Origin: SAR202 cluster bacterium bin87
GTDB lineage: Bacteria; Chloroflexota; Dehalococcoidia; Lucifugimonadales; UBA3495
Length of the DNA stretch: 64,000 nucleotides
Direction of reading: 5' to 3'
Assembly (NCBI GenBank): GCA_002238825.1
Contig: MPNC01000004.1
Span: forward strand, 255,241-319,240
This document shows, piece after piece, positions 1 to 64,000 of this stretch. The notes beneath the pieces are model-generated. The model was not told the origin of the DNA and did not search any database. It was given only the letters and a program-made list of their open reading frames with translations. A program made the position numbers and the translations under genes. How positions within the stretch are numbered: the first letter of the stretch is position 1; each line of letters starts with the position of its first letter.

Positions 1-96
1 GGCGCCGACCCCAACTACCCCTACCTGCCCAACAGCCCGACGGCCACGCCCGAACGCGGCACCGCCAGCGACTACCGCTACGAGCGCACGCGCTGA
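1..96 (+). CDS. C-terminal end of an unidentified protein (partial)
   Basis: An open frame enters the window at base 1 and stops at TGA 94-96. It gives 31 residues rich in Pro, Thr, Tyr and Arg. The codon choice (GCC, CCC, TAC, CGC) matches the neighbouring real genes, and a strong hairpin follows 20 bases after the stop, so this is very likely the true end of a gene. Too little is visible to name it. Confidence 0.6.
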   Translation, partial: GADPNYPYLPNSPTATPERGTASDYRYERTR

Positions 97-115
97 CGCC
101 TAACCGCATCAAACA

Positions 116-153
116 ACACGAGGGGCAACCAGTCCGGTTGCCCCTCGTGTTTT
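116..153 (+). terminator. Rho-independent terminator
   Basis: A perfect 15-bp stem (116-130 with 136-150) has a 5-base loop and is followed by TTT. It ends the transcript of the partial gene at 1-96. It also lies just beyond the stop of the minus-strand nitroreductase at 173, so it may serve both strands. Confidence 0.85.
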
Positions 154-172
154 GCAGTTGCTGGGGACTTAC

Positions 173-799
173 CTAATCCGGCGGCGCGCCCCACCGGTCA
201 TAGCTGCACACCTCGTTCAGCGGCAGCCGCGTCACCGGCCCGAAGTTGCCCCGCGGGTAGCCGAAGGGCATGCAGTACACCACCTGCGCGGTGTCCGGTA
301 TGCCGAACAGTTCGTGGACCCGCTCTTCCACCACCGCATGCAGCGTGGCGATGGTGCCGCCGATGCCGAAGGCCCGCGCCGCCAGCAGCATGTTCTGCGC
401 CGCCGGTATCACCGAGCCGGCCGCCTGCGCCCCCTTGGAGGTGGCGCACACCAGCACCATCACCGGCGCGTTGCCGATCTCGTTGGCCAGCCGCATCGCC
501 GAGCGCATCGAGTTGCGCCCCGGCGGTATGTCCTGCGGCCCCATGATGCCAGCGTCAGCCCGCTTGGCCCACCATGCCTCGTGGTACAGGTCACCCAGCT
601 TGCGCCGCGTTTCCTCCTCCTGAACCACGATGAAGTGCCACTGCTGGTTGTTGCCCCCGTTGGGCGCGCGGATGGCGGCTTCCATGATGTCCTGCATCAC
701 GTCGGCCGGTATGGGGTCCGTCCTGAACCGGCGGATGGCCCGCTGGGAGAACATCGCTTCGCCCAGGGGAATGACATTCAAACGATCGGCGGTGGTCAC
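173..799 (-). CDS. Nitroreductase family protein
   Basis: FMN-dependent oxidoreductase of the nitroreductase fold, 208 residues, the usual length for the family. The N-terminal FSQRAIRRFR segment (about 17-26) and PNGGNNQQW (about 47-55) are the FMN/NAD(P)H-binding signatures. A Gly-rich C-terminal FGYPRGNFGP follows. The GTG at 799 was chosen as start because a perfect GGAGGT lies 6 bases upstream; an earlier in-frame codon at 841 has no such site. The substrate cannot be told from sequence. It is transcribed away from the SelA-like gene at 936. Confidence 0.85.
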   Translation of the reverse strand: MTTADRLNVIPLGEAMFSQRAIRRFRTDPIPADVMQDIMEAAIRAPNGGNNQQWHFIVVQEEETRRKLGDLYHEAWWAKRADAGIMGPQDIPPGRNSMRSAMRLANEIGNAPVMVLVCATSKGAQAAGSVIPAAQNMLLAARAFGIGGTIATLHAVVEERVHELFGIPDTAQVVYCMPFGYPRGNFGPVTRLPLNEVCSYDRWGAPPD

Positions 800-861
800 G
801 TTGCTACCTCCAGGTTTTGTACAGTGCGCCGATGTTACCACAAGGGTGCCCTGCGGATTGC

Positions 862-867
862 TATAAT
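862..867 (+). promoter_or_regulatory. -10 box TATAAT upstream of the SelA-like gene
   Basis: A perfect TATAAT within GCTATAATCC lies 68 bases before the ATG at 936. No good -35 is visible at 16-18 bp spacing. Confidence 0.55.
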
Positions 868-935
868 CCTTGCGCTTGGCTACCGCAAGCGCAGCTCACC
901 ATCCCAATCAGCCTGCCACCCATCAGGAGTGCGCC

Positions 936-2081
936 ATGAACCAGCAGAATATCTCGAACGCGGAACAGGCATACCGCAACCTGGGCGTCACTCCCATCAT
1001 CAACGCCAGCGGATCGGTCACCCGCCTGGGCGGCTCGCGCACCCGCCCCGAGGTCCTCGAGCAGATGGCCGGCACCGCCCGCGTCATGGTCAACATCGAC
1101 GAGCTGAACCGCAAGGCCGGCGAGGAGATCGCCCGCCTGGTCGGGTCTGAGGCGGCCATGGTCAGCAGCGGCGCCGCCGGCGGACTGCTGCTCCAGGCTG
1201 CGGCGTGCATCGCTGGCAACGACCCCGTCAAGATGCAGCGTCTACCTGAGACCGAAGGCATGAAGAACGAGATCATCATGCAGACGACGCACCGCTTCCC
1301 CTACGACCACGCCTACCGCGCCGCCGGCGCCAAGATCGTCGAGATCGGCAACTACCTGTTCAACCATCCGTGGGAACTGGAGGGCGCAATCAACGAGCGC
1401 ACTGCCGCCGTGGCCTACCTGTGCGCCCCCTTCACCAGCAAGCGGGTGATGCCGCTGGCCCAGGTCTGCGAGATCGCCCACGCCCACGACGTGCCCGTCA
1501 TCGTTGACGCCGCGTCCATGCTACCGCCTCGGGCCAACCTCCAGCGCTACCTGCGGGACGGCGCCGACATGGTGATCTTCAGCGGCGGCAAGGGAGTGCG
1601 CGGCCCCCAGGGCACCGGCATCCTCTGCGGCCGCGCCGACCTCATCGACGCCGCCCTGGCCAACGCCAGCCCGGCCCAGTTCATCGGCCGCTCGGCCAAG
1701 GTCGCCAAGGAGGAGATCGTCGGCCTGGTCACCGCCCTGTCCATGTTTGTCGACGAGGACGAGGAGGCCGAAATGGCGTGGTACCGCAGCATGGCCCAGC
1801 GCGTGGTGGACAGCCTCATCGAGGTGCCCGGCCTCAACATCTCCCTGGAGCACGACGGCGTCGACTACCTGCTGCCCAACGCCGTGCTGCGCCTGGGCGG
1901 GGACTGGTCCGGTCCGTCGGCGCAGCAGGTCGCCGCCGCCCTGCAGCAGGGCGACCCGCCCATCTACCTGCAGCAGTTGAGGGCGCCCGACGAGTTGATG
2001 GTCGACCCACTAAACGTAACCGAGGACGAAATCGACATCATCATCCGGCGCCTGCGGGAGGCCCTGACGGGGAACAGGTGA
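936..2081 (+). CDS. SelA-like PLP-dependent enzyme (aminotransferase class V fold)
   Basis: Fold-type I PLP enzyme of the SelA/D-glucosaminate-6-phosphate ammonia-lyase-like group, 381 residues. The lysine expected to bind PLP is K219 in FSGGKGVRGPQGTG, and the aspartate that contacts the pyridine nitrogen is D191 in VIVDAAS. The start at 936 follows AGGAG at 8-9 bases. Family members include seryl-tRNA(Sec) selenium transferase and lyases or racemases acting on sugar acids or amino acids. The protein lacks the long N-terminal region of true bacterial SelA, so a catabolic lyase is more likely, although a selenoprotein gene exists elsewhere in the window (43461). It stands alone, with no pathway neighbour. 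Confidence 0.8.
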   Translation: MNQQNISNAEQAYRNLGVTPIINASGSVTRLGGSRTRPEVLEQMAGTARVMVNIDELNRKAGEEIARLVGSEAAMVSSGAAGGLLLQAAACIAGNDPVKMQRLPETEGMKNEIIMQTTHRFPYDHAYRAAGAKIVEIGNYLFNHPWELEGAINERTAAVAYLCAPFTSKRVMPLAQVCEIAHAHDVPVIVDAASMLPPRANLQRYLRDGADMVIFSGGKGVRGPQGTGILCGRADLIDAALANASPAQFIGRSAKVAKEEIVGLVTALSMFVDEDEEAEMAWYRSMAQRVVDSLIEVPGLNISLEHDGVDYLLPNAVLRLGGDWSGPSAQQVAAALQQGDPPIYLQQLRAPDELMVDPLNVTEDEIDIIIRRLREALTGNR

Positions 2082-2105
2082 TCCCTGCAGGATCGCTCCG
2101 GCTGG

Positions 2106-2864
2106 TTATTCGCGCTCTTGGCGGAGTTGGCGCACTAACTCCCGATACTCTTCCAACTCCCGCTCCGCCTCTAGCCGCGCCTGCCGCTCCGCCTCCATCG
2201 CGGTCTCCATAGCCAGGCGCACCCCGCGTCGGTCCAGCAGGATCTCGCCGGTATCCGGATCCTGCAGCTCGATCTCGCCGTCGTTCCAGCGCATGTTGAG
2301 CCGCAATAGGGGGCTGTAGCTCCATATCACGCCGTCAACGGTGGTATGCACCGGGAACTCCCGATACTCTCCCTGCTCCAGGTACTCGCCGACCAGCGCG
2401 CCTCCGTACATCTCGCCGCCGCTGGCATCAAACCGCCAGTACTCGGCGACACCCATTCGCGCGTATAACTCGCGCTTGTCGCCGGTGTCGTTGGACGCGG
2501 TTGTTTCCGACGCCACCTCCAGCACGAAGTCGGGCGGCTTGCCCACCTCCCAGATCAGGTAGCCGTTGCGTCGGCGGATGGCGCGGGCATCCACGTCGAA
2601 GGCCACGTACACGTCCGGTTGCAGCCGACGGTTTCGGTCACCGGGGTCATAGTAGACGATGGTGTTGGTATCGGCGAAGGTGTCCAGGCGGTCGGTGAGC
2701 AGGTCGGCCAGGATCTGCATCACGTAGAGGATGTGGGGGTTCTGCTGCATGGCGTCCGGCATCGGTTCCGGATCGGGCAGCGACGGGGCGTCCGGCCCGA
2801 AAAACGGGTCAAGGTTGGGGATTTTGACGCCGTCGGACGGCGCGTAGGGCGTCTTGATGGTCAT
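2106..2864 (-). CDS. Uma2 family endonuclease with C-terminal coiled coil
   Basis: Restriction-endonuclease-like (PD-(D/E)XK) protein of the Uma2/DUF820 family, 252 residues from the ATG at 2864. Visible family signatures are LQPDVYVAF (the PD), FVLEVASETT (the E-x-A/S) and KRELYARMGVAEYWRFD. About 45 C-terminal residues form a Glu/Arg-rich heptad coiled coil, which is often seen in this family. The ATG has no Shine-Dalgarno; an in-frame start at 2948 would put the start inside a dispersed repeat, so the shorter protein is preferred. One of four Uma2 genes in the window; their role in cells is not established. Confidence 0.85.
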   Translation of the reverse strand: MTIKTPYAPSDGVKIPNLDPFFGPDAPSLPDPEPMPDAMQQNPHILYVMQILADLLTDRLDTFADTNTIVYYDPGDRNRRLQPDVYVAFDVDARAIRRRNGYLIWEVGKPPDFVLEVASETTASNDTGDKRELYARMGVAEYWRFDASGGEMYGGALVGEYLEQGEYREFPVHTTVDGVIWSYSPLLRLNMRWNDGEIELQDPDTGEILLDRRGVRLAMETAMEAERQARLEAERELEEYRELVRQLRQERE

Positions 2865-2894
2865 GGCAATTAACCAATAGCACAATGAACGGGG

Positions 2895-3080
2895 ATCGAC
2901 CAGTCCGAGAGCGACCTCACGCGTACCCAGTTGCACTCGAACTGTCATTGCGAGCGAAGCGTGGCAATCTCGTGATGGCAGCCGGGGTCTCTTTCAGCAA
3001 CGAGATCGCCACGTCGCTACGCTCCTCTCGATGACAAACTGGGTACGGGTGAGCGAGAGCGACATGGCGATCCCCAGTCC
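2895..3080. repeat. Dispersed palindromic repeat family A, copy 1
   Basis: The core runs from TCATTGCGAGCGAAGCG to CGCTCCTCTCGATGACA as an imperfect inverted repeat about 100 bp long. The flanking arms ACGCGTACCCAGTT and AACTGGGTACGGGT are themselves complementary. The same module occurs at about 11922, 28585, 50940, 58363, 59634 and 59803. It is non-coding, lies between genes, and looks like a miniature palindromic element. Confidence 0.85.
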
Positions 3081-3117
3081 GAAAACTGCCAACGAGTTGA
3101 GCTCGCGCGGCCGAACC

Positions 3118-4203
3118 TCAGGCCACGGCGGCCTCCTGGAAGTGCGGCATGACCTCCGTGGCGAACAGCTCAATGGAGCGCATCACCTTGTCGTGCGGCA
3201 AGCCGGCGAACCCGAAGTTGCCGAAGACGTGGTTGATCCCCGCGGCCTGCACTTCCTTCAACCGTTCGGCGACCACCTCCGGCGTTCCCCGAAGCGGCGG
3301 CAGGCCGGCGTGGCCAACGTCGTCCCGTCGTTCCCGATCCGCCTGGCGGTTGGCCCAGTGCTCGTAGCCCTTGGCGATGTTCCCGTTCTTGTCCATGGGC
3401 ATGCCGATGGGCGCGCCGTTGCTGCCGATGGAGCGCAGCACGCGCGAGGAGAAGTCCTCCAGCCCTACGGGATCCCGCTCCGCCTCTTCCATGGTCGGCG
3501 CCACGTAGATCGACTTGGACATCGGAGGGTCCAGGTGAGCGTGGGGATGGCCGTACTCGTCCATCTTCTCCCGCCACAGCTGGATCACCTGCGGAGCCTG
3601 TCCCAATATGTCCGTCGGCCCGCCGGTGATGACCTGGATATTCCGGCTGGCGGCGAAGTCGATGCTGGCCGGGCTGGTGCTCACCGCCTGGAACAGCGGC
3701 GGATAGGGCTTCTGCACCGGCTTGGGCAGCACCCACACGTCATCGACGTTGGTGTACTTGCCGTGGAAGGTCAGCGTCTCCTCGGTCCACGCCTTGATCA
3801 TCACGTCGACGGCTTCCTGGAACCGCTCGCGGCTGGTGTCGATGTCGACGCCCACACCGTCAAATTCCTGCTGCTGGTAGCCGGCCCCGATGCCGAAGTT
3901 GATGCGGCCTCCGCTGATCACGTCCAGCATGGCCACTTCCTCGGCCACCAGCACGGGATTGTGGAGCGGCAGCACGATCACCGCCGTGCCGATGCGGATC
4001 TGCTTGGTGCTCCCGGCCACGGCGCCCAGGAACGACCAGATGCCCGACAGCAGCCCATGGCGCGAGAAGCGGTGTTCGCCCAGCCAGGCCTCATCCAGCC
4101 CCGCCTCGTCGGCGAACCGGATCTGCTCCAGGGCGTCGTTCAACGCCTGCGGCGGCGTGAAGTCCTGGTGATAGGGAACAATGGTGAAGATTCCAAACTG
4201 CAT
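3118..4203 (-). CDS. LLM class flavin-dependent oxidoreductase
   Basis: Bacterial luciferase-like monooxygenase fold (TIM barrel binding F420 or FMN), 361 residues. It begins MQFGIFTIVPYHQDF, has the typical EAWLGEHRFSRHG segment near residue 45-57, and has the INFGIGAGYQQQEF motif. ATG 4203 is preceded by GGAGG at good spacing; longer versions up to 4314 lack this. Such enzymes oxygenate or reduce small organic substrates, and Chloroflexota often carry many paralogues. Two more are at 21891 and 24106. The substrate is unknown. Confidence 0.88.
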   Translation of the reverse strand: MQFGIFTIVPYHQDFTPPQALNDALEQIRFADEAGLDEAWLGEHRFSRHGLLSGIWSFLGAVAGSTKQIRIGTAVIVLPLHNPVLVAEEVAMLDVISGGRINFGIGAGYQQQEFDGVGVDIDTSRERFQEAVDVMIKAWTEETLTFHGKYTNVDDVWVLPKPVQKPYPPLFQAVSTSPASIDFAASRNIQVITGGPTDILGQAPQVIQLWREKMDEYGHPHAHLDPPMSKSIYVAPTMEEAERDPVGLEDFSSRVLRSIGSNGAPIGMPMDKNGNIAKGYEHWANRQADRERRDDVGHAGLPPLRGTPEVVAERLKEVQAAGINHVFGNFGFAGLPHDKVMRSIELFATEVMPHFQEAAVA

Positions 4204-4244
4204 AACGCGCCTCCTTGCACATTTTGAACTGGCGTTGTTTCTGT

Positions 4245-4724
4245 TTAGCCTCGCGTCCTTTGCAATAGCAGATAGACGGCCAACCTTCTGCGTTGTGCAG
4301 CGGGTGCGTTGCAAAAAGCTGCAATTGACGTTTCTGCACGCTGAATTAGGTCCGATACATCGGACCGCACATAGATTACCCTTGGGTTGTAATCAGCATC
4401 AAGCCGGTGTTGCTGCAAATTCCCGAATGCGCTGGCAAAGCTCTGGAACATGGAACCACTGCCCGGCCGGTACGAAGCGAGCCTGTCCCTGGCTTGCCTA
4501 TGGTCCAGCGCTCGGTAGGTCTGAAGCCAGGTTTGAGCATCGCTCCCTCTCGACGAAGCTCCAATGAGCGCGTCAGCGTTGCTCTGGCAAAGGGCATGGA
4601 ACATCGCGTAGTAAGCGGTGCTCAAGGCGCGTTTCAGCATGACTTGTCGCGGTCTGCCGGGCGGAGCATCGCCGGTCGTGCCACACAGGATCTTCGCTGC
4701 GTCGATCAGATGCTCCCAGTTCAT
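4245..4724 (-). CDS. HEPN-domain-like protein
   Basis: 159 residues, mostly helical. The segment LSTAYYAMFHAL (about residues 33-44) is the hallmark of HEPN-type proteins that pair with small partner genes. The classical R-x4-6-H ribonuclease motif is not clearly present. Its ATG overlaps the stop of the upstream 111-residue gene by four bases (ATGA), so the two are translationally coupled. The arrangement looks like a toxin-antitoxin pair or an RNA-binding two-component unit. The function is inferred from context only. Confidence 0.6.
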   Translation of the reverse strand: MNWEHLIDAAKILCGTTGDAPPGRPRQVMLKRALSTAYYAMFHALCQSNADALIGASSRGSDAQTWLQTYRALDHRQARDRLASYRPGSGSMFQSFASAFGNLQQHRLDADYNPRVIYVRSDVSDLIQRAETSIAAFCNAPAAQRRRLAVYLLLQRTRG

Positions 4725-5056
4725 AGATCATATCTCTGCCACGGCAGCATCCGATTGAGTTCCAGCCACTGTGCGTACTCGGCTTTGTCGATGTACGACT
4801 CCTTCGGAATGTTATGGAAGTCCAGTTTCAGCAGGATCATCCCCAACTTGGCCGATATCGTGTTGAGCTTGTGCGGGTCAAGCAACTGGCCGGAGTTATC
4901 GTAAACCACGACGATCTCCAGGTTGTCTTCCCCGTAGAAATCGAGCGTCGCTTCGACCGTTATGGGGTCGAACGCTACTTCACCCTTGAAAGCTTCCTCC
5001 AGGAGAACCTTCAGGTTTTCCTCGGCTGCCTCGACGGTGGATTCCGGTATGGCCAT
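4721..5056 (-). CDS. Small acidic partner of the HEPN protein
   Basis: 111 residues, acidic, with an alpha/beta pattern: a strand pair around DPITVEATLDFYGEDNLEIVV, an LDPHKL turn, a helix, then a PKESYIDKAE tail. This layout resembles a small conserved protein commonly encoded just before HEPN-like genes. The gene ends in an ATGA overlap with the HEPN gene. The catalytic G-S-x-A-R of nucleotidyltransferase antitoxins (MNT) is absent, so it is not a standard MNT/HEPN partner. Role unproven; antitoxin is a reasonable guess. Confidence 0.55.
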   Translation of the reverse strand: MAIPESTVEAAEENLKVLLEEAFKGEVAFDPITVEATLDFYGEDNLEIVVVYDNSGQLLDPHKLNTISAKLGMILLKLDFHNIPKESYIDKAEYAQWLELNRMLPWQRYDL

Positions 5057-5149
5057 ATGGTGTCACCTCACATCTCACCGACGACCATCATCGGCGGGCT
5101 TGTAGAACACTGATGTCCTAGTGAGGGCTTGCGCCCGCCACCGGGAGAC

Positions 5150-6817
5150 CTACACGCCCGTCCGCCGCGCGATCATCGCGTCGGCCAGCGGGCTGGCCCC
5201 CGATTTCACCGTTATGTTCACCAGCGACGGCCGACCCGAGTTGATGGCCCGCTCCACCGCCGGCGCAACCTCATCCGGCTGCTCCACCAGCTCCGCGTAG
5301 CCGCCGATGCCCTCCACCACCTGGTCGTAGCGCACGCCCGGGCGGAGCGCGGTTCCCACGTCCCGCCCGAAGTAGGCCAGCTGGAAGGTGCGGTCGATGC
5401 CCCAGTTCCCGTCGTTGCCCATGATGCCGGTGATGTTCAGGTTGTGCCGGATGCAGGTGTCGTACTCCATCGAGTAGAACCCGAAGGAGCCATCGCCCAT
5501 GAAGGCCAGCACCTTGCTGTCCGGATAGGCCAGCTTGGCGGCCATGGCGTAGGGGATCGCCCCGCCCAGGTGGCTCAGCGGCCCCAGGCGCATGAAGTGC
5601 CCGGGCGACCGCGCCGGCAGGTAGCAGCGGCCCCACTGCACGTAGTCGCCGCCGTCCAGGATGATGAACGTGTCCTCGTCCACCAGGTGCTCGATGCGCG
5701 TGTACACGTCCAGCGGATGCATCGGCGCCTCATTCGTGGCGTTGCTGCGCAGGCTGTCCAGCCACGCTTCCTGCTCCTGCTTCAGCTCGCTGATCCACGG
5801 CCCCAGGCTCCCGTTGTGCTTGGCCGCCCCCGTCAACTGGTCGACGATGGCTCCCAAGTCCCCCAGCAGGCCCACGGCGACGCCGCGGTTGCGCCCGATC
5901 TCCGCCTCGGACGGATCGGCCTGGATCAGCTTGGCATCGGCATCGAAGATGCCGCCATAGCGATAGCGATGGTCCAACCGCTTGCCCAGCAGCAGGACAA
6001 CGTCGGCCTCGCGGAACTTGCGGGCGGTGCGGTTCAGCGCGCCGTCGGCATAGCCGAAGCACAGCGGATGCAGGTCGTCGATGAGACCTCGCGCCTGCTC
6101 CACGGTGAAGATGGGCGCGCCCGTGGCCTCGGCCAGCGCCTCCAGCTGCGCCGGCTCAACGGAGTAGCGCGCCGGATTGCCCACGATGATGACGGGACGC
6201 TGCGCGTTGGCCATCAGGTTCGCCGCCTGCTCAATCAGCTTGGGGTCGCCCTGGGAACGCCCCATGTTGCGGTACTCCTGGGGCAGGAACGGCGGCAGGT
6301 CCTCCTCGCTGATGGGCGCCTCCTGCAGGTCTATGGGCAGGGTCAGGTGCACCGGCCCGGGCCGGCCGCTCATCGCCGTGCGGAACGCCGTGGCGACGAA
6401 CTCCGGGATGCGGTTCTTGTCGTGGATCATCCACGCTCCCTTTGAAACGGGAGCGGCCATGGCCACCTGGTCGATCTCCTGGAAGGTGGCCTGGCCCTTC
6501 TCGGGCAACTCGGCGCAGCCGGCCACGAAGATCACCGGGCTCTCGGACGTGTAGATGGCGGGCAGGCCGGAGATGGCGTTGGCAAACCCGGGGCCGCCCG
6601 TGAACAGGGCCACCGCCGGCTGGCCGGTGATGCGCGCGTAGCCGTCGGCCATATGCATCGCCGCGCCCTCGTGCCGCGTGTCGATGAACTCGATGCCCTC
6701 ATCCGCGGCTGCGTCCACCAGGGGCAAAATCGTGTCCCCGACAATCGTAAAGACCTTCTGCACCCCTTCCTGCTTCAGGCAGCGAATGAACAGATGCCCA
6801 CCATTCAACTCCGGCAT
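5150..6817 (-). CDS. Thiamine-diphosphate-dependent enzyme, acetolactate-synthase-like
   Basis: ThDP enzyme with the full three-domain plan, 555 residues. The PYR domain carries the catalytic glutamate E50 in TRHEGAAMHMADGYAR. A central Rossmann-like domain follows. The PP domain has the ThDP/Mg motif GDGSFGF (about 441-447) ending in NDGNWG. This places it with acetolactate synthase, glyoxylate carboligase, oxalyl-CoA decarboxylase and 2-hydroxyacyl-CoA lyase. Sequence alone does not separate these, and no small regulatory subunit (IlvH) is adjacent. AGGAG lies upstream of ATG 6817. Confidence 0.85.
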   Translation of the reverse strand: MPELNGGHLFIRCLKQEGVQKVFTIVGDTILPLVDAAADEGIEFIDTRHEGAAMHMADGYARITGQPAVALFTGGPGFANAISGLPAIYTSESPVIFVAGCAELPEKGQATFQEIDQVAMAAPVSKGAWMIHDKNRIPEFVATAFRTAMSGRPGPVHLTLPIDLQEAPISEEDLPPFLPQEYRNMGRSQGDPKLIEQAANLMANAQRPVIIVGNPARYSVEPAQLEALAEATGAPIFTVEQARGLIDDLHPLCFGYADGALNRTARKFREADVVLLLGKRLDHRYRYGGIFDADAKLIQADPSEAEIGRNRGVAVGLLGDLGAIVDQLTGAAKHNGSLGPWISELKQEQEAWLDSLRSNATNEAPMHPLDVYTRIEHLVDEDTFIILDGGDYVQWGRCYLPARSPGHFMRLGPLSHLGGAIPYAMAAKLAYPDSKVLAFMGDGSFGFYSMEYDTCIRHNLNITGIMGNDGNWGIDRTFQLAYFGRDVGTALRPGVRYDQVVEGIGGYAELVEQPDEVAPAVERAINSGRPSLVNITVKSGASPLADAMIARRTGV

Positions 6818-6865
6818 AAAACGAAACTCCTAAGCGTGTCATGACCCGTTCCAAACGGGCCCGGT

Positions 6866-6880
6866 CATCTTACCATAGCG
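6866..6880 (-). promoter_or_regulatory. Shared promoter-like 15-mer upstream of the ThDP gene
   Basis: On the minus strand this reads CGCTATGGTAAGATG, 49 bases upstream of the ATG at 6817. The identical 15-mer lies 47 bases upstream of the molybdenum hydroxylase (16555-16569). TATGGT may act as the -10 box. Confidence 0.45.
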
Positions 6881-6907
6881 CCCATCCGACCCCTGTCGAC
6901 GCCATGC

Positions 6908-6913
6908 TACAAT
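6908..6913 (+). promoter_or_regulatory. -10 box TACAAT for the Uma2 gene at 6946
   Basis: TACAAT within GCTACAATCG lies 32 bases before the ATG. This is the same GCTA(T/C)AAT form seen before other genes in the window. Confidence 0.45.
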
Positions 6914-6945
6914 CGCCTTACCTACCGCCCTCGGCGAGGTCCACC

Positions 6946-7695
6946 ATGACCACCAAACCTACGCCAAAATCTCGTCCTCACAGCGATGGCTACGGGCTCA
7001 CCGTGCTGCCCGACCCGCCCAAGCCGCCCGATGCCATGAAACAACGCCCCCACATCGCGCGCATGGACCAGGTACTGCGCGCGCATTTCGCTCACCGTCC
7101 CAACGTCCTGGTGTCGGGAGAAGGCTACTTGTGCGACGTCGCCGGAAACGCACGTAGTTCGCCGAACCCTGATCTGCTCGTATCCTTCGGACTCGACATT
7201 CCTCCCGATGTGATCGAAGACGTGGCCAACGGCTACACCATCTCCGAAGTCGGCAAGCCGCCGGAGTTCGTGCTGGAGGTGGCGTCCGAGACCACGGCCC
7301 GCCGCGATGAGACCGTCAAGCGGGACATTTACGCCGGCTTCGGCATCTCGGAATACTGGCGGTTCGACCGCACCGGCGGCCGCTATTACGTTGCCGCGCT
7401 GGCCGGCGACATGCTGGTCAACAGCGCGTACCAGCCGATCCCACTGGAGACCGGCGACGACGGCATCATTCGGGGATACAGTCCCGCCCTGGACCTGGAG
7501 CTCCACTGGCAAGACCGCCGCCTCCGCTTCTGGAACCCGGCAACACAGATCTACCTGCCCGATTTGATCGAAGCGCTCGGTGCGCTGGCCACCAGCCGAA
7601 GCGAATTAGCCGCCGAACGAGCCGCGCGCCAAGCCGCCGAGGAAGAGATAAGACGACTCCGCGCCGAACTGGAACGGCAGAGTGACCGGGGCTGA
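6946..7695 (+). CDS. Uma2 family endonuclease with C-terminal coiled coil
   Basis: 249 residues. The same signatures appear as in the gene at 2106: NPDLLVSFG, FVLEVASETTARRDET, KRDIYAGFGISEYWRFD. A short Arg/Glu-rich helical tail (about 215-249) follows. The start at 6946 follows GAGGT by 5 bases; earlier in-frame ATGs (6841, 6904) lie before or at the likely promoter. It is clearly paralogous to the gene at 2106. Function in the cell is unknown beyond the PD-(D/E)XK fold. Confidence 0.85.
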   Translation: MTTKPTPKSRPHSDGYGLTVLPDPPKPPDAMKQRPHIARMDQVLRAHFAHRPNVLVSGEGYLCDVAGNARSSPNPDLLVSFGLDIPPDVIEDVANGYTISEVGKPPEFVLEVASETTARRDETVKRDIYAGFGISEYWRFDRTGGRYYVAALAGDMLVNSAYQPIPLETGDDGIIRGYSPALDLELHWQDRRLRFWNPATQIYLPDLIEALGALATSRSELAAERAARQAAEEEIRRLRAELERQSDRG

Positions 7696-7713
7696 ACTGC
7701 GCTGGCGCCTCGG

Positions 7714-8094
7714 TCACTCTGCCGCGATGACCACCTCACCGCCATCCCGGGCGACCACGCAAACCCGGCTGCCTTCCAGCAACTCCATGCCCAACAGGGG
7801 CTGGTCTATGGACTGGAAGACCTCAATTTCATGCAGCCGGCCGTGCCACGATACCGACGTTTCGTAGTAGTCAAATCTTTCCATATTACCGCTGGCGGTG
7901 ACAGCGTCCCGGTAACCTCCGCCGGCCAATCCAAGCCGCCGGATATCGGCTTCCGGGAGAGTAAGCCAGCCAGTGAACCCGGTGTCCGCGATAACTTCGC
8001 ACCGTTGCAGTTCGCCATGAGCGTCAATTACAGACACGCTAATCCAGGCTTCCAGCCCGCCGTCAGAGCTCCGCTTAACCGTGCCCTCAATCAT
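7714..8094 (-). CDS. Clan AA (retropepsin-like) aspartic protease
   Basis: 126 residues, the normal length for a single-lobe retropepsin fold that acts as a dimer. The catalytic motif is ADTGFTG with D37, followed by hydrophobic strands. Near the C-terminus comes the second signature IDQPLLGMELLEG, a form of the family's LLGMDLL flap-side motif. The start overlaps the stop of the upstream 92-residue gene by 8 bp, so the two are coupled. The substrate is unknown; such small proteases commonly pair with a short partner protein. Confidence 0.8.
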   Translation of the reverse strand: MIEGTVKRSSDGGLEAWISVSVIDAHGELQRCEVIADTGFTGWLTLPEADIRRLGLAGGGYRDAVTASGNMERFDYYETSVSWHGRLHEIEVFQSIDQPLLGMELLEGSRVCVVARDGGEVVIAAE

Positions 8095-8365
8095 AAGGGT
8101 CAGTAGTATAGGGTTTGGTCACGACGCTGGGGTGAATCCGGTAAGTCACCGGCACGTCCACCCATTCCTCCCAGGTAAACGCGTCCGGGCGCCGCTTTCG
8201 CAGCCGCCTTGCCGCGGTTATGTGCCGGTCGGAAATCTCGTAGTCGCCGCTCTTCACGTCGATGACCACGACCTTGCCCTTGTGCTCCGGCCCCAGGGTA
8301 GGGTGTATCTTCTCGCGGTAGATGGCGCGGCCAATGGCCGGCGCGTTGTCCCCGTTGAACTCCAT
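8087..8365 (-). CDS. Short partner of the aspartic protease, function unknown
   Basis: 92 residues from the ATG at 8365, which has GGAG about 9 bases upstream. Longer in-frame starts at 8386 and 8410 cannot be excluded. It contains KVVVIDVKSGDYEIS followed by a basic helix (RRLRKRRPDAF) and ends with a YRIHPS segment. It overlaps the protease gene by 8 bp. The basic helix and tight coupling suggest it could be a substrate, a targeting factor or an antitoxin-like partner. No known function recognised. Confidence 0.55.
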   Translation of the reverse strand: MEFNGDNAPAIGRAIYREKIHPTLGPEHKGKVVVIDVKSGDYEISDRHITAARRLRKRRPDAFTWEEWVDVPVTYRIHPSVVTKPYTTDPYD

Positions 8366-8650
8366 GATTATCGCTCCGCGCCGCATGCCGTTCTGCTTAA
8401 TGTGAGCCATTCTAGCATGGGGCCGTTCACCGCAATGCTCGCCATCCGCATGGTTGTGCTGATGGAGGAGTAATGAAACACACCCCGATTGACCAGGCTG
8501 GGAGGTAGCGCATGCCGGCGGTATTGCCGCAAAATCGGTGAAACTCTGCAATGGATGGACTGGCTCAATACAATACGATATGCTACTGTATCTAGTATAT
8601 AACTATTATGCAATTACATCATATGGTATGAATCGAAATTGGAGGAAATC

Positions 8651-9592
8651 ATGCCCGTTTATGAGACGTTTGCAAAGCGCAAGCAGAAGGCCGAAAATTC
8701 GGGAAAACCTGTAATTTACAGGGACGACATTTTGCCTGAACCGTTCAGGATTCAAGTAGTACATATTTGGCGGAATACAATCGGATATGAGGACGGTTGG
8801 TTTGCTGCCGGGATGTTCAACTTGCGTGCGCCATGGGCTAGAATGAACGAGACTCTTGCCACCGAGATGGGATTGTTCACGCTGTGGCAAGAAGGACGTT
8901 CTGATCAGGAATGTTGTGAGCAATTTCTGCTGCGTCAAGATAACGTGGATGATGTTCTTAGCCTCATCGAAATCTCATTCCGGCTAGTGGCAGGGCCCGT
9001 AAGAGAACACCAACGCAGGGTAGGTAATCAGACAAGATGGCAGCCGGCGGACGATGCCATCGCTGAACTGAACTACCGTTTCCGTGAACATGGGATCGGC
9101 TACCAGTACCATGGCGGGCAGATTATTGCCGTCAATTCCCAGTATCTCCATTCTGAAGTTGTCGAGCCAGCCATATCGCTACTGTACGACGCGAATTTTG
9201 ATGGCGCATTGCAAGAGTTTATGACTGCCCATGAGCACTATCGCAAAGGGAACTACAAAGAGGCCATTGTCAATGCCGGAAGCGCCTTTGAAAGCGCGAT
9301 GAAAACTATCTGCGACCAACGCGGTTGGACTTACGTCAGAGACACCGCCACGGCGCTGATAGAGGTGCTGTATAACCAAGATCTGATACCATCAGAGATG
9401 AAAAACCACTTCACAGGATTGCGTTCCGCATTGGAGGGCGGCGTTCCACCTTTACGGAATCAGGCAGGCCGAGGTGCTCATGGGCAAGGCAGCACGCCTG
9501 TAACGGTTCCGGATTATCTATCTGCTTACTGCCTCCACTTGACGGCAGCCAATATCGTCTTTCTTGTGGAAGCACACAACGCTAAGCCGTGA
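8651..9592 (+). CDS. AbiJ-NTD4 / STM4504-CBY_0614-type protein, putative phage defence
   Basis: 313 residues. The N-terminus (MPVYETFAKRKQ, then ILPEPFRIQVVHIWRNTIG) resembles the AbiJ N-terminal domain 4 found in abortive-infection proteins. The C-terminal third is helical, with EAIVNAGSAFESAMKTIC and GRGAHGQG, like the HEPN-type Abi C-terminal domain. GGAGG lies 6 bases before the ATG. The gene and its upstream 180 bases are visibly more AT-rich than the surroundings, which suggests acquisition by transfer. Predicted role: phage-triggered RNA cleavage or growth arrest; inferred from domain resemblance. Confidence 0.65.
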   Translation: MPVYETFAKRKQKAENSGKPVIYRDDILPEPFRIQVVHIWRNTIGYEDGWFAAGMFNLRAPWARMNETLATEMGLFTLWQEGRSDQECCEQFLLRQDNVDDVLSLIEISFRLVAGPVREHQRRVGNQTRWQPADDAIAELNYRFREHGIGYQYHGGQIIAVNSQYLHSEVVEPAISLLYDANFDGALQEFMTAHEHYRKGNYKEAIVNAGSAFESAMKTICDQRGWTYVRDTATALIEVLYNQDLIPSEMKNHFTGLRSALEGGVPPLRNQAGRGAHGQGSTPVTVPDYLSAYCLHLTAANIVFLVEAHNAKP

Positions 9593-9721
9593 GGTTGCGG
9601 TATCTCATCTCTGCGACGGCAGAGCCTGACCAGAGCGGTTACTTTCCCTGCTGGCCACCGTCCCGTCCGCGCTTCGTAAGTGCGCCAGATACCGACGCTC
9701 AAATCCAGTGTCAACGCGCGC

Positions 9722-9727
9722 TATACT
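9722..9727 (+). promoter_or_regulatory. -10 box TATACT for rsmI (leaderless start)
   Basis: TATACT ends 7 bases before the GTG at 9735, so transcription would begin at or next to the start codon. It is part of a GCTATACT string matching other -10 boxes here. Confidence 0.5.
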
Positions 9728-9734
9728 CTCCCCC

Positions 9735-10598
9735 GTGGGCACCCTCTACGTAATCGGCACCCCCATCGGCAACCTGGAGGACCTCACCCTCCGCGCCAGC
9801 CGCATCCTGTCCTCCGTGCCGCTGGTCGCCGCGGAGGACACCCGCGTCACCCGCCGCCTGCTGGCCCATCTCGACGCCCACCCGCGGCTGCTCAGCTGTC
9901 ACGAGCACAACTGGAAGCGGCAACTGCCCCGCCTGTTGGAAGCCCTGGCCGAGGGCGACGTCGCCCTTGCCACGGACGCCGGCTCCCCCGCCGTCAGCGA
10001 TCCGGGCGCGGGTCTGGTCGCCGCCATCGCCGATGCCGGTCATTCCGTGGTCACCATTCCCGGCGTCTCAGCCGTGACCGCCGCCCTGTCCGTCGCCGGC
10101 TTCTCCGCCGACCGCTTCGTCTTCCTGGGCTTCCTGCCCCGCCGGCGTTCCGACCGCTCGGCAAGGCTCGTCGAAGCTGCCCGGTCCGAGCAGACCATCG
10201 TCCTGTTCGAATCGCCCCACCGCCTGCGCGCAACGCTGACCGACATCGCCAATTCGCTGCACGACCCACCCGTCGCCGTCTGCCGCGAACTCACCAAGCT
10301 GCATGAGGAAATCTGGCGGGGAACGGCCTCCGCTGCCCTCGACCACTTCACCGAGCCGCGCGGCGAATTCACCATCGTCATCGGCCCGGTCAGTCTCGAC
10401 GACCAAACAGACGCTCCGAGCGAGGAAGAACGAATGGAAGCGGCCCGCCTCGCTCTCACGGACCACCGCACCGCCGGAAAACGGGGGCGCGACGCGGTGG
10501 CCGAGGTTGTCGCCTCCACCGGCCTCCCGCGCCGCGCCGTCTATGCCCTGTGGGTCGAGACCGGCGCCTCAACCCTTGCCGAAGGCGATCAACCCTAG
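9735..10598 (+). CDS. rsmI: 16S rRNA (cytidine-1402-2'-O)-methyltransferase RsmI
   Basis: SAM-dependent tetrapyrrole-methylase-fold enzyme that 2'-O-methylates C1402 of 16S rRNA; 287 residues, typical. Signatures are GTPIGNLEDLTLRA near the N-terminus, VAAEDTRVTRRLL, the SAM-binding DAGSPAVSDPGAGLV, and FESPHRLRATL. The GTG at 9735 begins exactly where family proteins begin and sits 7 bases after a TATACT box. An upstream GTG at 9708 would lie inside the promoter. Its stop shares CTAG with the convergent hydratase gene. Confidence 0.95.
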   Translation: MGTLYVIGTPIGNLEDLTLRASRILSSVPLVAAEDTRVTRRLLAHLDAHPRLLSCHEHNWKRQLPRLLEALAEGDVALATDAGSPAVSDPGAGLVAAIADAGHSVVTIPGVSAVTAALSVAGFSADRFVFLGFLPRRRSDRSARLVEAARSEQTIVLFESPHRLRATLTDIANSLHDPPVAVCRELTKLHEEIWRGTASAALDHFTEPRGEFTIVIGPVSLDDQTDAPSEEERMEAARLALTDHRTAGKRGRDAVAEVVASTGLPRRAVYALWVETGASTLAEGDQP

Positions 10599-11395
10599 GC
10601 GCAGACCACCACCGCCTCGCCCAGGCCTTCAATCGAGATCCGGCCCTCCGACGCGAAGCCCAGCGCCGTGGGCGGGATCAGGCTGCCCGTGATCACCGTG
10701 TCGCCGGCCTTCAGCGGATGGTTCCGTCTGGACAGTTCATTGGCCAGCCAAACCAGCGGCTCGAAGGGATGGCCCATCACGTCCCGGCCGTAGCCCTCGC
10801 CAACCTGCTCGTGGTTGATGCTCATCACGCCCTTGCAGCCCACCAGGTCCAGGTCCCGCCAGTTGGTCACCGGGTCGCCCAGCACCACGCCGGAGTTCAG
10901 GATGTTGACCGCCACGCTCATCAGCGTGCGCTCCTCGGTGGTCAGGTCGGCCGGCGTCCGCATGTCGACGATCTCGAAGGCCGTCGCCACCTCGGCAATC
11001 GCATCCTCCACCGCGTCGCGCGTGTACGGCGCGCCCGACGCCGGCAGGTCCTTGCCCAGCGTGACGCCCACCTCGAGTTCGATGCCCAGGTTCACGTACT
11101 CGGTGAAGTTCAGCACCACCGGCGAGCGCAGGATGGTCTTCTCGAACACGCCGCCCAGCACCGGATGGTCCAGCCCGGCCCGCTCCTGCATCACCGGCGT
11201 GGTGTACGCCAGCTTGTAGCCGGCCAGCGGCCCCCACAGGCTCGACAGCATGCAATGCAGCTCAAGCTGTATGGCGTAGGCCTCGTCCAGCGTCTTGGGG
11301 AACAGATCGGCCGGCAGGCGCTCGAAGGGCTGCACCTTGCTGTAGCTCTCGAAAATGAACTCGGCGGCCGCGCGGGCCGGTGTCGTGGTTACCAT
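10595..11395 (-). CDS. 2-keto-4-pentenoate hydratase family protein
   Basis: Fumarylacetoacetase-fold hydratase/decarboxylase, 266 residues, full length for the MhpD/2-oxopent-4-enoate hydratase group. Family features visible are a LAGYKLAYTTP segment (about 57-67), the metal-binding acidic stretch GIELEVGVTLGKDL (about 104-117), FEIVDMR, and the C-terminal GDTVITGSLIPP. It likely hydrates a 2-hydroxydienoate from aromatic ring cleavage or performs a related decarboxylation. GGAGG precedes the ATG. No other meta-cleavage genes adjoin it. Confidence 0.85.
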   Translation of the reverse strand: MVTTTPARAAAEFIFESYSKVQPFERLPADLFPKTLDEAYAIQLELHCMLSSLWGPLAGYKLAYTTPVMQERAGLDHPVLGGVFEKTILRSPVVLNFTEYVNLGIELEVGVTLGKDLPASGAPYTRDAVEDAIAEVATAFEIVDMRTPADLTTEERTLMSVAVNILNSGVVLGDPVTNWRDLDLVGCKGVMSINHEQVGEGYGRDVMGHPFEPLVWLANELSRRNHPLKAGDTVITGSLIPPTALGFASEGRISIEGLGEAVVVCA

Positions 11396-11579
11396 GGTGC
11401 GCCTCCAGGTGCGTTAGCCTCGGGTTGGTGTCAAGTTGAGAGTCTCTGGAACCGTTGGGCGTGGTTGCCGCGTCGTTCAGACCGGCAAGTTGATGCCCCA
11501 TGATAGCAAAAGCCGCCAGCCGCCGGAGTATGAAACCGGCGGCTGGCGACCATGGGATCTTGCGTGAACGGCGAGTGGA

Positions 11580-11786
11580 CTACCGGGCCTCGCTGGCAGC
11601 CTCGAACCCGCAGTCGCGGTGCGTGCCGTCGCAGAAGGGTTTGTTGTCCGACTGTCCGCAGCGGCAGAACGATACCCACTGCCCCTCTGGGACGGTGTAG
11701 TTGTTGCCATCCTGGTCAACAATCTCGATCTCGCCGATGACCCGCAGCGGGCCGTTGCCCCGAATTTCTACCTTGACATCCGCCAT
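11580..11786 (-). CDS. CDGSH iron-sulfur domain protein
   Basis: 68 residues, a complete single-domain CDGSH protein. The [2Fe-2S] ligands C41, C43, C52 and H56 are present in FCRCGQSDNKPFCDGTH, matching the C-x-C-x2-S-x3-P-x-C-D-G-T-H pattern. Such proteins carry a labile cluster for electron transfer or redox sensing. GAGGAA lies 7 bases upstream of the ATG. It stands alone, with a repeat element on its upstream side. Confidence 0.93.
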   Translation of the reverse strand: MADVKVEIRGNGPLRVIGEIEIVDQDGNNYTVPEGQWVSFCRCGQSDNKPFCDGTHRDCGFEAASEAR

Positions 11787-11921
11787 TGTGATTCCTCCTC
11801 AAGGTGGCTGACGATTTAGCGACCGGCTATCGGTCCGCCGTGTGCCCAAGTTAGCGGCAAGGACAGTCGGCGGCACGATTATTCACCAAATCGCAATCAC
11901 GGTCAAATACGTCGCCGGTCT

Positions 11922-12056
11922 CGCACGTACCCGGTTTGCTGAACTTGTCATTGCGAGCGAAGCGTGGCAATCTCGGGAGGGCAACGGGGGCCGTTTCAGC
12001 AACGAGGTCGCCACGTCCCTGCGCTCCTCGCGATGACAAACTGGGCACGCGCGAGG
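11922..12056. repeat. Dispersed palindromic repeat family A, copy 2
   Basis: Same module as at 2895-3080. The left arm is TCATTGCGAGCGAAGCGTGG, the right arm is CGCTCCTCGCGATGACA, and the outer arms are CGTACCCGGTTT and AACTGGGCACGC. It occupies most of the 345-base gap 11787-12131; the remainder holds only the family C hairpin at 12084. Confidence 0.85.
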
Positions 12057-12083
12057 GGCCCTGCTTTTGCCTTCCCACAAACG

Positions 12084-12109
12084 CGGGGGCGAATGACCAT
12101 CCGCCCCCG
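12084..12109. repeat. Short hairpin repeat family C, copy 1
   Basis: Stem GGGGGCGAAT against ATCCGCCCCC, about 20 bases past the stop of the cupin gene (minus strand). Near-identical hairpins are at 14119, 42673, 50900 and 52252. It is possibly a transcription terminator or an mRNA-end protector; no T-run is present. Confidence 0.7.
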
Positions 12110-12131
12110 TCAAGTCGCAATGGTGCGCCCC

Positions 12132-12527
12132 TTACAGGTTCACCACCAGGTTGTCCGGCGCGCGGCAGAGGATGCCCTCCTGCTCTTCGTCGTAGGGGTT
12201 CTCCTCGATGTGCGGCGTGTTGGCCGGCACGAAGATGAAGTCACCGGGCCCTGCCTCGATCCACTCCTCGAAGTTCTCGCCGAAATAGACCCGCACGTGC
12301 CCCTTGATCACGTAGGCGGCGGTCTCCGCCTCCAGGTGCGTGTGCGGCGGCCCCTTTTCGCGGGGCGCGGCGGTCACCTTGCCCATCCAGATCTTGGTGG
12401 TGTCGCCCTTGCCCGGCACGATGGCCGGCTGCCGCACCATCCCCGGCGTCTGGATGGTCTCCGAGGCGTCGCCCACAGTGTGCACCACGTAGGGCTTCAT
12501 GTCAGTCTGCTGTTCAGTTGTCGTCAT
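12132..12527 (-). CDS. Cupin domain protein
   Basis: 131 residues, a single small beta-barrel cupin. Motif 1 supplies metal ligands H62, H64 and E68 in PPHTHLEAET, followed by a Gly in the barrel turn. Motif 2 is GDFIFVPANTPHIEENP. The start at 12527 follows AAGGAG at good distance; a longer frame to 12641 has no support. Substrate unknown; single-domain cupins of this type are often dioxygenases, isomerases or ligand sensors. Confidence 0.8.
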   Translation of the reverse strand: MTTTEQQTDMKPYVVHTVGDASETIQTPGMVRQPAIVPGKGDTTKIWMGKVTAAPREKGPPHTHLEAETAAYVIKGHVRVYFGENFEEWIEAGPGDFIFVPANTPHIEENPYDEEQEGILCRAPDNLVVNL

Positions 12528-12549
12528 CGCTGTTGCTCCTTGATTCGTG

Positions 12550-12942
12550 TCACGGGACATCCCGCGTATGCGGCGGGTCGACCGGATAGTCCTCCCGCCG
12601 CCCGGTATCGCCTTCCTGAATGATAAAGTCGCGACGGTCACGATACAAGCGCGCCCGGTTCAGCACCACCTCTTGCTCATCGTCCTCGCTGTCCAGCACG
12701 GACTTGATGGTGTCACTGTCCGCCATGAACCAGTATTTGTGATCCCCGACGAACAGGTAAACGTTGTCCATGACGAAGAACTGGGCCGGCACGCCCTCGC
12801 CGTTGCGAAAGCGCTCACACACCGCCTCCAGCAACTCGCGCTGCCCGTCCTTCTGCAGCAGCACATACTCATGCGGCCACGTTTCCCGGTAGGTGACGGC
12901 CTCGCGCCAGGGCGCGGCGGCGATCATTTCGGTGAGTTTCAT
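12550..12942 (-). CDS. Conserved small protein coupled to the DUF4268 nuclease gene
   Basis: 130 residues, alpha/beta, acidic, with the tail RLYRDRRDFIIQEGDTGR. No catalytic motif recognised. The gene begins inside the stop of the upstream DUF4268 gene (ATGA, 4 bp), so both are made from one mRNA. The tight coupling to a PD-(D/E)XK-like protein suggests a shared job, possibly as accessory or immunity factor. Function unknown. Confidence 0.6.
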   Translation of the reverse strand: MKLTEMIAAAPWREAVTYRETWPHEYVLLQKDGQRELLEAVCERFRNGEGVPAQFFVMDNVYLFVGDHKYWFMADSDTIKSVLDSEDDEQEVVLNRARLYRDRRDFIIQEGDTGRREDYPVDPPHTRDVP

Positions 12943-13904
12943 GGGGATGGCTCCAGAGCGTTGGGCTGCAATTCAAGCATCACTTGATCAAGGCACGGCT
13001 GAATGACCGATTTGAATTTAAGGATATTCTCGGTCGCCCAACCTCTGATTTCCCTGAGCCTCTCGTCCGAGTCTTCTATCGAGCCGGGTATGGAGATGCC
13101 GATTGCGGACATACGTTGCTTATCCCTCCGATCCCACCATACTTCGGCAAGTTCGCTCTCAATGCTCGGCTTGTGCCAGTTGTGAATTGCATCAAGAATC
13201 GCCTTGTTGAACTCTTGGCTCTGGGTAGCGATCCACAGGTAAATCGAAAACCACGGGTCGCTGCCGCCCCAGAATCCGCAATGGTACGTAATGCCGTCAA
13301 AACCGCCTGGGAACTCTTGGTCGTTGGAGGGCTTGGCCACGTTGCGTTGAGTGATGCCCTGCTCCAACAATTCGGCGACCAACGGTCGGAAGAAATCCAG
13401 GTATTTCTGCTTGTCAGCCGGATACTTATAACCTGACCACTCCATGCGTTTGTTTGGCCCAGCAACCAAGTCCAAACGGCGTTCCACCTGGCTGCCATTA
13501 CGCCAAGCGCTCATTTCCACTCCGTAAATCCGTATACCGTCCGCGTCGTTGAGCCAGTCCATAGTACGGCGGTGCCAATCGGTGATCCTGCCGGCGACCA
13601 GTATCAGAATCCTAGCGTCGCTGTGAGACGCGTAGTTGAGCAAACCAGCGAAGTGGTCGTTATCCGACTCTTCCATCTGGTTTTCAATGACTACGTACTC
13701 GTCGGTCTCAGACACCTTTGCCAGGACATCAACCCGCATATTGCCGGGTATCGGAGTTTCTTCCTGCACCAACTCCAGTTGAATGCCGACTTCCCGACTT
13801 AGCGCGTCCATATTGGCGGCCAACCAGTTGGTAAAGTTCGCTTCCAGCGGCCAGACTTTGCGCACGGGCACACGTTCCAGTTTTCCAAATTCCGGTATCG
13901 CCAT
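12939..13904 (-). CDS. DUF4268 protein with restriction-endonuclease-like N-terminus
   Basis: 321 residues. The N-terminal half contains a PD-(D/E)XK-type core: MRVDVLAKVSETDEYVVIENQME (about 56-78, the D, then E-x-Q in place of E-x-K), followed by an HFAGLLNYA helix. This resembles NucS/RecB-like nucleases. The C-terminal half matches DUF4268 (WSGYKYPADKQKYLDFFRPLV and WWDRRDK regions). GGGAGA precedes the ATG. It forms a minus-strand operon with the 130-residue gene and follows a gene remnant at 13925. Likely role is DNA restriction or mobile-element defence; inferred. Confidence 0.7.
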   Translation of the reverse strand: MAIPEFGKLERVPVRKVWPLEANFTNWLAANMDALSREVGIQLELVQEETPIPGNMRVDVLAKVSETDEYVVIENQMEESDNDHFAGLLNYASHSDARILILVAGRITDWHRRTMDWLNDADGIRIYGVEMSAWRNGSQVERRLDLVAGPNKRMEWSGYKYPADKQKYLDFFRPLVAELLEQGITQRNVAKPSNDQEFPGGFDGITYHCGFWGGSDPWFSIYLWIATQSQEFNKAILDAIHNWHKPSIESELAEVWWDRRDKQRMSAIGISIPGSIEDSDERLREIRGWATENILKFKSVIQPCLDQVMLELQPNALEPSP

Positions 13905-13924
13905 ATCGGCATCTCCCGTAGGGA

Positions 13925-14122
13925 TTACGCCAGTAACAAATCAAGCAACCGCTGGCACTGGCGAAAGTTATTCCTGACTTGGTGGTCTGCGATGTCCAAA
14001 CCGTAGAAGTACCTGTGCAATGCTTCGGCGGCTCCGAAGTACTGCATCAGATTAATATTGGGAAGCTGGGTGTCGATTTCCGGTACTGCCCTTTGCAGAT
14101 CTCCGGCAGAAACAAGAAGTAG
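13925..14122 (-). pseudogene. 5'-truncated remnant of a helical protein
   Basis: On the minus strand a frame of 65 codons ends at TAA 13925-13927, 20 bases before the DUF4268 start. It reads as a plausible helical C-terminus containing NLMQYFGAAEALHRYFYGLD and ending QRLLDLLLA. Its upstream end runs straight into the family C hairpin at 14119-14146, with no start codon or ribosome site. It therefore looks like a gene cut off at or near that hairpin. A short protein starting at the internal ATG is a weaker alternative. Confidence 0.4.
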
Positions 14123-14146
14123 GGGCGGATAATCATCCGCCCCTAC
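14119..14146. repeat. Short hairpin repeat family C, copy 2
   Basis: Stem GTAGGGGCGGAT against ATCCGCCCCTAC around a 4-base centre, between the gene remnant and the stop of the molybdenum hydroxylase gene at 14175. In the hydroxylase direction it is followed by other sequence and not a T-run. Confidence 0.7.
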
Positions 14147-14174
14147 ATTTTACCAACGGAGTGCGCCGGCGGAG

Positions 14175-16508
14175 CTACCCGCCGTTCTGTTCCCACAGCG
14201 CTTCCAGCACCGCGCCGGGGTTCATGGGCAGGTTGGTCATCCGCACGCTCGTGGCGTCGTGGATGGCGTTGGCAATGGCGGCCATGGGCGGCACGATGGG
14301 CACCTCGCCCACGCCACGCACGCCGTAGGGATGCCCGGGGTTGGGCACCTCCACCACCACCGCGTCGATCATCGGCAGGTCCAGCGCCGTGGGCATCCGG
14401 TAGTCCAGGAAGCTGGAGTTCTGCATCTGGGCGTCGTCGTTGAAGAAGTACTCCTCGTTCAGCGCCCAGCCGATGCCCTGCACGGCCCCACCCTGGATCT
14501 GCCCTTCCACGTAGGACGGGTGAACGGCGGTGCCCACATCCTGGATCGCCGTGTAGCGCAGGATGTCCACCTTGCCGGTGTCCACGTCCACCGCCACGTC
14601 GGCGATGTGCAGCGCGTAGGCGCCGCCCACGCCGGTGGGTGACACGTTGGCCCGCCCCACAATGGGGCCGCCGGTGCCGTTCAGACGTGACGCCAGTTCG
14701 CGGAAGGTGAAGCGCAGTTCCGGCTCCGACTTGTGCTGGATCACACCGTTGTCGTACTCGACGTTCTCGGGATCGATGTCCCAGATGCGCGCCGCGCGGT
14801 TGATCATCTGCTGTTTCACGTCCTGGGCCGCCTCGTAGGATGCCCAGCCCGTCTTGAAGGCCACGCCGCTGCCGCCGGTCATGGAAGTCCAACCGATGGA
14901 GTTGGTGTCGCCCACAGCCGGGGCCACGTCCTCGGCGGCCAGACCCAGCACCTCGGCCACGTGCATCGCCGCCACCGCGCGGGAGCCGCCGATGTCGGGC
15001 GAACCCTCAACCAGGCTCACCGTGCCGTCCCCCAGCACGCTGACAATGGCGCTGGCCGGACCGGCGCCGTTGAACCAGAACCCGCCGGCCATGCCGCGGC
15101 CCACCTTCTTGCCCTCGGCTTCCGGCGACCGGTCGATGGGAGAATTCCAGTGGTCGTGCTCCCGGGCAGCCTGGACGGTCTCCATCCAGCCGATGCTCCC
15201 GAACTGCGGTCCCGTCACCCGGCGATCGCCCTGCTTGGCGCCGTTCAGCGTGCGGAAATCCAGCTTGTCCATGCCGATCTTTTCGCAGATCTCGTCGACC
15301 ACCGTCTCCACGGCGAAAGCCGCCGCCGGCGAGCCGGGGGCGCGGTATGCCGCAGTCTTGGGGTGGTTCAGCACCACGTCGGCCGCTTCAATTCGCCCGT
15401 TGGCGATGTTGTAGCAGGACAGCGCGCACTGCGCGCCCGGGTTCACCGGCGAGCCGGGATACGCGCCGGCCTCGTAGAACAGCGTCACGTCGGCGGCCGT
15501 GATCTTGCCGTCGTTGGTGACGCCCATCTTGACCCGCATGTAACCGCCCGAAGTGGGGCCCGTGCCCTCGAACACCTCGGTGCGCGACATCTGGATCTTC
15601 ACCGGCCGGCCCGTCTTGCGGGACAGCGCGGCCGCCACCGGCTCCAGGTACACCAGCGTCTTGCCGCCGAACCCTCCGCCGATCTCCAGTTGCGTCACCA
15701 GCACCTTGGAGACGGGGATCCCCATGATCGTCGCGGTCTGGTCGCGAACGTTGAAATGACCCTGGCTGCTGCACCAGATGTGCAGGGAGTCGTCGGCGTT
15801 CCACAGCGCGGTCGCCGCGTGGGGCTCGATGTAGCCCTGGTGCACCGCCTTGGTGCGGAACTCCCGCTCCACCACCAGGTCGGCGGCGGCGAAGCCGGCT
15901 TCGATGTCACCCAGTTCGTAGAAGTACCGGTTGGGCACGTTGCCCACCTTGCCGGCGTCGCCCTCGCCCAGCAACCCTCCGGGTCGAACGCTGGGGTCGT
16001 TCAGGTTGGCCAGCCGCTCGTGGACCAGCGGCGCGTCGTCGCGCATCGCCTCCAGCACGTCGGTAACCGGCTCCAGCACCTCGTAATCGACCTCGATGAG
16101 CGCCAGCGCCAGCTCGGCTTCATGGGCGCTATCGGCAGCCACCGCGGCGATGGCGTGGCCCTTGTACAGGGCCTTCTCCGCCGCCAGGCAGTTGTTGCTC
16201 AGGAACTTGGGGTTGATCATCGCCCCTTCGCCCAGGTCCAGTACGCGTCCTCCAGCCTGGGGCAGGTCGGCGGACGTCACCACCGCGTGGACGCCAGGCA
16301 TGGCCTCCGCCTTGCTGGTATCGATGCTCTTGATTCGCGCGTGGGCGTGCGGGCTCCGCAGCACCTTGCCGAAGAGCATCCCGGGCAGCGACAGGTCCGC
16401 GCCGTACTGCGCCCGGCCGGTGACCTTGTCGGTACCGTCGTGCCGGATGGGTCGACTGCCGATGACGCTGTAGCCGTTGGTAGCGGCTGATTGCTGAGTG
16501 GTGGTCAT
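14175..16508 (-). CDS. Xanthine dehydrogenase family, molybdopterin-binding large subunit
   Basis: Molybdenum hydroxylase large subunit (XdhA/CoxL type), 777 residues, full length. The N-terminal aldehyde-oxidase a/b hammerhead begins around DGTDKVTGRAQYGAD. Moco-contact segments are GGGFGGKT (about 277-284), AYRAPGSP, and the C-terminal GVGEVPIVPP, whose Glu (about 736) is the catalytic base position. It probably hydroxylates an N-heterocycle, aldehyde or similar carbon. The [2Fe-2S] small subunit and FAD medium subunit that normally work with it are not encoded nearby, so it must find them elsewhere. GAGGTGAACC precedes the ATG. Confidence 0.9.
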   Translation of the reverse strand: MTTTQQSAATNGYSVIGSRPIRHDGTDKVTGRAQYGADLSLPGMLFGKVLRSPHAHARIKSIDTSKAEAMPGVHAVVTSADLPQAGGRVLDLGEGAMINPKFLSNNCLAAEKALYKGHAIAAVAADSAHEAELALALIEVDYEVLEPVTDVLEAMRDDAPLVHERLANLNDPSVRPGGLLGEGDAGKVGNVPNRYFYELGDIEAGFAAADLVVEREFRTKAVHQGYIEPHAATALWNADDSLHIWCSSQGHFNVRDQTATIMGIPVSKVLVTQLEIGGGFGGKTLVYLEPVAAALSRKTGRPVKIQMSRTEVFEGTGPTSGGYMRVKMGVTNDGKITAADVTLFYEAGAYPGSPVNPGAQCALSCYNIANGRIEAADVVLNHPKTAAYRAPGSPAAAFAVETVVDEICEKIGMDKLDFRTLNGAKQGDRRVTGPQFGSIGWMETVQAAREHDHWNSPIDRSPEAEGKKVGRGMAGGFWFNGAGPASAIVSVLGDGTVSLVEGSPDIGGSRAVAAMHVAEVLGLAAEDVAPAVGDTNSIGWTSMTGGSGVAFKTGWASYEAAQDVKQQMINRAARIWDIDPENVEYDNGVIQHKSEPELRFTFRELASRLNGTGGPIVGRANVSPTGVGGAYALHIADVAVDVDTGKVDILRYTAIQDVGTAVHPSYVEGQIQGGAVQGIGWALNEEYFFNDDAQMQNSSFLDYRMPTALDLPMIDAVVVEVPNPGHPYGVRGVGEVPIVPPMAAIANAIHDATSVRMTNLPMNPGAVLEALWEQNGG

Positions 16509-16554
16509 GGTTCACCTCGCAAAGTGGGAAGAAATGGCCTTAGCGTGATGGCGC

Positions 16555-16569
16555 CATCTTACCATAGCG
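16555..16569 (-). promoter_or_regulatory. Shared promoter-like 15-mer upstream of the molybdenum hydroxylase
   Basis: On the minus strand this reads CGCTATGGTAAGATG, identical to 6866-6880 and at nearly the same distance (47 bases) from the ATG. TATGGT could be the -10. Confidence 0.45.
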
Positions 16570-16635
16570 ACAAAAACGGAAGGGTGACCGACATAACCAC
16601 CGCTTACCGTTTGTTGCTACCACAAGGCTCGGATA

Positions 16636-17250
16636 TTATGGCCGCCGAGTCAAATCAAGCGGCACCGGGTCTCGCGAGTCGGCAATGGGTCGCCCAGGCG
16701 CCGGCGGCTCAAGAAAGGTGACACTGTCGTAAAAATCGTCCAGCGCTATAAATTTGCCGTTCTCTTCTGCCCACTCCCTCATTCGCCGATTACAACTGCG
16801 GCGCCAGGACAACACTTCAATACGCCAGCCTCGCTCGTGCATCAGTTCCATGTCGGCATGAAAGCCAACGCCGTCTTCATAACCGGCGCCGTCTCCGGTC
16901 AGCATCACCACAATGCCGGGATCACCGTTGTAACGAAATCCGTCGCGCAGCATCGCGGTTTGCAGTGTTTGGTCCACGCCTTGTTCGCCACCTTGCATTG
17001 CGCCCCTTTCCAGCAGCTGAACGGTCACGCCGGCGTTCGCCAATCGGTTCCAGACATAGCGCAGTTCCGGCGGAACGGAGCCGACGGCTAGGGCGCGCTC
17101 GATCTCCCTGCCTCCATGGGCCAGTTCCAGCAGATTGTGAAAGTGGATGCGAGTTCGATAACGGGCGGTTTCGCCTTCCCGCTCAATCGCCACTTGCTGC
17201 GCGCTAATGAAAATGTTGGAGTTGTCCCAGTAGATGAAAACATTTTCCAT
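16636..17250 (-). CDS. NYN-domain (PIN-like) protein
   Basis: 204 residues. Typical NYN/LabA-type PIN-fold acidic residues are visible: IYWDNSNIF (D9), VDQTLQTAM and VMLTGDGAGYEDG near the middle. These would form a metal-dependent RNase site. ATG 17250 was preferred; an upstream GTG at 17280 would add 10 residues. Most NYN proteins act on RNA in turnover or silencing. No partner gene is adjacent. Confidence 0.8.
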   Translation of the reverse strand: MENVFIYWDNSNIFISAQQVAIEREGETARYRTRIHFHNLLELAHGGREIERALAVGSVPPELRYVWNRLANAGVTVQLLERGAMQGGEQGVDQTLQTAMLRDGFRYNGDPGIVVMLTGDGAGYEDGVGFHADMELMHERGWRIEVLSWRRSCNRRMREWAEENGKFIALDDFYDSVTFLEPPAPGRPIADSRDPVPLDLTRRP

Positions 17251-17410
17251 TTCAAATTCAATCCTGCCTGTCGTTTTCACTGCAGTATTAATCCTACCAT
17301 CCGGATGCTCATCAACTCTTCAGACGGCACGGTCGAACGGTGGCATCGTAGCCTGTAGATCCAAATTCGGATTTCTACCAGTCTGAGACCCGGTTCGGCG
17401 CAAACGACGC

Positions 17411-17416
17411 TATAAT
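17411..17416 (+). promoter_or_regulatory. -10 box TATAAT for the CoA-transferase gene
   Basis: Perfect TATAAT within CGCTATAATG, 62 bases before the ATG at 17479. No clear -35. Confidence 0.5.
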
Positions 17417-17478
17417 GTCTCGCGTTGACCGCGCTGCGAAACATTCGCAAACCCCTGCCCCTGGAGGAAAAACCGGAC

Positions 17479-18675
17479 ATGAGACCCCTCGAAGGCATCA
17501 AGGTACTGGACCTTACCCGCGCGCTGGCTGGCCCATTCTGCGCCACCATGCTCGGCGACTACGGGGCCGACGTCATCAAAATCGAGCGGCCCGGCGCCGG
17601 CGACGACACCCGCGGCTGGGGCCCTCCCTTCATCGGCGAGGAATCCGCCTACTTCCTGTCGGTCAACCGCAACAAGCGCAGCCTCACCCTCAATCTGCGC
17701 GACGAGAAGGCCCAGCAGATCTTCCTCAAGCTGGCTGCCGACGCCGACGTGATCGTCGAAAACTTCACGCCCGACGTGATGTCCAACTTCAACCTCAGCT
17801 ACGAGGAAGTGAAGAAGATCAATCCCGGCATCGTCTACTGTTCCATATCCGGTTTTGGCGCCAGTGGACCCTATCGCGACCGGCCTGCCTATGATCAGAT
17901 CATGCAGGGCGTCAGCGGCCTGATGAGCATCACCGGCGACCTCGGCGGAGACCCCCAAAAGGTCGGCATCGCCGTGTCCGACATCGGCGCCGGCATGTGG
18001 GCCGCCTTCGCCGTCATGGCCGCCCTGTTCCACCGGAACTCCCCCGTTGGCAAGGGCGCCGGCCAGTACATCGACCTGTCCATGCTCGATGCCCAGGTCG
18101 CGTGGATGACCTACCAGGCCGGCTACTACTTCGCCACAGGCGACGCTCCCCAGCGGCTGGGCGCGGCCCATCCTACGTTGGTGCCCTACCAGGGATTCAA
18201 GGGCGGGGACGGCAAGTTCTTCAACGTCGCTGTCGGTTCCGAGCGCCTCTGGGACCGGTTCTGCCAGGGCATCAATCGCACGGACCTGAAAGACCACCCC
18301 GATTACGCCACCAACGGCGACCGCGTCAACCACCGCTCCGAGTTGGTTGCGCTTCTGGTGGAACACTTCCAGGCCAAGGATGCCGACGACTGGGTTGCCG
18401 ACCTGCAGGCCGTCAGCGTCCCCGCGGGTCCCATCAACGACCTGAAGGACGTTTTCAACGACCCGCAGGTGCAGCACCGTGAAATGCTCCTGGAAATGCC
18501 CCATCCGACCCTTGGCTCCATCCAGCAGACCGGCCTGCCCATAAAGTTCTCCGACACCCCCGGCGAACTGGAGAAGCATCCGCCGCTCCTGGGTGAGCAC
18601 AACCAACAGATCCTCAATGACCTGGGATATTCCGATTCCGACATTGACCAGATGGCGACCTCCGGCGTTATTTAG
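17479..18675 (+). CDS. CaiB/BaiF family (class III) CoA transferase
   Basis: 398 residues. It begins with the family signature LEGIKVLDLTRALAGPF and continues LGDYGADVIKIERP, both shared by class III CoA transferases. The catalytic aspartate that forms the aspartyl-CoA intermediate is most likely D168 in VSDIGAG. GGAGG lies upstream of ATG 17479. It moves CoA between carboxylic acids, and the acid pair is unknown. It heads a same-strand run with the SDR (18702) and the M24 peptidase (19566), suggesting one catabolic unit. Confidence 0.92.
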   Translation: MRPLEGIKVLDLTRALAGPFCATMLGDYGADVIKIERPGAGDDTRGWGPPFIGEESAYFLSVNRNKRSLTLNLRDEKAQQIFLKLAADADVIVENFTPDVMSNFNLSYEEVKKINPGIVYCSISGFGASGPYRDRPAYDQIMQGVSGLMSITGDLGGDPQKVGIAVSDIGAGMWAAFAVMAALFHRNSPVGKGAGQYIDLSMLDAQVAWMTYQAGYYFATGDAPQRLGAAHPTLVPYQGFKGGDGKFFNVAVGSERLWDRFCQGINRTDLKDHPDYATNGDRVNHRSELVALLVEHFQAKDADDWVADLQAVSVPAGPINDLKDVFNDPQVQHREMLLEMPHPTLGSIQQTGLPIKFSDTPGELEKHPPLLGEHNQQILNDLGYSDSDIDQMATSGVI

Positions 18676-18701
18676 GCGCTGGCAGTCAGTGAGGTAGTCA
18701 C

Positions 18702-19520
18702 ATGGACTTCGGACTCCAGGATACGGTTGCCCTGGTGGTGGACTCGCACCTTGCGATCGCCACGGCTACCGCCACCGCATTGGCCAAAGAGGGAGCGATC
18801 CTTTCGTTGACCGCGCCCGACAATTACCGGATGCGGCACGTCGAGATGGAAATCGCCCGCAAGCACATTCCCCAGGACCGGTTCCGCGCCGTCATCGCCG
18901 ACCTCGACCGGGAACAGGACATCCACCGCCTGGTGCGCGAGACCCTGCATCGCCAGGGCAACATCGGCGTCATGGTCACCACCGTGCAGGACCAGGGCAA
19001 CTCGATGGCCAGCGAGTTGGAGGACGAGCAGATCGAGCCCGCCCTGGCTCGCAACTTCATGTCCGCCGTACACCTGACCCGCGAGGTCCTGCCGCACATG
19101 CGGCGCTACGGCATGGGCCGCATCATAAACCTCGTCCCGTTCTCCGCCATGGAAGTGTCCCCGCGCAATACCCTGTCTTCCCTCAGCCTCGCCCCGGTGC
19201 TGGCGTATTTCAAGGGCCTGGCCTCCGAGTTGGCCCCGCACAACATCACCGTCAACAACGTAATCTACGCCGGCGTGCATTGCGAGGAAATCGACGATCC
19301 CGCGGGCGCCCCGGATCATGGAGCGTCGGATGGCGAAGCGGACGGGCAGGCCTGTGCCAATCCAGATCTCGAGGAAATCGCGGCCGAGGCTCCCATGAAA
19401 CGCATGGGCACTCCCAAGGAGATCGGCGACATCGTTTGCATGATCGCCTCGGACCAGGCGTCCTACCTCACCGGCGCGAACATCATCGTCGACGGCGGCA
19501 TTCACCACAACTACGCCTGA
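18702..19520 (+). CDS. Degenerate short-chain dehydrogenase/reductase-like protein
   Basis: 272 residues with an SDR fold outline: LVVDSHLAIATA at the dinucleotide loop, PHNITVNNV, and the C-terminal YLTGANIIVDGG. The TGxxxGIG glycines are replaced (VDSHLAIA). The Y-x3-K catalytic pair aligns with Ser and Leu in SLSLAPVLA. Around residues 205-222 the frame gives a low-quality acidic stretch (DHGASDGEADGQACANP). The +1 frame over the same bases encodes MERRMAKRTGRPVP, which is what SDRs normally have there, so two compensating indels are likely. The protein may be a pseudoenzyme or a damaged gene. It lies 26 bp after the CoA transferase. Confidence 0.75.
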   Translation: MDFGLQDTVALVVDSHLAIATATATALAKEGAILSLTAPDNYRMRHVEMEIARKHIPQDRFRAVIADLDREQDIHRLVRETLHRQGNIGVMVTTVQDQGNSMASELEDEQIEPALARNFMSAVHLTREVLPHMRRYGMGRIINLVPFSAMEVSPRNTLSSLSLAPVLAYFKGLASELAPHNITVNNVIYAGVHCEEIDDPAGAPDHGASDGEADGQACANPDLEEIAAEAPMKRMGTPKEIGDIVCMIASDQASYLTGANIIVDGGIHHNYA

Positions 19521-19565
19521 CGCCGGACGTCGCAACGCCTTCCCCTACAGCAGCAGGAGGCCCCA

Positions 19566-20756
19566 ATGGCCAACGCCAGGATGATTGATGACGCCCGAGA
19601 GTACCTGCAGGCGGAAAACCTCCCCGGCTGGCTCATCTACGACTACCTCGGCTGCAACCCGGTCCTGGCCCAGGTTGCCACGCCCTCCGGCCACGTTACC
19701 CGCCCCGTCTTCCTGTTCGTGCCCGTGGATGGCTCCGCCACGCTGCTCACCCACCACGTGGACGCCGGCAAGTTCGCGGACGCCGGGGACGGAACCGACC
19801 TGAAACAGGTGGTGTACAGCAGCCGAGTGACCCTGGAAAGCGCCCTGCAAAAGACGCTATCCGGCTGCGGCCGCGTGGCTATGGAATACTCACCGCGCAA
19901 CGGCCTGCCCCGCGTCTCACGGGTCGATGCCGGCACCGTCGAACTGGTTCGCAGCATGGGCGCTGACGTGGTGTCTTCCGCTGACCTGATGCAATATGCC
20001 ACCCAGCGCTGGTCACCTGAACAGTTGGCGGGGCACAAACGGGCCGCCGACAAGCTGGCCCGCATTGTCAACGAGGCCTTCGCCCGCATCGGCCAACGCC
20101 TCTCCGACGGCCCCACCGAGTTCGAGATCGCCGAGTTCATCCGCGCCCGCTTCCGCGAGGAGAGCCTGGTCACCGCCGACGGCCCCATCGTTTCCACCAA
20201 CGCCCATTGCTCAGACCCGCACTACGAACCCGCGGCGGAAGGCAGCAGCGTCATCGCGCCCGGCGACTGGGTCCTCATCGACCTCTGGGCCCGCGAGGAC
20301 ACGCCCGGCAGCGTCTACGCCGACATCACCTGGACCGCCTACGTCGGCGACAACCCGTCCGAAAGGCACCGGCAGATCTTCGACATCGTTCTCGGCGCCC
20401 GCGACGCCGCCCTGTCCTTCCTGCAGGACTCCTTCTCTCGCGGCGAGCCCATCCAGGGGTGGCAGGCCGACGATGTGGCCCGCACCTACATCGCCGACCA
20501 CGGCTTCGGTGACTACTTCACCCACCGCCTGGGTCATAGCATCTACCACACCGTCCACGGCGAGGGCGTAAACCTGGACAACTTCGAGACCCACGACACG
20601 CGGCGCGTCATCCCCGGCGTCGGGTTCTCCATCGAACCGGGCATCTACCTGCCCGAATTCGGCGTGCGCTCCGAGATCGACGCCTACATGAGCGAGGGCG
20701 GCCCCTACGCCTCGTCGCCCGTGCAGCGGGACATCGTGCTGATTACGGCCCCGTGA
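19566..20756 (+). CDS. M24 family metallopeptidase (Xaa-Pro aminopeptidase/creatinase-like)
   Basis: 396 residues: N-terminal creatinase-like domain, then a pita-bread catalytic domain. The five dinuclear-metal ligands can be placed: D about 239 (LIDLWA), D about 253 (ADITW), H about 323 (HRLGHSIYH), E about 356 (SIEPGIY) and E about 370 (RSEIDAY). All are intact, so it should be active as an aminopeptidase or a C-N hydrolase. AGGAGG precedes the ATG. It ends in a 14-bp convergent overlap with the YceI gene. Confidence 0.9.
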   Translation: MANARMIDDAREYLQAENLPGWLIYDYLGCNPVLAQVATPSGHVTRPVFLFVPVDGSATLLTHHVDAGKFADAGDGTDLKQVVYSSRVTLESALQKTLSGCGRVAMEYSPRNGLPRVSRVDAGTVELVRSMGADVVSSADLMQYATQRWSPEQLAGHKRAADKLARIVNEAFARIGQRLSDGPTEFEIAEFIRARFREESLVTADGPIVSTNAHCSDPHYEPAAEGSSVIAPGDWVLIDLWAREDTPGSVYADITWTAYVGDNPSERHRQIFDIVLGARDAALSFLQDSFSRGEPIQGWQADDVARTYIADHGFGDYFTHRLGHSIYHTVHGEGVNLDNFETHDTRRVIPGVGFSIEPGIYLPEFGVRSEIDAYMSEGGPYASSPVQRDIVLITAP

Positions 20757-21603
20757 TCGTCCCCGCGAAGTCCAGCTCCAGCAGGATTTCGTCCTCCACG
20801 CTCACCACGATCGCCACCCGGGGCTTGTCCATCCCGAAGTCCTCGAAGGTGAACGTCACGCTGGCAAAGCCGGTGACCGTCCCATCCCCAGGAAACTCGG
20901 CCATGGCGTCCCACCTGACCTCGCGGGTCTGATCCTTGACGGTGAGATTACCGGTGATGGTGAACTCCGCCGGCCCGCTGGCATCCGCAATCGACGCTGG
21001 CAAACCCACCACCGAAGTTGGCTGGAACACCACCTCCGGCCAGGTGTCCGTGAGCAGGGTGCGGTTGCGCACGTAGCCATCCCGCCGGTTGCTGTCCGTC
21101 CGCAGCGTCGCCGCCTGCACCGCGATGCGGCTCCCATCGGCGACCACGTTGCCGTCGTCATCGAACGCGATGCTGCCCGCCACGTCCATCGTCTCACCCG
21201 TGGCAATCTTGAAGCCCGTGCTGGCCAGCACTTCCTCCACCTTGTAACGGGCGATGGTGCCTTCGCTCAACGTGAAAACGGTGGCGCCGTCCGGTGCCGC
21301 CGTTTCCTGCGCCTGAGCTTCCGTCGGCGCCACCGTGGCAGTCATGGCTTCTGTGGGCGCAACCGTCGGTGCAGCCGCGGGCGCGGTCGTCGGCCCGGCG
21401 GTGGGGGCCGCAACGGTCGGTGCGGCGGTCGCGGCGGCAGGAGGAGCCTGCGTAGCTGCTACCGGCGCCGAGGTGGCGGGCGCGGCCGGAGCAGCCGGAG
21501 CGGCGGGCGGAGGTTCAGGAGCAGGGCCGCCACATGCGACCATCAGCACCGCCGCCATGAGCATCAGCGCGAGAAGAGCAGAGAAAGAGGGGAAAAAGCG
21601 CAT
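20743..21603 (-). CDS. YceI-domain lipoprotein with long Ala/Pro/Thr linker
   Basis: 286 residues. A signal peptide ends in lipobox VLMVAC with the lipidated C24. Residues about 27-100 are a low-complexity Ala/Pro/Thr linker, and residues about 108-286 form the YceI beta-barrel lipocalin-like domain (TLSEGTIARYKVEEVLA ... SVTFTFEDFGM). YceI proteins bind isoprenoid-type lipids. The protein is probably membrane-anchored outside the cell, with the linker acting as a spacer through the envelope. AGGAG lies upstream of the ATG. Confidence 0.88.
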   Translation of the reverse strand: MRFFPSFSALLALMLMAAVLMVACGGPAPEPPPAAPAAPAAPATSAPVAATQAPPAAATAAPTVAAPTAGPTTAPAAAPTVAPTEAMTATVAPTEAQAQETAAPDGATVFTLSEGTIARYKVEEVLASTGFKIATGETMDVAGSIAFDDDGNVVADGSRIAVQAATLRTDSNRRDGYVRNRTLLTDTWPEVVFQPTSVVGLPASIADASGPAEFTITGNLTVKDQTREVRWDAMAEFPGDGTVTGFASVTFTFEDFGMDKPRVAIVVSVEDEILLELDFAGTITGP

Positions 21604-21827
21604 CAGTACAAATCTCCTGGAGTTATGGGTGTCAGGGCATTTCAGTGATGGTAGCGTTGCAATTTAGATGGTTTGGTTTCCCAGCATTCCGGCGCAAGAA
21701 CAGTCTTCCCCGTACTGATACGTGGCCGGAATCCAGTAACCCCTCATATCTAAAAATCCTGTCCATCCCGTGCATCCATGCAAATGAACCACCTGAAACG
21801 GAACGCTACCTTCAGTGAGTCTAACAT

Positions 21828-21855
21828 TGCCCGCCTCCTGGGGCGGGGGTACAAT
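21828..21855 (+). promoter_or_regulatory. Sigma-70-type promoter for the monooxygenase at 21891
   Basis: TTGCCC (21828-21833) is separated by 16 bp from TACAAT (21850-21855), and the ATG follows 35 bases later. This is one of the few sites here with a recognisable -35. Confidence 0.55.
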
Positions 21856-21890
21856 CTCGCCAACATTCGTCACCAAGGGAGCAATCCATC

Positions 21891-23036
21891 ATGAAATTCG
21901 GCCTGGCCTACGAAATGCAGCGTCCGGAACTGGATGATCACGCCGTCATCGAGGAAACCATCGAGCAGGTCTGTTTGGCCGACGAGATGGGCTTCGATTA
22001 TGTCTGGTTCGTGGAGCACCATTTCCTCACCACCTTCAGCATGTCGCCCTGCCCCGAGGTGATCTTCGGCGCCCTCAGCCGCCTCACCAAGCGCATCCGC
22101 CTGGGCTTCGGCGTCGTCATCCTGCCTTACCATCATCCCGTTCGCGTCGCCGAGCGCGTGGCCATGGTAGACCACCTCACCAACGGCCGCGTTGACATGG
22201 GAACCGGCCGCAGCGCCGCTTACGAGCAGACCGGCATGGGCATCGACCCCCGCGACACCCGCGAGATGTGGGAGGAATCCCTCAGGATGATCCCCCAAAT
22301 CTGGGGCTCCGACTACTTCGAGTGGGAGGGCAGGTTCTGGAACGTCCCGCCGCGCCAGGTACTGCCCAAGCCCTACCAGCAGCCCCATCCGCCCATCTGG
22401 GTAGCGGCCCTTCAGCCGGCCACCTACGAGCTGGCCGCCCAGCGCGGCATCGGCGTCATGGCCCTGGGCGTCAGCGCGCCGTCTGTCCTCGAACCGCACA
22501 TCGCCGCCTACCGCGAAAACATCAAGAACGCCCAGCCTGTGGGCCAGTCCGTCAACAACCAGTGGCTCAGCTCGGTGTTCGGCCTCTGCGGGCCCGACAA
22601 CTCCGGCACCCGACAGCTCTGCGCCGACTCCCTCAAGACCTTCTTCGGCCCCGGCCGTCCCTACGTCCAGGATCAGAAGGATGTCTACGCCCGCCTGCTC
22701 GACCAGTGGGGCGGCATCCCCGAGCACCTGGAGCAGAACTTCTCCCGCTACGTCGACGTGCCGGCAGAAGGGGAAGCAGCGGACGGCGGTGTTGACCTGT
22801 CCGGCGGAACCGCCCTGGCCCAGAAGATCTGGGAAGAGTTTGACGCCGACACCCTGGCCGAGCGCGGCGTCATCGTCGCCGGCGATCCCGACAGCTGCAT
22901 CAGGTCCGCCAAACTCCACGAGGCCACCGGCGTCGACCAATTGCAGTTCCTCATGGCCACCGAAACCGTCGCCCACGACAAGGTCATGGAATCCATAGAA
23001 ATGTTCGGCAAGCACGTCTTTCCGGCGTTCAAGTAG
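21891..23036 (+). CDS. LLM class flavin-dependent oxidoreductase
   Basis: Luciferase-like monooxygenase fold, 381 residues. It has the typical MKFGLAYEMQ start and FDYVWFVEHHFLTTFSMSP (about 42-60), where the His and surrounding residues line the flavin/substrate site. LPYHHPVRVAERVAMVDHLTNGRVDMGTGRS is the central family block. GGGAGC precedes the ATG. It follows the CoA-transferase run and shares its strand, but is separated by the minus-strand YceI gene and has its own promoter. Substrate unknown. Confidence 0.88.
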   Translation: MKFGLAYEMQRPELDDHAVIEETIEQVCLADEMGFDYVWFVEHHFLTTFSMSPCPEVIFGALSRLTKRIRLGFGVVILPYHHPVRVAERVAMVDHLTNGRVDMGTGRSAAYEQTGMGIDPRDTREMWEESLRMIPQIWGSDYFEWEGRFWNVPPRQVLPKPYQQPHPPIWVAALQPATYELAAQRGIGVMALGVSAPSVLEPHIAAYRENIKNAQPVGQSVNNQWLSSVFGLCGPDNSGTRQLCADSLKTFFGPGRPYVQDQKDVYARLLDQWGGIPEHLEQNFSRYVDVPAEGEAADGGVDLSGGTALAQKIWEEFDADTLAERGVIVAGDPDSCIRSAKLHEATGVDQLQFLMATETVAHDKVMESIEMFGKHVFPAFK

Positions 23037-23137
23037 GTAGTCCGCGGACGCTGGCAACTGCGAAACGTGTGCTAACCTGAATCTACGCTCCCAGGGGCAT
23101 CGCTCCCGGGAGCCACTCCGCAGACAGGTAACCTCAA

Positions 23138-24031
23138 TTGACCGCGCCAATCCTTGATCTCGACCTCCCGCCCGAGCATCCGCTGCGGCAGATATTGGAC
23201 TTCATTACGGCCCACCCCGAGGTCCGTCAGCCAGTGCTGCGCGCCCTGCTCACGGAGGACTTTCTGGCGCTACCCGTTCAGGTACAGGAACTGTCCGGCC
23301 GAGTGGACGGCGTCGCTGGACAAGTTGAAGAACTGACCCATCGAGTGGACGGTGTCGCCGGACAAGTTGAAAAACTGACCCATCGAGTGGACGGTGTCGC
23401 CGGACAAGTTGAAAAACTGACCCATCGAGTGGACGGTGTCGCCGGACAGGTCGACGAACTCCGCGGGGACCTCGGCAGCTTCAAGGAAGAAACGCGCGAG
23501 CAGTTTCGAGCGGTGAACACTCGTATCGACGAGACCAACACGCGCATCGACGAAAGCGCTGATTCTGTTGTACGTAGGATGGAGGGTTCTTTGGGACGCT
23601 TCAGGGGAGAAACCTACGAAAAACGTTGCTTAGAAAAGATAGACGAACTCCTGGCGAACCACTTCGGTTACGCGCAACCCCTTGACCGGGAGCCAATAAA
23701 TCGCCAACTGGCTCAGGTCCGCCAGGATGGAACGATCAGTCGCCAGGAATACCTCGACGGTCGCAATGTGGATATCATCGCGCACGACGCATTTGCCTCC
23801 GACGGCGAACGTCGATGGGCAGTCGTCGAAGTATCAATCACGTTCAACCGCAATGACCTGGAGAACTCGGCGCGCCGTGCCGCCATCATTGCCCAGGTAT
23901 TCGGTGTACACACCCGAGCGTTCGTGGTCACCAACAGTCCATGGCCGGATGACGTCAACGCCATCGCGGAGCAGATGGGCGTCACCATAGTCCGCAGTCA
24001 TGATCCGGTATACGAGGCCCAGCCACTCTAA
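23138..24031 (+). CDS. Coiled-coil repeat protein with C-terminal PD-(D/E)XK-like nuclease domain
   Basis: 297 residues from TTG 23138 (AGGTAA just upstream). Residues about 55-108 contain 14-residue repeats of the form RVDGVAGQVEKLTH, giving a long rigid coiled coil that continues to about 145. The C-terminal domain (about 150-297) has NVDIIAHDAF followed by RWAVVEVSITF (D, then E-V-S in place of the usual E-x-K), typical of a restriction-like fold. The fold assignment is inference. Such coiled-coil nuclease-like proteins are common in cyanobacteria and Chloroflexota. Repeat number could vary between strains. Confidence 0.65.
   Translation: MTAPILDLDLPPEHPLRQILDFITAHPEVRQPVLRALLTEDFLALPVQVQELSGRVDGVAGQVEELTHRVDGVAGQVEKLTHRVDGVAGQVEKLTHRVDGVAGQVDELRGDLGSFKEETREQFRAVNTRIDETNTRIDESADSVVRRMEGSLGRFRGETYEKRCLEKIDELLANHFGYAQPLDREPINRQLAQVRQDGTISRQEYLDGRNVDIIAHDAFASDGERRWAVVEVSITFNRNDLENSARRAAIIAQVFGVHTRAFVVTNSPWPDDVNAIAEQMGVTIVRSHDPVYEAQPL
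23303..23460 (+). repeat. 42-bp in-frame tandem repeat
   Basis: Three full units and one partial 42-bp unit starting GTGGACGGTGTCGCCGGACA, each coding 14 residues of coiled coil. Units 2 and 3 are identical in DNA, which shows recent expansion. Confidence 0.9.
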
Positions 24032-24042
24032 CGCCAACTTTA

Positions 24043-24073
24043 GGGGCGACCGTTCTGGTCGCCCCCATTCTTT
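24043..24073. terminator. Bidirectional terminator between convergent genes
   Basis: Stem GGGGCGACC (24043-24051) with GGTCGCCCC (24057-24065), then CATTCTTT. It lies between the stops of the nuclease-like gene (+) and the monooxygenase (-). Confidence 0.75.
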
Positions 24074-24105
24074 GCCGTCGGTTGCGGATCAGGGCGTCAC
24101 GCCGT

Positions 24106-25191
24106 CTACCCCGTCAAATCACTCACCCGCGGCGACACCTCCTCGGCGATCAAGCGCAGGCAGTCCATCTCCCACTGGTGGTCGTCCGGGTCCTGCGTGA
24201 TGCACAGCAGATGTCCGAACCCGCCGACCTCGTCGTAGAGCTGCCGGATCCGCTGGGCGCACTCGTCCGGATCGCCCACGATCCAGATGTTCTCCATCAT
24301 GTAGTCAACGGTCAGGTCGTCGTCGCTCATGTTCGGGTCGATCTTGGTCGCCTGGATCAGGCCCGACCCCAGCCGGTTCGGCAGCTGGTGCTGCAGGTAG
24401 TTGCGTCCCAGAACCGCGTGGGCCCGCTCCCGCGCCTCTTCGCTGGTCTCGGCCACGAACACGTCCCGCCCGATGCGCCAGTCGGAGCGGCTGGCCTCCC
24501 GGCCGGCCTCAGCGGCGGCGTCCTCCACCGTGGTCCAGTGGTCCGCCAGGTACTTGGGGGCCAGGTTGCTGCTGCTCATGGGGATGTAGCCCTCGCGTCC
24601 GGCGACGCGGATGCTGCTGCTCCCGATGGACGTTGCGGCCACGCCGATGGGCGGGTGCGGCTGCTGCAGCGGCTTCATGTGCAGCCCGCGCTCCAGCACC
24701 GGGTCCAGTTCCGGCGCATCAATGTTAAAAAACTCTCCGTGATACGAGAACTGCCCTTCCGATGCCCACAGACTCAGCACGACGTCCAGCACCTCGGCCG
24801 CCCGCCGTCGCACGTCGTCGCCCTGGCTCGGGTCCATGCCGAACAGCTGCAGGTCGGTGGGGATCGCCCGGTGCCCGATGCCCCAGTACAGCCGCCCCCG
24901 CGTCAGGTGGTCCAGCATGGCGATGCGGTGCGCCAGCTCGATGGGGTTGTGGATGGGCAGCAGCGTCACGCCCGTGGCCAGCCGGATGTTCTCCGTCATG
25001 GCCGAAGCCTTGGCGATCAGCAAATCCGGGAACGGAGCGTTCTCCCAGCGCTCGGTGAGGTGCTCACCGATCCAGGCCTCGTGGAACCCCAGCCGGTCGG
25101 CCTCCTGCAGCAGGTCAAGGTCCCGGTCGTAGGAATCGGCATAGGAACGGTGCGGCGGATGCAAGGGCATCATGAACAGGCCGAATTGCAT
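24106..25191 (-). CDS. LLM class flavin-dependent oxidoreductase
   Basis: 361 residues, third luciferase-like monooxygenase of the window. It begins MQFGLFMMPLHPPHRSY and has FHEAWIGEHLTERWE (about 35-49), LLPIHNPIELAHRIAMLDHL, and a GIGHRAIPTD stretch in the flavin site region. It is closer to the enzyme at 3118 than to that at 21891 (shared EAWIGEH/EAWLGEH and IHNP/LHNP segments). AGGAGT precedes the ATG. Substrate unknown. Confidence 0.88.
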   Translation of the reverse strand: MQFGLFMMPLHPPHRSYADSYDRDLDLLQEADRLGFHEAWIGEHLTERWENAPFPDLLIAKASAMTENIRLATGVTLLPIHNPIELAHRIAMLDHLTRGRLYWGIGHRAIPTDLQLFGMDPSQGDDVRRRAAEVLDVVLSLWASEGQFSYHGEFFNIDAPELDPVLERGLHMKPLQQPHPPIGVAATSIGSSSIRVAGREGYIPMSSSNLAPKYLADHWTTVEDAAAEAGREASRSDWRIGRDVFVAETSEEARERAHAVLGRNYLQHQLPNRLGSGLIQATKIDPNMSDDDLTVDYMMENIWIVGDPDECAQRIRQLYDEVGGFGHLLCITQDPDDHQWEMDCLRLIAEEVSPRVSDLTG

Positions 25192-25258
25192 GAGTCAACT
25201 CCTTGGTTCGGTTGATGCCGCCAGAATAACCCACCGCGCTACAAGCGGCAAACGTACG

Positions 25259-25744
25259 TCATGGGAGCCGCTGCACCGGGTAATCGGGAAAGTTCCGGTT
25301 CCAAGAGGCGATGTTGAAAACGCCGCAATCGCTGACGATCGACCGCACCCACTCAGAAGGCACTCCCACCGGCAAGGCCTGTTTCAAAGCTGCAGTTCGC
25401 CGCGTCAAATGGGCTGTACTCAGCCACCTCAGGGCTACCAACACGTAATAATATGACGGTTTGTCCGCCTTACCAGTCGCCCATTCGTATAGGAATGAGT
25501 CGCGATACTTGTACTTCAAATCTTGATCGAGCTCTCCACGCCGGAAAGCTTGAACCGGATCAGCGTTGACTGGAAATGCTCCGGAATCCTCGGGGTCCTT
25601 GAATTCAATGAAAAGGTAACGGTCAGGGAGTTCGACTAGAAAATCAACGGCTTTCATGATGGTCAGTCCATGGTCTTCAAACTTCCGCACATCCAGCACG
25701 TTGTTGAAGGTGATCTCCAAACCGCCCTCGGTGAACACCGTCAT
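25259..25744 (-). CDS. Small nuclease-like partner of the AAA ATPase
   Basis: 161 residues. The segment KAVDFLVELPDRYLFIEFKDPED (about 31-53) has the D...E-x-K pattern of a PD-(D/E)XK nuclease core. A basic YKYRDSFLYEW region and a C-terminal strand-helix follow. It starts inside the stop codon of the ATPase gene (ATGA), so the two are coupled. The pair resembles ATPase-nuclease defence modules, but I cannot match it to a named system. The nuclease assignment is inference from the single motif. Confidence 0.6.
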   Translation of the reverse strand: MTVFTEGGLEITFNNVLDVRKFEDHGLTIMKAVDFLVELPDRYLFIEFKDPEDSGAFPVNADPVQAFRRGELDQDLKYKYRDSFLYEWATGKADKPSYYYVLVALRWLSTAHLTRRTAALKQALPVGVPSEWVRSIVSDCGVFNIASWNRNFPDYPVQRLP

Positions 25745-26748
25745 CCGTTCAGACCCCCCAGGCTACGCTCGATTTCTCGGTCGTAAAGGTCATCGAACGC
25801 CTCGTCTATCGCGTTGGGGGAGATGTCCAAATAGCGGTTCGTGGTATGACACGCGATCTCGCCATCTTCGTCCCGATACAGCGAGTGGAACGCTACTGCG
25901 TTCTCCTCCTTCATCTGCAAGTCAAGCTCCTTCAGGATGACGTAGTTGTGCGTCGCAAAGAAAACCTGCACTCCCGCCCGCTGCAACTCCAGCAGCACCT
26001 CGATCACCACGCGGAACATCTTGGGGTTCAGGTTTGCCTCAGGCTCATCCCAGAAAAGCACGGAACCATCCCGCAACGTCCCATTCCGTATCAGCAGCCA
26101 CAACAACCCCAGCTTGCGCCATCCCTCCGCAAGCAAGCTGAACTCAAGGTCTCCGTGTTCGTTACTTAGAAAAAATTCCTCTCCACTGACCGACACGCTT
26201 CCGCCAATGACGTTTTCCAAGTTGTTAAGCATGCGCTCGTGTGCCTTGTCGATAGGCTCGCGCAAGGCGGGAAGATATACGCGTAGGAGGATGTCCTCAT
26301 AAACCTCCTCAAAGTGAACTTCTCGCGCCGAATATAGGGAAAGGAACCCAGGAGCGTTGGCCAGGACCTCTTTCACGGGAATATAAACGCTTTCAAGGGG
26401 CGAATCATCTTCTCCGACTTTTACCCCCGTCGAGCTCGTGCTCCGGTCTTTGAAAGTGGCCTCCAACAATAGGGTCCCTCTGTAAACCTGCACGATGCCT
26501 TGGGTTTCTTCATCTCGACGGTGGACTAATCTGCCGCCGGAACGCCCCGAAGGGAGAAACACGCCGATAAGTTTTTGCGCGAAGTTATCACCAGTTTTGA
26601 ATACATCGCACGCCGCATAGCAAGCCTTCATCAGGTGCGTCTTCCCCGTCCCGTTCGCACCAACCAACGCGTTGATGCCGGGCGAAAACTCCACCTCCAA
26701 GTCCTTGAACGCGGTGAAATTCTCCAGCTTTATCTTAGTAACAGGCAT
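25741..26748 (-). CDS. AAA (ABC-type, OLD/SMC-like) ATPase of a two-gene module
   Basis: 335 residues from ATG 26748, which has GAGGAA 7 bases upstream. Walker A is GANGTGKT (about 30-37). Walker B is SVLFWDEPEANLNP, which includes the catalytic Glu, and the H-loop is FFATHNY. This is the compact ABC-ATPase type seen in OLD, RecF-like and defence ATPases (PtuA, AriA). There is no TOPRIM domain on this protein. It is coupled by a 4-bp overlap to the nuclease-like gene. Likely role: nucleic-acid sensing that licenses the partner. Confidence 0.75.
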   Translation of the reverse strand: MPVTKIKLENFTAFKDLEVEFSPGINALVGANGTGKTHLMKACYAACDVFKTGDNFAQKLIGVFLPSGRSGGRLVHRRDEETQGIVQVYRGTLLLEATFKDRSTSSTGVKVGEDDSPLESVYIPVKEVLANAPGFLSLYSAREVHFEEVYEDILLRVYLPALREPIDKAHERMLNNLENVIGGSVSVSGEEFFLSNEHGDLEFSLLAEGWRKLGLLWLLIRNGTLRDGSVLFWDEPEANLNPKMFRVVIEVLLELQRAGVQVFFATHNYVILKELDLQMKEENAVAFHSLYRDEDGEIACHTTNRYLDISPNAIDEAFDDLYDREIERSLGGLNG

Positions 26749-26840
26749 GGCGCTTCCTCGTAGTATCGGGGCCCTTTCGATGCTAGTCCTGCCCTCCGCC
26801 AACTGTCAAACCGGCCCATGGCGCCCTCAAGACCCCCGTG

Positions 26841-26846
26841 TATAAT
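26841..26846 (+). promoter_or_regulatory. -10 box TATAAT for the S49 peptidase gene
   Basis: Perfect TATAAT, 36 bases before ATG 26883; no clear -35. It is divergent from the ATPase operon. Confidence 0.5.
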
Positions 26847-26882
26847 CGATTCATCTCCCCAATAAAGACCGCAGGTATCCCC

Positions 26883-27716
26883 ATGCCCCTCTTCAAACGC
26901 CGCCCCGGCATCGCAGTCGTCGAAATGCACGGCGTCATCGGCGCCGCCATCAAGGAACCCGACTACTCACGCATCTTCGAGCGCGTCGCCAACAACCGCA
27001 AGATCGGCGCCCTCGTTCTCGACATCGACTCCCCCGGCGGTTCGGCCACTGCCAGCGACCTGCTCTACGAGAACGTGCGCCGCGTGGCCCAGCGCAAGCC
27101 GGTGGTGGCCTACATTCGGGGCCTGGGCGCGTCTGGGGGCTACTACATCGCCTGCGGAGCCGGCACCATCATGGCCTCCCGAGCCGCCCTGGTGGGCTCC
27201 ATCGGCGTGATCTACATGCGGCCCATCGTCGAGCAGTTGCTGAGCAAGGTGGGGGTGGAGATCTCGATCTTCAAGGGCGGGCGCCTCAAGGACATGTCCG
27301 GCTTCTGGCGCCATCCCACCGACGAGGAAGCCGGCAAGTTCGAAGACCTCATCGCCCAGATCTATTCCCTGTTTGTCTCCGTCGTCTCCGACAGCCGCAA
27401 CCTGACCACCGAAGAGACCACCGAACTCGCCACCGGCGAGCTTTACACGGCTCCGGTAGCTCGAGACCAGAGGCTCATTGACCGGCTGGGCAACTTCGAC
27501 GACGCCGTCGCCGAGGCCATGCGACAGAGCGGCGCCCGTCGCAGGATACGCAGGTTCCGCCCCAAGCGTCCGTTCATGGAACGGCTGAGCCCCTTCCGTG
27601 GATCCAGCGCTCAGTGGCGTGCCCTGTCCAGCCTGGCCGCGATGGCCTCCGGCGGCATCTACATGATGGAGCCCGGGTTCCTGGGCTACGGGCTGACCCA
27701 CACCGGCGACGATTGA
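26883..27716 (+). CDS. S49 family peptidase (SppA-like)
   Basis: 277 residues. The Ser/Lys dyad of SppA-type proteases is visible: S84 in LGASGGYYIA and K136 in GGRLKDMSG. The N-terminus VVEMHGVIG and the DIDSPGGS loop are family features. There is no N-terminal membrane segment, so it is shorter than E. coli SppA and closer to the compact SohB/SppA36 type. A basic C-terminal extension (RRRIRRFRPKRP) follows the catalytic domain. Role: clearance of signal peptides or membrane fragments. Confidence 0.88.
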   Translation: MPLFKRRPGIAVVEMHGVIGAAIKEPDYSRIFERVANNRKIGALVLDIDSPGGSATASDLLYENVRRVAQRKPVVAYIRGLGASGGYYIACGAGTIMASRAALVGSIGVIYMRPIVEQLLSKVGVEISIFKGGRLKDMSGFWRHPTDEEAGKFEDLIAQIYSLFVSVVSDSRNLTTEETTELATGELYTAPVARDQRLIDRLGNFDDAVAEAMRQSGARRRIRRFRPKRPFMERLSPFRGSSAQWRALSSLAAMASGGIYMMEPGFLGYGLTHTGDD

Positions 27717-27724
27717 GCCGCGCT

Positions 27725-28549
27725 TTACCTCTCGGCCGCCTTGGCCTCCTGCCACAGCGCTTCCTTGTCGTCCAGAGGCAGCGCAGCAAAGTCCTGCTCC
27801 CGTTCCGACGCCAGCCGTTCCATTGCCTGATAACGGCTCCGGAACTTGCCGTTGGCTTGCCGCAGCGCGTCCTCCGCGTGGATGCCCGACCAGCGCGCCA
27901 GGTTCACCAGCGCGAACAGGACGTCGCCAAACTCGTCCAGCCGTTCCGCCGGCGTCGCGGCCGCCCGAAACTCTCCAATCTCCTCGACCAGTTTGTCCAG
28001 CACGCCATCCACATCATCCCAGTCGAACCCGAAGCGCGCCGCCCGATCCTGCATGAGTTGCGCCGCGGTGAGCGCCGGTAGAGCCGTCGGAACGCTGTCC
28101 ATCGCCGACGGCTCCGGCTTGCCCGCCTCCCTGCGCTCCTCCGCCTTCAACTGCTCCCAGTTGCGCTCCACCTGCCGCGCATCTGACGCGCTGCCGTCGG
28201 CGAACACATGGGGATGCCGCCGGATCAGCTTGCGGTTGATGGCGGTCAGCACATCGGCGATGTCGAACTCTCCGGCCTGCCGCGCAATATCGGCGTGAAA
28301 CGCCACCTGCACCAGGATGTCTCCCAGCTCCTCGGCCAACTCCATCGGCTCGCCGTCGTCGATGGCCTCCAGGGTTTCATAGCATTCTTCCAGCAGGTTG
28401 CGCTTCAGCGATTCGTGGGTCTGCTCGGCGTCCCACGGGCAGCCCCCCGGCGCCCGCAGCCGCGCCACCACGTCGATCAGGGACTGGAACTCCCCCATGC
28501 GCTCTTCCGGTATCGGCGAATTCGTCGGCGACGTAACATCGTTCTGCAT
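27725..28549 (-). CDS. mazG: Nucleoside triphosphate pyrophosphohydrolase MazG
   Basis: 274 residues, the two-domain MazG form. The first domain has LRAPGGCPWDAEQTHESLKR and EECYETLEAIDDGE, with EELGDILVQVAFH holding the Mg-binding E-E-x-x-D set. The second domain repeats with EEIGEFRAA and DEFGDVLFALVN. It hydrolyses non-canonical NTPs to NMP and PPi. The ATG at 28549 has no ribosome site but lies 9 bases after TATACT, consistent with a leaderless transcript. It is convergent with the peptidase gene, 8 bp between stops. Confidence 0.93.
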   Translation of the reverse strand: MQNDVTSPTNSPIPEERMGEFQSLIDVVARLRAPGGCPWDAEQTHESLKRNLLEECYETLEAIDDGEPMELAEELGDILVQVAFHADIARQAGEFDIADVLTAINRKLIRRHPHVFADGSASDARQVERNWEQLKAEERREAGKPEPSAMDSVPTALPALTAAQLMQDRAARFGFDWDDVDGVLDKLVEEIGEFRAAATPAERLDEFGDVLFALVNLARWSGIHAEDALRQANGKFRSRYQAMERLASEREQDFAALPLDDKEALWQEAKAAER

Positions 28550-28558
28550 AGTGACGCC

Positions 28559-28564
28559 AGTATA
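28559..28564 (-). promoter_or_regulatory. -10 box TATACT for mazG (leaderless)
   Basis: On the minus strand TATACT ends 9 bases before the mazG ATG, which has no Shine-Dalgarno. Confidence 0.45.
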
Positions 28565-28584
28565 TCCCACCCTCATATCCCACG

Positions 28585-28712
28585 CTCACGCGTGCCCATC
28601 TTTTCATTGCGAGCGAAGCGCGGCAATCTCGTTGGGGCAGGGAACGCTAGCGCGGGAAGGAGATCGCCACGTCGCTTCGCTCCTCGCGATGACCGATTGG
28701 GTACGCGTAGCG
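28585..28712. repeat. Dispersed palindromic repeat family A, copy 3
   Basis: Left arm TCATTGCGAGCGAAGCGCGG, right arm CGCTTCGCTCCTCGCGATGA, outer arms CACGCGTGCCCA and GGGTACGCGT. Located between divergent mazG and the Uma2 gene at 28800. Confidence 0.85.
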
Positions 28713-28799
28713 ATCCAGCGTCCCTGGCCATACGTTTGATAAGCCAACCATCCTTCGGGTAATCTGTAACCGGTCGCAGTCCGCCACTGGAGGCTTGCC

Positions 28800-29396
28800 A
28801 TGGCAACGAAACCCATCGTCACCGGCACCCGCATGTCCATCGCCGAGTTCCTGGACCTTCCCGACACGGAAGAACGGAACAAAATGGAACTGGACGACGG
28901 AGAGCTTTACATCATGCCCAGACCCCGACCTGCCCACCAGTTCATCGCCTTTTGGCTTGGCTGGCATATTGCAAACTATATCGACAGCTTTGCAGAGCCT
29001 CCGGCCGAGGTCTGTATGGACCCGGTCACCATTCTGTCACGAGACCCGCGTCGCGTCGTGGTTCCCGACCTCACGGTTATCCTGTCCGAACGTCCCGGTC
29101 AAATAGTGGGTGGCTATTTTGAGGGGGTTCCCGACATCACGGTGGAGGTGCTCTCGACTGACCGCAACCGCGACCTCGTTCGCAAGCGCCAGATTTACAG
29201 TGAGGCCGGCGTTCCCGAGTACTGGATCTTCGATCCCGTCAACGACACGGCCTTGCTCCTCGAACTGCGCGATGGCGAGTATGTCTCCCGCGCCTTCCTG
29301 ACCGCTGACGACACCTTGACCACTCCCCTGCTGCCCGGTCTGGCCATTCCTTTGACCGAGTTATTCCACCATCGCCAGCGCCCCACCGATGCCTAG
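28800..29396 (+). CDS. Uma2 family endonuclease
   Basis: 198 residues, the standard single-domain length without a coiled-coil tail. Signatures are VVVPDLTVIL (PD), ITVEVLSTDRNRDL (E-x-L-S) and KRQIYSEAGVPEYWIFDP. GGAGG lies 6 bases before the ATG. The N-terminus SIAEFLDLPDTE is typical for the family. The stop overlaps the start of the following membrane-protein gene by 8 bp, so the two are co-translated. Confidence 0.88.
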   Translation: MATKPIVTGTRMSIAEFLDLPDTEERNKMELDDGELYIMPRPRPAHQFIAFWLGWHIANYIDSFAEPPAEVCMDPVTILSRDPRRVVVPDLTVILSERPGQIVGGYFEGVPDITVEVLSTDRNRDLVRKRQIYSEAGVPEYWIFDPVNDTALLLELRDGEYVSRAFLTADDTLTTPLLPGLAIPLTELFHHRQRPTDA

Positions 29397-30150
29397 CCGC
29401 CGGCTCGTCGCCATCATCCTGACCGCCGCCCGGGTCCTCGCCATCCCCGCCGTTCTCCTGTTCCTCGTCGCCGGCTCCGTGACCTGGGCCGTCAACGACC
29501 CGGGGCTCTACCGCAACGGCTTCCAGCGTTATCACACCGCCCAGCGGTCCGGCATCGCTGATCCCGACCTGATCGCCATCGGCGCCGAACTCCGCCGCTA
29601 CTTCAACACCTCGGTCGAACCCCTGGCGGTGCGCGCGCCCATCTACGGTATCGAGCAGGAGATTTTCAACCAGCGCGAAGTGGCCCACATGTACGACGTC
29701 AAGCGCCTGGTGCGCGGCACCTACTGGGTCGCCCTGGGTTCCGCGTTGTGGATACTGTCCACCCTGGCCATCGTAGTCGCCACTGATCGATCAGCGTGGG
29801 CCGACCGAGCGGCGCGGCTGGCCATCCGGGGCGGCTCCGTAACCCTGATCGCGGTCTTCCTGGTTGGTCTCGCGGCGGTTGCCAGCTTCGAGCAGCTCTT
29901 CTTGCTCTTCCACCGCCTCAGCTTCGCCAACGACCTGTGGATGCTGGACCCGCGCACCGACTACCTGCTGATCCTGTTCCCGGCCGGTTTCTGGTTCGAC
30001 GCCACCATGCGCGTCGCCCTGACCTCGGTGCTGGGCGCGGTGCTCCTCCTGTCCGCCGGCGTCGCGAGCCTCGGGTATCGCAAGTGGAGCGCAAATCGGA
30101 GGCGCGAGCCGGGTCCGCCGCCTGATAAACCAGTCAGCGTTTCAGAATAA
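29389..30150 (+). CDS. TIGR01906/DUF1461-type integral membrane protein
   Basis: 253 residues with about four membrane helices (about 8-32, 110-133, 145-170, 205-228). A soluble outside loop between helices 1 and 2 contains the family-like NREVAHMYDVKRLV segment (here NQREVAHM). A short basic tail follows the last helix. The function of this family is not known. It overlaps the Uma2 gene by 8 bp and abuts the exonuclease gene stop to stop. Confidence 0.75.
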   Translation: MPSRRLVAIILTAARVLAIPAVLLFLVAGSVTWAVNDPGLYRNGFQRYHTAQRSGIADPDLIAIGAELRRYFNTSVEPLAVRAPIYGIEQEIFNQREVAHMYDVKRLVRGTYWVALGSALWILSTLAIVVATDRSAWADRAARLAIRGGSVTLIAVFLVGLAAVASFEQLFLLFHRLSFANDLWMLDPRTDYLLILFPAGFWFDATMRVALTSVLGAVLLLSAGVASLGYRKWSANRRREPGPPPDKPVSVSE

Positions 30151-31032
30151 CTACTCCGGCGCTTCCGGCAACCGCTCCAGCAGCGATTCCAACCCCAGCG
30201 ACCCGCACATCTCTTCCAGGTCCGGCCGACGCACCCCGGTCCATCGCACCTTTTCCGGTTCGGTTTCATCCAGCGGTACGTCCAGCCTGAGCGTGGCCAG
30301 GTCGCGGTAGAGCAGGGCGTCGTCCCATTGCTGCGTGAGCGCCGCCATCAGGTTGCCCGCGCCGCGCACCTTCACGTCCCAGTCCGCCATGTCGGCGGGG
30401 ATGTCCTCGATGTGCCCGTATCGAGACAGAACCGTGGCGGTGGATCGCGCGCCCCATCGGGGTATGCCGGGGATCCCGTCCGCGGAGTCGCCCACCAGCG
30501 CCAGGTAGTCCGCGATGGCCGATGGCGGCACTCCGAACTTGTCCACCACGCCGGCTTCGTCGATGACCTCGCCCTTGCGCCGGTCCAGCATAACCACCCG
30601 CTGACCCGACACCACCTGCGACATATCCTTGTCCGGCGAGCACATCACCACCTGCTCCACGTCGGGGATTGCCGCAAAGCGCACTGCAGCGGCGGCGATG
30701 GCGTCGTCCGCCTCAAACTCCTCCATGGGCCAGACGGTGATGCCCAGGGCGGCGGTGATCTGCTCGGCCAGCGGAAACTGCGCCAGCAGGTCCGGCTCCA
30801 CGCCGTCGCCGGTCTTGTAGCCCGCGAACATATCGTTGCGGAAGGACCGGATCACGCTGTCAAACGCCACCGCGATGTGCGTGACGTCAGGCTGGCCCAG
30901 CAAGGCCATCAGGGACTGCGCCAACCCGTGGGTCGCCTTGATATCCCGCCCATCCGGAGTGGTGCGGCCCGGGCGCGGCGAGTAGTGCGCCCGAAACAGC
31001 TCGAAAGTGCCGTCGACCAGGTGGATCTTCAT
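30151..31032 (-). CDS. 5'-3' exonuclease / flap endonuclease domain protein
   Basis: 293 residues, a stand-alone version of the 5' nuclease domain of DNA polymerase I. Metal-binding acidic residues lie in HLVDGTFELFRAHY (D7), AFDS, EEFEADDAI (the E-A-D-D cluster) and CSPDKDMSQVV. The helix-hairpin-helix comes in ALVGDSADGIPGIPRWG. It would process flaps and RNA primers. Stop codons of this gene and the membrane-protein gene are directly adjacent. Confidence 0.88.
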   Translation of the reverse strand: MKIHLVDGTFELFRAHYSPRPGRTTPDGRDIKATHGLAQSLMALLGQPDVTHIAVAFDSVIRSFRNDMFAGYKTGDGVEPDLLAQFPLAEQITAALGITVWPMEEFEADDAIAAAAVRFAAIPDVEQVVMCSPDKDMSQVVSGQRVVMLDRRKGEVIDEAGVVDKFGVPPSAIADYLALVGDSADGIPGIPRWGARSTATVLSRYGHIEDIPADMADWDVKVRGAGNLMAALTQQWDDALLYRDLATLRLDVPLDETEPEKVRWTGVRRPDLEEMCGSLGLESLLERLPEAPE

Positions 31033-31046
31033 CTACGCCGGCGCCG

Positions 31047-31739
31047 CTACTCTGCGTCCGTTTCATATAGCGCGAAGATCCGCTGCCTCACCTCGAACAC
31101 AAACCCTGCCATCACCGGATCGCCGCTGACGCTCTCCGGGTCTTCCAGCACCGCCACCGCGACTTCAGGGCGGTACACGTACACCCGCCGGCGGTAGGGG
31201 TCGATCAGCCACCCCAGCAGCGCCCCGTTGGCCATGTACCGCTCCATCTTGCGCTGCAACGGCGGCAGCCGGTCGGACTCGGACATTATCTCGCCTACGA
31301 AAGCCGGACAGACGGTTACGGTCCTGGGCAACACGGGGCCAAGCTCCGCGATTTGCTCCGGCGACAGCCAGGACAGGTCAGGCTCGACACGCGTGCCGTC
31401 AGGCAGTCGGACAATCGCGCGCGAACTCAGGGTAAGTCCGCCGTGTTCACGCGACCATATCACCAGGCTCCCGATCCCTTCCGCTTCGGCAATGCCGCCG
31501 TGCAAGTTCACCATAGGGTTAATTACCAACTCCCCATCTGCGGTGAGCTCCAGATAAAACCCCCGCCCTTCGTTGGCCCGAGCAAAACCCACGAACCACT
31601 GGTCGATCTCGTCGTCGGTGAGCTTACCGGCAACCGACTCCAGGATCGGCTTGATGTTGACCGACAACGGCCCGGCCAACTCAAACTCCTCCGCACTGGA
31701 GGGATCTACGGATTGGGTGGTGGTGGCGATAGTCGCCAT
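31047..31739 (-). CDS. Uma2 family endonuclease
   Basis: 230 residues, more divergent than the other three. Visible signatures are VEPDLSWLSPEQ (PD), CPAFVGEIMSESDRLPPL (the E-x-M-S position) and KMERYMANGALLGWLIDP, all characteristic of the family. The N-terminus is an acidic Thr/Ser-rich leader. It lies 15 bp downstream of malate synthase on the same strand and may be cotranscribed by read-through; no functional link is implied. Confidence 0.85.
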   Translation of the reverse strand: MATIATTTQSVDPSSAEEFELAGPLSVNIKPILESVAGKLTDDEIDQWFVGFARANEGRGFYLELTADGELVINPMVNLHGGIAEAEGIGSLVIWSREHGGLTLSSRAIVRLPDGTRVEPDLSWLSPEQIAELGPVLPRTVTVCPAFVGEIMSESDRLPPLQRKMERYMANGALLGWLIDPYRRRVYVYRPEVAVAVLEDPESVSGDPVMAGFVFEVRQRIFALYETDAE

Positions 31740-31754
31740 TTCCCAAGCGCCGGC

Positions 31755-33332
31755 CTAGTCCAGATACCGATAGCCAGGCAGGGTCAGGAACTCAATGAAA
31801 TCATCCGACAGCACGATTTCGTCCAGCAACTCCACCGCCTTGTCCAGCGCGCCCGGGTTGTCCTGCCCCCGCTGCTCCACCAGCGCCGCCGCTTCCTGCG
31901 CCCTTACCTGGCGATACAGCTCAGCGGTGATGGGGCGGCCGTCGTCCAGCGCGGAGCCGTGGTTCAGCCATTGCCACAGCTGCGAACGGGAGATCTCCGC
32001 GGTTGCGACATCCTCCATAAGCCCGTAGATTGCCACTGCGCCGTTGCCCCGAGTCCAGGCGTCGATGTACTGCAACGCCACGCTCACGTTGTTCCGCAGG
32101 CCGGCCTCGGTTATCTGTCCTTCCGGCACCGCCAGCAGGTCATCCGGCGCGATCCGCACTTCGGGGATCACCGAGAGTTGGTTCTCCGTTGCAAAAGCCG
32201 ACTGGAACACGTCCAGCACCGGCTCCACCAACCCGGGGTGGGCGATCCAGGCCCCGTCGAAGCCCTGGTCAGCCTCCCGCTGCTTGTCCGATCGCACCTG
32301 CGCGAAGGCTGCCTCGTTGGCCGCAGCGTCATCACGACGCGGAATGAACGCCGACATGCCGCCCAGCGCGTGGGCGCCACGGCGATGGCAGGTGTTCACC
32401 AGCAACTGAGCCGCCGACGTGAGGAAGTGCGTCGCCATGGTCACCTGCGCCCGGTCCGGGAACACCATGTCCGACCGCTTGTTGAACACCTTGATGACGC
32501 TGAAGATGTAGTCCCACCGGCCCAGGTTCAACCCCGCCGGCCGCTCCCGCAACTCGTACAGGATCTCCTCCATCTCAAAGGCCGCCAGGATGTGCTCTAT
32601 CAACACCGTCGGACTGATGGTCCCTTGCGGGATGCCCAGCCGCTCCTCGGCGTACCTGAACACGTCGTTCCACAGCCGAGCCTCCAGGTGAGACTGCAAC
32701 TTGGGCAGGTAGTAGTAGGGACCCGTACCGTGGCTCCGCTGCTCCACGTGGTTGTGATACACCGTCAGGCCGAAATCAAAGAAGCTGCCGGCCACGGGCT
32801 CGCCGTCCACCAGCACGTGCCGTTCCATCAGGTGCAGACCCCTCGGCCGCACGCACAGAGTGGCGGTTTCGTCGTTGAGCCGGTATTGGCGTCCGTCGGC
32901 CGCCTCGTCCCTGATGGAGCGCTGGTAGGCATCGCGGACATTGACCTGCCCGTCCAGAGTGGGCAGCCATGCCGGGGAGTGCGCGTCCTCGAAGTCGGTC
33001 ATGTAGACCTGCGCCCCGCAGTTCAGCGCGTTGATCACCATGCGCCGGTTGGACGACGGCCCGGTAATCTCCACCCGCCGGTTGGTCAGGTCCGCCGGCG
33101 CCGGCTGCACCCGCCAGTCCCCATCGCGCACGCTCCGCGTTTCCACCAGGAAGTCCGGCGTCTCCCCCGCGTCGATCTCTGCCTGTCGCCGGACGCGAGC
33201 CTGCATCAACCGCCGCCGCGGGGTCTCAAAGTTCCGGTGCAACTCGGCAACGAACTCCAGCGCGTCATCCGTCAGCACCCCCGCATATTGGGTGGGCGCC
33301 GGCCCGAGGATCTGTACATTGTTGTCTGCCAT
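31755..33332 (-). CDS. aceB: Malate synthase A
   Basis: Condenses glyoxylate with acetyl-CoA to malate (glyoxylate shunt). 525 residues, the usual length for the A isoform. Recognisable blocks are YMTDFEDAHSP (acidic Mg region), RPRGLHLMERHV, the signature GLNLGRWDYIFSVIK, and FIPRRDDAAANE. Isocitrate lyase is not in this window. The neighbouring PEP-carboxykinase-like gene on the same strand supports growth on C2 units or fatty acids. The region upstream of the ATG carries a mobile-element-like repeat. Confidence 0.93.
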   Translation of the reverse strand: MADNNVQILGPAPTQYAGVLTDDALEFVAELHRNFETPRRRLMQARVRRQAEIDAGETPDFLVETRSVRDGDWRVQPAPADLTNRRVEITGPSSNRRMVINALNCGAQVYMTDFEDAHSPAWLPTLDGQVNVRDAYQRSIRDEAADGRQYRLNDETATLCVRPRGLHLMERHVLVDGEPVAGSFFDFGLTVYHNHVEQRSHGTGPYYYLPKLQSHLEARLWNDVFRYAEERLGIPQGTISPTVLIEHILAAFEMEEILYELRERPAGLNLGRWDYIFSVIKVFNKRSDMVFPDRAQVTMATHFLTSAAQLLVNTCHRRGAHALGGMSAFIPRRDDAAANEAAFAQVRSDKQREADQGFDGAWIAHPGLVEPVLDVFQSAFATENQLSVIPEVRIAPDDLLAVPEGQITEAGLRNNVSVALQYIDAWTRGNGAVAIYGLMEDVATAEISRSQLWQWLNHGSALDDGRPITAELYRQVRAQEAAALVEQRGQDNPGALDKAVELLDEIVLSDDFIEFLTLPGYRYLD

Positions 33333-33373
33333 GTCTAGTCATCCCGATGGGTTGATAAAACCCTTGAAGCATT

Positions 33374-33535
33374 TAGGAGTCACGCAGTTGGGCAACAAAA
33401 CAACCGTCATCCCCGCGAAAGCGGGAATCCAGTGGCCGCAATCGTTAACGGTGTTCCAGATTCGTTCACTGTAACGTCTATGGATTCCTGCGAGAGCAGG
33501 AATGACGAGTTTGTAATTTCAAATGCGTAACTCCT
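33374..33535. mobile_element. MITE-like element family B, copy 1
   Basis: 162 bp, bounded by imperfect inverted ends TAGGAGTCACGCAGTT and AAATGCGTAACTCCT. Inside are two hairpin units of the GTCATTCCTGC/GCAGGAATGAC type. It is the same element, in opposite orientation, as 45985-46149. It fills most of the 331-base gap 33333-33663; nothing else is seen in that gap. Confidence 0.75.
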
Positions 33536-33663
33536 GTCATTAACAAATGTGATAGTCGATGAGGCCAAGCACCTCGCCCGCAGAGGCGTCACTGGACGGG
33601 TCCGAAGCAGCCGAATCGCCTCCATGGTGTCGGCGGGCGGATCCCTGAACGCCTGGGTCCAGT

Positions 33664-35982
33664 CTAGCCAGCGCGCAGACCCAACTCGCCCAGGCTCCGT
33701 CGGGCTGCATCGTCCAGCGACAGCCCGCCGTCCAATCCGGCATCGCACTTCCGTTGCAACTCCCTGAGCTGGTAGGCCACCGGCCGCATCCCTTCGGAGC
33801 GGTGACCCGCCGTCTCGGCCAGGGTCTCGTACGCTTGGTCCAGCGACCAGTAGAACGACAGCAGCCACGACAGTTCCCGCTCGTTGGCAGGAGCCGGCGC
33901 GTCGCTGATATCCAGGATGGTGTTCACCACCTTGGTATAGCGCAGAATGCCCGCCTTGTCCTGCTGGTCGCGGCCGTAGTAGCGCCGTCGCATCAACTCA
34001 ACCACCCGCTGCGAGTAGTTGTCCTCTCCGTAGATGTTGACCGGCAGCCAATTCTCGCGCAGGTCAACCACCTCGTTGCCGTCGCCGTCCAGGATGGCAA
34101 CCGCCACTTCCGAACGCAGCATCCCGTCGTACTCGAACTTGACCGCGTTCCGTAGCAGCGCTTCCTGCAGCATCATGGTCAACTCGCGCGGTATCTTGCG
34201 GTAGCGTGAACCGGACGCTTCCTCGTTGCTGTCGGCGCCCACTCCTCCGGTGTTGAAGGCGTAGTACTCCTGCGGCATCCCGCCCCAGGCCAACTGCTGC
34301 AGCACGTGGTACAGCAGGTTGGCGTTCTCGTCCTCCAGGCCGATGATGAACGGGTCGGAGAAATACTCCACGTACGGCCGGCCGATCGCGCCGATGGCCG
34401 CTCCCATCTGCACCGCCTCGCCATACATCAGCACCCTGATGTACTGCTCAAGGCTCAGCCGGCGCAGGGGCGGTATCACCGTGTTCTGCCGCATCACCTC
34501 CTGCCAGAATACCCGGTCCGTGTTTTCCATGGGCACGTGCACCGAGTCATTCAGCCTGCCACCGGTGATTTTCGAAATCAGTCCCGCCGCGCCCTTGCGC
34601 TGCAACAGGCCCTGCCGCGACAGGATCATCCGCATGTTGCGCACCGGGTTTTCCAGGTAGTTGGGTTCCTGGCTGTCCACGTGCACCGGCACGTTTTCCA
34701 GCGTCTCATCGGGGGACGTGACGCCCGGCGCGCCGCGCAGCACGTCGTACGTGATCGGATCGTCATCCCGCGTCAGGCCGAAGGGCACCGCGTAGAAGTT
34801 GTTCTCCGTGCCGTCGATGGCGTGGGAAATCATCGCGCGCCGCCCGCCCCGATTGCTGGGGACGGGATCATCCAGCGGTTGCAGCAGCACGATGTCGTCG
34901 TTCATCGGGTAGACCCCTTCCTCGGGGTCGGTGTCCAGCTTCAGCACTCCGGCCAGTTCGCTGTTGGCCAACTCCACCATGATGGTCAGCGTGCTCTTGC
35001 CGTGCAGCGACGGCCCCACGGTTACCAGCGCCGTGTTGGCGATGTCGCCGTCCAGCTTGCGCACCCGCGCCATGCTCAGCGCCGCCTGCACCGCCAGGCC
35101 GTTGTTCTGCTTCACCTGGTGCATGGCGATGGACAGGGGGCCCATCTTGTGCTCGCCCACGTAGTCGAACCCGAAGTGCAGCGAGAGCCCCCGCGTGGGC
35201 GCCTTGAACACCAGCTGCGTGATGCCGGCGTCCCGCAACTGCGCCTTGAGCCCTTCGTCCAGATCCAGGTCGTCCATCCAGTGCGGGACTGAGACCTCCA
35301 GGATGTGGGGCTCTTCCTGCCACTGGTCCTGAGGCAACTCGAAGGTGAGCCTCCGCCACATGTACGGAGCCTGCATGTACCTGGTGCCGAACAGCAGTTG
35401 TCGCGCATGAAAAGACCGACCTGGCGCGTCGCAAATCTGCCGGTCGGTCTGCACGATGCCCTTCTCCATATCAGGGTCAGGGCTGGCGAAGTGGGCTTCC
35501 ATCTTCTCGCAAACTCGGTGGAATACCTGGGTGAACAGTCGCTGATTCTCCTCGGAGAACGCCAGCGCGTCCCGGTTGCGGGTGAACCCTTCCACGAAGT
35601 ACTGCGTCAGGTCCGGCCGGCGCACCACGCCCAACTGGCTGAAAAACGCCAGCCCGCCGTTGTCCAGTCGGAACACCGTCTCGGGCCAGACTTTGCTCGA
35701 AGCTCGGCCGGCCGCATTGGCCTCGGCCGCCTCGGTTTCCAGGGCCCGCGCCTCCGCCAAGAGTTTCGAACGCTGTTGCTCCGGAAGGTCCTGGAAGATG
35801 GGCATCCGCGCCACGATCCACTCTTCCGACGGATTGTATAAGGGACTGTCGACGCGCTGGCCCCCCCGCGCTATCGCGCATAACCGCGTCAGCGCCGCCT
35901 CAAATTCGGGGACAATTGCGGGTCCGGACAGCGGCGACTTGGCATCGGGCCGGTCGGCGGTATTCGCGGTGGGGCTAGTCAA
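33664..35982 (-). CDS. Divergent ATP-type phosphoenolpyruvate carboxykinase-like protein
   Basis: 772 residues, longer than classic ATP-PEPCK (about 530). A PEPCK-like core occupies the middle: FDYVGEHKMGPLSIAMHQ (the Y-x-G-E-x-K-x-G block), the P-loop VGPSLHGKSTLTI in place of GLSGTGKTTLS, NDDIVLLQP, GTENNFYAVPFG, and NYLENPVRNMRMILSR (compare T-E-N-T-R in PEPCK). The N-terminal about 270 residues and the C-terminal about 200 are not recognisable. It probably interconverts oxaloacetate and PEP; malate synthase downstream fits that. An uncharacterised PCK-fold kinase is the alternative. Confidence 0.6.
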   Translation of the reverse strand: MTSPTANTADRPDAKSPLSGPAIVPEFEAALTRLCAIARGGQRVDSPLYNPSEEWIVARMPIFQDLPEQQRSKLLAEARALETEAAEANAAGRASSKVWPETVFRLDNGGLAFFSQLGVVRRPDLTQYFVEGFTRNRDALAFSEENQRLFTQVFHRVCEKMEAHFASPDPDMEKGIVQTDRQICDAPGRSFHARQLLFGTRYMQAPYMWRRLTFELPQDQWQEEPHILEVSVPHWMDDLDLDEGLKAQLRDAGITQLVFKAPTRGLSLHFGFDYVGEHKMGPLSIAMHQVKQNNGLAVQAALSMARVRKLDGDIANTALVTVGPSLHGKSTLTIMVELANSELAGVLKLDTDPEEGVYPMNDDIVLLQPLDDPVPSNRGGRRAMISHAIDGTENNFYAVPFGLTRDDDPITYDVLRGAPGVTSPDETLENVPVHVDSQEPNYLENPVRNMRMILSRQGLLQRKGAAGLISKITGGRLNDSVHVPMENTDRVFWQEVMRQNTVIPPLRRLSLEQYIRVLMYGEAVQMGAAIGAIGRPYVEYFSDPFIIGLEDENANLLYHVLQQLAWGGMPQEYYAFNTGGVGADSNEEASGSRYRKIPRELTMMLQEALLRNAVKFEYDGMLRSEVAVAILDGDGNEVVDLRENWLPVNIYGEDNYSQRVVELMRRRYYGRDQQDKAGILRYTKVVNTILDISDAPAPANERELSWLLSFYWSLDQAYETLAETAGHRSEGMRPVAYQLRELQRKCDAGLDGGLSLDDAARRSLGELGLRAG

Positions 35983-36240
35983 GGTATCTCTCCCAGGGAA
36001 CGGACTCGACGCGCGTGACGGGGTGAGCCGTCAATCCTCGCGCAAGGCATCAGAACGATAAGCATTCCATCCGGCGGCAATCAGTTCAAAAGAAGGCAAT
36101 TGGTTTGCAAAATCACGAGCCGCCGGCGCCAGTTTATGAGTGGAAAGCCTGAGAGAATATGCTACCCCTAACCGCAGTGAGTGTCAAAAACCCACGCCGC
36201 AATTTCTCACCGATTTCACGCTCCGGCGATGCCGTGTTGC

Positions 36241-36246
36241 TACAAT
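36241..36246 (+). promoter_or_regulatory. -10 box TACAAT upstream of the broken membrane gene
   Basis: TACAAT within GCTACAATCC lies 19 bases before the GTG at 36266, in line with the other GCTA(T/C)AAT boxes. Confidence 0.4.
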
Positions 36247-36265
36247 CCCCGCCGGCCGAGCGATA

Positions 36266-36990
36266 GTGCCGGACCAGTGGTTTGCATGGGTTCATTCAAT
36301 AGCAGGTTCCGCCAATATCGCCGCTTGGCGCTCGATCTGTCTGTTCGTTGTCGTGGGCGCGATCATATCGGTGGTCGCGGTTGTCTTTCTGCTCAACCTT
36401 GGGCTGACTGACCCCAGTCGCACCAGGGGTGACGTCGGGAGGATCGGCGACGTCGCTGGCATCGTCCAACTTTCTGCTGCCGCGGTCTCATCATCGTGGC
36501 CGGCGGGGTATTTGCCTACCGAAAACTGCAACTGTTCCGTGATTTCGAACCGCACCTGACGGTCACCCATTGCTTGAGCCATCGCCCCATCGGAACCCGA
36601 TATGTACACATTCACATTACCGCCGCCCTCCATAACAGTTCCACGGTCAAAGTGGAAATTCACGAAGCGTTTTTCCGATTGATGCAGGGGGCTCCGTTGA
36701 TGCAGGTGGCTCCGATGGACGATCACATAGCAGAACGGTTGTATGCGGACGCTTTCGACCAACATACCGGGGATATTTTGGATGTCCAGTGGCCTATGCT
36801 CGATGTTCTACCTCGGGCGTCCGGTACAACGGTCTCGACCATTGAGCCAGGAGAGACCCACTATGAGCCGGGCGAATTTATCGTATCCAACGAGGTCACA
36901 ACCGTTCTCCTTTATTCATACTTTTACAACTCTGCTTACTCCGAAGGTTCGAGATCTGCCTCCGGTTGGGACCGTCACTACCGTGTATGA
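36266..36990 (+). pseudogene. Frameshifted two-TM membrane protein, function unknown
   Basis: Frame 1 from GTG 36266 encodes VPDQW, then a clear membrane helix ICLFVVVGAIISVVAVVFLL, and runs to about 36482. The -1 frame then continues with a second helix GLIIVAGGVFAYRKL and a soluble domain ending at 36990 (about 165 residues, beta-rich, with TVTHCLSHRPIGTRY). One missing base near 36482-36486, in GCCGCGGTC, would join the two as about 241 residues with continuous sense. The soluble part is not recognised. A sequencing or assembly indel is possible. Confidence 0.55.
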
Positions 36991-37038
36991 TATCGTGTGA
37001 ATCGAGCTTGGGATTACGCGGTGTTTCAGGAGGTCCCG

Positions 37039-37215
37039 ATGCCGTCCAAAAATCCAAAGCCGGAGAGCAGGATGGCCGCAGAGGCGCCCGAAACTCGGGG
37101 CATAAAACCTCGGCTGTTTGAGGGAATGGAACCCAGGAAAAGTGGTCCCAAAGCTTGGCCTTCCGGTAAACCCCCCGGCGGCAAGTTGCCTCCTGAATCC
37201 AAACCTCGCACCTGA
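37039..37215 (+). CDS. Small basic Pro/Lys-rich protein
   Basis: 58 residues, rich in Pro, Lys, Gly and Ser, with no helix or membrane segment. The ATG follows a perfect GGAGGT by 5 bases (37030-37035), which is the main reason to call it. It looks intrinsically disordered. It sits between the broken membrane gene and the small TM protein at 37255 on the same strand. Function unknown. Confidence 0.45.
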   Translation: MPSKNPKPESRMAAEAPETRGIKPRLFEGMEPRKSGPKAWPSGKPPGGKLPPESKPRT

Positions 37216-37254
37216 CGAGTGCATTGAACCCTCACCCAGCGACCGAGGGACAGG

Positions 37255-37440
37255 ATGGCCATGCTGCCTCCGCACCCCACAGACGAACACCTCACCCGCG
37301 CCAGAACCCAGCGCGACGCGGAGAACGCTGCCAAAAGCCACCGAGGCCGAGGGGTTACCTTCGGCGATGTTGCACTGCTCTCGGGATTGGGGCTCGCGGT
37401 AGTGGCGGTCATCACCTTGGCGGTTCTCGTGCTCATCTGA
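37255..37440 (+). CDS. Small tail-anchored membrane protein
   Basis: 61 residues. The N-terminal half is polar and charged (RARTQRDAENAAKSHRGRG). The last 22 residues form one membrane helix (LLSGLGLAVVAVITLAVLVLI) that runs to the stop, so it would be tail-anchored with the N-terminus in the cytoplasm. A purine-rich GAGGGACAGG lies just before the ATG. Function unknown. Confidence 0.5.
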   Translation: MAMLPPHPTDEHLTRARTQRDAENAAKSHRGRGVTFGDVALLSGLGLAVVAVITLAVLVLI

Positions 37441-37502
37441 CCGCCTCCGCCCCGAATCTCCTCCATAAACCCTGACGCCGGACATCCAATTGTGCAGACC
37501 CG

Positions 37503-37531
37503 GGCAGCATGGTTCACCGTGCTGCCTTTTT
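37503..37531 (+). terminator. Rho-independent terminator
   Basis: Stem GGCAGCATGG with CCGTGCTGCC (one mismatch), 4-base loop, followed by TTTTT. It ends the small-gene transcript before the acyl-CoA ligase. Confidence 0.8.
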
Positions 37532-37596
37532 GATGACCCGGCGACACGAGCAAGCTGTCAGGTTCAGGAACCGCAGAACCCAAGCCGCAAAACGGA

Positions 37597-37602
37597 TACA
37601 AT
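37597..37602 (+). promoter_or_regulatory. -10 box TACAAT for the acyl-CoA ligase gene
   Basis: TACAAT within GGATACAATAG, 80 bases before the ATG and after the terminator at 37503. No clear -35. Confidence 0.4.
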
Positions 37603-37682
37603 AGCCTCATCACCAACCGCCCGACGAACCTGCTCGGATCCAACAGGCGAAAAGCCCATAACACTTCTCAGGAGGTGTTCCC

Positions 37683-39374
37683 ATGGCCCCAACCATCAAT
37701 ACCCGCCTCCCCATCGGCGACATCCTTGACCAGCAGACCGACCGCTACCCCGACCGCGAAGCCCTGGTGCATACCGCCGCCGGCGACCGGTTCACCTACC
37801 GCCAGTTCCACGCCGAGGTGGAGCGCGTCGCCCGCGGCCTCATGTCCATCGGCATCGAGAAGGGCCAGCACGTCGGCATCTGGGCCACCAACTACACCGA
37901 GTGGGTCCTGACCCAGTTCGCCACCGCCAAGATCGGCGCCGTCCTGGTCAACGTCAACCCGGCCTACCGCACCCACGAGTTGGCCTACCTGCTGGAGCAG
38001 TCCCAGCTCACCGCCCTGGTTCTCATCGGCCGCTTCCGCACCTCCGACTACGTGGGCATGGTCAACGAGCTCATCCCCGAGTTGCTCGAAACGACGCCGG
38101 GCCGGTTGAACTCCGCCAATTTCCCCTTCCTCCGCCACCTCGTATTCATTCCGCCCCACGACGCGCCGGACGCGCCAACGCCCGAGGGCATGTGGCGCTG
38201 GAACGACCTGCTCACCCACGCCGAGCAGGTGAGCGCAGCAGACCTCCAGGCCCGCCAGGTCCAGTGCGGCCCCGACGACCCCATCAACATCCAGTACACC
38301 TCGGGCACCACCGGCAACCCCAAGGGCGCGACCCTCACCCACCACAACATCCTTTCCAACGCACTCCACGTCGGCGACTGTATGGAGATGGACGAACACG
38401 ACCGCCTCTGCATCCCCGTGCCCTTCTACCACTGCTTCGGCTGCGTCATGGGCACTCTGAACTGCGTCGTCCACGGCTCCACCATGGTCATTCCCGCCGA
38501 GCACTTCGACCCGCTCCAGACTCTCACCGCTATATCCGACGAACGCTGCACCGCCGTCCACGGCGTGCCCACCATGTTCATCGCCCAGCTCAGCCATCCC
38601 GACTTCGCCCAGTTTGACCTCGGCTCCCTGCGCACCGGCATCATGGCCGGCTCCCCCTGTCCCATCGAGGTCATGCGCGAGGTCATCGACCGCATGGGCG
38701 CCGAACGCGTCACCATCGCCTACGGCCTCACCGAGGCCTCGCCGGTCATCACCCAGACCCTCGCCGACGACAGCATCGAGCGTCGCGTCTCCACCGTGGG
38801 CAAGGTCCTGCCTAACGTGGAGGTACGTCTGGTCGACCCCGACACCGACCTCGAAGTGAGCGCCGGCCAGCAGGGCGAGCTCCAGACCCGCAGCAGCATG
38901 GTCATGCTGGGCTACTACAACCTGCCCGACGCCACCGCCGACGCCATCGACACCGACGGCTGGCTCCACACCGGCGACCTCGCCACCGTCGATGACGAGG
39001 GCTACTACAAGATCACCGGCCGCCTCAAGGACATGATCGTTCGCGGCGGCGAGAACGTCTATCCCCGAGAGATCGAGGAGTTCCTTTACTCCCATCCGGA
39101 CATCGACGACGTGCAGGTCATCGGCGTCCCCGACCAGCGTTTCGGCGAAGAGGTCATGGCCTGGGTCCGCCTCAAGCCCGACGCCGACGCCACCGAGGAC
39201 TCAATCCGCGACTTCTGCCGCGGCAAAATCGCCCACTACAAGGTGCCTCGCTACGTCAAGCTCACCGACGAGTTCCCCATGACCGTCACCGGCAAGGTCC
39301 AGAAGTTCCTCATGCGCGAGCAGTCCATCGAAGAGCTGGGCCTGCAAGCGGCGGCCAGCGTGGAGACCGCGTGA
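37683..39374 (+). CDS. AMP-dependent acyl-CoA synthetase
   Basis: 563 residues, medium/long-chain fatty acid-CoA ligase type. P-loop-like AMP motif YTSGTTGNPKG (about 203-213), GLTEASPV (A5 region), DGWLHTGDLATVD (A7, with the ATP-ribose Asp) and the C-terminal VTGKVQKF carrying the adenylation Lys. It activates a carboxylic acid through acyl-AMP to acyl-CoA. AGGAGGTG precedes the ATG. A single gene with its own promoter. Substrate chain length cannot be fixed from sequence. Confidence 0.93.
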   Translation: MAPTINTRLPIGDILDQQTDRYPDREALVHTAAGDRFTYRQFHAEVERVARGLMSIGIEKGQHVGIWATNYTEWVLTQFATAKIGAVLVNVNPAYRTHELAYLLEQSQLTALVLIGRFRTSDYVGMVNELIPELLETTPGRLNSANFPFLRHLVFIPPHDAPDAPTPEGMWRWNDLLTHAEQVSAADLQARQVQCGPDDPINIQYTSGTTGNPKGATLTHHNILSNALHVGDCMEMDEHDRLCIPVPFYHCFGCVMGTLNCVVHGSTMVIPAEHFDPLQTLTAISDERCTAVHGVPTMFIAQLSHPDFAQFDLGSLRTGIMAGSPCPIEVMREVIDRMGAERVTIAYGLTEASPVITQTLADDSIERRVSTVGKVLPNVEVRLVDPDTDLEVSAGQQGELQTRSSMVMLGYYNLPDATADAIDTDGWLHTGDLATVDDEGYYKITGRLKDMIVRGGENVYPREIEEFLYSHPDIDDVQVIGVPDQRFGEEVMAWVRLKPDADATEDSIRDFCRGKIAHYKVPRYVKLTDEFPMTVTGKVQKFLMREQSIEELGLQAAASVETA

Positions 39375-39484
39375 AGGTCTTGGTCCCGCGGGGTTACGCA
39401 CGATGTTGATGCACGAGAAAACCCTTGCGTTTCATCCACCCGCGCCTGTGCGTTTACAAACGATCATCCCATTCCGGGGGCTTG

Positions 39485-39856
39485 TCAAGTGTCGCTCGGG
39501 CCGTTAGCTTGAACGAGAAGCCGGAAGATGTCCGCAATCACCAAGAGCAATTCATCGTCTGCCATTTTCCCATACAGATGACCCATCCGATTTGCAGACA
39601 ACGTACGTACTTGATCAGTCAAGACCCATGAGGGCGACTTGGGCATTTGGACTGACTGGATTCGGCGCGAAGTCGGACGGCTCTCGTGGACTTCACTGGA
39701 ACTAATCAGCGATACGATGACCAATTGGGAGGCAGCGTTGAAATGGTCGTTGCTAAGGATGAGAGCAGGTCGCGGGTTACCCTGCTCATGGCCCACGACA
39801 TCGTAATCTCGCTCGATATTTGCTTGCCTGATCTCGCCCCTCAGTAGCAAGGCCAT
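39485..39856 (-). CDS. mazF: MazF/PemK family toxin (endoribonuclease)
   Basis: 123 residues. MALLLRGEIRQANIERDYDVVGHEQGNPRPALILSND is the N-terminal PemK/MazF block (the RGEI ... GHEQG..RPALI..ND pattern), followed by a strand VIVSLISS. The toxin is expected to cut mRNA at short sequence motifs. Its ATG at 39856 lies inside the upstream gene, overlapping its end by 16 bp, as in toxin-antitoxin operons. The antitoxin would therefore be the unrelated 182-residue protein at 39841. Confidence 0.82.
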   Translation of the reverse strand: MALLLRGEIRQANIERDYDVVGHEQGNPRPALILSNDHFNAASQLVIVSLISSSEVHESRPTSRRIQSVQMPKSPSWVLTDQVRTLSANRMGHLYGKMADDELLLVIADIFRLLVQANGPSDT

Positions 39857-40389
39857 GCTTTGGAGTCCTCTTCCAGACCCGATTCTGCCAACGCAATACC
39901 TTCTGATATCTGTGCCGGAGTCATGGTCAAATCTCGGGATGGCTCTTCCGACATCTGTCGGCGCGCAAATTCGAACGAAACCGCAGAGTAGATGACATGA
40001 CCCAGCCTGCTTACCGCGTAGCACAACGCATCCAACTCGTTTGGAAACTGCGCCAAGGTGATCGGTGCGACTATGCTGCTGGGCGAGATGGCCTCTAGCC
40101 AATCAGTAACCACCCGTTCTCGCTCATCCTCGTCGTAGACGTCTGTAACCGACGTCAGAGCCTTTGACAATGAGTCCCGGTCCATGCTGCCAATCCAATC
40201 TTGGAGCATTGTTTCCAGTTCATCGACACGCTCGTTCGTGAATCCGTCAGCGGCGAGTTGCGCACGCCAGCCTAGATAGTCAAGATGAGTCAGTTTTTCG
40301 ATGGTAGGGGCCAGCAGAGCGATTGGATCTAAATCGTCCCTATTCGTGAACATGCTGTCCACGATGGGACGTTCCATGGCCATAGTCAT
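39841..40389 (-). CDS. Putative antitoxin of the MazF module, novel type
   Basis: 182 residues, acidic and mostly helical (DELETMLQDWIGSMDRDSLSK, DEDERERVVTDWLEAI). GGAGGAGAG precedes the ATG. It is roughly twice the size of MazE-type antitoxins, with no AbrB/RHH DNA-binding signature visible. The 16-bp overlap with mazF and the shared strand make it the natural partner. It may instead be a host gene into which mazF was captured. Function inferred from position. Confidence 0.5.
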   Translation of the reverse strand: MTMAMERPIVDSMFTNRDDLDPIALLAPTIEKLTHLDYLGWRAQLAADGFTNERVDELETMLQDWIGSMDRDSLSKALTSVTDVYDEDERERVVTDWLEAISPSSIVAPITLAQFPNELDALCYAVSRLGHVIYSAVSFEFARRQMSEEPSRDLTMTPAQISEGIALAESGLEEDSKAWPCY

Positions 40390-40773
40390 GGTCTCTCCTC
40401 CGTCCCGCTAATTGCTACTTCTATGGTACCGCAACACACCGGGTGGCACCCTAGCGTAGCGGGGATTTTATGGGTGCAACCCGTGAATGTCCAGCGCGAC
40501 CACCACTCGGCACACCACGTGAATGGTACCGCCAAGAGCCCATCACGCAATACGGCGTAGATGAACCCTACTCACGCCGCTAGCAGTACGATCTCGTAAC
40601 CGCGACACAACCCGGCAGCCCACAAACCGTTCCACCTAGCCTGACACCATGCCGTCTGCAATTGCAATCGCGGCGCGGCGATGTCGCCGTAGCCAATAGG
40701 TAGCGCTCAATCGAGCCCCGAAACACAGTCCTCGGGTCGGCGTAAATGATGGAACCATAAGGCCAGTGCCGCT
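40390..40773. other. Intergenic region without identifiable feature
   Basis: 384 bases between the antitoxin start and the end of the P-loop kinase gene. I see no credible gene, tRNA, repeat copy or strong hairpin. A 66-codon frame on the minus strand (40580-40780) has unusual codon use and no ribosome site. Confidence 0.5.
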
Positions 40774-41361
40774 CTACCACGACGTTGCGCCCAACGCAGC
40801 CACCAACGCCTCCGCCTCCGCAGGTCCCCGCAGCTCAATCACCCGCAGGTGCGGAAAGTCCCCGCCATCCAGGATCCGCCGGTAATCCTGCCGCACCCGC
40901 CGGTAGCTGGTGATGGCCCACAGGATGATCGAGTCGCGGCTGAGGAACGATTGCCTGAAGCCTTCCCGGTTGCCCGAGAACAGCTCCTCCTGGGTAATCA
41001 CCCGCCTGGTGGTCCGGGAAAGCGCCCGCCACAACACCACGCGGAAGGGATAGTTGAGCCACACGACAGTCGTGGCTCGCCCCCAGACAATGTCCCGCAC
41101 GGAGCTGTAGTTGCCATCCATAACCCACCGCTCTCCCGCCGCAGCCTCGCCAGCCATCCGCCGGATCTCGTCCACCGGCCGCTCCTGCCACCCCGGCTTC
41201 CAGTGAATGGCGTCCAGCTCGGTGTGGGGTGATCCCAGCGCCCGCGACAGCTGCCGCGCCAGCGTCGTCTTGCCGGAGCAACTCGACCCGACCACTGCTA
41301 CCCGCTCCATCGCCCGATTTACGTCCTCATCCGCCATGATCATTTGAGGGTACCGCCGCAT
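40774..41361 (-). CDS. P-loop NTPase, adenylate-kinase-like (topology modulation/FlaR type)
   Basis: 195 residues. Walker A is GSSCSGKTT (about 25-33), and LDAIHWKPGWQERP follows, which is characteristic of the small kinase-like family annotated as DNA topology modulation protein. VMDGNYSSVRDIVWGRA and WLNYPFRVVLWR are the other family blocks. The start at 41361 has GGAGG 5 bases upstream; the internal ATGs at 41343 and 41337 do not. It probably phosphorylates a small molecule or nucleotide. Biological role not known. Confidence 0.8.
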   Translation of the reverse strand: MRRYPQMIMADEDVNRAMERVAVVGSSCSGKTTLARQLSRALGSPHTELDAIHWKPGWQERPVDEIRRMAGEAAAGERWVMDGNYSSVRDIVWGRATTVVWLNYPFRVVLWRALSRTTRRVITQEELFSGNREGFRQSFLSRDSIILWAITSYRRVRQDYRRILDGGDFPHLRVIELRGPAEAEALVAALGATSW

Positions 41362-41483
41362 CGAACCTCCGCCACATTAGGTTTGTGATCCTGCGGCAAC
41401 AGCATCTTCTCCGCAATGATACTCGTCAACTCCGAGCGGTTGACGCTACTCACCCCACCCTAGCCGTATCCCGCCCCGTAATC

Positions 41484-41489
41484 TACAAT
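41484..41489 (+). promoter_or_regulatory. -10 box TACAAT for the alcohol dehydrogenase gene
   Basis: TACAAT within TCTACAATGG, 71 bases before the TTG start. No convincing -35. Confidence 0.35.
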
Positions 41490-41560
41490 GGACATGCTAT
41501 CTATACCCGGCGCGTCACAATCGACAGAATCTGCGCCGTCATCCTCAGGAGGGACCCGTT

Positions 41561-42661
41561 TTGAAGGTTAAAGCTGCCGTTTTGTGGGAAGTTGGTCAGC
41601 CTCTCGATATCCGCGAGGTCGACCTCGATGAGCCGAAGGCCGGCGAGGTCCTGGTGAAGGTCGGTTCCGCCGGCATCTGCCGCAGCGACCGCCACTTCAT
41701 GCACGGCGACGCCCCCATCGCCATCCCCGTCGTCCTCGGACACGAGGGCGCCGGAACCGTCGTCCAGACCGGCCCGGGCGTCACCCTCGCCTCTGAGGGG
41801 GACCAGGTCATCCTGTCCTTCGTGCCCGCCTGCGGACGCTGTCGCTCCTGCCTCGAGGGCTACAGCAACCTCTGCGACCTCCACGGGGCCACCGGCGCCA
41901 ACATGCTCGACGGCACCACCCGCCTCCACGCCGAGGGCAAGGACGTCCACCACATGGGCAAGGTGGCCTGCTTCGCCGAGTACGCCGTCATCCCCGAAAC
42001 CGGCGTGGTGCCTCTCTCCGACTCCATCCCCATGGACAAGGCCGCCATGATCGGCTGCTCCGTCACCACCGGAGTCGGCGCGGCCATCTACAGCGCCGAG
42101 ATCAAGCCCGGCAGCACCGTCGCCGTCATCGGCTGCGGCGGCGTCGGACTCAACGTCATCATGGGCGCGGCCCTCGCCAACGCCAGCCAGATCATCGCCG
42201 TCGACATCCGCGAGGCCCAGCTCGAGTTCGCCATGCGCTTCGGCGCCACCCACACCGTCAACGCCGCCGACCAGGACCCGGTTCGCCAGGTCAAGGACCT
42301 CACCGGCGGCCGCGGCGCCGACTACACCTTCGAGGTTTTCGGCAGCGGGGACACCACCAAGGCTGCCTATGACATGGCCGCCAAGCGCGGCATCGTCACC
42401 GTCGTCGGTATCGCCCCCTGGGGCCAGGAAGCCGGCATCAACGCCGTCGACCTCGTCCGCAACGAGAAGACCCTGCGCGGCTCCTACTACGGTTCCGCCC
42501 GCTCCCGCACCGACATGCCCGTCATGGTCGACCTCTACCAGTCCGGCAAGCTCAACCTCGACGACCTGGTCGTGCGCCACTACACCCTCGACCAGATCAA
42601 CGAGGCCTACGACGACCTCGACCGCGGCGAAATCGGCCGCGGCGCCATCATGTTCGACTAA
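41561..42661 (+). CDS. Zinc-dependent alcohol dehydrogenase (class III-like MDR)
   Basis: 366 residues, medium-chain dehydrogenase. Catalytic zinc ligands are C40 (GICRSD) and H61/E62 (GHEGAG). The structural zinc is bound by C91, C94, C97 and C105 in ACGRCRSCLEGYSNLC. The NAD-binding Rossmann loop is GCGGVGLN (about 191-198), and VDIREAQLE gives the acidic residue that favours NAD over NADP. The start is TTG, placed by AGGAGGGA just upstream. It oxidises an alcohol or aldehyde adduct; resemblance is to formaldehyde-dehydrogenase-type MDRs. A hairpin follows the stop. Confidence 0.92.
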   Translation: MKVKAAVLWEVGQPLDIREVDLDEPKAGEVLVKVGSAGICRSDRHFMHGDAPIAIPVVLGHEGAGTVVQTGPGVTLASEGDQVILSFVPACGRCRSCLEGYSNLCDLHGATGANMLDGTTRLHAEGKDVHHMGKVACFAEYAVIPETGVVPLSDSIPMDKAAMIGCSVTTGVGAAIYSAEIKPGSTVAVIGCGGVGLNVIMGAALANASQIIAVDIREAQLEFAMRFGATHTVNAADQDPVRQVKDLTGGRGADYTFEVFGSGDTTKAAYDMAAKRGIVTVVGIAPWGQEAGINAVDLVRNEKTLRGSYYGSARSRTDMPVMVDLYQSGKLNLDDLVVRHYTLDQINEAYDDLDRGEIGRGAIMFD

Positions 42662-42672
42662 TGGGTTCTTCG

Positions 42673-42698
42673 CAGGGGCGGATGATCATTCGCCCCCG
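42673..42698. repeat. Short hairpin repeat family C, copy 3
   Basis: Stem AGGGGCGGATGA against CATTCGCCCCC, 12 bases past the alcohol dehydrogenase stop and just before the HEPN/PaREP1 genes. Same sequence family as 12084, 14119, 50900 and 52252. Confidence 0.7.
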
Positions 42699-42723
42699 CA
42701 ACCTCCTCCGTCATACGCCCATC

Positions 42724-43101
42724 ATGGCTACGGAAGCGACCCCCGTCACCGCATCGGACCACGCCCGCGCGGCTTGGGACATGCTGGCAGAGTCGGACCG
42801 CCAATTCGCCGCGCGACGGCATTTGCAGGCCTCTGCGACACTCTGGAAAGCAACGGCCCACGCGGTGATGGCGGTGGCCGCCCACCGCGGCTGGCCCTGC
42901 GACGGCAGCCGCCGGGATCTGAGACTGGCCGTCGAGCGTTTGGGCGAAGAAACGGGGAATGAACTTATACCCTCAAAGTACATCTATGCTGAAACCTTCC
43001 GCGAAAACGCGGAAACGGACTTCATGGAATATCGCTCCCTGGCCTATGATGGGGCCAGGGCCCGCGATTTCATCCGTTCCCTTTTGACTATGGCATGCTG
43101 A
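42724..43101 (+). CDS. HEPN/PaREP1-like protein, first of a tandem pair
   Basis: 125 residues, all-helical. The segment AESDRQFAARRHLQASATLWKA is the PaREP1-type signature (D-x-x-F..G/R-x-x-x-Q-A-x-x-x-x-W-x-A), and a second helix HAVMAVAAHRGW follows. It shares this pattern and length with the next gene, so the two are paralogues. Its stop overlaps the next ATG by 7 bp. HEPN-like proteins often act with a partner in toxin-antitoxin or RNA-binding roles. Function unproven. Confidence 0.6.
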   Translation: MATEATPVTASDHARAAWDMLAESDRQFAARRHLQASATLWKATAHAVMAVAAHRGWPCDGSRRDLRLAVERLGEETGNELIPSKYIYAETFRENAETDFMEYRSLAYDGARARDFIRSLLTMAC

Positions 43102-43448
43102 CGGATGACCACGCAGCGACTGCTTTGGCCTTCCTGGACGCATCGGACCGAGAATTCGCAGCCGGAGATCAACTGCAAGCATCGGAGAAACTCTGGGGAG
43201 CCGCAACTCACGCCCTGATGGCAATTGCCATGCAGGGCGGTCGTCGCCTCGGCAGCCATAACTCGTTCCGCGACACGGCTGAGCAGCTGTCCGACGAACA
43301 CAGCGACGCGTCAATCGAGTACGGATTTGCCCACGCCGAAAGGTTCCACCGCAACTTTTACCACGCCGACATTGGTGACTACGAACTCGATGTTCTGCGT
43401 CGCCGCGTTCACGACTTTGTCCACCGGGTGTTGTCATTGCTCGGTTGA
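43095..43448 (+). CDS. HEPN/PaREP1-like protein, second of a tandem pair
   Basis: 117 residues. DASDREFAAGDQLQASEKLWGAATHALMAIA matches the corresponding region of the gene at 42724 nearly position by position, and the later NSFRDTAEQLSDEH and YADAERFHRNFY-like region (AHAERFHRNFYHA) is the family's second half. Overlap with the upstream gene is 7 bp, and the selenoprotein gene starts 12 bp downstream. The pair may form a heterodimer. Confidence 0.6.
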   Translation: MLTDDHAATALAFLDASDREFAAGDQLQASEKLWGAATHALMAIAMQGGRRLGSHNSFRDTAEQLSDEHSDASIEYGFAHAERFHRNFYHADIGDYELDVLRRRVHDFVHRVLSLLG

Positions 43449-43460
43449 GGAGATGTAGAA

Positions 43461-44663
43461 ATGCCCCGCCTATCCGTCCTGTCAGAAGTCCAGCGCCAGA
43501 TGCTGCAGTTCTTCCCCTGCATGGAAGCTGACGGCACCCCCTGGTCGCCGCTCTCGAAGCCGTTGAACCAGACCACGGCCGCCATCGTCACCACCGCCGG
43601 TCTCCACCTGCGCGACGACAAGCCCTTCAACCGTGACCATCCCGGCGGCGAGTCCACCTACCGCGTCATCCCCAGCGACTCCGACGCCGCCGACATCGTC
43701 CAGAGCCACTTCAGCATCGGCTTCGACCGCACCGCCATTTACCGGGACATCAACATCACCTTCCCCATGGATCGCGTGCGCGAACTGGCCGAGCGCGGCG
43801 TCATCGGCTCCGTCGCTCCCAATCACTACTCGTTCATGGGCGCCCTTCGCGACTGCACCGTCGTCGCCGAGCAGACCGGACCCGAGGTCGCCCAGCGCCT
43901 CAAGGCCGAAGGGGTCGACCTGGTCCTGCTGACCCCCACTTGACCCCTCTGCACCCACGCCGTGAGCGTGCTTGCCCGGGTCTTTGAGGAAGCCGGCCTG
44001 ACCACCGTTGCCATCGCGCTCGTGCGCGAACACGCCGAGCGCGTCCAGCCGCCCCGTGCCCTGTGGGTGCCCTTTTACTTCGGCTACACCATGGGCAAAC
44101 CGGACGACCCCGATTACCAGCACCAGGTCCTCGCTGCCGCCCTGGGGACGCTGGACGCCGCCGCCGGCCCAGTCCTCGCCGACTATCCCGAGGATGCCGG
44201 CCCATTGGGCATGCCGCAGGCCTCCGAGGTGGCGGCATCGACCAACGGCGACACGGTCAAACCCCTGGACGCTGCCGACGAGATCACCGCCCTGCGCGGC
44301 TACTACGAGCGCTGGCAGGAACAGCGCGGCCGCACCGCCGTGGGCGTCACCGGCATCCCCCAGCGACGCTTCCGTGGCATCATTCGCTTCCTGGAAGCCT
44401 ACGCCGAGCGCGACGACGCCGACATGGACGAGCGTCCCGCCGATGTGTCCGTGCCCCAGTTCGTCCGCTACTGCGCCGACGACCTCAAGGCCTTCTGCTA
44501 CGAGGCCCGCATGGCCCAGCGTCCCAGCGACACCGAGGCCGACATCCACACCTGGTTCTGGAGCGAGACCGCCGTGGGCTCCCTCATCGACAGCATCACC
44601 CAGCGCCTCAACGCCACCGGCGACGCCAAGCTCCAGGCCACGGCCTACGGCCTCTCTCGTTAG
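43461..44663 (+). CDS. GrdB/PrdB-like selenoprotein with in-frame UGA (Sec161)
   Basis: One reading frame of 401 codons with TGA at 43941-43943. Before it, 160 residues match the glycine/betaine/D-proline reductase B family (AIVTTAGLHLRDDKPFN, RDINITFPMDRVRELAERG, HYSFMGALRD, GVDLVLLTPT). After it the frame continues without interruption with PLCTHAVSVLARVFEEAGLTTV and RVQPPRALWVPFYFG, again family sequence. Reading TGA as selenocysteine gives the redox motif U-P-L-C at the position where relatives have Cys or Sec. A candidate SECIS hairpin begins 26 bases downstream. Reductive C-N or C-S cleavage is expected; the C-terminal about 150 residues are an extra helical domain. Confidence 0.82.
43970..43993 (+). 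promoter_or_regulatory. Candidate bacterial SECIS element
   Basis: GCTT (43970-43973) pairs with AAGC (43990-43993) around an imperfect upper stem and a loop beginning GGGTCT at 43978, 34 bases after the UGA. The loop starts with G and has GGU, as bacterial SECIS loops do. The upper stem has two mismatches, so this is tentative. A small CACGC/GCGTG hairpin at 43956-43970 is an alternative. Confidence 0.35.
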
Positions 44664-44673
44664 CGCAATCTCG

Positions 44674-44707
44674 ATGTCCGGCCTTGCCAACCCGTGGGGC
44701 CGGACAT
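44674..44707. terminator. Hairpin between convergent genes
   Basis: Ten-bp perfect stem ATGTCCGGCC (44674-44683) with GGCCGGACAT (44698-44707). It lies between the selenoprotein stop and the MscS stop; no T-run. Confidence 0.55.
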
Positions 44708-44710
44708 CTC

Positions 44711-45934
44711 CTAAACCTCCGGCCCGTCCCCACCACCGGGCGCGTCGTCGGGAAGCGAAGACCGCGATCGGGATACGGCCGGCCTTGGCACGCTTGAAAC
44801 CTGCGGCGGCAGCGGCGTCCCGTCCTGCGGGTTCCACCCGTCAGGGAAGTGCAGCGTCCGCACCGGGTAGTTGATCGTGATCCCTTCCTCGGTCAGCCGG
44901 GCGTGCAACTGCTTGATCAGCTCGCTGCGCACCTCGAAGCTGGCCAGCCGGTCCTTCGCCTGCACGAACAGCCAGAAGTCCACGTTGCTCTCGCCGAAGT
45001 TCTCGTATCCGAAATAGGCCCCGTAATCCAGCACGGCTCCCGGATGTTGGGCCAGTACGTACTCCATAACCTCCTGGCCAACCCCTTCCACCCTTCCCAG
45101 GTCGCTCTCGTAGGCCACGCCGCAGGTCAGGTACACGTTCACGTGCTCGTCGGGCTTGCTGTAGTTTGTGATGACGGAATCGGCGAACCGCGAATTGGGG
45201 ATTATCACCAGGTTGTTGCCCCAGGTGCGTAGCCGGGTGCTCCGCCAGTTCACGTCCACCACGTACCCGCTGACCCCGCCGTCCATGTCAATGTAGTCCC
45301 CCGGGTTGACCACGCCCTCGGTGATGACGTAGGTCCCGGCGAACAGGTTGCTCAGCGTCGGCTGTATCGCCAGCGCCACCGCCAGCCCGCCGATGCCCAG
45401 CCCCGCGATCAGCGGCGTGATGTTGACGCCCAGCACGTCCAGCGACACCATGACCGCCATCGCCGCCACGACCAGCAGCAGGCTGCGTCGGGCCAGGGGC
45501 AACGCCCAGCTGCTCGTATTCGCCGCCGGCGTGCTCGCCAGGTACTCCTGCAGCCAAATCAGACCGCTGGTGCCCATCACGTTGATCATGTACGCGCCCA
45601 CCGCGATGGCCGCGACGGAGAATACCCGATCCACCACGGTATCGATGGCGTGCGGCAACTCCAGCGGTATCTTGATCGCCAGGTACACCCCCAGCAGGAT
45701 GATGTACGCCGTCACCGGCCCCTTGGCGTTGGACACCAGGTGGTCGTCCAGCTCTCCCGGGAACACGCTGGTCGCCCTCAGCAGCAGCCGGAACAGGATC
45801 CGGCTGAACAGCACCGCGAAAACCACGGCCCCAACCACTATCCCCAGGCTCACCAGCAGGTCATGCCACTCCAGCCCGATGGCCGCCGCCGCCGCGACCA
45901 CCTCCAGTAGCCAGTTGTTCAGGGTATCTGCCAT
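44711..45934 (-). CDS. Small-conductance mechanosensitive channel (MscS family)
   Basis: 407 residues with about five membrane helices in the first 190 residues. The MscS core follows: the pore-lining helix in PLIAGLGIGGLAVALAIQPTLSNLFAG (about 175-201), then the beta domain with GDYIDMDGGVSGYVVDVNWRSTRLRTWGNNLVIIPNS, then the alpha/beta cytoplasmic cage. A disordered Pro/Ser/Arg tail ends the protein. It releases osmolytes on hypo-osmotic shock. Confidence 0.93.
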   Translation of the reverse strand: MADTLNNWLLEVVAAAAAIGLEWHDLLVSLGIVVGAVVFAVLFSRILFRLLLRATSVFPGELDDHLVSNAKGPVTAYIILLGVYLAIKIPLELPHAIDTVVDRVFSVAAIAVGAYMINVMGTSGLIWLQEYLASTPAANTSSWALPLARRSLLLVVAAMAVMVSLDVLGVNITPLIAGLGIGGLAVALAIQPTLSNLFAGTYVITEGVVNPGDYIDMDGGVSGYVVDVNWRSTRLRTWGNNLVIIPNSRFADSVITNYSKPDEHVNVYLTCGVAYESDLGRVEGVGQEVMEYVLAQHPGAVLDYGAYFGYENFGESNVDFWLFVQAKDRLASFEVRSELIKQLHARLTEEGITINYPVRTLHFPDGWNPQDGTPLPPQVSSVPRPAVSRSRSSLPDDAPGGGDGPEV

Positions 45935-45984
45935 GACTTGCCTACGTTCGTGCCACCGTGATCAGTTTCGCCGGGAAAATTAGT

Positions 45985-46149
45985 TAGGAGTCACGCGCTT
46001 AAAATTACAAACCCGTCATTCCTGCTTTCGCAGGAATCCATAGACTTTACAGTGAACGAATCGGGAACAACTGTTAACCGATTTTGGCCACTGAATTCCC
46101 GCGAAAGCGGGAATGACGGTTGTTATGCTGCCCAACTGCGTAAGTCCTA
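45985..46149. mobile_element. MITE-like element family B, copy 2, with target duplication
   Basis: 165 bp with imperfect terminal inverted repeats TAGGAGTCACGC and GCGTAAGTCCTA, flanked on both sides by the 5-bp direct repeat TTAGT (45980-45984 and 46150-46154). Internal hairpin units CGTCATTCCTGC/GCAGGAAT and CCCGCGAAAGCGGGAATGACGG. The element sits exactly at the stop codon of the Sir2 gene. It is non-autonomous: no transposase inside. Confidence 0.8.
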
Positions 46150-46938
46150 TTAGTTTCTCCGGTCAAGCGCCATCGCTTCGACGATGAGCGGCAACATTTC
46201 ACCCGCCGGACCCGCAACCACCACATCGGCGGCGGCGGTGAGCTGAGTTGGCTCAGGATTAACCTCGATTATCCTGGCTCCCCGCTCCCGGGCCACCAAT
46301 GGCAACTGCGCGGCCGGGTTCACCGCTCCAGACGTCCCCACCAGCAGCATCGCGTCGCACCGCTGCGTCTCCGCGAAGCACGAATCCAGCACCGCCCGCG
46401 GGATGGGCTCACCGAACATCACCGTGTCCAGCTTGATGACCGCGCCGCATTCTGCGCACAGCGGCGGCACGTCAGTGATCGCGTGCCTCGCCCGTGGACG
46501 CCGCCATCCACACCCGATACAGCGCAGGTAGTTGCGATTGCCGTGGATCTCCAGCAGGTTGCGGCTGCCCGCCCGCCCGTGCAGGTCGTCCACGTTCTGC
46601 GTGATCACGGCCCGGATGATGCCGGCGCTTTCCAGTTCCGCGATGGCAACGTGACCCGGGTTGGGCTCGGCGTTGTCCACCGCGTCCTTGAGGTCGTAGG
46701 TCGGATTTCCCGGCGTCACCTCATCGCTGAGCCGCTTCTCCCACCAGTCCTGCGGGTCCCGTGCGAACACCCGGTACGACAGGTTGCTCGGTTGCCCGTA
46801 CTTGGTCCACAGCCCATCCGGCCCGCGAAACGAGGGAATGCCGCTCTCCACCGAAAGGCCGGCTCCGGTCAGCGCGACGGCGTACTCGGCGGCCGCCAGG
46901 ATGGCTGCTGCCTCGGCCACTGGATCCATGCTGGTCAT
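46150..46938 (-). CDS. cobB: NAD-dependent protein deacylase, Sir2 family
   Basis: 262 residues, complete sirtuin. NAD-binding GAGLSVESGIPSFRG (about 25-39), TQNVDDLH (about 112-119), the catalytic His in EIHG (about 131), and a C4 zinc site formed by CIGC and CAEC. GTSGAVNPAA and EVNPEPTQL complete the Rossmann fold. It removes acyl groups from lysines. The start overlaps the recF stop by 4 bp (ATGA), so the two are translationally linked. The stop codon lies in the target site of the MITE-like element. Confidence 0.94.
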   Translation of the reverse strand: MTSMDPVAEAAAILAAAEYAVALTGAGLSVESGIPSFRGPDGLWTKYGQPSNLSYRVFARDPQDWWEKRLSDEVTPGNPTYDLKDAVDNAEPNPGHVAIAELESAGIIRAVITQNVDDLHGRAGSRNLLEIHGNRNYLRCIGCGWRRPRARHAITDVPPLCAECGAVIKLDTVMFGEPIPRAVLDSCFAETQRCDAMLLVGTSGAVNPAAQLPLVARERGARIIEVNPEPTQLTAAADVVVAGPAGEMLPLIVEAMALDRRN

Positions 46939-48131
46939 GCCTGATTCGCCTCGCGTGTCACCGCGCCGTCGGCCACGCGGAAGTAAGCGGCGCTATCGCC
47001 CAGGGCTGCGCGCACCGGCCCGACATCGGTGGTGGTGACCAGAGTCTGGCGATAGCGGGCGACCTTTTGCAAGACCCTGTCCCGCCGTCGGTCGTCCATT
47101 TCCGAAAATACATCATCCAACAGGATGATCGGATCATCGCCACGTACCTCTGCAAGATATTCCGCCTCCGCTAGGCGCAACGCCAGCGCGATGGTCCGCG
47201 CCTCGCCCCGGGACGCAAAGGACGACGCATCCAGACCGTTCAGGTACGTCACGAAGTTGTCGCGGTGCGGCCCCACCGCCGTTATCGCGGTGGCCTGCTC
47301 CCGCGCCGCGCCGCGTTGCAACTCCTGCCGAAACGCCGCCGCGGTATCCTCCGCGCCCTCCCCGGGCGGCACGCTGGGCAGATAATCCAGCGTCAGCGCC
47401 TGTTCCGGTTCGCCCAGTTCGCCGTGCTGCCGACGGGCAAAAGCGGACAGCCGGGCCAGCGCCCGGGATCTCCCGAAGGTCACCGATGACCCCGCCTGGA
47501 CCAACTGCTCGTCCCAGTACTCCATCTCTTCCGGATCGACGTGTCCCTCCCGCCGCCGGCGCAGCAGGCCGTTCCGGTTCCGCAGGGCGGCCTGGAAGCG
47601 TTGCAGCGCCTGCAGATACGACCGGTCTGCCTGGGAGATCAGTACGTCAAGATAGCGCCGGCGATTCGAAGGTGAACCCAGCACCAGGTCCAGATCGTCT
47701 ACGGAAAAGAGCGACGCCGCAATCCGGCCAACCAGGCCGGCAGCGGTGGCGGGCTGACGGTTGACGCGGATCTGTTTGGAAACCGGGGGCAGCGTGGCCG
47801 GCCCGGAGCCGTCTTCCTCCCCACCTTCTGCGCCGGCCCCCCGCACCGTGGGCTGGTATCCGATCACCACCGTGAGCGATTGCCCATCGACACAGGCGGT
47901 TCCGGTGATGTAGGCGGCTGCGGCCTCGCGCGCCGCGTCGAAGTTGAGCACCTGGCGCTCGCGCTCCGCCCGGAAGGACCGGCCGATGGCCAGAGTGTAG
48001 GCCGCCTCCAGCAGGGAGGTTTTGCCCTGGGCGTTGCCGCCGTGGAACACCGACACCCCCGCCGGCGGCGCGATGTTGGCTTCACGGAAATTGCGGTAGT
48101 TGACGAGGCTGAGCCGCGTGATGCTGGCCAA
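46935..48131 (-). CDS. recF: DNA replication/repair protein RecF
   Basis: 398 residues. Walker A GGNAQGKT (31-38) follows the RecF start (LSLVNYRNF). Also present are LGSPSNRRRYLD, GPHRDNF (the family's V-G-P-H-R-D-D variant), SRGEARTIALALRLAE (ABC signature region with G-E-A-R) and the Walker B LLDDVFSEMDD. It loads RecA at gaps. An insertion rich in Gly/Glu sits about residues 98-112. It is not next to dnaA/dnaN/gyrB as in many genomes, and is followed by a coupled Sir2 gene. Confidence 0.95.
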   Translation of the reverse strand: MASITRLSLVNYRNFREANIAPPAGVSVFHGGNAQGKTSLLEAAYTLAIGRSFRAERERQVLNFDAAREAAAAYITGTACVDGQSLTVVIGYQPTVRGAGAEGGEEDGSGPATLPPVSKQIRVNRQPATAAGLVGRIAASLFSVDDLDLVLGSPSNRRRYLDVLISQADRSYLQALQRFQAALRNRNGLLRRRREGHVDPEEMEYWDEQLVQAGSSVTFGRSRALARLSAFARRQHGELGEPEQALTLDYLPSVPPGEGAEDTAAAFRQELQRGAAREQATAITAVGPHRDNFVTYLNGLDASSFASRGEARTIALALRLAEAEYLAEVRGDDPIILLDDVFSEMDDRRRDRVLQKVARYRQTLVTTTDVGPVRAALGDSAAYFRVADGAVTREANQA

Positions 48132-48149
48132 AGGGCGGACCCGGACCGG

Positions 48150-49121
48150 CTAGTGGTCGGCGAAGACGTAGCGGCCTTCGTGCTTGCCCGCCTTGGCCAG
48201 CAGCTTCAGCAGCGTCTGGTCCGCTTCCTGCCCGAATCCGATGGTATGCACGATCAGCGTGGAAACCTTGTCATCCGAACCGAGCAGCGAAAGCAGCTCC
48301 GCCTCGGTGGTCACGCTGGGCGAATCGACACAGGCCCGGCCCGGCGCAACTCCCAACTGGTGCGGGCACTCCTGCAGGCTGGCGGGATTGAACGGCACGT
48401 AGGCCTCGTCCCCGTTCGCCTCGCTGGACACGCGGCTGCACACCTGTCCCTCCGCCGCGTCGATGTCCGGAGGACATACCGTTGCGCTGGCGGGATCAAT
48501 CACGCTGAATCCCCCGTCAGAACCGTCGGTCAGCAGCACGATGGCGTTGGACCTGGTGGGGTCGTCAAGTTCTTCCAGCAGGCCGTGGGCATCTTTCACG
48601 GCGTCGTGGATGTAGGCCGGCTTGTCATGGGTCTCCATGTCGTTCACGGCGCTCAGCCACGCCGCCACCGCTTCGCCCGATTCTCCAAACGAGGACATCT
48701 CCACCAATGGGTCGGTTTCGTCGGTGAAGGTCATCAGGGCCGCGCGGCTGTTCTCCGCCGCCGTTCCGCTGTTCGGGTCCACGTAGGGCAGCACCACGTC
48801 CAGCAGCGCCTTTTTCACCACTGGCAGATTGCCCCCGTCCTCGATGCTCCGGCTTACGTCCACCAGGAACACGGTGTTGGTGTTGTCGAAGTACAGCGAG
48901 GCCAGGACCTCGTTCAAAGGCGTACCCGTTGGCGCCTCTTCCGACGCCCCGAAGTCCGGCGCCGCTATGTCGATGCCGTTTTCGTCGGTTACCAGCCAGT
49001 AGATCCCATACGCTATTGCAGCGAGGATGAGCAGCGCCAGCAGGATACCCAGAACCGCCAGGAGTTTCTTGTAATCGAACCCCCGTCGCGGTTCACCGTA
49101 GCTGATGTGGTAGGTCACCAC
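48150..49121 (-). CDS. Membrane-anchored VWA-domain protein
   Basis: 323 residues: short basic N-terminus, one membrane helix (about 20-44), then an extracellular VWA domain. The MIDAS motif D-x-S-x-S is D88, S90, S92 in VFLVDVSRS, followed by LMTFTDETDP and LLTDGSDGG. An insertion of about 50 residues with four cysteines (TVCPPD, VCSR, ECPHQ, ACVD) interrupts the domain after the third strand and may form disulphides outside the cell. Role likely in protein binding. 18 bp upstream of recF on the same strand. Confidence 0.85.
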   Translation of the reverse strand: MVTYHISYGEPRRGFDYKKLLAVLGILLALLILAAIAYGIYWLVTDENGIDIAAPDFGASEEAPTGTPLNEVLASLYFDNTNTVFLVDVSRSIEDGGNLPVVKKALLDVVLPYVDPNSGTAAENSRAALMTFTDETDPLVEMSSFGESGEAVAAWLSAVNDMETHDKPAYIHDAVKDAHGLLEELDDPTRSNAIVLLTDGSDGGFSVIDPASATVCPPDIDAAEGQVCSRVSSEANGDEAYVPFNPASLQECPHQLGVAPGRACVDSPSVTTEAELLSLLGSDDKVSTLIVHTIGFGQEADQTLLKLLAKAGKHEGRYVFADH

Positions 49122-49154
49122 GGCTGGTCACACCCAGATGAGCACGAGCGTCGT

Positions 49155-49583
49155 TCAGTTGTCCCGAGCGCAGCCTTCGCAGTAACCGTAGAAGTCCACG
49201 CGCTGCGACGAGATCTGGAAGTCCGTATTCGCGCCTATCGCCCGCTGCAGGTCGGCCACGCCGTCCTGGCCCACGTCCGCATCCACCACTGCGCCACAGC
49301 CCAGGCATACCAGGTTGGCGTGGGGCGAAAGGTTCGCGTCATAGCGGGACTGCTTCTGGAAGGGCAGTTCCCGGACGACGCCCGCCCGCTCCAGCATCGC
49401 CAGCGTTGAATACACCGTAGCCAGGGTCACATAGGGGAAGAAATCACGCACTCTCTCGAATATGTCGCGCACCGTAGGGTGGTCCGCCGAGTTGACCACC
49501 ACCTCAGCGATGGCCAGGCGTTGGGGCGTCAGCCGGATCCCCAGCGGCTTCAAACGTGCGACGAGATGTTCCTGCGTAGTCAC
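49155..49583 (-). CDS. Fur family transcriptional regulator
   Basis: 142 residues from GTG 49583. Winged helix with LGIRLTPQRLAIAEVVVNSADHPT, HTH VTLATVYSTLAMLERAGVV, the metal region SPHANLVCLGCG, and a second CEGC at the C-terminus, giving the structural C4 zinc site. It could be PerR-, Fur- or Zur-like. The conserved H-x-H...H set is only partly present, so the effector is unclear. The longer frame from 49625 is rejected because it would begin inside the TATACT box. Confidence 0.85.
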   Translation of the reverse strand: MTTQEHLVARLKPLGIRLTPQRLAIAEVVVNSADHPTVRDIFERVRDFFPYVTLATVYSTLAMLERAGVVRELPFQKQSRYDANLSPHANLVCLGCGAVVDADVGQDGVADLQRAIGANTDFQISSQRVDFYGYCEGCARDN

Positions 49584-49615
49584 AATATCGAACTCGTAGA
49601 TCGTATGGCTTACCC

Positions 49616-49621
49616 AGTATA
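49616..49621 (-). promoter_or_regulatory. -10 box TATACT for the Fur-family gene
   Basis: On the minus strand TATACT lies 32 bases before GTG 49583. Downstream of it, CGAT...CGATATTG could be an autoregulatory operator but is too weak to call. Confidence 0.45.
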
Positions 49622-49725
49622 ACACCGGACGCTCGGTGTCGTGCGACGGTTGCTCCGCACAATATCACGTCGCTGCCCGCGTACGGCGGGCGCGCCCGCC
49701 ACCCGAAGCGAGTTCGTTGGAACAC

Positions 49726-49761
49726 GCGTGTGGGGGAGGCCATGCAACCTCCCCCACACGC
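49726..49761 (-). terminator. Terminator hairpin after the NHL gene
   Basis: Stem CGTGTGGGGGAGG (49727-49739) with CCTCCCCCACACG (49748-49760), a 13-bp perfect stem located 20 bases past the stop of the minus-strand NHL gene. No T-run follows on either strand. Confidence 0.65.
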
Positions 49762-49780
49762 AGTGTCGCAATGGTCCGGC

Positions 49781-50854
49781 TTAGAGGCGTCCGCCGCCGC
49801 CGGACACTCGCTCGTTGACCCCGTAGAACACCGAGTCCAGCTTGTGGAAAACCTGGATCCGGGAGCGCGCCGTCTCCACCACGAAGATGCGACCCTCGTC
49901 GTCGCACTCCACGGCAATCGGGCCCCAGAACAGCTTCTCCCGGTCAAGGCCCTGGGAAATCTTGCGCTCCTCCCACATTTCGGGATTCGCGTCCAGCTTG
50001 CCCATGCCCCACTGGGATATGGTGCCCTCTCCATAGGTCATCCCGGCGAACGATCCGTCGGGGTGGAAGATCTGCAGCCGGTCGTTGTTCCAGTCGGCCA
50101 CGTAGATCGAGCCCTCGTTGTCCACCGCCACGTCGGTCGGACGGTTGAACTGGCCGGGGGCATCCCCCGTCTCGCCGAACTGCAACAGGAACTTGCCGTC
50201 GGCCGTGAACTTCTGGATGCGGTCGTTGCGCCAGTCGGCGACATAGACGCTCCCGTCCTGGTCAACCTCAATGCCAAACGGCATGTTGAACTGGCCGGGC
50301 CCGTCGCCGAACTCACCCCACTGACCGATGTACTCACCGTCGGCGGTGAGCATTTGCACGCGGTGGTTGTTGCAGTCCACCACGTACAGGGTCCCGTTGG
50401 GTGCGAACGCCATCCCGGTGGGCTTGTCCCACTGGCCATCGCCGTCGCCCGGGCGCTCCCACTTGGTGAGGTACTCGCCGTCGGGGGAGTAGATGCTGAT
50501 GCGGTCCAGGTACTCGTCCGCCAGGTACACGTTGCCGTTGGGGCCCACGGTAATCGCGGTCGGCCAGATGATGGCCCCGTCCGTGGACACAGCCTCGCCG
50601 TCGCCCTGTTCGAACACGCCCTTGGCAAACTCGCCGATGAACTCCTCGCCCACCGTGCACATGGTGATGCGCTTGCCGTCCGGCCGGTAGTCGTAGGAGC
50701 GGTTGGCGACGTACATCACGTCTTCTTCGCCTCGGGCCATTGCTGTGGGGTTGCGGAACCCGGGGCCGGAGAATTCCGCCCGGCCGATGGTGTGGCTGTA
50801 CTGCAGGTCAATGCCTATGGCGGGCAGCGCCTTGGGGTTGATGGTTGTGGTCAT
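49781..50854 (-). CDS. NHL-repeat beta-propeller protein
   Basis: 357 residues, no signal peptide. At least five blades with the NHL pattern are visible: PTAITVGPNGNVYLADEY, PTGMAFAPNGTLYVVDCNN, PFGIEVDQDGSVYVADWRN, PTDVAVDNEGSIYVADWNN and PIAVECDDEGRIFVVETARS. The spacers GQFNMP and GQFNRP are typical. ATG 50854 is placed by GGAGGAA upstream. Propellers of this kind bind ligands or act as lyases/lactonases; the catalytic role is not evident. It is followed by its own terminator. Confidence 0.88.
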   Translation of the reverse strand: MTTTINPKALPAIGIDLQYSHTIGRAEFSGPGFRNPTAMARGEEDVMYVANRSYDYRPDGKRITMCTVGEEFIGEFAKGVFEQGDGEAVSTDGAIIWPTAITVGPNGNVYLADEYLDRISIYSPDGEYLTKWERPGDGDGQWDKPTGMAFAPNGTLYVVDCNNHRVQMLTADGEYIGQWGEFGDGPGQFNMPFGIEVDQDGSVYVADWRNDRIQKFTADGKFLLQFGETGDAPGQFNRPTDVAVDNEGSIYVADWNNDRLQIFHPDGSFAGMTYGEGTISQWGMGKLDANPEMWEERKISQGLDREKLFWGPIAVECDDEGRIFVVETARSRIQVFHKLDSVFYGVNERVSGGGGRL

Positions 50855-50899
50855 AAAGTATTCCTCCGTTGGAACGGATAACGGGTTCTGCCGTCGGTG

Positions 50900-50921
50900 T
50901 GGGCGAATAACCATTCACCCT
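50900..50921. repeat. Short hairpin repeat family C, degenerate copy
   Basis: GGGCGAATAACCATTCACCC, a diverged form of the family C hairpin, just upstream of the NHL gene. Confidence 0.5.
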
Positions 50922-50939
50922 GATGCGTCGGCTAGATGA

Positions 50940-51066
50940 TCACGCGTACCCGGTCTCTGTCATTGCGAGCGCAGCGTGGCAATCTCGTTAGTGTAAGGAA
51001 CACTGCTCCGGTAACGAGATCGCCACGTTGCTGCGCTCCTCGCGATGACAAACTGGGTACACCTGA
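50940..51066. repeat. Dispersed palindromic repeat family A, copy 4
   Basis: Outer arms ACGCGTACCCGG and AACTGGGTAC, left core TCATTGCGAGCGCAGCGTGG, right core CGCTCCTCGCGATGACA. It lies between the DUF1501 gene end and the NHL gene start. Confidence 0.85.
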
Positions 51067-51069
51067 GGG

Positions 51070-52203
51070 CTAGATGAAGTTGAACTTCTCGAACGTCCCG
51101 TTCACCAGCGGCTGAGCATCCAGACCCATCCAGTTCTCCGCCAGGTCAGTGTAAATGCTGCGGAAGTCGTTGTTGAAATGCAGGTCGCCTTCCAGGAGCT
51201 TGTCCTCTTCCAGCGACGGATACTGGCCGTAGAGGCCGCCCTTCACGTTGTCGCCCACCACGAACGCGACGCCGCCGCTGCCGTGGTCGGTGCCGGAGCC
51301 GTTGTCGTGCACCCGCCGCCCGAACTCGGTGAACACCAGCAGGGTCACGTTGTCGGAGGCGTTGTGCTCGCGCAGGTCGTCCATGAAGTCGGCAATGGCG
51401 TTGGAGGTGTTGCCCCACAGGCTCGCGTGCGCCGCCAGCTCGCCGGCGTGCGTGTCAAAGCTGTTGTAAGGAGCCGTGGTGTACAGGATCCGCGTGCCGA
51501 ACCCGGCCAGGTGAACCTGGGCGATGTTCTTCATGTATTGGGCCACCACGTCCTGGCCGTACTCAATACTGGAGCTGTACATCTCCGGCGCGGTGCTCAG
51601 GATGTCAGCGCCCTTGAGCGCGTCCGTTCCCGTCTGCGACAGGTAGTCCACCACCGCGCTGCGGCCGAGCGTGGGCGAGTACATCTTGGAGAAGATGTCC
51701 AGCGCCTCCATCCGTTGATCCTCGGCGTCAATGCCGGTCAGCACGCCGTAGGTGGCCAGGTTGCCCACCGAGGCCACCGGCACGCCCGGGGCGGCCAGCG
51801 CCCGCGGCAGCCCGCGACCGAAGTTCACGCCGGTCAGCACGTTTTCCTTGTTGGGGTCAATCTCGCGGATGACGCGACCCAGCCAGCCCTCGGTGCCCTG
51901 CTTGTCGGGCTCGCAGGTGTGCCAGATGTCCATGCTGCGGAAGTGGCTGCGGTTGGGGTTGGCATAGCCCACGCCCTGGATGACGGCAACCTTGCCTTCG
52001 TCATACAGCCTCTTCAAAGGCCCCATGTTGGGGTTGAGGCCAACAAACCCGTCGAGGTCCAGGGCCTGGCCCTCAGGCACCCGCACCGACGGGCGATTGT
52101 CGTAATACAGCGGATCCCCGTGCGGCACCAGCGTGTTCAGCGCGTCGTTGCCGCCGGAAAGCTGGAGCACCACCAGCACCGGATCTTTCTTCGTAGCGGT
52201 CAT
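51070..52203 (-). CDS. DUF1501 domain protein
   Basis: 377 residues. Typical family blocks are LVVLQLSGGNDALNTLVPHGDPLYY, LNPNMGPLKRLYDEGKVAVIQGVGYANPNRSHF, YNSFDTHAGE and FTEFGRRVHDNGSGTDHGSGG. These resemble alkaline-phosphatase/sulfatase-fold metal sites with D and H ligands. No Tat or Sec signal is visible at this start, although many relatives have one. It is the usual partner of DUF1800 proteins and is encoded 86 bp after it here, so they probably form an operon. Confidence 0.9.
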   Translation of the reverse strand: MTATKKDPVLVVLQLSGGNDALNTLVPHGDPLYYDNRPSVRVPEGQALDLDGFVGLNPNMGPLKRLYDEGKVAVIQGVGYANPNRSHFRSMDIWHTCEPDKQGTEGWLGRVIREIDPNKENVLTGVNFGRGLPRALAAPGVPVASVGNLATYGVLTGIDAEDQRMEALDIFSKMYSPTLGRSAVVDYLSQTGTDALKGADILSTAPEMYSSSIEYGQDVVAQYMKNIAQVHLAGFGTRILYTTAPYNSFDTHAGELAAHASLWGNTSNAIADFMDDLREHNASDNVTLLVFTEFGRRVHDNGSGTDHGSGGVAFVVGDNVKGGLYGQYPSLEEDKLLEGDLHFNNDFRSIYTDLAENWMGLDAQPLVNGTFEKFNFI

Positions 52204-52251
52204 GTTGTTTCTCCTTGTGGTGAGGTCGGAGCACAGCGCCTGGTGATCCTG

Positions 52252-52278
52252 CAGGGGCGAATAATCATTCGCCCCTAC
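52252..52278. repeat. Short hairpin repeat family C, copy inside the DUF1800-DUF1501 operon
   Basis: Stem AGGGGCGAAT with ATTCGCCCCT, a perfect 10-bp stem in the 86-bp spacer between DUF1800 stop and DUF1501 start. It may set differential expression of the two genes. Confidence 0.7.
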
Positions 52279-52288
52279 GTTGGCGGCC

Positions 52289-53686
52289 CTATGCGAACTG
52301 GTACTCCTGGGTGCTCACGATCAGTTGCAGGGTCTGGGCGATGGTATCCGAGTATTCGGGCGACCCCGGAGCGGGATTGCCGACGAACGCGACCAACTGC
52401 TCCTTGGTCTCGGAAGCCAGCTCGTAGGCTCCCACCATCTCCAGGCATCGGTCAACGATGCCCTCTGCTGTGCTCACCTGCTCGCTGTCCAGCCGGGATA
52501 CGATCTCGCGAATGCCCGGCAGGCTGGTGTTCCCAACCTGGTCGGCCGCAAAGTTGATCCGCTCCACCAGCGTGCCCGAGTCGATCCACTCGGCGCCGGT
52601 GTGCCAGCCCTCCACGGTGGGCGGGTTCATCAGGTCCTGCCCCATGTAGCGGATGGTGTTGGCCAACGGCTGCAGGCCCAGCTTCGGCGACGTGAAGTCC
52701 TGCACCAGGCGCATCGTGCCGATCACCACCTCGGTCGGGCTCTTCACCTTCTCGAAGCGGGCGTTCTTGAAGAAGTCGGAGTTGAACATGACCCGCAGCA
52801 TGGCGGTCAGGTTGTAGCCGGAGTCGAAGTACGTCCGCTCCAGCAGCGCGATGGCTTCGGGGTCCCGCGGCGCCGTATTCTGCCAGGCCGGCACCTGCAC
52901 CTCGTCGGCCACGAAGAAGTTGTACAGGTGGCGCGAAACGAAGCGGGCCGCTGACTGCTGCCGGGCGATGATTTCAACGATGTCGTCGCCGTTGAAGTTG
53001 CCCGTCTCGCCGAGGAACGTCTTCTGGTCGTTGTCGTGGTCGTAGGGGTTGTAGATGAAGTTCGACTCGTACCGCCCGTAGGGGTAACGCGGTACGGCGT
53101 TGGTGATGGTCCAGCCGGTGAAGGCGCGGGCCGCTTCCTTCACGTCATCCTCGGAATAGTTGGCCTGGCCGTCCATGCCGACTCCCAGGGAGAACAGCTC
53201 CAGCAGCTCGCGGCCCCAGTTCTCGTTGATCGCGCCCTTGTGGCTCATGCAGTTGTCCAGGTAGAACACCATGGCCGGGTCGCGGGACAGGCCCTTCAAC
53301 AGGACGTCGAAGTTGCCCATGCCCAGGTCGCGGAACATGTCCAGCTGCAGCTGGATCTGCCGCCCGTGCTCGCACTTGGAGTTGCCCGTGCACAGGATCC
53401 CGTGCCAGAAGAGGGCCATCTTCTCCTGCAGCGGGCGCTTGGTGTTGATCATCCGGTAGGTGATATACGCCTGGTTAACTTCCAGCGCGTTCATCTCCTT
53501 CCAGTCGACGAAGTGCCGCTCCAGGATGTCCATCTCCAGGTCAGGCTGGGCGATGGGGTTGAGCAGTTCTTCGACGGTGGCTTCGTAGCCGTCGGCGGCG
53601 CGCTGTTCCAGCTCGGCGTAAGTGGCGCCGAAACCGGCCCGACGCATCAGGTGCGCCATCTGGGCAATTTCCTGGTTGGTGGGCAT
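52289..53686 (-). CDS. DUF1800 domain protein
   Basis: 465 residues from ATG 53686, which follows AGGAGGT. Family hallmarks are AHLMRRAGFGATYAELEQ at the N-terminus, KMALFWHGIL, LDNCMSHKGAINENWGRELLELFSLGVG, YSEDDVKEAARAFTGWTI, FLGETGNFNGDDIVEIIARQ and MNPPTVEGW. Function of the family is not defined; with DUF1501 it forms a widespread two-gene unit, often exported. It heads the operon. Confidence 0.92.
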   Translation of the reverse strand: MPTNQEIAQMAHLMRRAGFGATYAELEQRAADGYEATVEELLNPIAQPDLEMDILERHFVDWKEMNALEVNQAYITYRMINTKRPLQEKMALFWHGILCTGNSKCEHGRQIQLQLDMFRDLGMGNFDVLLKGLSRDPAMVFYLDNCMSHKGAINENWGRELLELFSLGVGMDGQANYSEDDVKEAARAFTGWTITNAVPRYPYGRYESNFIYNPYDHDNDQKTFLGETGNFNGDDIVEIIARQQSAARFVSRHLYNFFVADEVQVPAWQNTAPRDPEAIALLERTYFDSGYNLTAMLRVMFNSDFFKNARFEKVKSPTEVVIGTMRLVQDFTSPKLGLQPLANTIRYMGQDLMNPPTVEGWHTGAEWIDSGTLVERINFAADQVGNTSLPGIREIVSRLDSEQVSTAEGIVDRCLEMVGAYELASETKEQLVAFVGNPAPGSPEYSDTIAQTLQLIVSTQEYQFA

Positions 53687-53919
53687 GGCCTTTACCTCCT
53701 GGGTGGTCTGACGGGTTTCATCTCGGCCGAGGCCAATCCACGACGGTCGCTGCACGCGCAACGCATGCAAAACGCGCCCCGGATAACCATTATCGGATGG
53801 CCGCATACTACTCGCCGGCCCGTTTGAGTGTCAAGAAAAGCGGGAGCGCGGCCGCGCTCCCTGGGTCGTACGTACCAAGGGTTGTGGCGAGCGTCGCAAA
53901 GACGCGCCAGCGGTCCGCG

Positions 53920-54840
53920 TTAGAAGGGCGGCGAGAACCCGTCCTTCCCCTCGCCCAGTTCTGGGAGCATATCCCGCAGCACTCCGAACACCATCCGGTA
54001 GTGCTCCAGATACTCCTCCCTGAAGGACTCCCGATCACAACCCAACTTTTCCGCCATCAAGTCGAAGGCTTTATCCCGGGTCCCTGCCAGGAACTTGCCC
54101 CGTTGGAAATGAAAAGGCTGCGCGATGAACTTTCGAACTCCGGTTTCGTTCAATGCGTCCGCAAAAGCATAGGGACTAGTCACCATCAGCAACGGCGTCA
54201 TGGTGATGCAGGTGTCTATCCCTTCCCTCTGAACATCGCCAATCGCCTGCAATCTCACCATGTTCGAGGGACAAAACGGCTCAAACGTGCGCCGGATGTC
54301 CTCATCGTCGGTGGTCACGGTCATGTTGACTTGGACACGCCCGCCCTGCTCCTCAATCTTCTGAAACAGGTCGCAATCCCGCGTCACGGTCGGACTGCGC
54401 GTCTGCACGACCAGCTTGGGCTTGTGCCGTTCCGCCATGATCTCCAGAATGCCGCGAGTCAGCTTGATCTCCCGCTCCACCGGCTGATATGGGTCCGTCA
54501 CGCTGCTCATATAGATGAGTTTGCCGTCCAGCGACCCCGCCTTGCGCTTCGCCATCAACTCAACGGCGTTCTCCTTGACATCAACCCAGTAGCCCCACGA
54601 ATCGCGACGTTTCACGTCCCGGCTGAAAAACGCCGCATAGCAATAGGTACACCCAAAGGAGCAGCCGCTATACGGGTTCAAGGTGAAGTCATACTCCCCC
54701 ATGAATCCCGTAGCCCGCGTCAAGATCTCGCGTGCCGGCGCGTAGCAGAGCGCTGTCTCGCCGATCAGGCACGGACGTTCGTCCACCACTTTCGAGCCGT
54801 CCTCCTGGAACAATGCGGGCTGTATCGGCGCGGCAGACAT
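53920..54840 (-). CDS. Radical SAM protein, spore-photoproduct-lyase-like (Rv2578c type)
   Basis: 306 residues from ATG 54840. The [4Fe-4S] motif C-x3-C-x2-C is C60, C64, C67 in YSGCSFGCTYCYA. Other blocks are YMSSVTDPYQPVE and VVQTRSPTVTRDCDL, where the family's K-S/T-R-S sits. Despite the SPL-like label, such proteins in non-sporulating bacteria have no established DNA-repair role. No ribosome site; TGCTATAGC lies about 17 bases upstream. The upstream split methyltransferase ends 6 bases into this region, so they may be cotranscribed. Confidence 0.85.
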   Translation of the reverse strand: MSAAPIQPALFQEDGSKVVDERPCLIGETALCYAPAREILTRATGFMGEYDFTLNPYSGCSFGCTYCYAAFFSRDVKRRDSWGYWVDVKENAVELMAKRKAGSLDGKLIYMSSVTDPYQPVEREIKLTRGILEIMAERHKPKLVVQTRSPTVTRDCDLFQKIEEQGGRVQVNMTVTTDDEDIRRTFEPFCPSNMVRLQAIGDVQREGIDTCITMTPLLMVTSPYAFADALNETGVRKFIAQPFHFQRGKFLAGTRDKAFDLMAEKLGCDRESFREEYLEHYRMVFGVLRDMLPELGEGKDGFSPPF

Positions 54841-54845
54841 GGCAA

Positions 54846-55879
54846 TCAACGTTTGCTATAGCACAAGAAAGCTACGTCGTCGCGAAACCATTCCACTGGG
54901 CGAGATGTCAGGAAACTTTCTACGAACTTGGCGTCGTCATTGGCCATTGTCGGCAAATGCGGTTTTACCAGCCGTTCGAAAATCTCCTGCCGATAATTCG
55001 TTAAGCCGCCCAACTCTCCGTCAATTTGCTGCTGCATACGTCCAAACTCGTGCGCCTCGTATCTTGACTGGTATTCATCAACCGGTAGTACCGAATTCGT
55101 TCGCGATCTACTTTTCGGGTCGTCGTGGCAAGTTGCGAGGACAAAGTTCGGCTGGACGACGTTCACAAGAGAACTCATCGACTCGTGGATCGCTTGCCGA
55201 TTGTCCTCGTATACACCGTGTGACAAGCTCAAAAACATGGTCGTCCGAGTTGACCGGATTTTCCCGTGAACGGGTCAGAAACGTTATGCGCTTCAATCGA
55301 CAGCCACCGGACCTTTATGGCTTTACAGGCAGAAGACAAAGCGTGCAACGAGTTGACGTACTCGTCGTTATCCGTCATACGAGCAAAGCAGTCCCACAGT
55401 TTTCGTCCCAATTGCAACATTGCCGGGCTGCTGTCCATTGACCAAACATTTATCACCGGTAACGGCTTTGGAGGCACTGGAGCCAGATTCAATACTACGT
55501 CCGCCAATGCCAAGGCTGCACCGAACGCCATCGCGCCTGCGCCACAGGCAAAATCCACCACCACCGGGCATTCATCTCTATCTGACAGGCCATTCAGGGC
55601 AGCGGGCCAAGCTTTCAAAAGCTGGTAAACCGACTGTACACGCCTGGGTTGATACCAAAGCAGATATAAAACAGACTCCCAGTCGCCGTACTCAAACGAT
55701 GTCCCTTGACGTAAATCTTGCCCGAAATTCCGCAATGCGCGATGGATGTTCTGTGCAACTTCCTCTCCAGAGCAGTTGTCGCAGAGGCGTTCAAGCTCGG
55801 CTCCAGAAACCTGGATAATCGATTCTGAAAAAGCTCGTGTCAGCGCATCGCGGCCAATCAGTTTTGCCGTGCCTTCCAT
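54846..55879 (-). CDS. Class I SAM methyltransferase split by a -1 frameshift site
   Basis: Two overlapping frames make one protein of about 344 residues. Frame 0 (ATG 55879 to stop 55229) has SAM motif I VVDFACGAGAMAFG and VWSMDSSPAMLQL. The -1 frame continues with TTMFLSLSHGVYEDN and a C-terminal VEWFRDDVAFLCYSKR. The switch falls at 55259-55265, which on the coding strand reads G GGA AAA in frame, a canonical -1 slippery heptamer; slipping gives TGK-IRSTRTTMF without gap. It is either programmed frameshifting or an A/G-run indel. An alternative is re-initiation at ATG 55238. Substrate unknown. Confidence 0.65.
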
Positions 55880-56002
55880 GAGCCGATGTTAGCATATTTG
55901 TTCGTACAATGCACTCCTCGTAAGCACCAGACAATGATGGCCACCCATCGGGATGCGAAGCCCACCCGGCTCCCGGGTTGGATCAAACCGCAATCAGCTC
56001 GG

Positions 56003-56815
56003 CTACTCCACCAACCCCGCCACCCGCTCCCCAACCCACTCCTGCACCTCCCCCTCAAACGCCGGCCCCGGCGGTGGTTCGCCATAGCGCGCTTCCTGGT
56101 TGTAGCGGGCAGTGTGGTGGAGCCGGTCCACGATGGCGCCCAAGTCCACTTCCGGCGCGTGGGCCTCGTCCTCGGACCGCAGCGGCAGCGTGAACTTGGG
56201 GATCCGCTGCCGTACCATGAAGGGGTACAGCAACGCGCCCGGGCTCTCCACGCCCCGGCACTCCAGGATGCGGTAATCGCTGGCCGGCGGCGGCGTTTCC
56301 AGCGGCATCGGCTCGCCGCCCCGCAGCAGGTCGATTTCCACCAGGTTGACCAGTCCGGCGACAATCGCCTCGCGCTTGCGGATATATCGGCGGCGACCCT
56401 CCCCCGGCCGCTTGTTGGTAGGGGACAGTACCTCAACCACCGTGACCAGCTCCCGCTCTGGAACCGTTTCCACTCGCAGCCAAAGCACACTGACCTCGCG
56501 AGGCATTCTCACCCTTACCGACACGGCCTCGGCCGGCGGAGCGGCAATCGCGGCGGCCGTATCCCCGCCGGCCGGCGCAACGACGGGAGATTCCCTGGTC
56601 ACGAGCGCGTCGGGGATCACGAGGTTCAACTCAGACGTAGCTCCGAAGGGCTCTTCGACCTCCACCCGTCGTTGCAAGGCAATGCGATAATTGTCCGGCA
56701 GCTGCGGTCCCAGAACATCGCGCAGCTGTCCAATTAATCCATTGTGAAAATCCGGCCAGAGATCCGGGCTTTCCAAGTAAGGATTCATCCCCGGGAACGG
56801 GTTGTCATACTTCAT
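56003..56815 (-). CDS. DUF4058 family protein
   Basis: 270 residues. It starts with the family signature NPFPGMNPYLESPDLWPDFHNGLI and has VVEVLSPTNKRPGEGRRRYIRKRE (about 127-150), which resembles a PD-(D/E)XK E-x-L-S ... K set, and LVEIDLLRGGEPMP. DUF4058 proteins are related in layout to Uma2 proteins and are common in cyanobacteria and Chloroflexota. No known function. Weakly supported start; the ATG at 56815 matches the family N-terminus. Confidence 0.85.
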   Translation of the reverse strand: MKYDNPFPGMNPYLESPDLWPDFHNGLIGQLRDVLGPQLPDNYRIALQRRVEVEEPFGATSELNLVIPDALVTRESPVVAPAGGDTAAAIAAPPAEAVSVRVRMPREVSVLWLRVETVPERELVTVVEVLSPTNKRPGEGRRRYIRKREAIVAGLVNLVEIDLLRGGEPMPLETPPPASDYRILECRGVESPGALLYPFMVRQRIPKFTLPLRSEDEAHAPEVDLGAIVDRLHHTARYNQEARYGEPPPGPAFEGEVQEWVGERVAGLVE

Positions 56816-56860
56816 GCCGGCCTATCCCCTCGGGCCGCCGCCATCCCGACCGCCGTGAGC

Positions 56861-57286
56861 CTACCCGCCCCGTCGCCGCTTGTGCTGCCGCAGGATGCAG
56901 TCGTCCATGATCACGCCCAGGCCGGCGTCCCGCGCTCGCTCCGCCGCCGCTTGGTCAACCACCCCGTCCTGCATCCACACGTACCGCGCGCCGATGCTCA
57001 CCGCGTCGTCCGTGACGGCGCCGGCAAACTCGCTGCGCCGGAACACGTCCACCAGGTCGATGCTCGAGCCCTCGGCCTGCGCCGCCGCCAGCGCTGCGTC
57101 CAGGTCGTCATAGGACTGCTCGCCCAGCACGGTCGCGCCCTTCAGCGCCGGGTTGACCGGGATGATCCGGTAGCCCTGCGATTGCATATACGCTGTAACC
57201 CCGTGGCTGGCCCGCGCCGGATTGTCCGACAGACCCACCACGGCGATGGTCTTCACGTTGTCCAGAATCTCGTCAATCAAGTCCAT
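56861..57286 (-). CDS. CoA-binding protein (YccU-like)
   Basis: 141 residues, a single Rossmann-fold CoA-binding domain as in the N-terminus of succinyl-CoA ligase alpha. Family blocks are TIAVVGLSDNPARASHGV (about 13-30), GYRIIPVNPAL, VDVFRRSE and ARYVWMQDGV, followed by a C-terminal DDCILRQHK. GAGGAAAA precedes the ATG. It binds CoA; the physiological role is unclear. Confidence 0.9.
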   Translation of the reverse strand: MDLIDEILDNVKTIAVVGLSDNPARASHGVTAYMQSQGYRIIPVNPALKGATVLGEQSYDDLDAALAAAQAEGSSIDLVDVFRRSEFAGAVTDDAVSIGARYVWMQDGVVDQAAAERARDAGLGVIMDDCILRQHKRRRGG

Positions 57287-57297
57287 AACTTTTCCTC

Positions 57298-57374
57298 ACA
57301 TCGATATACAGGATGAACAGGATTTCAGGATTGTCATCTGCCAGATCAATCCTGTCCATCCTGTTCATCGATGT
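57298..57374. repeat. Imperfect palindrome
   Basis: Left arm ACATCGATATACAGGATGAA pairs with the right arm ending TTCATCGATGT (arms about 27 bp, 23-base centre) just upstream of the CoA-binding gene. A related half-arm AATCCTGTCCATCC occurs at about 21757. Non-coding. Confidence 0.7.
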
Positions 57375-57390
57375 AAAGACTGATTTGTGC

Positions 57391-57841
57391 TCAGCGGCTT
57401 GCCGTGCTGTCGCTGGAGGTGATGGTGATGTGCCCCATGTAGCCGTTGGCCGTGGCGCCGTGCCAATGGTTCTCCCCGGCCTTGATCTGGACCACGTCGC
57501 CCACGCCCACGTGATGCTCCTCGGACTCGTTGGCCACAATGCCGTTGCCGACCGTGATCACCAGGATCTGGTCGCTGCTGTGCACGTGCCATCCCGTCTG
57601 GGCGCCCTTCTCGAAGTTCACCACGCTGGCGTTGAAAAAGTCGCTCTCCCCCTCGGGGATGATCGGCTGGCGGGGGCGGAGCACATCCCCGCCGCGCCAT
57701 CCCCGTGCTGCCGCCGCCGGCCCCCTCGTGGGGGAGGACGGGGTGGGGGGGGCAGTGCACACCCCCGCCGGTCCATCCCGGTACTGCCGCCGCCGTTCCC
57801 AGCGGTACATGCTCCACGTTCGCAATCCGTACTACGCGCAT
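57391..57841 (-). pseudogene. Cupin gene disrupted by a duplication and frameshift
   Basis: The C-terminal frame (to stop 57391) is a good cupin: RQPIIPEGESDFFNASVVNF, GWHVHSSDQILVITVG and ENHWHGATANG with H/H/E/H metal ligands. The natural N-terminus MRVVRIANVEHVP...GWTGGGV starts at 57841 in another frame. Between them lies a segment of about 75 bp with a G8 run (about 57745-57752) and a second, slightly changed copy of the CCATCCC-GT-CTGCCGCCGCC sequence. A tandem duplication plus slippage has separated the two frames. The 144-residue frame starting 57825 would have a nonsense N-terminus. Confidence 0.6.
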
Positions 57842-57915
57842 CTTGATGCCTCCTGTTGTGTTTGTTGTTGGTTGGATTCGGCGTCAGGGGGCTGATTTGT
57901 TGAGTTTCGCTACGG

Positions 57916-58164
57916 TTACTCAGAACATCTACATCCCTCTCCGTGATGAACCAGTTCATCGTCATCAGTGGCTTCAGTACACGGAACGGCCTGAAGTGTT
58001 CCATCCACAACTCCCTCGAAGGCTTCCACAATAGCAGCCACGAAGTCATCATCGATCTCGGCCCCATCTGGCATGATTTTCTCCAGACCGCCTTTTGTCA
58101 GCGGAACCGCTCCACCCGTGTCCGGGTCAAAGACTCTGATTTCGTGATCACGACTCATCATCAC
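57916..58164 (-). CDS. Small acidic Cys-tailed protein, function unknown
   Basis: 82 residues, acidic (DDDFVAAIVEAFEGV, ATDDDEL), ending HHGEGCRCSE with two cysteines and two histidines, a possible metal site. Three ATGs in a row open the frame; GAGGTG lies just before, best spaced for the second (58161). Real-gene codon use. No family recognised. Confidence 0.5.
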   Translation of the reverse strand: MMMSRDHEIRVFDPDTGGAVPLTKGGLEKIMPDGAEIDDDFVAAIVEAFEGVVDGTLQAVPCTEATDDDELVHHGEGCRCSE

Positions 58165-58292
58165 ACCTCTTGGGTAGGCTCAAGGGTTTAGGACATACTG
58201 CACTACACTCTATCAGCTCCGACGGTATGCCCTAAACCACTCTGCCCGCCTGCGCAGGGCCTTTCCAAAGTCGTTACCGGCGACAATCAATT

Positions 58293-58548
58293 GTCAGGAT
58301 CAGGACTCACTGGATTATCGGATTTTCAGGATTGTGGTCATACTCAGCGCCATCTACTCTCTCACGCGTGCCCAGTTTCACTCGTACTGTCATTGCGAGC
58401 GAAGCGTGGCAATCTCGTGATGGCAGCCGGGGTCTCTTGCAGCAACGAGGTCGCCATGTCGCCGCGCTCCTCGCGATGACAAACTGGGTACGCGTGAGCA
58501 TCTACTCCATCTTGATAATCCCTCAATCCGACAAATCCTGATTCTGAC
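58293..58548. repeat. Nested repeat: inverted arms around palindromic family A copy 5
   Basis: Outer arms 58293-58335 (GTCAGGATCAGGACTC...) and 58514-58548 (...CAAATCCTGATTCTGAC) are imperfect inverted repeats. Between them sits a family A copy (58363-58502) with the usual TCATTGCGAGCGAAGCGTGG and CGCTCCTCGCGATGACA cores. Together these explain most of the 423-base gap 58165-58587. The arrangement suggests one element inserted into another. Confidence 0.65.
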
Positions 58549-58587
58549 GAAGACTTTGGAAGGTCCCCGCCGCGCTGCCTTCCGTTC

Positions 58588-59490
58588 CTACTTCACCGGA
58601 ACCGGAATCCCGGCGACTTTGATCGGCACGCTACCCACGGTGTTCCGGCTGGTGAAGTACAGCGTCTTCCAGTCGGACCCGCCGAAGCACAGGTTCGTCG
58701 TCGCCGGCTGCCCGTGCACCACGATGCCCAGCGTCTCGCCGCCCGCGTTCATGATGTGCAGGCCACCGCTGCCGCCGCAGTAGACGTTGCCCTCAACGTC
58801 CACTTTCATCCCGTCCGGCACGCCTTCCCGCTCGCCGCGCAGGTCCTTGAACAGGCGGTCCGACGCCAGGGCCACCGACCCGTCGTCCTGCACGTCAAAG
58901 GCGCGGATGATGCCCCGACGCGAGTCGTTGATGTAGAGAACCGTCTCGTCCGGATTGAAGGCCAGCCCGTTGGGCACCACGAAGTCAGACACCAGCAGCG
59001 TCAGCGTGCCCAGGTCCGGCGAAATGCGGTACACGCCCGAGATGGTCTGCTCCCACTGCTCCCGCGGCCGCCGGAACGTCCACGGATCGGTGAAGTAGAT
59101 GCTGCCGTCCGACTTGACCACCACGTCGTTGGGGCGGTTCAGCTGCCGGCCCTGGAACTGGTTGGCCAGCACCGTCGTCGACCCGTCGTGCTCCAGCCTG
59201 CTGACCCTGCGGCCGTCGTGCTCGGCCGCGATCAGGCGACCCTGCTGGTCGCGGGTCAGCCCGTTGTGCCGGTTCACCGGCTCGGCCTCCACGGTCACGC
59301 CCGAGCCGGGGGTGTACCGCATGCGCCGGTTGTTATGGATGTCGCTGAACAGCAGGTAGCCGCCGTCGCTCCACCACAGCGGACCTTCAGCAGGGCCTTC
59401 CCCGCCTCCGAACCCAGACCCGTGTTCCTCGATGGGTGCGTCGGTGTCGATGATGGCGTCCAGGGCGGAAGACAACTTTTCGATTGGCAT
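58588..59490 (-). CDS. SMP-30/gluconolactonase family protein
   Basis: 300 residues, six-bladed propeller lactonase. The metal-binding Glu lies in FGGGEGPAEGPLWW (about 27-40), and other ligand regions are NRPNDVVVKSDGSIYFTDP and VVPNGLAFNPDETVLYIND, then EGVPDGMKVDVEGNVY. Probable sugar-acid lactone hydrolase. ATG 59490 follows AGGAGG. An in-frame extension to 59985 is rejected because it runs through two repeat-element copies. Confidence 0.92.
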   Translation of the reverse strand: MPIEKLSSALDAIIDTDAPIEEHGSGFGGGEGPAEGPLWWSDGGYLLFSDIHNNRRMRYTPGSGVTVEAEPVNRHNGLTRDQQGRLIAAEHDGRRVSRLEHDGSTTVLANQFQGRQLNRPNDVVVKSDGSIYFTDPWTFRRPREQWEQTISGVYRISPDLGTLTLLVSDFVVPNGLAFNPDETVLYINDSRRGIIRAFDVQDDGSVALASDRLFKDLRGEREGVPDGMKVDVEGNVYCGGSGGLHIMNAGGETLGIVVHGQPATTNLCFGGSDWKTLYFTSRNTVGSVPIKVAGIPVPVK

Positions 59491-59633
59491 AAGTGCGCCT
59501 CCTGTTGTGTCCGGCGTCCGTTCCGGCGGACCGGTGACGTCCGGGATATTGACGTAGCTCGCGGCGCCATTGTATGCCCGCCAATCGGGCCGCGCAAACC
59601 ACCCGGAAACCCGCGCCCGCGGCTTCACCGCCC

Positions 59634-59765
59634 CTCGCGTGCCTGGTTCCACCGGAATCGTCATTGCGAGCGAAGCGCGGCAATCTCGTCGGGGCAAGGA
59701 ACGCTGCTGCGGGAACGACATCGCCCCGTCGCTTCTCTCCTCGCGATGACAAACTGCCCACGCCC
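59634..59765. repeat. Dispersed palindromic repeat family A, copy 6
   Basis: Cores TCATTGCGAGCGAAGCGCGG and CGCTTCTCTCCTCGCGATGA. First of two copies in the 681-base gap 59491-60171, in direct orientation with the next. Confidence 0.85.
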
Positions 59766-59802
59766 GGCGATGACAAAACGCGCACGCCCACGCTCCACCG
59801 CC

Positions 59803-59945
59803 CCACGCGTGCCCGGTTCCACCGGAACCGTCATTGCGAGCGCAACGCGGCAATCTCGTTGGGGCAAGGGACGCTACTGCAGGAACGAGATCGCCGCGTC
59901 GCTTCTCTTCTCGCGATGACACAATGCGCACGCCCGGCGATGACA
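59803..59945. repeat. Dispersed palindromic repeat family A, copy 7
   Basis: Cores TCATTGCGAGCGCAACGCGG and CGCTTCTCTTCTCGCGATGA. It is followed to about 59985 by a short direct array of ACACAATGCGCACGCCCGGCG-type units (about 22 bp, three copies). Beyond 59990 the rest of the gap up to 60171 is plain upstream sequence of the permease gene. Confidence 0.8.
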
Positions 59946-60171
59946 CAATGCGCACGCCCGGCGATGACAAAATGCGTACGCCCACGCCTCACCGCCCCTT
60001 GCGTTTTCCCGCAGACGCCGGGTGACGACACGATATCTGTCTCCCAATGATGTTGCGCGATTGACACGCGGGATAAGATACTTGCGTTCGCATAAGGTCG
60101 GATAATGACTGCATAAGACTTGCCCAAAACGGGACGACGATAACACCACACATGTATTTGGAGCGTGACCC

Positions 60172-61911
60172 TTGGCTGCATCACCTGTGAACGAACACAT
60201 CCGTTACGAACCGGACGAACACCCCCCCGCTCTGCTCACCATCGGGGCCGGCTTCCAGGCCGCCCTGCTGATCGTCGGGGGGATAGTGCTGGGCGTCGTC
60301 ATCGTCTTCCGCATCGCCGATCAGCCCGCAAGCTACATCGCCTGGGGCGTCTTCGCCGCCCTCCTGATCAGCGGCATCACCACCATCCTCCAGTCCGCCC
60401 GCCTCTGGCGCATCGGCGCCGGACACATCCTGATGATGGGCACCTCCGGCGCATTCTTCGCCGTGTGCGTCGCCGCGCTGATCCAGGGCGGCCCGGCCCT
60501 GATGGCCAGCCTCGTCGTCGTTTCCGCCCTGTTCCAGTTCGCCCTGGCCGCTCGTCTCTCCGTGCTGCGCAGCGTCTTCACTCCGGTGGTTTCCGGCACC
60601 GTGATCATGCTCATCGCCGCCACCATCATGCCCATCGTGTTCGACATGCTCAGCGACGCTCCGGAAGGCACCGCCTCCATGGCTCCGCCCCTGGTGGCCG
60701 CGGTCACGATTCTGGTCGTCGTCGTCCTCGTCCTGCGCGCCCCGGCGTCATTGCGGTTGTGGTCCCCCGTCGCCGGTATCGTCGTCGGCTGCGCGGTATC
60801 CGCCCCCTTCGGCATGTACGACGTGCAGTACGTCAAGGATGCTCCCTGGTTTGGCGTGCCCTTCAGCGCCTGGCCCCGCTTCGACTTCACCCCCGGTGTG
60901 GAGTTCTGGGCTCTGCTGCCCGCCTTCATCGTCGTGACCATCGTCGGCGCCATCGAGACCATCGGCGACGGCGTTGCCATCCAGCGGGTCTCCCGCCGAC
61001 GTCCCCAGGCCACCGACTACCGCGTCGTGCAGGGCGCCCTCAACACCGACGGCGTGGGCAACCTCCTGTCCGGCCTAGCCGGCACGCTGCCCAACACCAC
61101 CTACTCCACCAGCATTTCCCTCGCTGAGGTCACGGGCATCGCCGCCCGTCGCGTCGGCATCGTGGTCGGCGTCATCTTCATCATCCTGGCATTCTTCCCC
61201 AAGGCGACGGCCCTCCTCATCGCCATCCCTTCGCCGGTTGCCGCCGCCTACGTGGGACTACTGATCGCCCTGCTCTTCGTCCAGGGATTGCGCATCATCG
61301 TCCAGGATGGGCTGGACCACCGCAAGGCCACCGTGGCCGGCGTCGCCTTCTGGACCGGCGTGGGGTTCCAGAACGGCGTCATCTTCCCGGATCTGCTCGG
61401 AGAGGGCTTCCTCGGCGTCCTGCTCGGCAACGGGATGACCTCCGGCGCCATCGTCGCGGTGGCTCTCATGGCCTTCGTCGAGTTCAGCAAGCCCCGTCGC
61501 CGCCGCCTGCGCGTGCCGATGAACGACGACACCGCCCAGCAGGTGGACGACTTCCTCCGCGCCTTCGCCTCGCGCATCAACTGGAACGGCGACGCTGCCG
61601 ACCGCCTCGCCGCCGCCGGCGAGGAGACCCTGGTCATCCTCTCGCAAAGCGACGACGACTCCGAACCGGACGATTCCCCTCGCCGGCTCGCCGTCAGCGC
61701 CCGTCGCGAGGGCAACAACGTGGACCTGGAGTTCATCTCATCCCTGGAGGGCGAAAACGTCGAGGACCGGCTCACCTACCTCAGCGCCCTGCCCACGGTG
61801 CCCGACGACGGCGAGGTCTCCTACCGCCTCCTGCGCCACTACGCCTCATCCGTCCGCCACCAGAAGTACCACGGCCTCGACGTGGTAACCGTCAGCGTAG
61901 CCGCCGCTTGA
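60172..61911 (+). CDS. NCS2-type nucleobase permease with C-terminal HATPase-like domain, copy 1
   Basis: 579 residues from TTG 60172 (GGAG 8 bases before). Residues about 20-455 are a multi-helix transporter of the xanthine/uracil (NCS2) type, with AIETIGDGVAIQRVSRR in the substrate region, GTLPNTTYSTSISL, and AYVGLLIALLFVQGLRI. Residues about 465-579 are cytoplasmic and resemble a degenerate HATPase/RsbW-like fold: DRLAAAGEETLVIL (the N-box-like helix), DLEFISSLEGENVEDRL, and SYRLLRHYASSVRHQKYHGLDVVTV. The fusion to a transporter is unusual. A near-identical paralogue follows at 62160. Confidence 0.82.
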   Translation: MAASPVNEHIRYEPDEHPPALLTIGAGFQAALLIVGGIVLGVVIVFRIADQPASYIAWGVFAALLISGITTILQSARLWRIGAGHILMMGTSGAFFAVCVAALIQGGPALMASLVVVSALFQFALAARLSVLRSVFTPVVSGTVIMLIAATIMPIVFDMLSDAPEGTASMAPPLVAAVTILVVVVLVLRAPASLRLWSPVAGIVVGCAVSAPFGMYDVQYVKDAPWFGVPFSAWPRFDFTPGVEFWALLPAFIVVTIVGAIETIGDGVAIQRVSRRRPQATDYRVVQGALNTDGVGNLLSGLAGTLPNTTYSTSISLAEVTGIAARRVGIVVGVIFIILAFFPKATALLIAIPSPVAAAYVGLLIALLFVQGLRIIVQDGLDHRKATVAGVAFWTGVGFQNGVIFPDLLGEGFLGVLLGNGMTSGAIVAVALMAFVEFSKPRRRRLRVPMNDDTAQQVDDFLRAFASRINWNGDAADRLAAAGEETLVILSQSDDDSEPDDSPRRLAVSARREGNNVDLEFISSLEGENVEDRLTYLSALPTVPDDGEVSYRLLRHYASSVRHQKYHGLDVVTVSVAAA

Positions 61912-61939
61912 GCAACGCCGACGCTGCTCACACTCAATG

Positions 61940-61959
61940 GGCCGCCGTTCCCGGCGGCC
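61940..61959 (+). terminator. Hairpin after permease copy 1
   Basis: Perfect stem GGCCGCCG with CGGCGGCC around TTCC, 28 bases past the stop; no T-run, so termination is only possible. Confidence 0.4.
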
Positions 61960-62159
61960 ACGGGGTTCCCTTCGCTCCATGGTGACGCCGGTCTCTGGCT
62001 TGTTTACGCCGGCAGGCAGTTGCGATAATCAGACCCACCGGTTGGCCAATGCAATCACCAATAACGACACCAACATAACGAGCTGAGCCCACCGTCTCGA
62101 ACCATAAATCGGAGATTGAGTCCGCGCATATGTTGATACACCAATACAGGGCATAACTT

Positions 62160-63893
62160 ATGGAAAGGTCATCAATAAACGAAACATTACGCTACGAACC
62201 CAACGAAAACCCTCCCCCATCGCTGCTGATCGGCGCTGGATTCCAGGGTGCCCTGGTCATGATCGGCAGTATTGTCTTCACCGTGGTGATTGTCTTCCGC
62301 ACCGCGGGGCAACCTGACGATTACATCTCTTGGGGCGTCTTCGCAGCGCTCCTCATCAGCGGCGCCAACACCATCCTGCAAGCGGTGCGGTTCTGGAGGT
62401 TCGGCGCCGGCCACGTCCTGGTGATGGGCACCTCCGGCACCTTTATCGGGGTCTGCGTCGCGGCGTTGGTCGAAGTCGGCCCGGCGGTAATGGCCAGCTT
62501 GGTCATCGTTTCCTCGTTGATTCAGTTCCTTCTCGCCGACCGCCTGCCCATGCTGCGCCGCATCTTCACGCCCGTGGTCACGGGAACGGTGATCATGCTC
62601 ATCGCAGCCACGGTCATGCCCATCGTGTATGACATGCTGTCCGAGGCGCCGGCGGGAGCGCCCGGAATGGCCGCACCAGTCGCGGCGGGCACTACCCTGG
62701 CGACGATCCTGGCCTTGGCGATCGTCGGCCCAAGGCCGCTGCGCCTCTGGTCTCCGCTGATCGGCGCCGCCGTGGGTTGCGGGGTCGCCGCTTATCTTGG
62801 CCTCTACAGCCTCCAGGCCGTCGTGGACGCTCCCTGGTTAGGTGTCCCGTTTGGCTCCTGGCCCGGGGTGGACTTCACCGCTGGCGCCCAGTTCTGGGCC
62901 CTTCTGCCCGCCTTCGTCGCCGTGACCATCGTCGGCGCCATTGAGACCGTCGGTGACGGGGTTGCCATACAGAGGGTCTCCCGGCGTAGCCCTGGCGCGC
63001 CCGACTACCGCGTCGTGCAGGGTGCGCTCAACGCCGACGGTCTGGGCAACCTGCTCTCCGGAATCGCCGGAACCCTCCCCAACACCACGTACTCCGGCAC
63101 GATTCCCCTGGTCGAAATCACCGGAATAGCGGCCCGGCGGGTCGGCGTCGCCATCGGCGCAATCCTTCTCGCCCTGGCTTTCTTCCCCAAGGCCACCGCT
63201 CTGCTCATCACCATACCCAGTCCGGTGGCCGCCGCATACATCGGCGTCTTCTTCGCATTGCTGTTCGTCCAGGGCATGCGCATCGTCCTGCGCGACGGGC
63301 TCGACCATCGCAAGGCCATGATTGTGGGTGTTTCCTTCTGGGTCGGCGTGGGGTTCCAAAATGGCCTTATCTTTCCCGAACTCCTGGGCGAAGGTTTCTG
63401 GCACATCCTGCTGGGCGATGCCATGACCGCCGGCGGCATCGTGGCGGTGGCCCTCGCTGCCGTCATCGAGTTGACGCCCAGTAGGGGCCGGCGCATCCGG
63501 TTGACTTTGGACGACAGGGCGCCACAGGCGGTTGACGACTTGGTGCGCGGTCTCACTGAGCGACTCGGCTGGAATGTCGCGGCCGCCAACCGCGTGGCCG
63601 CCGCCGCAGAGGAAACCCTCGCTATCGTTGCTCGCGCTGACCCCCACGACGGGAAAGAGCCGAAGCGAGTCACCATCCGAGCGCGCCAGCAACCCGACCG
63701 GGTTGAGCTGGAATTCGCCGCAACCTTGCACTGCGAAAACGTCGAGGATCGCCTGGCCAACCTCGAGCGTCCGCCGCCCGAACCCAACGAGGCCGAAGTA
63801 CCCTACCGCCTCCTGCGCCACTACGCCTCATCCGTCCGCCACCAGAAGTACCACGGCCTCGACGTGGTAACCGTCAGCGTAGCCGCGGGGTGA
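62160..63893 (+). CDS. NCS2-type nucleobase permease with C-terminal HATPase-like domain, copy 2
   Basis: 577 residues, collinear with the gene at 60172 over its whole length: same NETLRYEPNENPPPSLLIGAG start, AIETVGDGVAIQRVSRR, GTLPNTTYSGTIPL, and the tail ANRVAAAAEETLAIV with SYRLLRHYAS-type ending (here PYRLLRHYASSVRHQ). The DNA of the last 75-80 bases before the stop is identical to copy 1, whereas upstream regions differ at many third positions. ATG 62160 has no clear ribosome site; a spacer of 248 bp separates the genes. Confidence 0.82.
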   Translation: MERSSINETLRYEPNENPPPSLLIGAGFQGALVMIGSIVFTVVIVFRTAGQPDDYISWGVFAALLISGANTILQAVRFWRFGAGHVLVMGTSGTFIGVCVAALVEVGPAVMASLVIVSSLIQFLLADRLPMLRRIFTPVVTGTVIMLIAATVMPIVYDMLSEAPAGAPGMAAPVAAGTTLATILALAIVGPRPLRLWSPLIGAAVGCGVAAYLGLYSLQAVVDAPWLGVPFGSWPGVDFTAGAQFWALLPAFVAVTIVGAIETVGDGVAIQRVSRRSPGAPDYRVVQGALNADGLGNLLSGIAGTLPNTTYSGTIPLVEITGIAARRVGVAIGAILLALAFFPKATALLITIPSPVAAAYIGVFFALLFVQGMRIVLRDGLDHRKAMIVGVSFWVGVGFQNGLIFPELLGEGFWHILLGDAMTAGGIVAVALAAVIELTPSRGRRIRLTLDDRAPQAVDDLVRGLTERLGWNVAAANRVAAAAEETLAIVARADPHDGKEPKRVTIRARQQPDRVELEFAATLHCENVEDRLANLERPPPEPNEAEVPYRLLRHYASSVRHQKYHGLDVVTVSVAAG

Positions 63894-63954
63894 ACAACGC
63901 CGAAACGGCCGTCATGCTCATGCAGGTCATCCGCGTTGCGTTGAGAGAAAAATC

Positions 63955-64000
63955 ATGCCAGAAAAAGAACGTCATCAGAATTTGAAACGCGAACTGCTCC
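63955..64000 (+). CDS. Start of an unidentified gene (partial)
   Basis: ATG 63955 opens a frame MPEKERHQNLKRELL that runs off the window. GAGAG lies 7-11 bases upstream. Basic/charged start; cannot be named. The sequence is more AT-rich than the permease genes. Confidence 0.4.
   Translation, partial: MPEKERHQNLKRELL

Follow-up and report, generated by a model that had tools for sequence, protein, structure and literature searches.

A probable HEC-02 pair of an ABC-type ATPase and a PD-(D/E)XK-like protein at a variable chromosomal site in a Dehalococcoidia genus

The window, a stretch of 64,000 nucleotides from SAR202 cluster bacterium bin87 (assembly GCA_002238825.1, contig MPNC01000004.1, positions 255,241 to 319,240), encoded an ABC-type ATPase (A) and, directly downstream, a small partner protein (B) (Table 1). 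The preliminary description had reported an ATGA overlap, an intact ATPase and a 161-residue partner with a D...EFK motif. All three were present, the nucleotide-binding motifs lying together in the 335-aa frame and the partner translation containing VDF...FIEFKD. The ATPase frame opened with an ATG at 26748 and closed with a stop codon at 25741; an in-frame upstream TTG would give a possible protein of 353 aa, and relatives supported the ATG. In the alignment of relatives (21 sequences), T37 of the ATPase was kept in 20. Among the aligned partners E47 and K49 were invariant (21/21), and D34 was found in 20/21, the exception (L023) carrying N.

Table 1. Features of the gene pair and its immediate flanks (positions in the window; residue counts refer to the alignment of relatives)
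Feature	Position	Strand	Basis
HEC-02A, an ATPase of 335 aa, ABC-type (OLD/RecF/SMC-like; Pfam AAA_21)	25741..26748	-	ORF, PADLOC, Pfam, model
HEC-02B, a putative nuclease of 161 aa, PD-(D/E)XK-like	25259..25744	-	ORF, PADLOC, model
ATGA stop/start overlap of ATPase and partner genes	25741..25744	-	sequence
Walker A (P-loop) GANGTGKT, ATPase residues 30-37	26638..26661	-	translation; G30, G33, G35, K36 in 21/21
Putative ABC signature region LLAEGWRKLG, ATPase residues 205-214	26107..26136	-	E208, G209, R211 in 21/21
Walker B / D-loop region LFWDEPEANLNP, ATPase residues 231-242	26023..26058	-	D234, E235, P236 in 21/21
H-motif ATHNY, ATPase residues 265-269	25942..25956	-	T266, H267 in 21/21
Partner E6, candidate first catalytic acid	25727..25729	-	E in 21/21
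Partner D34 ... E47-x-K49, candidate PD-(D/E)XK catalytic core	25598..25645	-	conservation in alignment
Flanking gene, outside module: luciferase-like monooxygenase	24106..25191	-	Pfam Bac_luciferase E 2e-54
Flanking gene, outside module: S49/SppA-like peptidase	26838..27716	+	Pfam Peptidase_S49 E 7e-43

The monooxygenase gene lay 67 bases downstream of the partner on the same strand and was 94-98% identical across the genus, while the peptidase gene was upstream and divergent. The wider neighbourhood was not a defence island but mostly a metabolic one, with genes for CoA transferase, M24 peptidase, MazG, malate synthase and a 5'-3' exonuclease. Two genes of the Uma2 family (putative restriction endonucleases) were also found near the pair (28800-29396, plus strand; 31047-31739, minus strand), the first of them matching the candidate PDC-S03. 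A 297-aa protein encoded at 23138-24031 (plus strand) contained coiled-coil repeats that are nearly identical (VDGVAGQVEKLTHR) and, at its C-terminus, a weak match to PDDEXK_10.

Both proteins matched, end to end, curated profiles of a candidate anti-phage system catalogued as HEC-02 (PADLOC-DB 2.0.0). The ATPase matched the HEC-02A profile PDLC04213 over residues 1-331 of 335 (E 1.1e-123) and the partner the HEC-02B profile PDLC04229 over residues 1-160 of 161 (E 8.6e-48). Nine more HEC-02B models matched the partner in PADLOC at E <= 0.03, and HEC-02B models were the only PADLOC matches up to E <= 1. The partner matched nothing in Pfam or NCBIfam, nor did its profile match PDB sequences at E <= 5. 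The ATPase also matched Pfam AAA_21 (E 5.3e-20) and the AriA profiles of PADLOC, at E 1.7e-20 against 1.1e-123 for HEC-02A. Chance can be excluded for the pair, because the curated profiles matched end to end and because the four-base overlap recurred in 21 of the 24 loci described below, with start codons chosen mechanically. The profile search suggested in the preliminary description thus returned an existing system, and the term "unnamed" used there had to be given up, both halves being named by full-length models; the rest of that proposal was supported, namely a coupled ABC ATPase and small PD-(D/E)XK-like partner that probably form a defence module. HEC denotes a Hma-embedded candidate, and antiviral activity was reported for several HECs, HEC-06 among them, in PMC12988326, which cites a 2024 preprint. 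The literature search, which stopped short of the 2024 naming preprint, found no phage-protection or nuclease assay and no mechanism for HEC-02, and only an unrelated use of that name.

Comparison with named systems agreed with the earlier remark that the partner lacks HNH or TOPRIM features and that Septu, PARIS and Gabija do not fit, as neither feature was matched in Pfam or PADLOC. Septu (PtuA-PtuB) likewise combines an ATPase with a small nuclease, and its PtuA was the closest Foldseek match of the ATPase model (E 1.1e-14), but PtuB is an HNH nuclease whereas the partner is PD-(D/E)XK-like; membership was ruled out, the partner matching HEC-02B models only, with neither an HNH (PtuB) nor any Pfam model. 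PARIS (AriA-AriB) is also a two-gene module of an ABC ATPase and a nuclease and is also recruited by BREX according to PMC12839542, but AriB is a TOPRIM protein, and PARIS was rejected on the lack of an AriB or TOPRIM match to the partner in Pfam and PADLOC. Gabija was rejected since the 335-aa ATPase aligns with no more than portions of the GajA models, which span 534-687 positions, and the 161-aa partner had no helicase match in Pfam or PADLOC that would make it a GajB. The likeness to HEC-02 lies in the full-length match of both proteins to the A and B profiles as an adjacent pair; the window copy differs in being solitary, in a metabolic neighbourhood and in a Dehalococcoidia genus without detected PglZ. 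The kind of pair is already known, because a 2026 survey, PMC12839542, reports OLD-ABC ATPases paired with HNH, PD-(D/E)XK or PIN nucleases from 594 taxa around BREX and BREX-related systems. The dyads of OLD-ABC and PD-(D/E)XK-REase recruited by BREX in that survey are the same kind of pair, likened here by kind and not locus by locus, and the window copy differs from them by lying outside BREX.

In the predicted structure of the partner (pLDDT 82.5, 12 sequences), strands at residues 35-38 and 43-49 carried or bordered D34 and E47-x-K49. Foldseek gave weak matches, the first being the small subunit of R.BspD6I (E 0.011), and the top VIA-align match was N.BspD6I (Z 6.9, rmsd 3.9, 120 aligned). 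The other high-ranking VIA-align matches included R.BspD6I2, Cdn1, FokI, McrC, Can2 and Hjc, mostly PD-(D/E)XK nucleases. The likeness of the modelled fold to these nucleases is moderate, and unrelated proteins such as acetyl-CoA carboxylase also reached Z 5-6 in VIA-align. Taken together, the model matches and the conserved residues favour, without proving, an active PD-(D/E)XK nuclease. The ATPase model (pLDDT 74.9) was equally like the heads of SMC, PtuA and Rad50 in VIA-align (Z 17-20).

Searching with the partner yielded 24 distinct loci, including the window, so that linkage is expressed given the partner. Duplicates of one genome were counted once (e.g., L003 = L044, L004 = L052, L006 = L054, L008 = L046), and three hits were left out: L002 (E 0.47), L014 (E 2.5e-4, matching neither A nor B) and L034 (a partial B at a second locus of the genome of L009). 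The ATPase gene was immediately upstream of the partner gene in all 24 loci, and the linkage for which a gene-neighbourhood check had been proposed therefore held. The ATPase was truncated or broken in three of these loci: it was cut by the contig end in L005, an internal deletion in L048 (genome G561) left the beginning of A fused to the last part of B, and about 5 kb of inserted sequence interrupted A in L058 (genome G578). The insert of L058 (10477-15579) held three ORFs of 392 aa with a common start and is possibly a mobile element. The partner had no match in 50,697 phage records or in a first scan of viral contigs; a second scan of viral contigs, using the alignment, found one contig, L019, itself a BREX locus.

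Six of the 24 loci lay within BREX operons. The pair was found between PglXI and BrxHI in L011 and L019, before BrxHI and PglZ in L010, between brxC and pglX on plasmid pLM6 in L020 and, in L024, with BrxC and one additional gene on one side and PglX on the other. L021, on pTomMM15c, had the same gene order as L020 and its record identifies no more than a phosphatase and a Lon protease; gene order and annotation together place it, by inference, in a BREX operon. Three more loci were near other defence genes, giving 9 of 24 with defence neighbours: L005 was near a type IIG restriction-modification-like gene and HEC-01A, the pair of L009 (a Synergistota genome) followed DarT and DarG, and within 10 kb of L022 there were PDC-S33 and a weak match to TIR. 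For the other 15 loci, no defence gene was shown nearby in PADLOC flank scans that were partial and did not cover L023 and L058. In the proteins flanking the pair in the window, L003, L007, L012 and L059, 83 in all, PADLOC at E <= 1e-15 matched PDC-S03 and PDC-M32A only; the former match was the one in the window, and the latter was a single protein of the 83, outside the 20 scanned singly. The expected association with defence islands was accordingly upheld in part, by nine loci (six BREX, three other), and failed for the mainly metabolic neighbourhood of the window itself.

Further candidate genes accompanied some of these loci. A second, broken HEC-02A directly preceded the intact pair of L009, after DarTG (L009:7812-8776), and L034 held a further HEC-02A with a partial partner about 20 kb from that pair. 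HEC-01B directly preceded HEC-02 in L010 (1285-1944) and HEC-01A was near HEC-02 in L005 (6649-7806), which suggests that these candidates travel together.

The site of the pair was surveyed in 14 genomes of the genus, the window's own included; L004 and L006, recorded as Dehalococcoidia, were among the congeneric loci. An intact pair was found beside the monooxygenase in nine genomes, a remnant in one (G561) and none in four. In G560, the contig of the intact pair ended before SppA. Of the genomes without the pair, G558 and G563 had the monooxygenase and SppA genes adjacent, 230 and 182 bases apart, G567 had another gene in the interval, and in G562 the two genes were apart from each other. 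This coexistence of intact, decayed and absent states at one site in a Dehalococcoidia genus, along with a discordant nuclease tree (see below), is the new detail added to the catalogued system.

A PglZ domain was found neither in the 14 congeneric genomes nor in G578 and G581, two genomes of the same family with the pair, by a Pfam PglZ search that was positive for two of three BREX control genomes, the operon of the third (G112) being cut by the contig end. This search with the Pfam domain and added BREX genomes replaced an initial one that had matched nothing, controls included. BREX dependence in this genus is therefore unsupported. The six operon loci would fit a BREX accessory that needs BREX proteins, with solitary copies as relics, yet the pair occurs in this genus and in the two same-family genomes with no PglZ found, and its solitary copies keep intact motifs and signs of purifying selection, which makes such an accessory very unlikely here.

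Housekeeping was also considered, the pair being in that case a Rad50/Mre11- or RecF-like ATPase and nuclease of DNA repair or replication and not a defence module. The ATPase model, about as close to the heads of SMC and Rad50 as to PtuA, and the mostly metabolic flanks of the window would suit it. Against it speak the patchy distribution of the pair, which was rare in the phylum (4 of 400 genomes) and present in 12 of 60 relatives, the empty sites in close relatives, the decay in G561 and G578 and the copies in BREX operons elsewhere, and a repair role was judged highly improbable.

Divergence differed between the pair and its flanks in the eight genomes with both flanks, a small sample. Mean identity fell from 96% in the monooxygenase through 81% in SppA and 71% in A to 59% in B. 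Median dS reached 1.8 in A, against 0.60 and 0.75 in the two flanks, and could be defined for B in only 6 of 28 pairs; median dN/dS was 0.13 for A and 0.15 for B, the B value again from only 6 of 28 pairs. These ratios show the solitary copies to be apparently under purifying selection. The matched spans of SppA in G557 (L044) and G564 (L050) held in-frame stops, which may reflect a sequencing error, the edge of the alignment or decay.

Flank distances correlated with each other (r 0.88, p 0.0002) and not with those of A or B, and A and B distances agreed weakly (r 0.31, p 0.056). A five-genome clade, defined from the flanks and present in both flank trees, was rejected by B (AU p 6e-43) but not by A (p 0.13). 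In tests whose clades were named after the trees were seen, B rejected a clade of G568 with G566, the closest genome by A (p 4e-53), A rejected a clade of G568 with G557, the closest genome by B (p 0.001), and two further tests of this type on A gave no rejection (p 0.11, 0.36). Informative sites of G568 supported G566 within the initial 400 bases of A (112 to 18), were mixed across the remainder of A (70 to 58), supported G557 across B (96 to 53) and supported G566 again beyond B (97 to 51). The nine intact copies of the genus formed one clade (99/97), separate from the BREX copies. Because of these tree and site patterns, in a small sample, the history of the pair would comprise one entry at the site, followed by loss and exchange between congeners, B having moved separately from A in one case or more. 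The intact, decayed and absent states and the strong conflict of the B tree with the flanking genes likewise imply gain, loss and allele exchange at the site.

The best reading is that the pair is a member of HEC-02 and an ATPase-gated nuclease module, autonomous here, a joint proposition that we consider probable. Counting against it are the moderate fold match of B, the N in place of D34 in L023, the mostly metabolic surroundings of the window copy, the 15 loci for which defence neighbours were not shown, and the rarity of the pair in the phylum. The ATPase would dimerise or oligomerise on ATP, keep the partner inactive and sense an infection signal, which may be DNA of an unusual kind, a replication intermediate or an anti-restriction protein made by the phage. 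AriA of PARIS senses such a protein, Ocr. On the signal, the ATPase would license the partner to nick or cut nucleic acid, and the phage would be stopped or the cell killed. Gating of B by A is proposed by analogy with PARIS and Septu. In BREX operons the pair may serve as a backup effector, and in the Dehalococcoidia genus, where PglZ was not found, it would act alone.

The roles might instead be distributed otherwise, B being the sensor or DNA-recognition part, with a PD-(D/E)XK fold that binds a phage signal, and A a motor or scaffold. B is the more variable half (mean within-genus identity 0.59 against 0.71 for A), its tree departs most from the flanks, as expected of a recognition part, and inactive REase folds paired with NTPases are often sensors according to PMC12839542. 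A B that only senses needs no catalytic-type residues, yet E6, D34, E47 and K49 persist in at least 20 of the 21 sequences, and this arrangement appears unlikely. Under the preferred reading of a gated nuclease, the catalogued HEC-02 is tied to a BREX-free chromosomal setting, where an autonomous ATPase-gated PD-(D/E)XK nuclease is predicted. The fixed site with its intact, decayed and empty states, together with the discordant nuclease trees, is a natural test set for which half carries specificity.

Somewhat doubtfully, the interval between the monooxygenase and SppA genes may be put forward as a small site in the chromosome where defence cassettes are exchanged, in which B would be swapped between species partly independently of the ATPase, as restriction specificity subunits are, so that one ATPase chassis would serve varied partners and a second, HEPN-like gene would share the site.

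A gene whose product, of about 230 aa, has an R-x4-H motif and is presumably HEPN-like occurred in this interval in G559, G565 and G568, which have the intact pair, and in G567. It was unmatched in Pfam (three copies) and PADLOC (one copy). The motif read RNQLLH or RSQLIH, three copies having been aligned and that of G559 located by tblastn, and the gene lay at L053:3497-4204, L054:3419-4108, L051:5653-6354 and about 5472-6186 of L046.

Follow-up and report, generated by a model that had tools for sequence, protein, structure and literature searches.

The locus at 43461-44663 of the window (the whole 64,000-nucleotide stretch from SAR202 cluster bacterium bin87 that was analysed) raises the question of whether a gene that looks broken by an in-frame TGA is a decayed gene, or whether the UGA is read as selenocysteine (Sec) in a full-length selenoprotein and, if so, which enzyme the gene encodes. 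An earlier note on this DNA had proposed that two open frames, in one reading frame and separated by TGA alone, encode a GrdB/PrdB-like selenoprotein of about 400 residues. Reading of the sequence agrees with this. The sole internal stop is the TGA at 43941-43943, the frame ends with TAG at 44661-44663, and the 400-residue product has the junction LLTPT-U-PLCTHAV, as claimed. Translation would start at ATG 43461, which has an AGGAG ribosome-binding site upstream and lies 12 bases past the end of the preceding gene. A standard gene call cuts the frame in two at the TGA. The predicted features of the gene are:

43461..44663, + strand: putative selenoprotein gene, PrdB/GrdB-like Sec domain plus C-terminal helical domain, 400 aa, Sec161
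43941..43943, + strand: UGA predicted to be read as Sec, residue 161, motif TPT-U-PLC-TH; TGA in orthologues, Cys in Chloroflexota relatives
43539..44153, + strand: PrdB-like domain, residues 27-231; TIGR04483 157 bits, E 3.8e-46; PF07355
44250..44660, + strand: C-terminal six-helix domain, residues 264-400, from an AlphaFold2 model; no known family or confident fold match

Decoding of the in-frame UGA

Decoding of UGA as Sec depends on selA, selB, selC (tRNA-Sec) and selD, and a search of the assembly recovered the whole set: tRNA-Sec (Rfam RF01852, 66.4 bits against a cut-off of 47; ARAGORN anticodon TCA), selB (353 bits against 242), selA (545 bits against 268) and selD (373 bits against 125). 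The organism's own selD carries an in-frame TGA as well, which probably makes its product, selenophosphate synthetase, a selenoprotein too.

Relatives of the protein were found in 46 of 50 genomes of the same bacterial family, and the full-length orthologues in this family, 55-97% identical, each contain a single in-frame TGA; three same-family matches without a stop all fall short of residue 161. Across the class, 102 of 294 genomes contain relatives, and among the matches listed nearly every one has one TGA. In the full-length Dehalococcoidia/SAR202 orthologues the TGA at the motif gives one consistent site across the loci read, where TAA or TAG never occurs, and the part downstream of it aligns end to end. 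The column of Sec161 is occupied by Cys in six short Chloroflexota relatives and in two alphaproteobacterial ones, in keeping with the proposal that Sec or Cys is found at this redox position, and in the tree the Chloroflexota Cys forms are nested inside a Sec-containing clade. Finally, dN/dS values (Nei-Gojobori) were 0.04-0.15 upstream of the TGA, 0.08-0.16 just downstream of it and 0.05-0.12 in the C-terminal domain, which points to purifying selection both before and after the TGA.

Taken with the hairpin described below, the Sec machinery, the conserved TGA, the Cys relatives and the dN/dS values uphold the proposal that the organism decodes UGA as Sec. On this comparative evidence the apparently stop-broken gene is, as far as sequence can tell, an intact and functional selenoprotein gene, although readthrough could be partial, with a 160-residue product predominating. 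That the TGA arose by nonsense mutation or sequencing error, or is otherwise a true stop, leaving two fragments of a decayed gene, would fit the in-frame stop codon at which the standard gene call splits the frame; its probability is practically negligible, since the TGA is kept in dozens of independent genomes and never replaced by TAA or TAG, dN/dS downstream is far under 1, the hairpin is conserved and the Sec machinery is complete. Chance, sequencing error and pseudogene are all rejected on the TGA in full-length orthologues together with the low dN/dS. Genome-wide reassignment of UGA to another amino acid would equally explain an in-frame UGA that appears translated, but it has next to no chance of being correct, as the two genes immediately upstream terminate at TGA and tRNA-Sec, selA, selB and selD are all there.

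Another long frame of coding composition in the window, 18693-20756, also has a single in-frame TGA (at 19518, between 276 and 412 codons). The context there is HHNYA*RRTSQ with no redox motif at the stop, and this frame most likely represents two genes in the same frame.

A SECIS-like hairpin downstream of the UGA

For Sec insertion, SelB and Sec-tRNA would read the UGA at 43941-43943 guided by a hairpin just downstream. A candidate for this element, which had been named as a check on the Sec proposal, was found immediately 3' of the UGA, with a G in a small apical loop:

43951..43975, + strand: bacterial SECIS-like hairpin, lower stem 43951-43952 with 43974-43975, apical loop 43961-43965

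The upper stem pairs 43956-43960 (CACGC) with 43966-43970 (GCGTG), so that, counted in nucleotides after the UGA, 13-17 pair with 27-23 and 8-9 with 32-31. The apical loop reads CGTGA with the G at 43962; bacterial SECIS elements carry a G in the apical loop (PMC1088965). The GU in the loop also begins a conserved Val codon. Rfam contains no family matching the hairpin.

Across 62 distinct sequences, 88% of cells had the six pairs 13-18 with 27-22 formed, compared with 64.5% (sd 1.9, z 12.6) in synonymous-codon shuffles that kept every protein sequence, and pairing at the other centres tested did not exceed 69%. Among 31 diverse sequences, pairing in the upper stem of five pairs reached 94.8%, with two-sided changes in four of the five. 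The whole structure had a covariation score of 0.362; shuffles gave 0.186, none of 500 reaching the observed value, and slid versions of the structure stayed at or below 0.111 throughout. Short Sec relatives mostly retain four to five of the five core pairs (one has three), and a hairpin is present at the same place in Chloroflexota GrdB. The Cys relatives have two to four core pairs of five, mostly two to three, and the hairpin is degraded in them. The six short Chloroflexota PrdB-like loci are Sec-to-Cys conversions with a degraded downstream hairpin, and offer a natural comparison of the states before and after loss of a SECIS.

Relationship to PrdB and GrdB, and the C-terminal domain

Residues 27-231 match the PrdB profile TIGR04483 with 157.4 bits (E 3.8e-46), which is under the equivalog cut-off of 300, and the GRDB superfamily PF07355 with 43.9 bits, above the Pfam gathering cut-off of 22. 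TIGR01917 gave 39.1 bits against a cut-off of 602, with only positions 270-376 of the 431 in the profile matched. Annotated PrdB proteins from Firmicutes plasmids are 34-41% identical over about half of the protein (35-41% where the match covers residues 4-223 or 28-220), and the joined protein is homologous to GrdB/PrdB across the Sec site. Of the suggestion that both sides of the TGA belong to the same family, what stands is that the upstream half and about 70 residues downstream match PrdB; the remainder matches no family.

As for PrdB itself, the domain is the same, Sec is at the same column and the UxxC arrangement is shared. The motif, however, is PT-U-PLC-TH in the window protein and AG-U-GTC-HR in genuine PrdB (UPLC versus UGTC), the window protein carries an extra C-terminal domain, and no PrdA was found in the assembly. 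The profile PF09338 (PrdA/GrdE) had no match in the assembly (67 contigs, rated 100% complete), and since the same search found it in 8 of 301 Chloroflexota genomes, the search works. PF04723 (GrdA) likewise had no match in the assembly, in a search without a positive control. GrdB (PF07355, TIGR01917/01918) is homologous around the Sec site, but the GrdB examples are in genomes with PF09338, the motif in Chloroflexota GrdB is U-G-T-G/A and not UPxC, and GrdB forms a far branch in the tree. A maximum-likelihood tree built on the shared domain places the long forms in one clade (support 99/95), which divides into a group from the organism's own order and a second group; PrdB (94/88) and GrdB (100/100) are apart from it.

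The closest likeness in the active site is to short PrdB-like proteins from Chloroflexota and Alphaproteobacteria with a UPxC or CPxC site, which differ in being about 240-310 residues long and in having no long C-terminal helical domain. They are annotated "glycine/sarcosine/betaine reductase selenoprotein B family protein", and no prd or grd genes adjoin them in the examples read. The length of 160-250 residues previously given for short relatives needs correction to this range, because 160 is the length of the product truncated at the UGA. Two alphaproteobacterial plasmids carry CPxC relatives of about 300 residues that are annotated "selenoprotein B family protein" despite having Cys and not Sec.

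The identity to annotated PrdB of up to 41% and the E value with TIGR04483 could be taken to mean that the protein is a genuine subunit of D-proline reductase (or of a glycine-type reductase) working with a pyruvoyl partner. We find this very unlikely: 157 bits is far from the cut-off of 300, PF09338 was not found in the assembly but was found elsewhere by the same search, PF04723 was not found in its uncontrolled search, UPLC is neither UGTC nor U-G-T-G/A, and the clade is a separate one. In two annotated prd clusters, moreover, the position of prdA is two genes upstream of prdB, whereas the window has an alcohol dehydrogenase (ADH) gene and PaREP1 genes. The motif, the score below the cut-off, the absence of PF09338 and the separate clade thus argue that the protein, although related to the PrdB/GrdB selenol domain and expected to work like it, is neither PrdB nor GrdB, so that of the assignment in the earlier note the likeness holds and membership in either reductase does not. 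We consider it highly probable that UGA is recoded as Sec in a long form that is PrdB-like but not PrdB.

What sets the long form apart is its C-terminal part of about 137 residues (residues 264-400; about 150 had been claimed for an extra helical domain), which is highly conserved with the motifs PQRRFRG, DDLKAF-YEARM-Q and H-WFW-ET. AlphaFold2 modelled this part as six helices (pLDDT 93, pTM 0.88) and the whole protein with pLDDT 83 and pTM 0.86, and in the latter model Sec161 is located in a turn preceding helix 164-177, placing the UxxC just before the helix. The C-terminal domain matched no family in Pfam, and fold searches found no confident PDB match for it, with Foldseek E values of 3.9 or worse and VIA-align Z scores of at most 5.3, which does not by itself prove a new fold. 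For the whole model the same two programs returned generic alpha/beta matches alone, with Z up to 7.4. Sequence searches of the PDB gave nothing useful, one of them matching mainly designed helical proteins, and PADLOC and PHROGs gave nothing significant. A profile of the C-terminal domain matched in 26 of 197 class genomes and in 13 of 400 phylum genomes; in the genomes searched with both profiles the places coincide with the Sec protein, and in Chloroflexota the domain was found solely behind this Sec domain. The conserved motifs and this co-location indicate that the extension belongs to the enzyme as a conserved part of it.

Gene context, proposed function and host

Three genes precede the selenoprotein gene:

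41561..42661, + strand: zinc-type alcohol dehydrogenase; closest NCBIfam is NDMA-dependent ADH, 398 bits, below the cut-off of 440
42661..43101, + strand: PaREP1-like protein 1; E 0.0033, below cut-off; start abuts the ADH stop
43095..43448, + strand: PaREP1 family protein 2; E 2.6e-13; ends 12 bases ahead of the selenoprotein start

Because the four genes are on the same strand and almost gapless, they probably form an operon. The closest relatives also have the two PaREP1-like genes (42661-43448) between ADH and the selenoprotein gene; other members of the genus lack them. In two genera the first conserved gene upstream is ADH, and elsewhere the neighbours vary; luciferase-like monooxygenase genes are found near the long form in several other genera, and the neighbour analysis gave no constant partner gene beyond the two nearest genera. 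Since the gene neighbours differ between genera, the context does not name a pathway.

PrdB and GrdB act in anaerobes, and in their complexes the pyruvoyl enzyme holds the substrate on which the selenol acts. The product of the window gene would be a fusion of two domains, an alpha/beta one whose U-x-x-C site lies where a helix begins and a helical one of this branch alone. Without a pyruvoyl partner (PrdA/GrdE) it would act alone, or with some other partner, as a selenol/thiol oxidoreductase, and a stand-alone enzyme of this kind is the function we infer. The selenolate of Sec161 would be the nucleophile attacking the substrate, Cys164 would be the resolving thiol, converting the adduct to a Se-S bond, and regeneration of the enzyme would fall to thioredoxin or a cellular thiol, making the thiol system the electron source. 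For the redox mechanism taken alone, which draws on homology to PrdB/GrdB and on the motif, we see roughly even chances. As no pyruvoyl partner was found, the fused C-terminal domain is the natural candidate for supplying substrate or partner binding. The upstream alcohol dehydrogenase weakly suggests a carbonyl or thiol-adduct metabolite as the substrate.

A narrower version of this explanation casts the long form as a substrate-specific reductase that takes part in breaking down recalcitrant organic matter and is tied to ADH or to the luciferase-like monooxygenases. The positions of the ADH and monooxygenase genes mentioned above are consistent with it, as is the presence of up to five long-form copies per genome, some in tandem. 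We nevertheless regard it as unlikely, because the neighbours also include RecQ, ClpS, DnaN, CobB-like and MFS genes and vary in orientation and distance. Moreover, flavin monooxygenases of the luciferase-like kind are abundant in SAR202, and their nearness may therefore be due to chance. A bolder extension of the stand-alone oxidoreductase, which we think quite unlikely, is that the long form is a new class of stand-alone selenoenzyme in which the fused helical domain replaces the pyruvoyl subunit, multiplied in some SAR202 lineages within an expanded catabolism; if this were true, the helical domain would give a substrate site within one polypeptide.

The named relatives are from metagenome-assembled genomes of Dehalococcoidia and other Chloroflexota, several of them labelled SAR202 cluster. 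The hosts of PrdB are amino-acid-fermenting anaerobes, whereas the SAR202 hosts of the window protein have cultivated relatives described as aerobic (PMC10444878). The marine "proline reductase PrdB" proteins of the Sargasso Sea and GOS are also UxxC selenoproteins of pfam07355 from bacterial marine plankton (PMC1088965, PMC2398784); compared by description only, the accessible text of these reports describes no Chloroflexota host, C-terminal domain or split from true PrdB. There "PrdB" ranks third in abundance among the selenoprotein families of the Sargasso Sea, with 42 Sec genes (PMC1088965), and GOS has 235 Sec forms of it (PMC2398784). In deep-sea Chloroflexi, formate dehydrogenases with Sec have been reported (PMC5736913). 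Hence the view that Sec use is little described in such Chloroflexota is only partly right, because Sec "PrdB" is among the commonest marine selenoproteins and these formate dehydrogenases are known, although a literature search of partial scope found no account of SAR202 selenoproteins. The Sec part appears to be of a kind known since 2005 from the marine "PrdB" selenoproteins; the long fused branch and the SAR202 host would be new.

With this locus the PrdB-like selenoproteins abundant in marine metagenomes gain, for one branch at least, a definite host group, SAR202/Dehalococcoidia; the evidence above separates this long branch from D-proline reductase. The locus also defines a domain with no relative recognised by fold, joined in every case to the Sec site and, in this sampling, seen in Chloroflexota alone. 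Gene callers that halt at UGA cut such genes in two and may name them proline or glycine reductase; both the selenium use of SAR202 and the enzyme would then be missed. In another Dehalococcoidia family the long-form genes are arranged in tandem, with three copies in about 4 kb at one locus, and the five copies in some genomes are an unusual multiplication of one selenoprotein.
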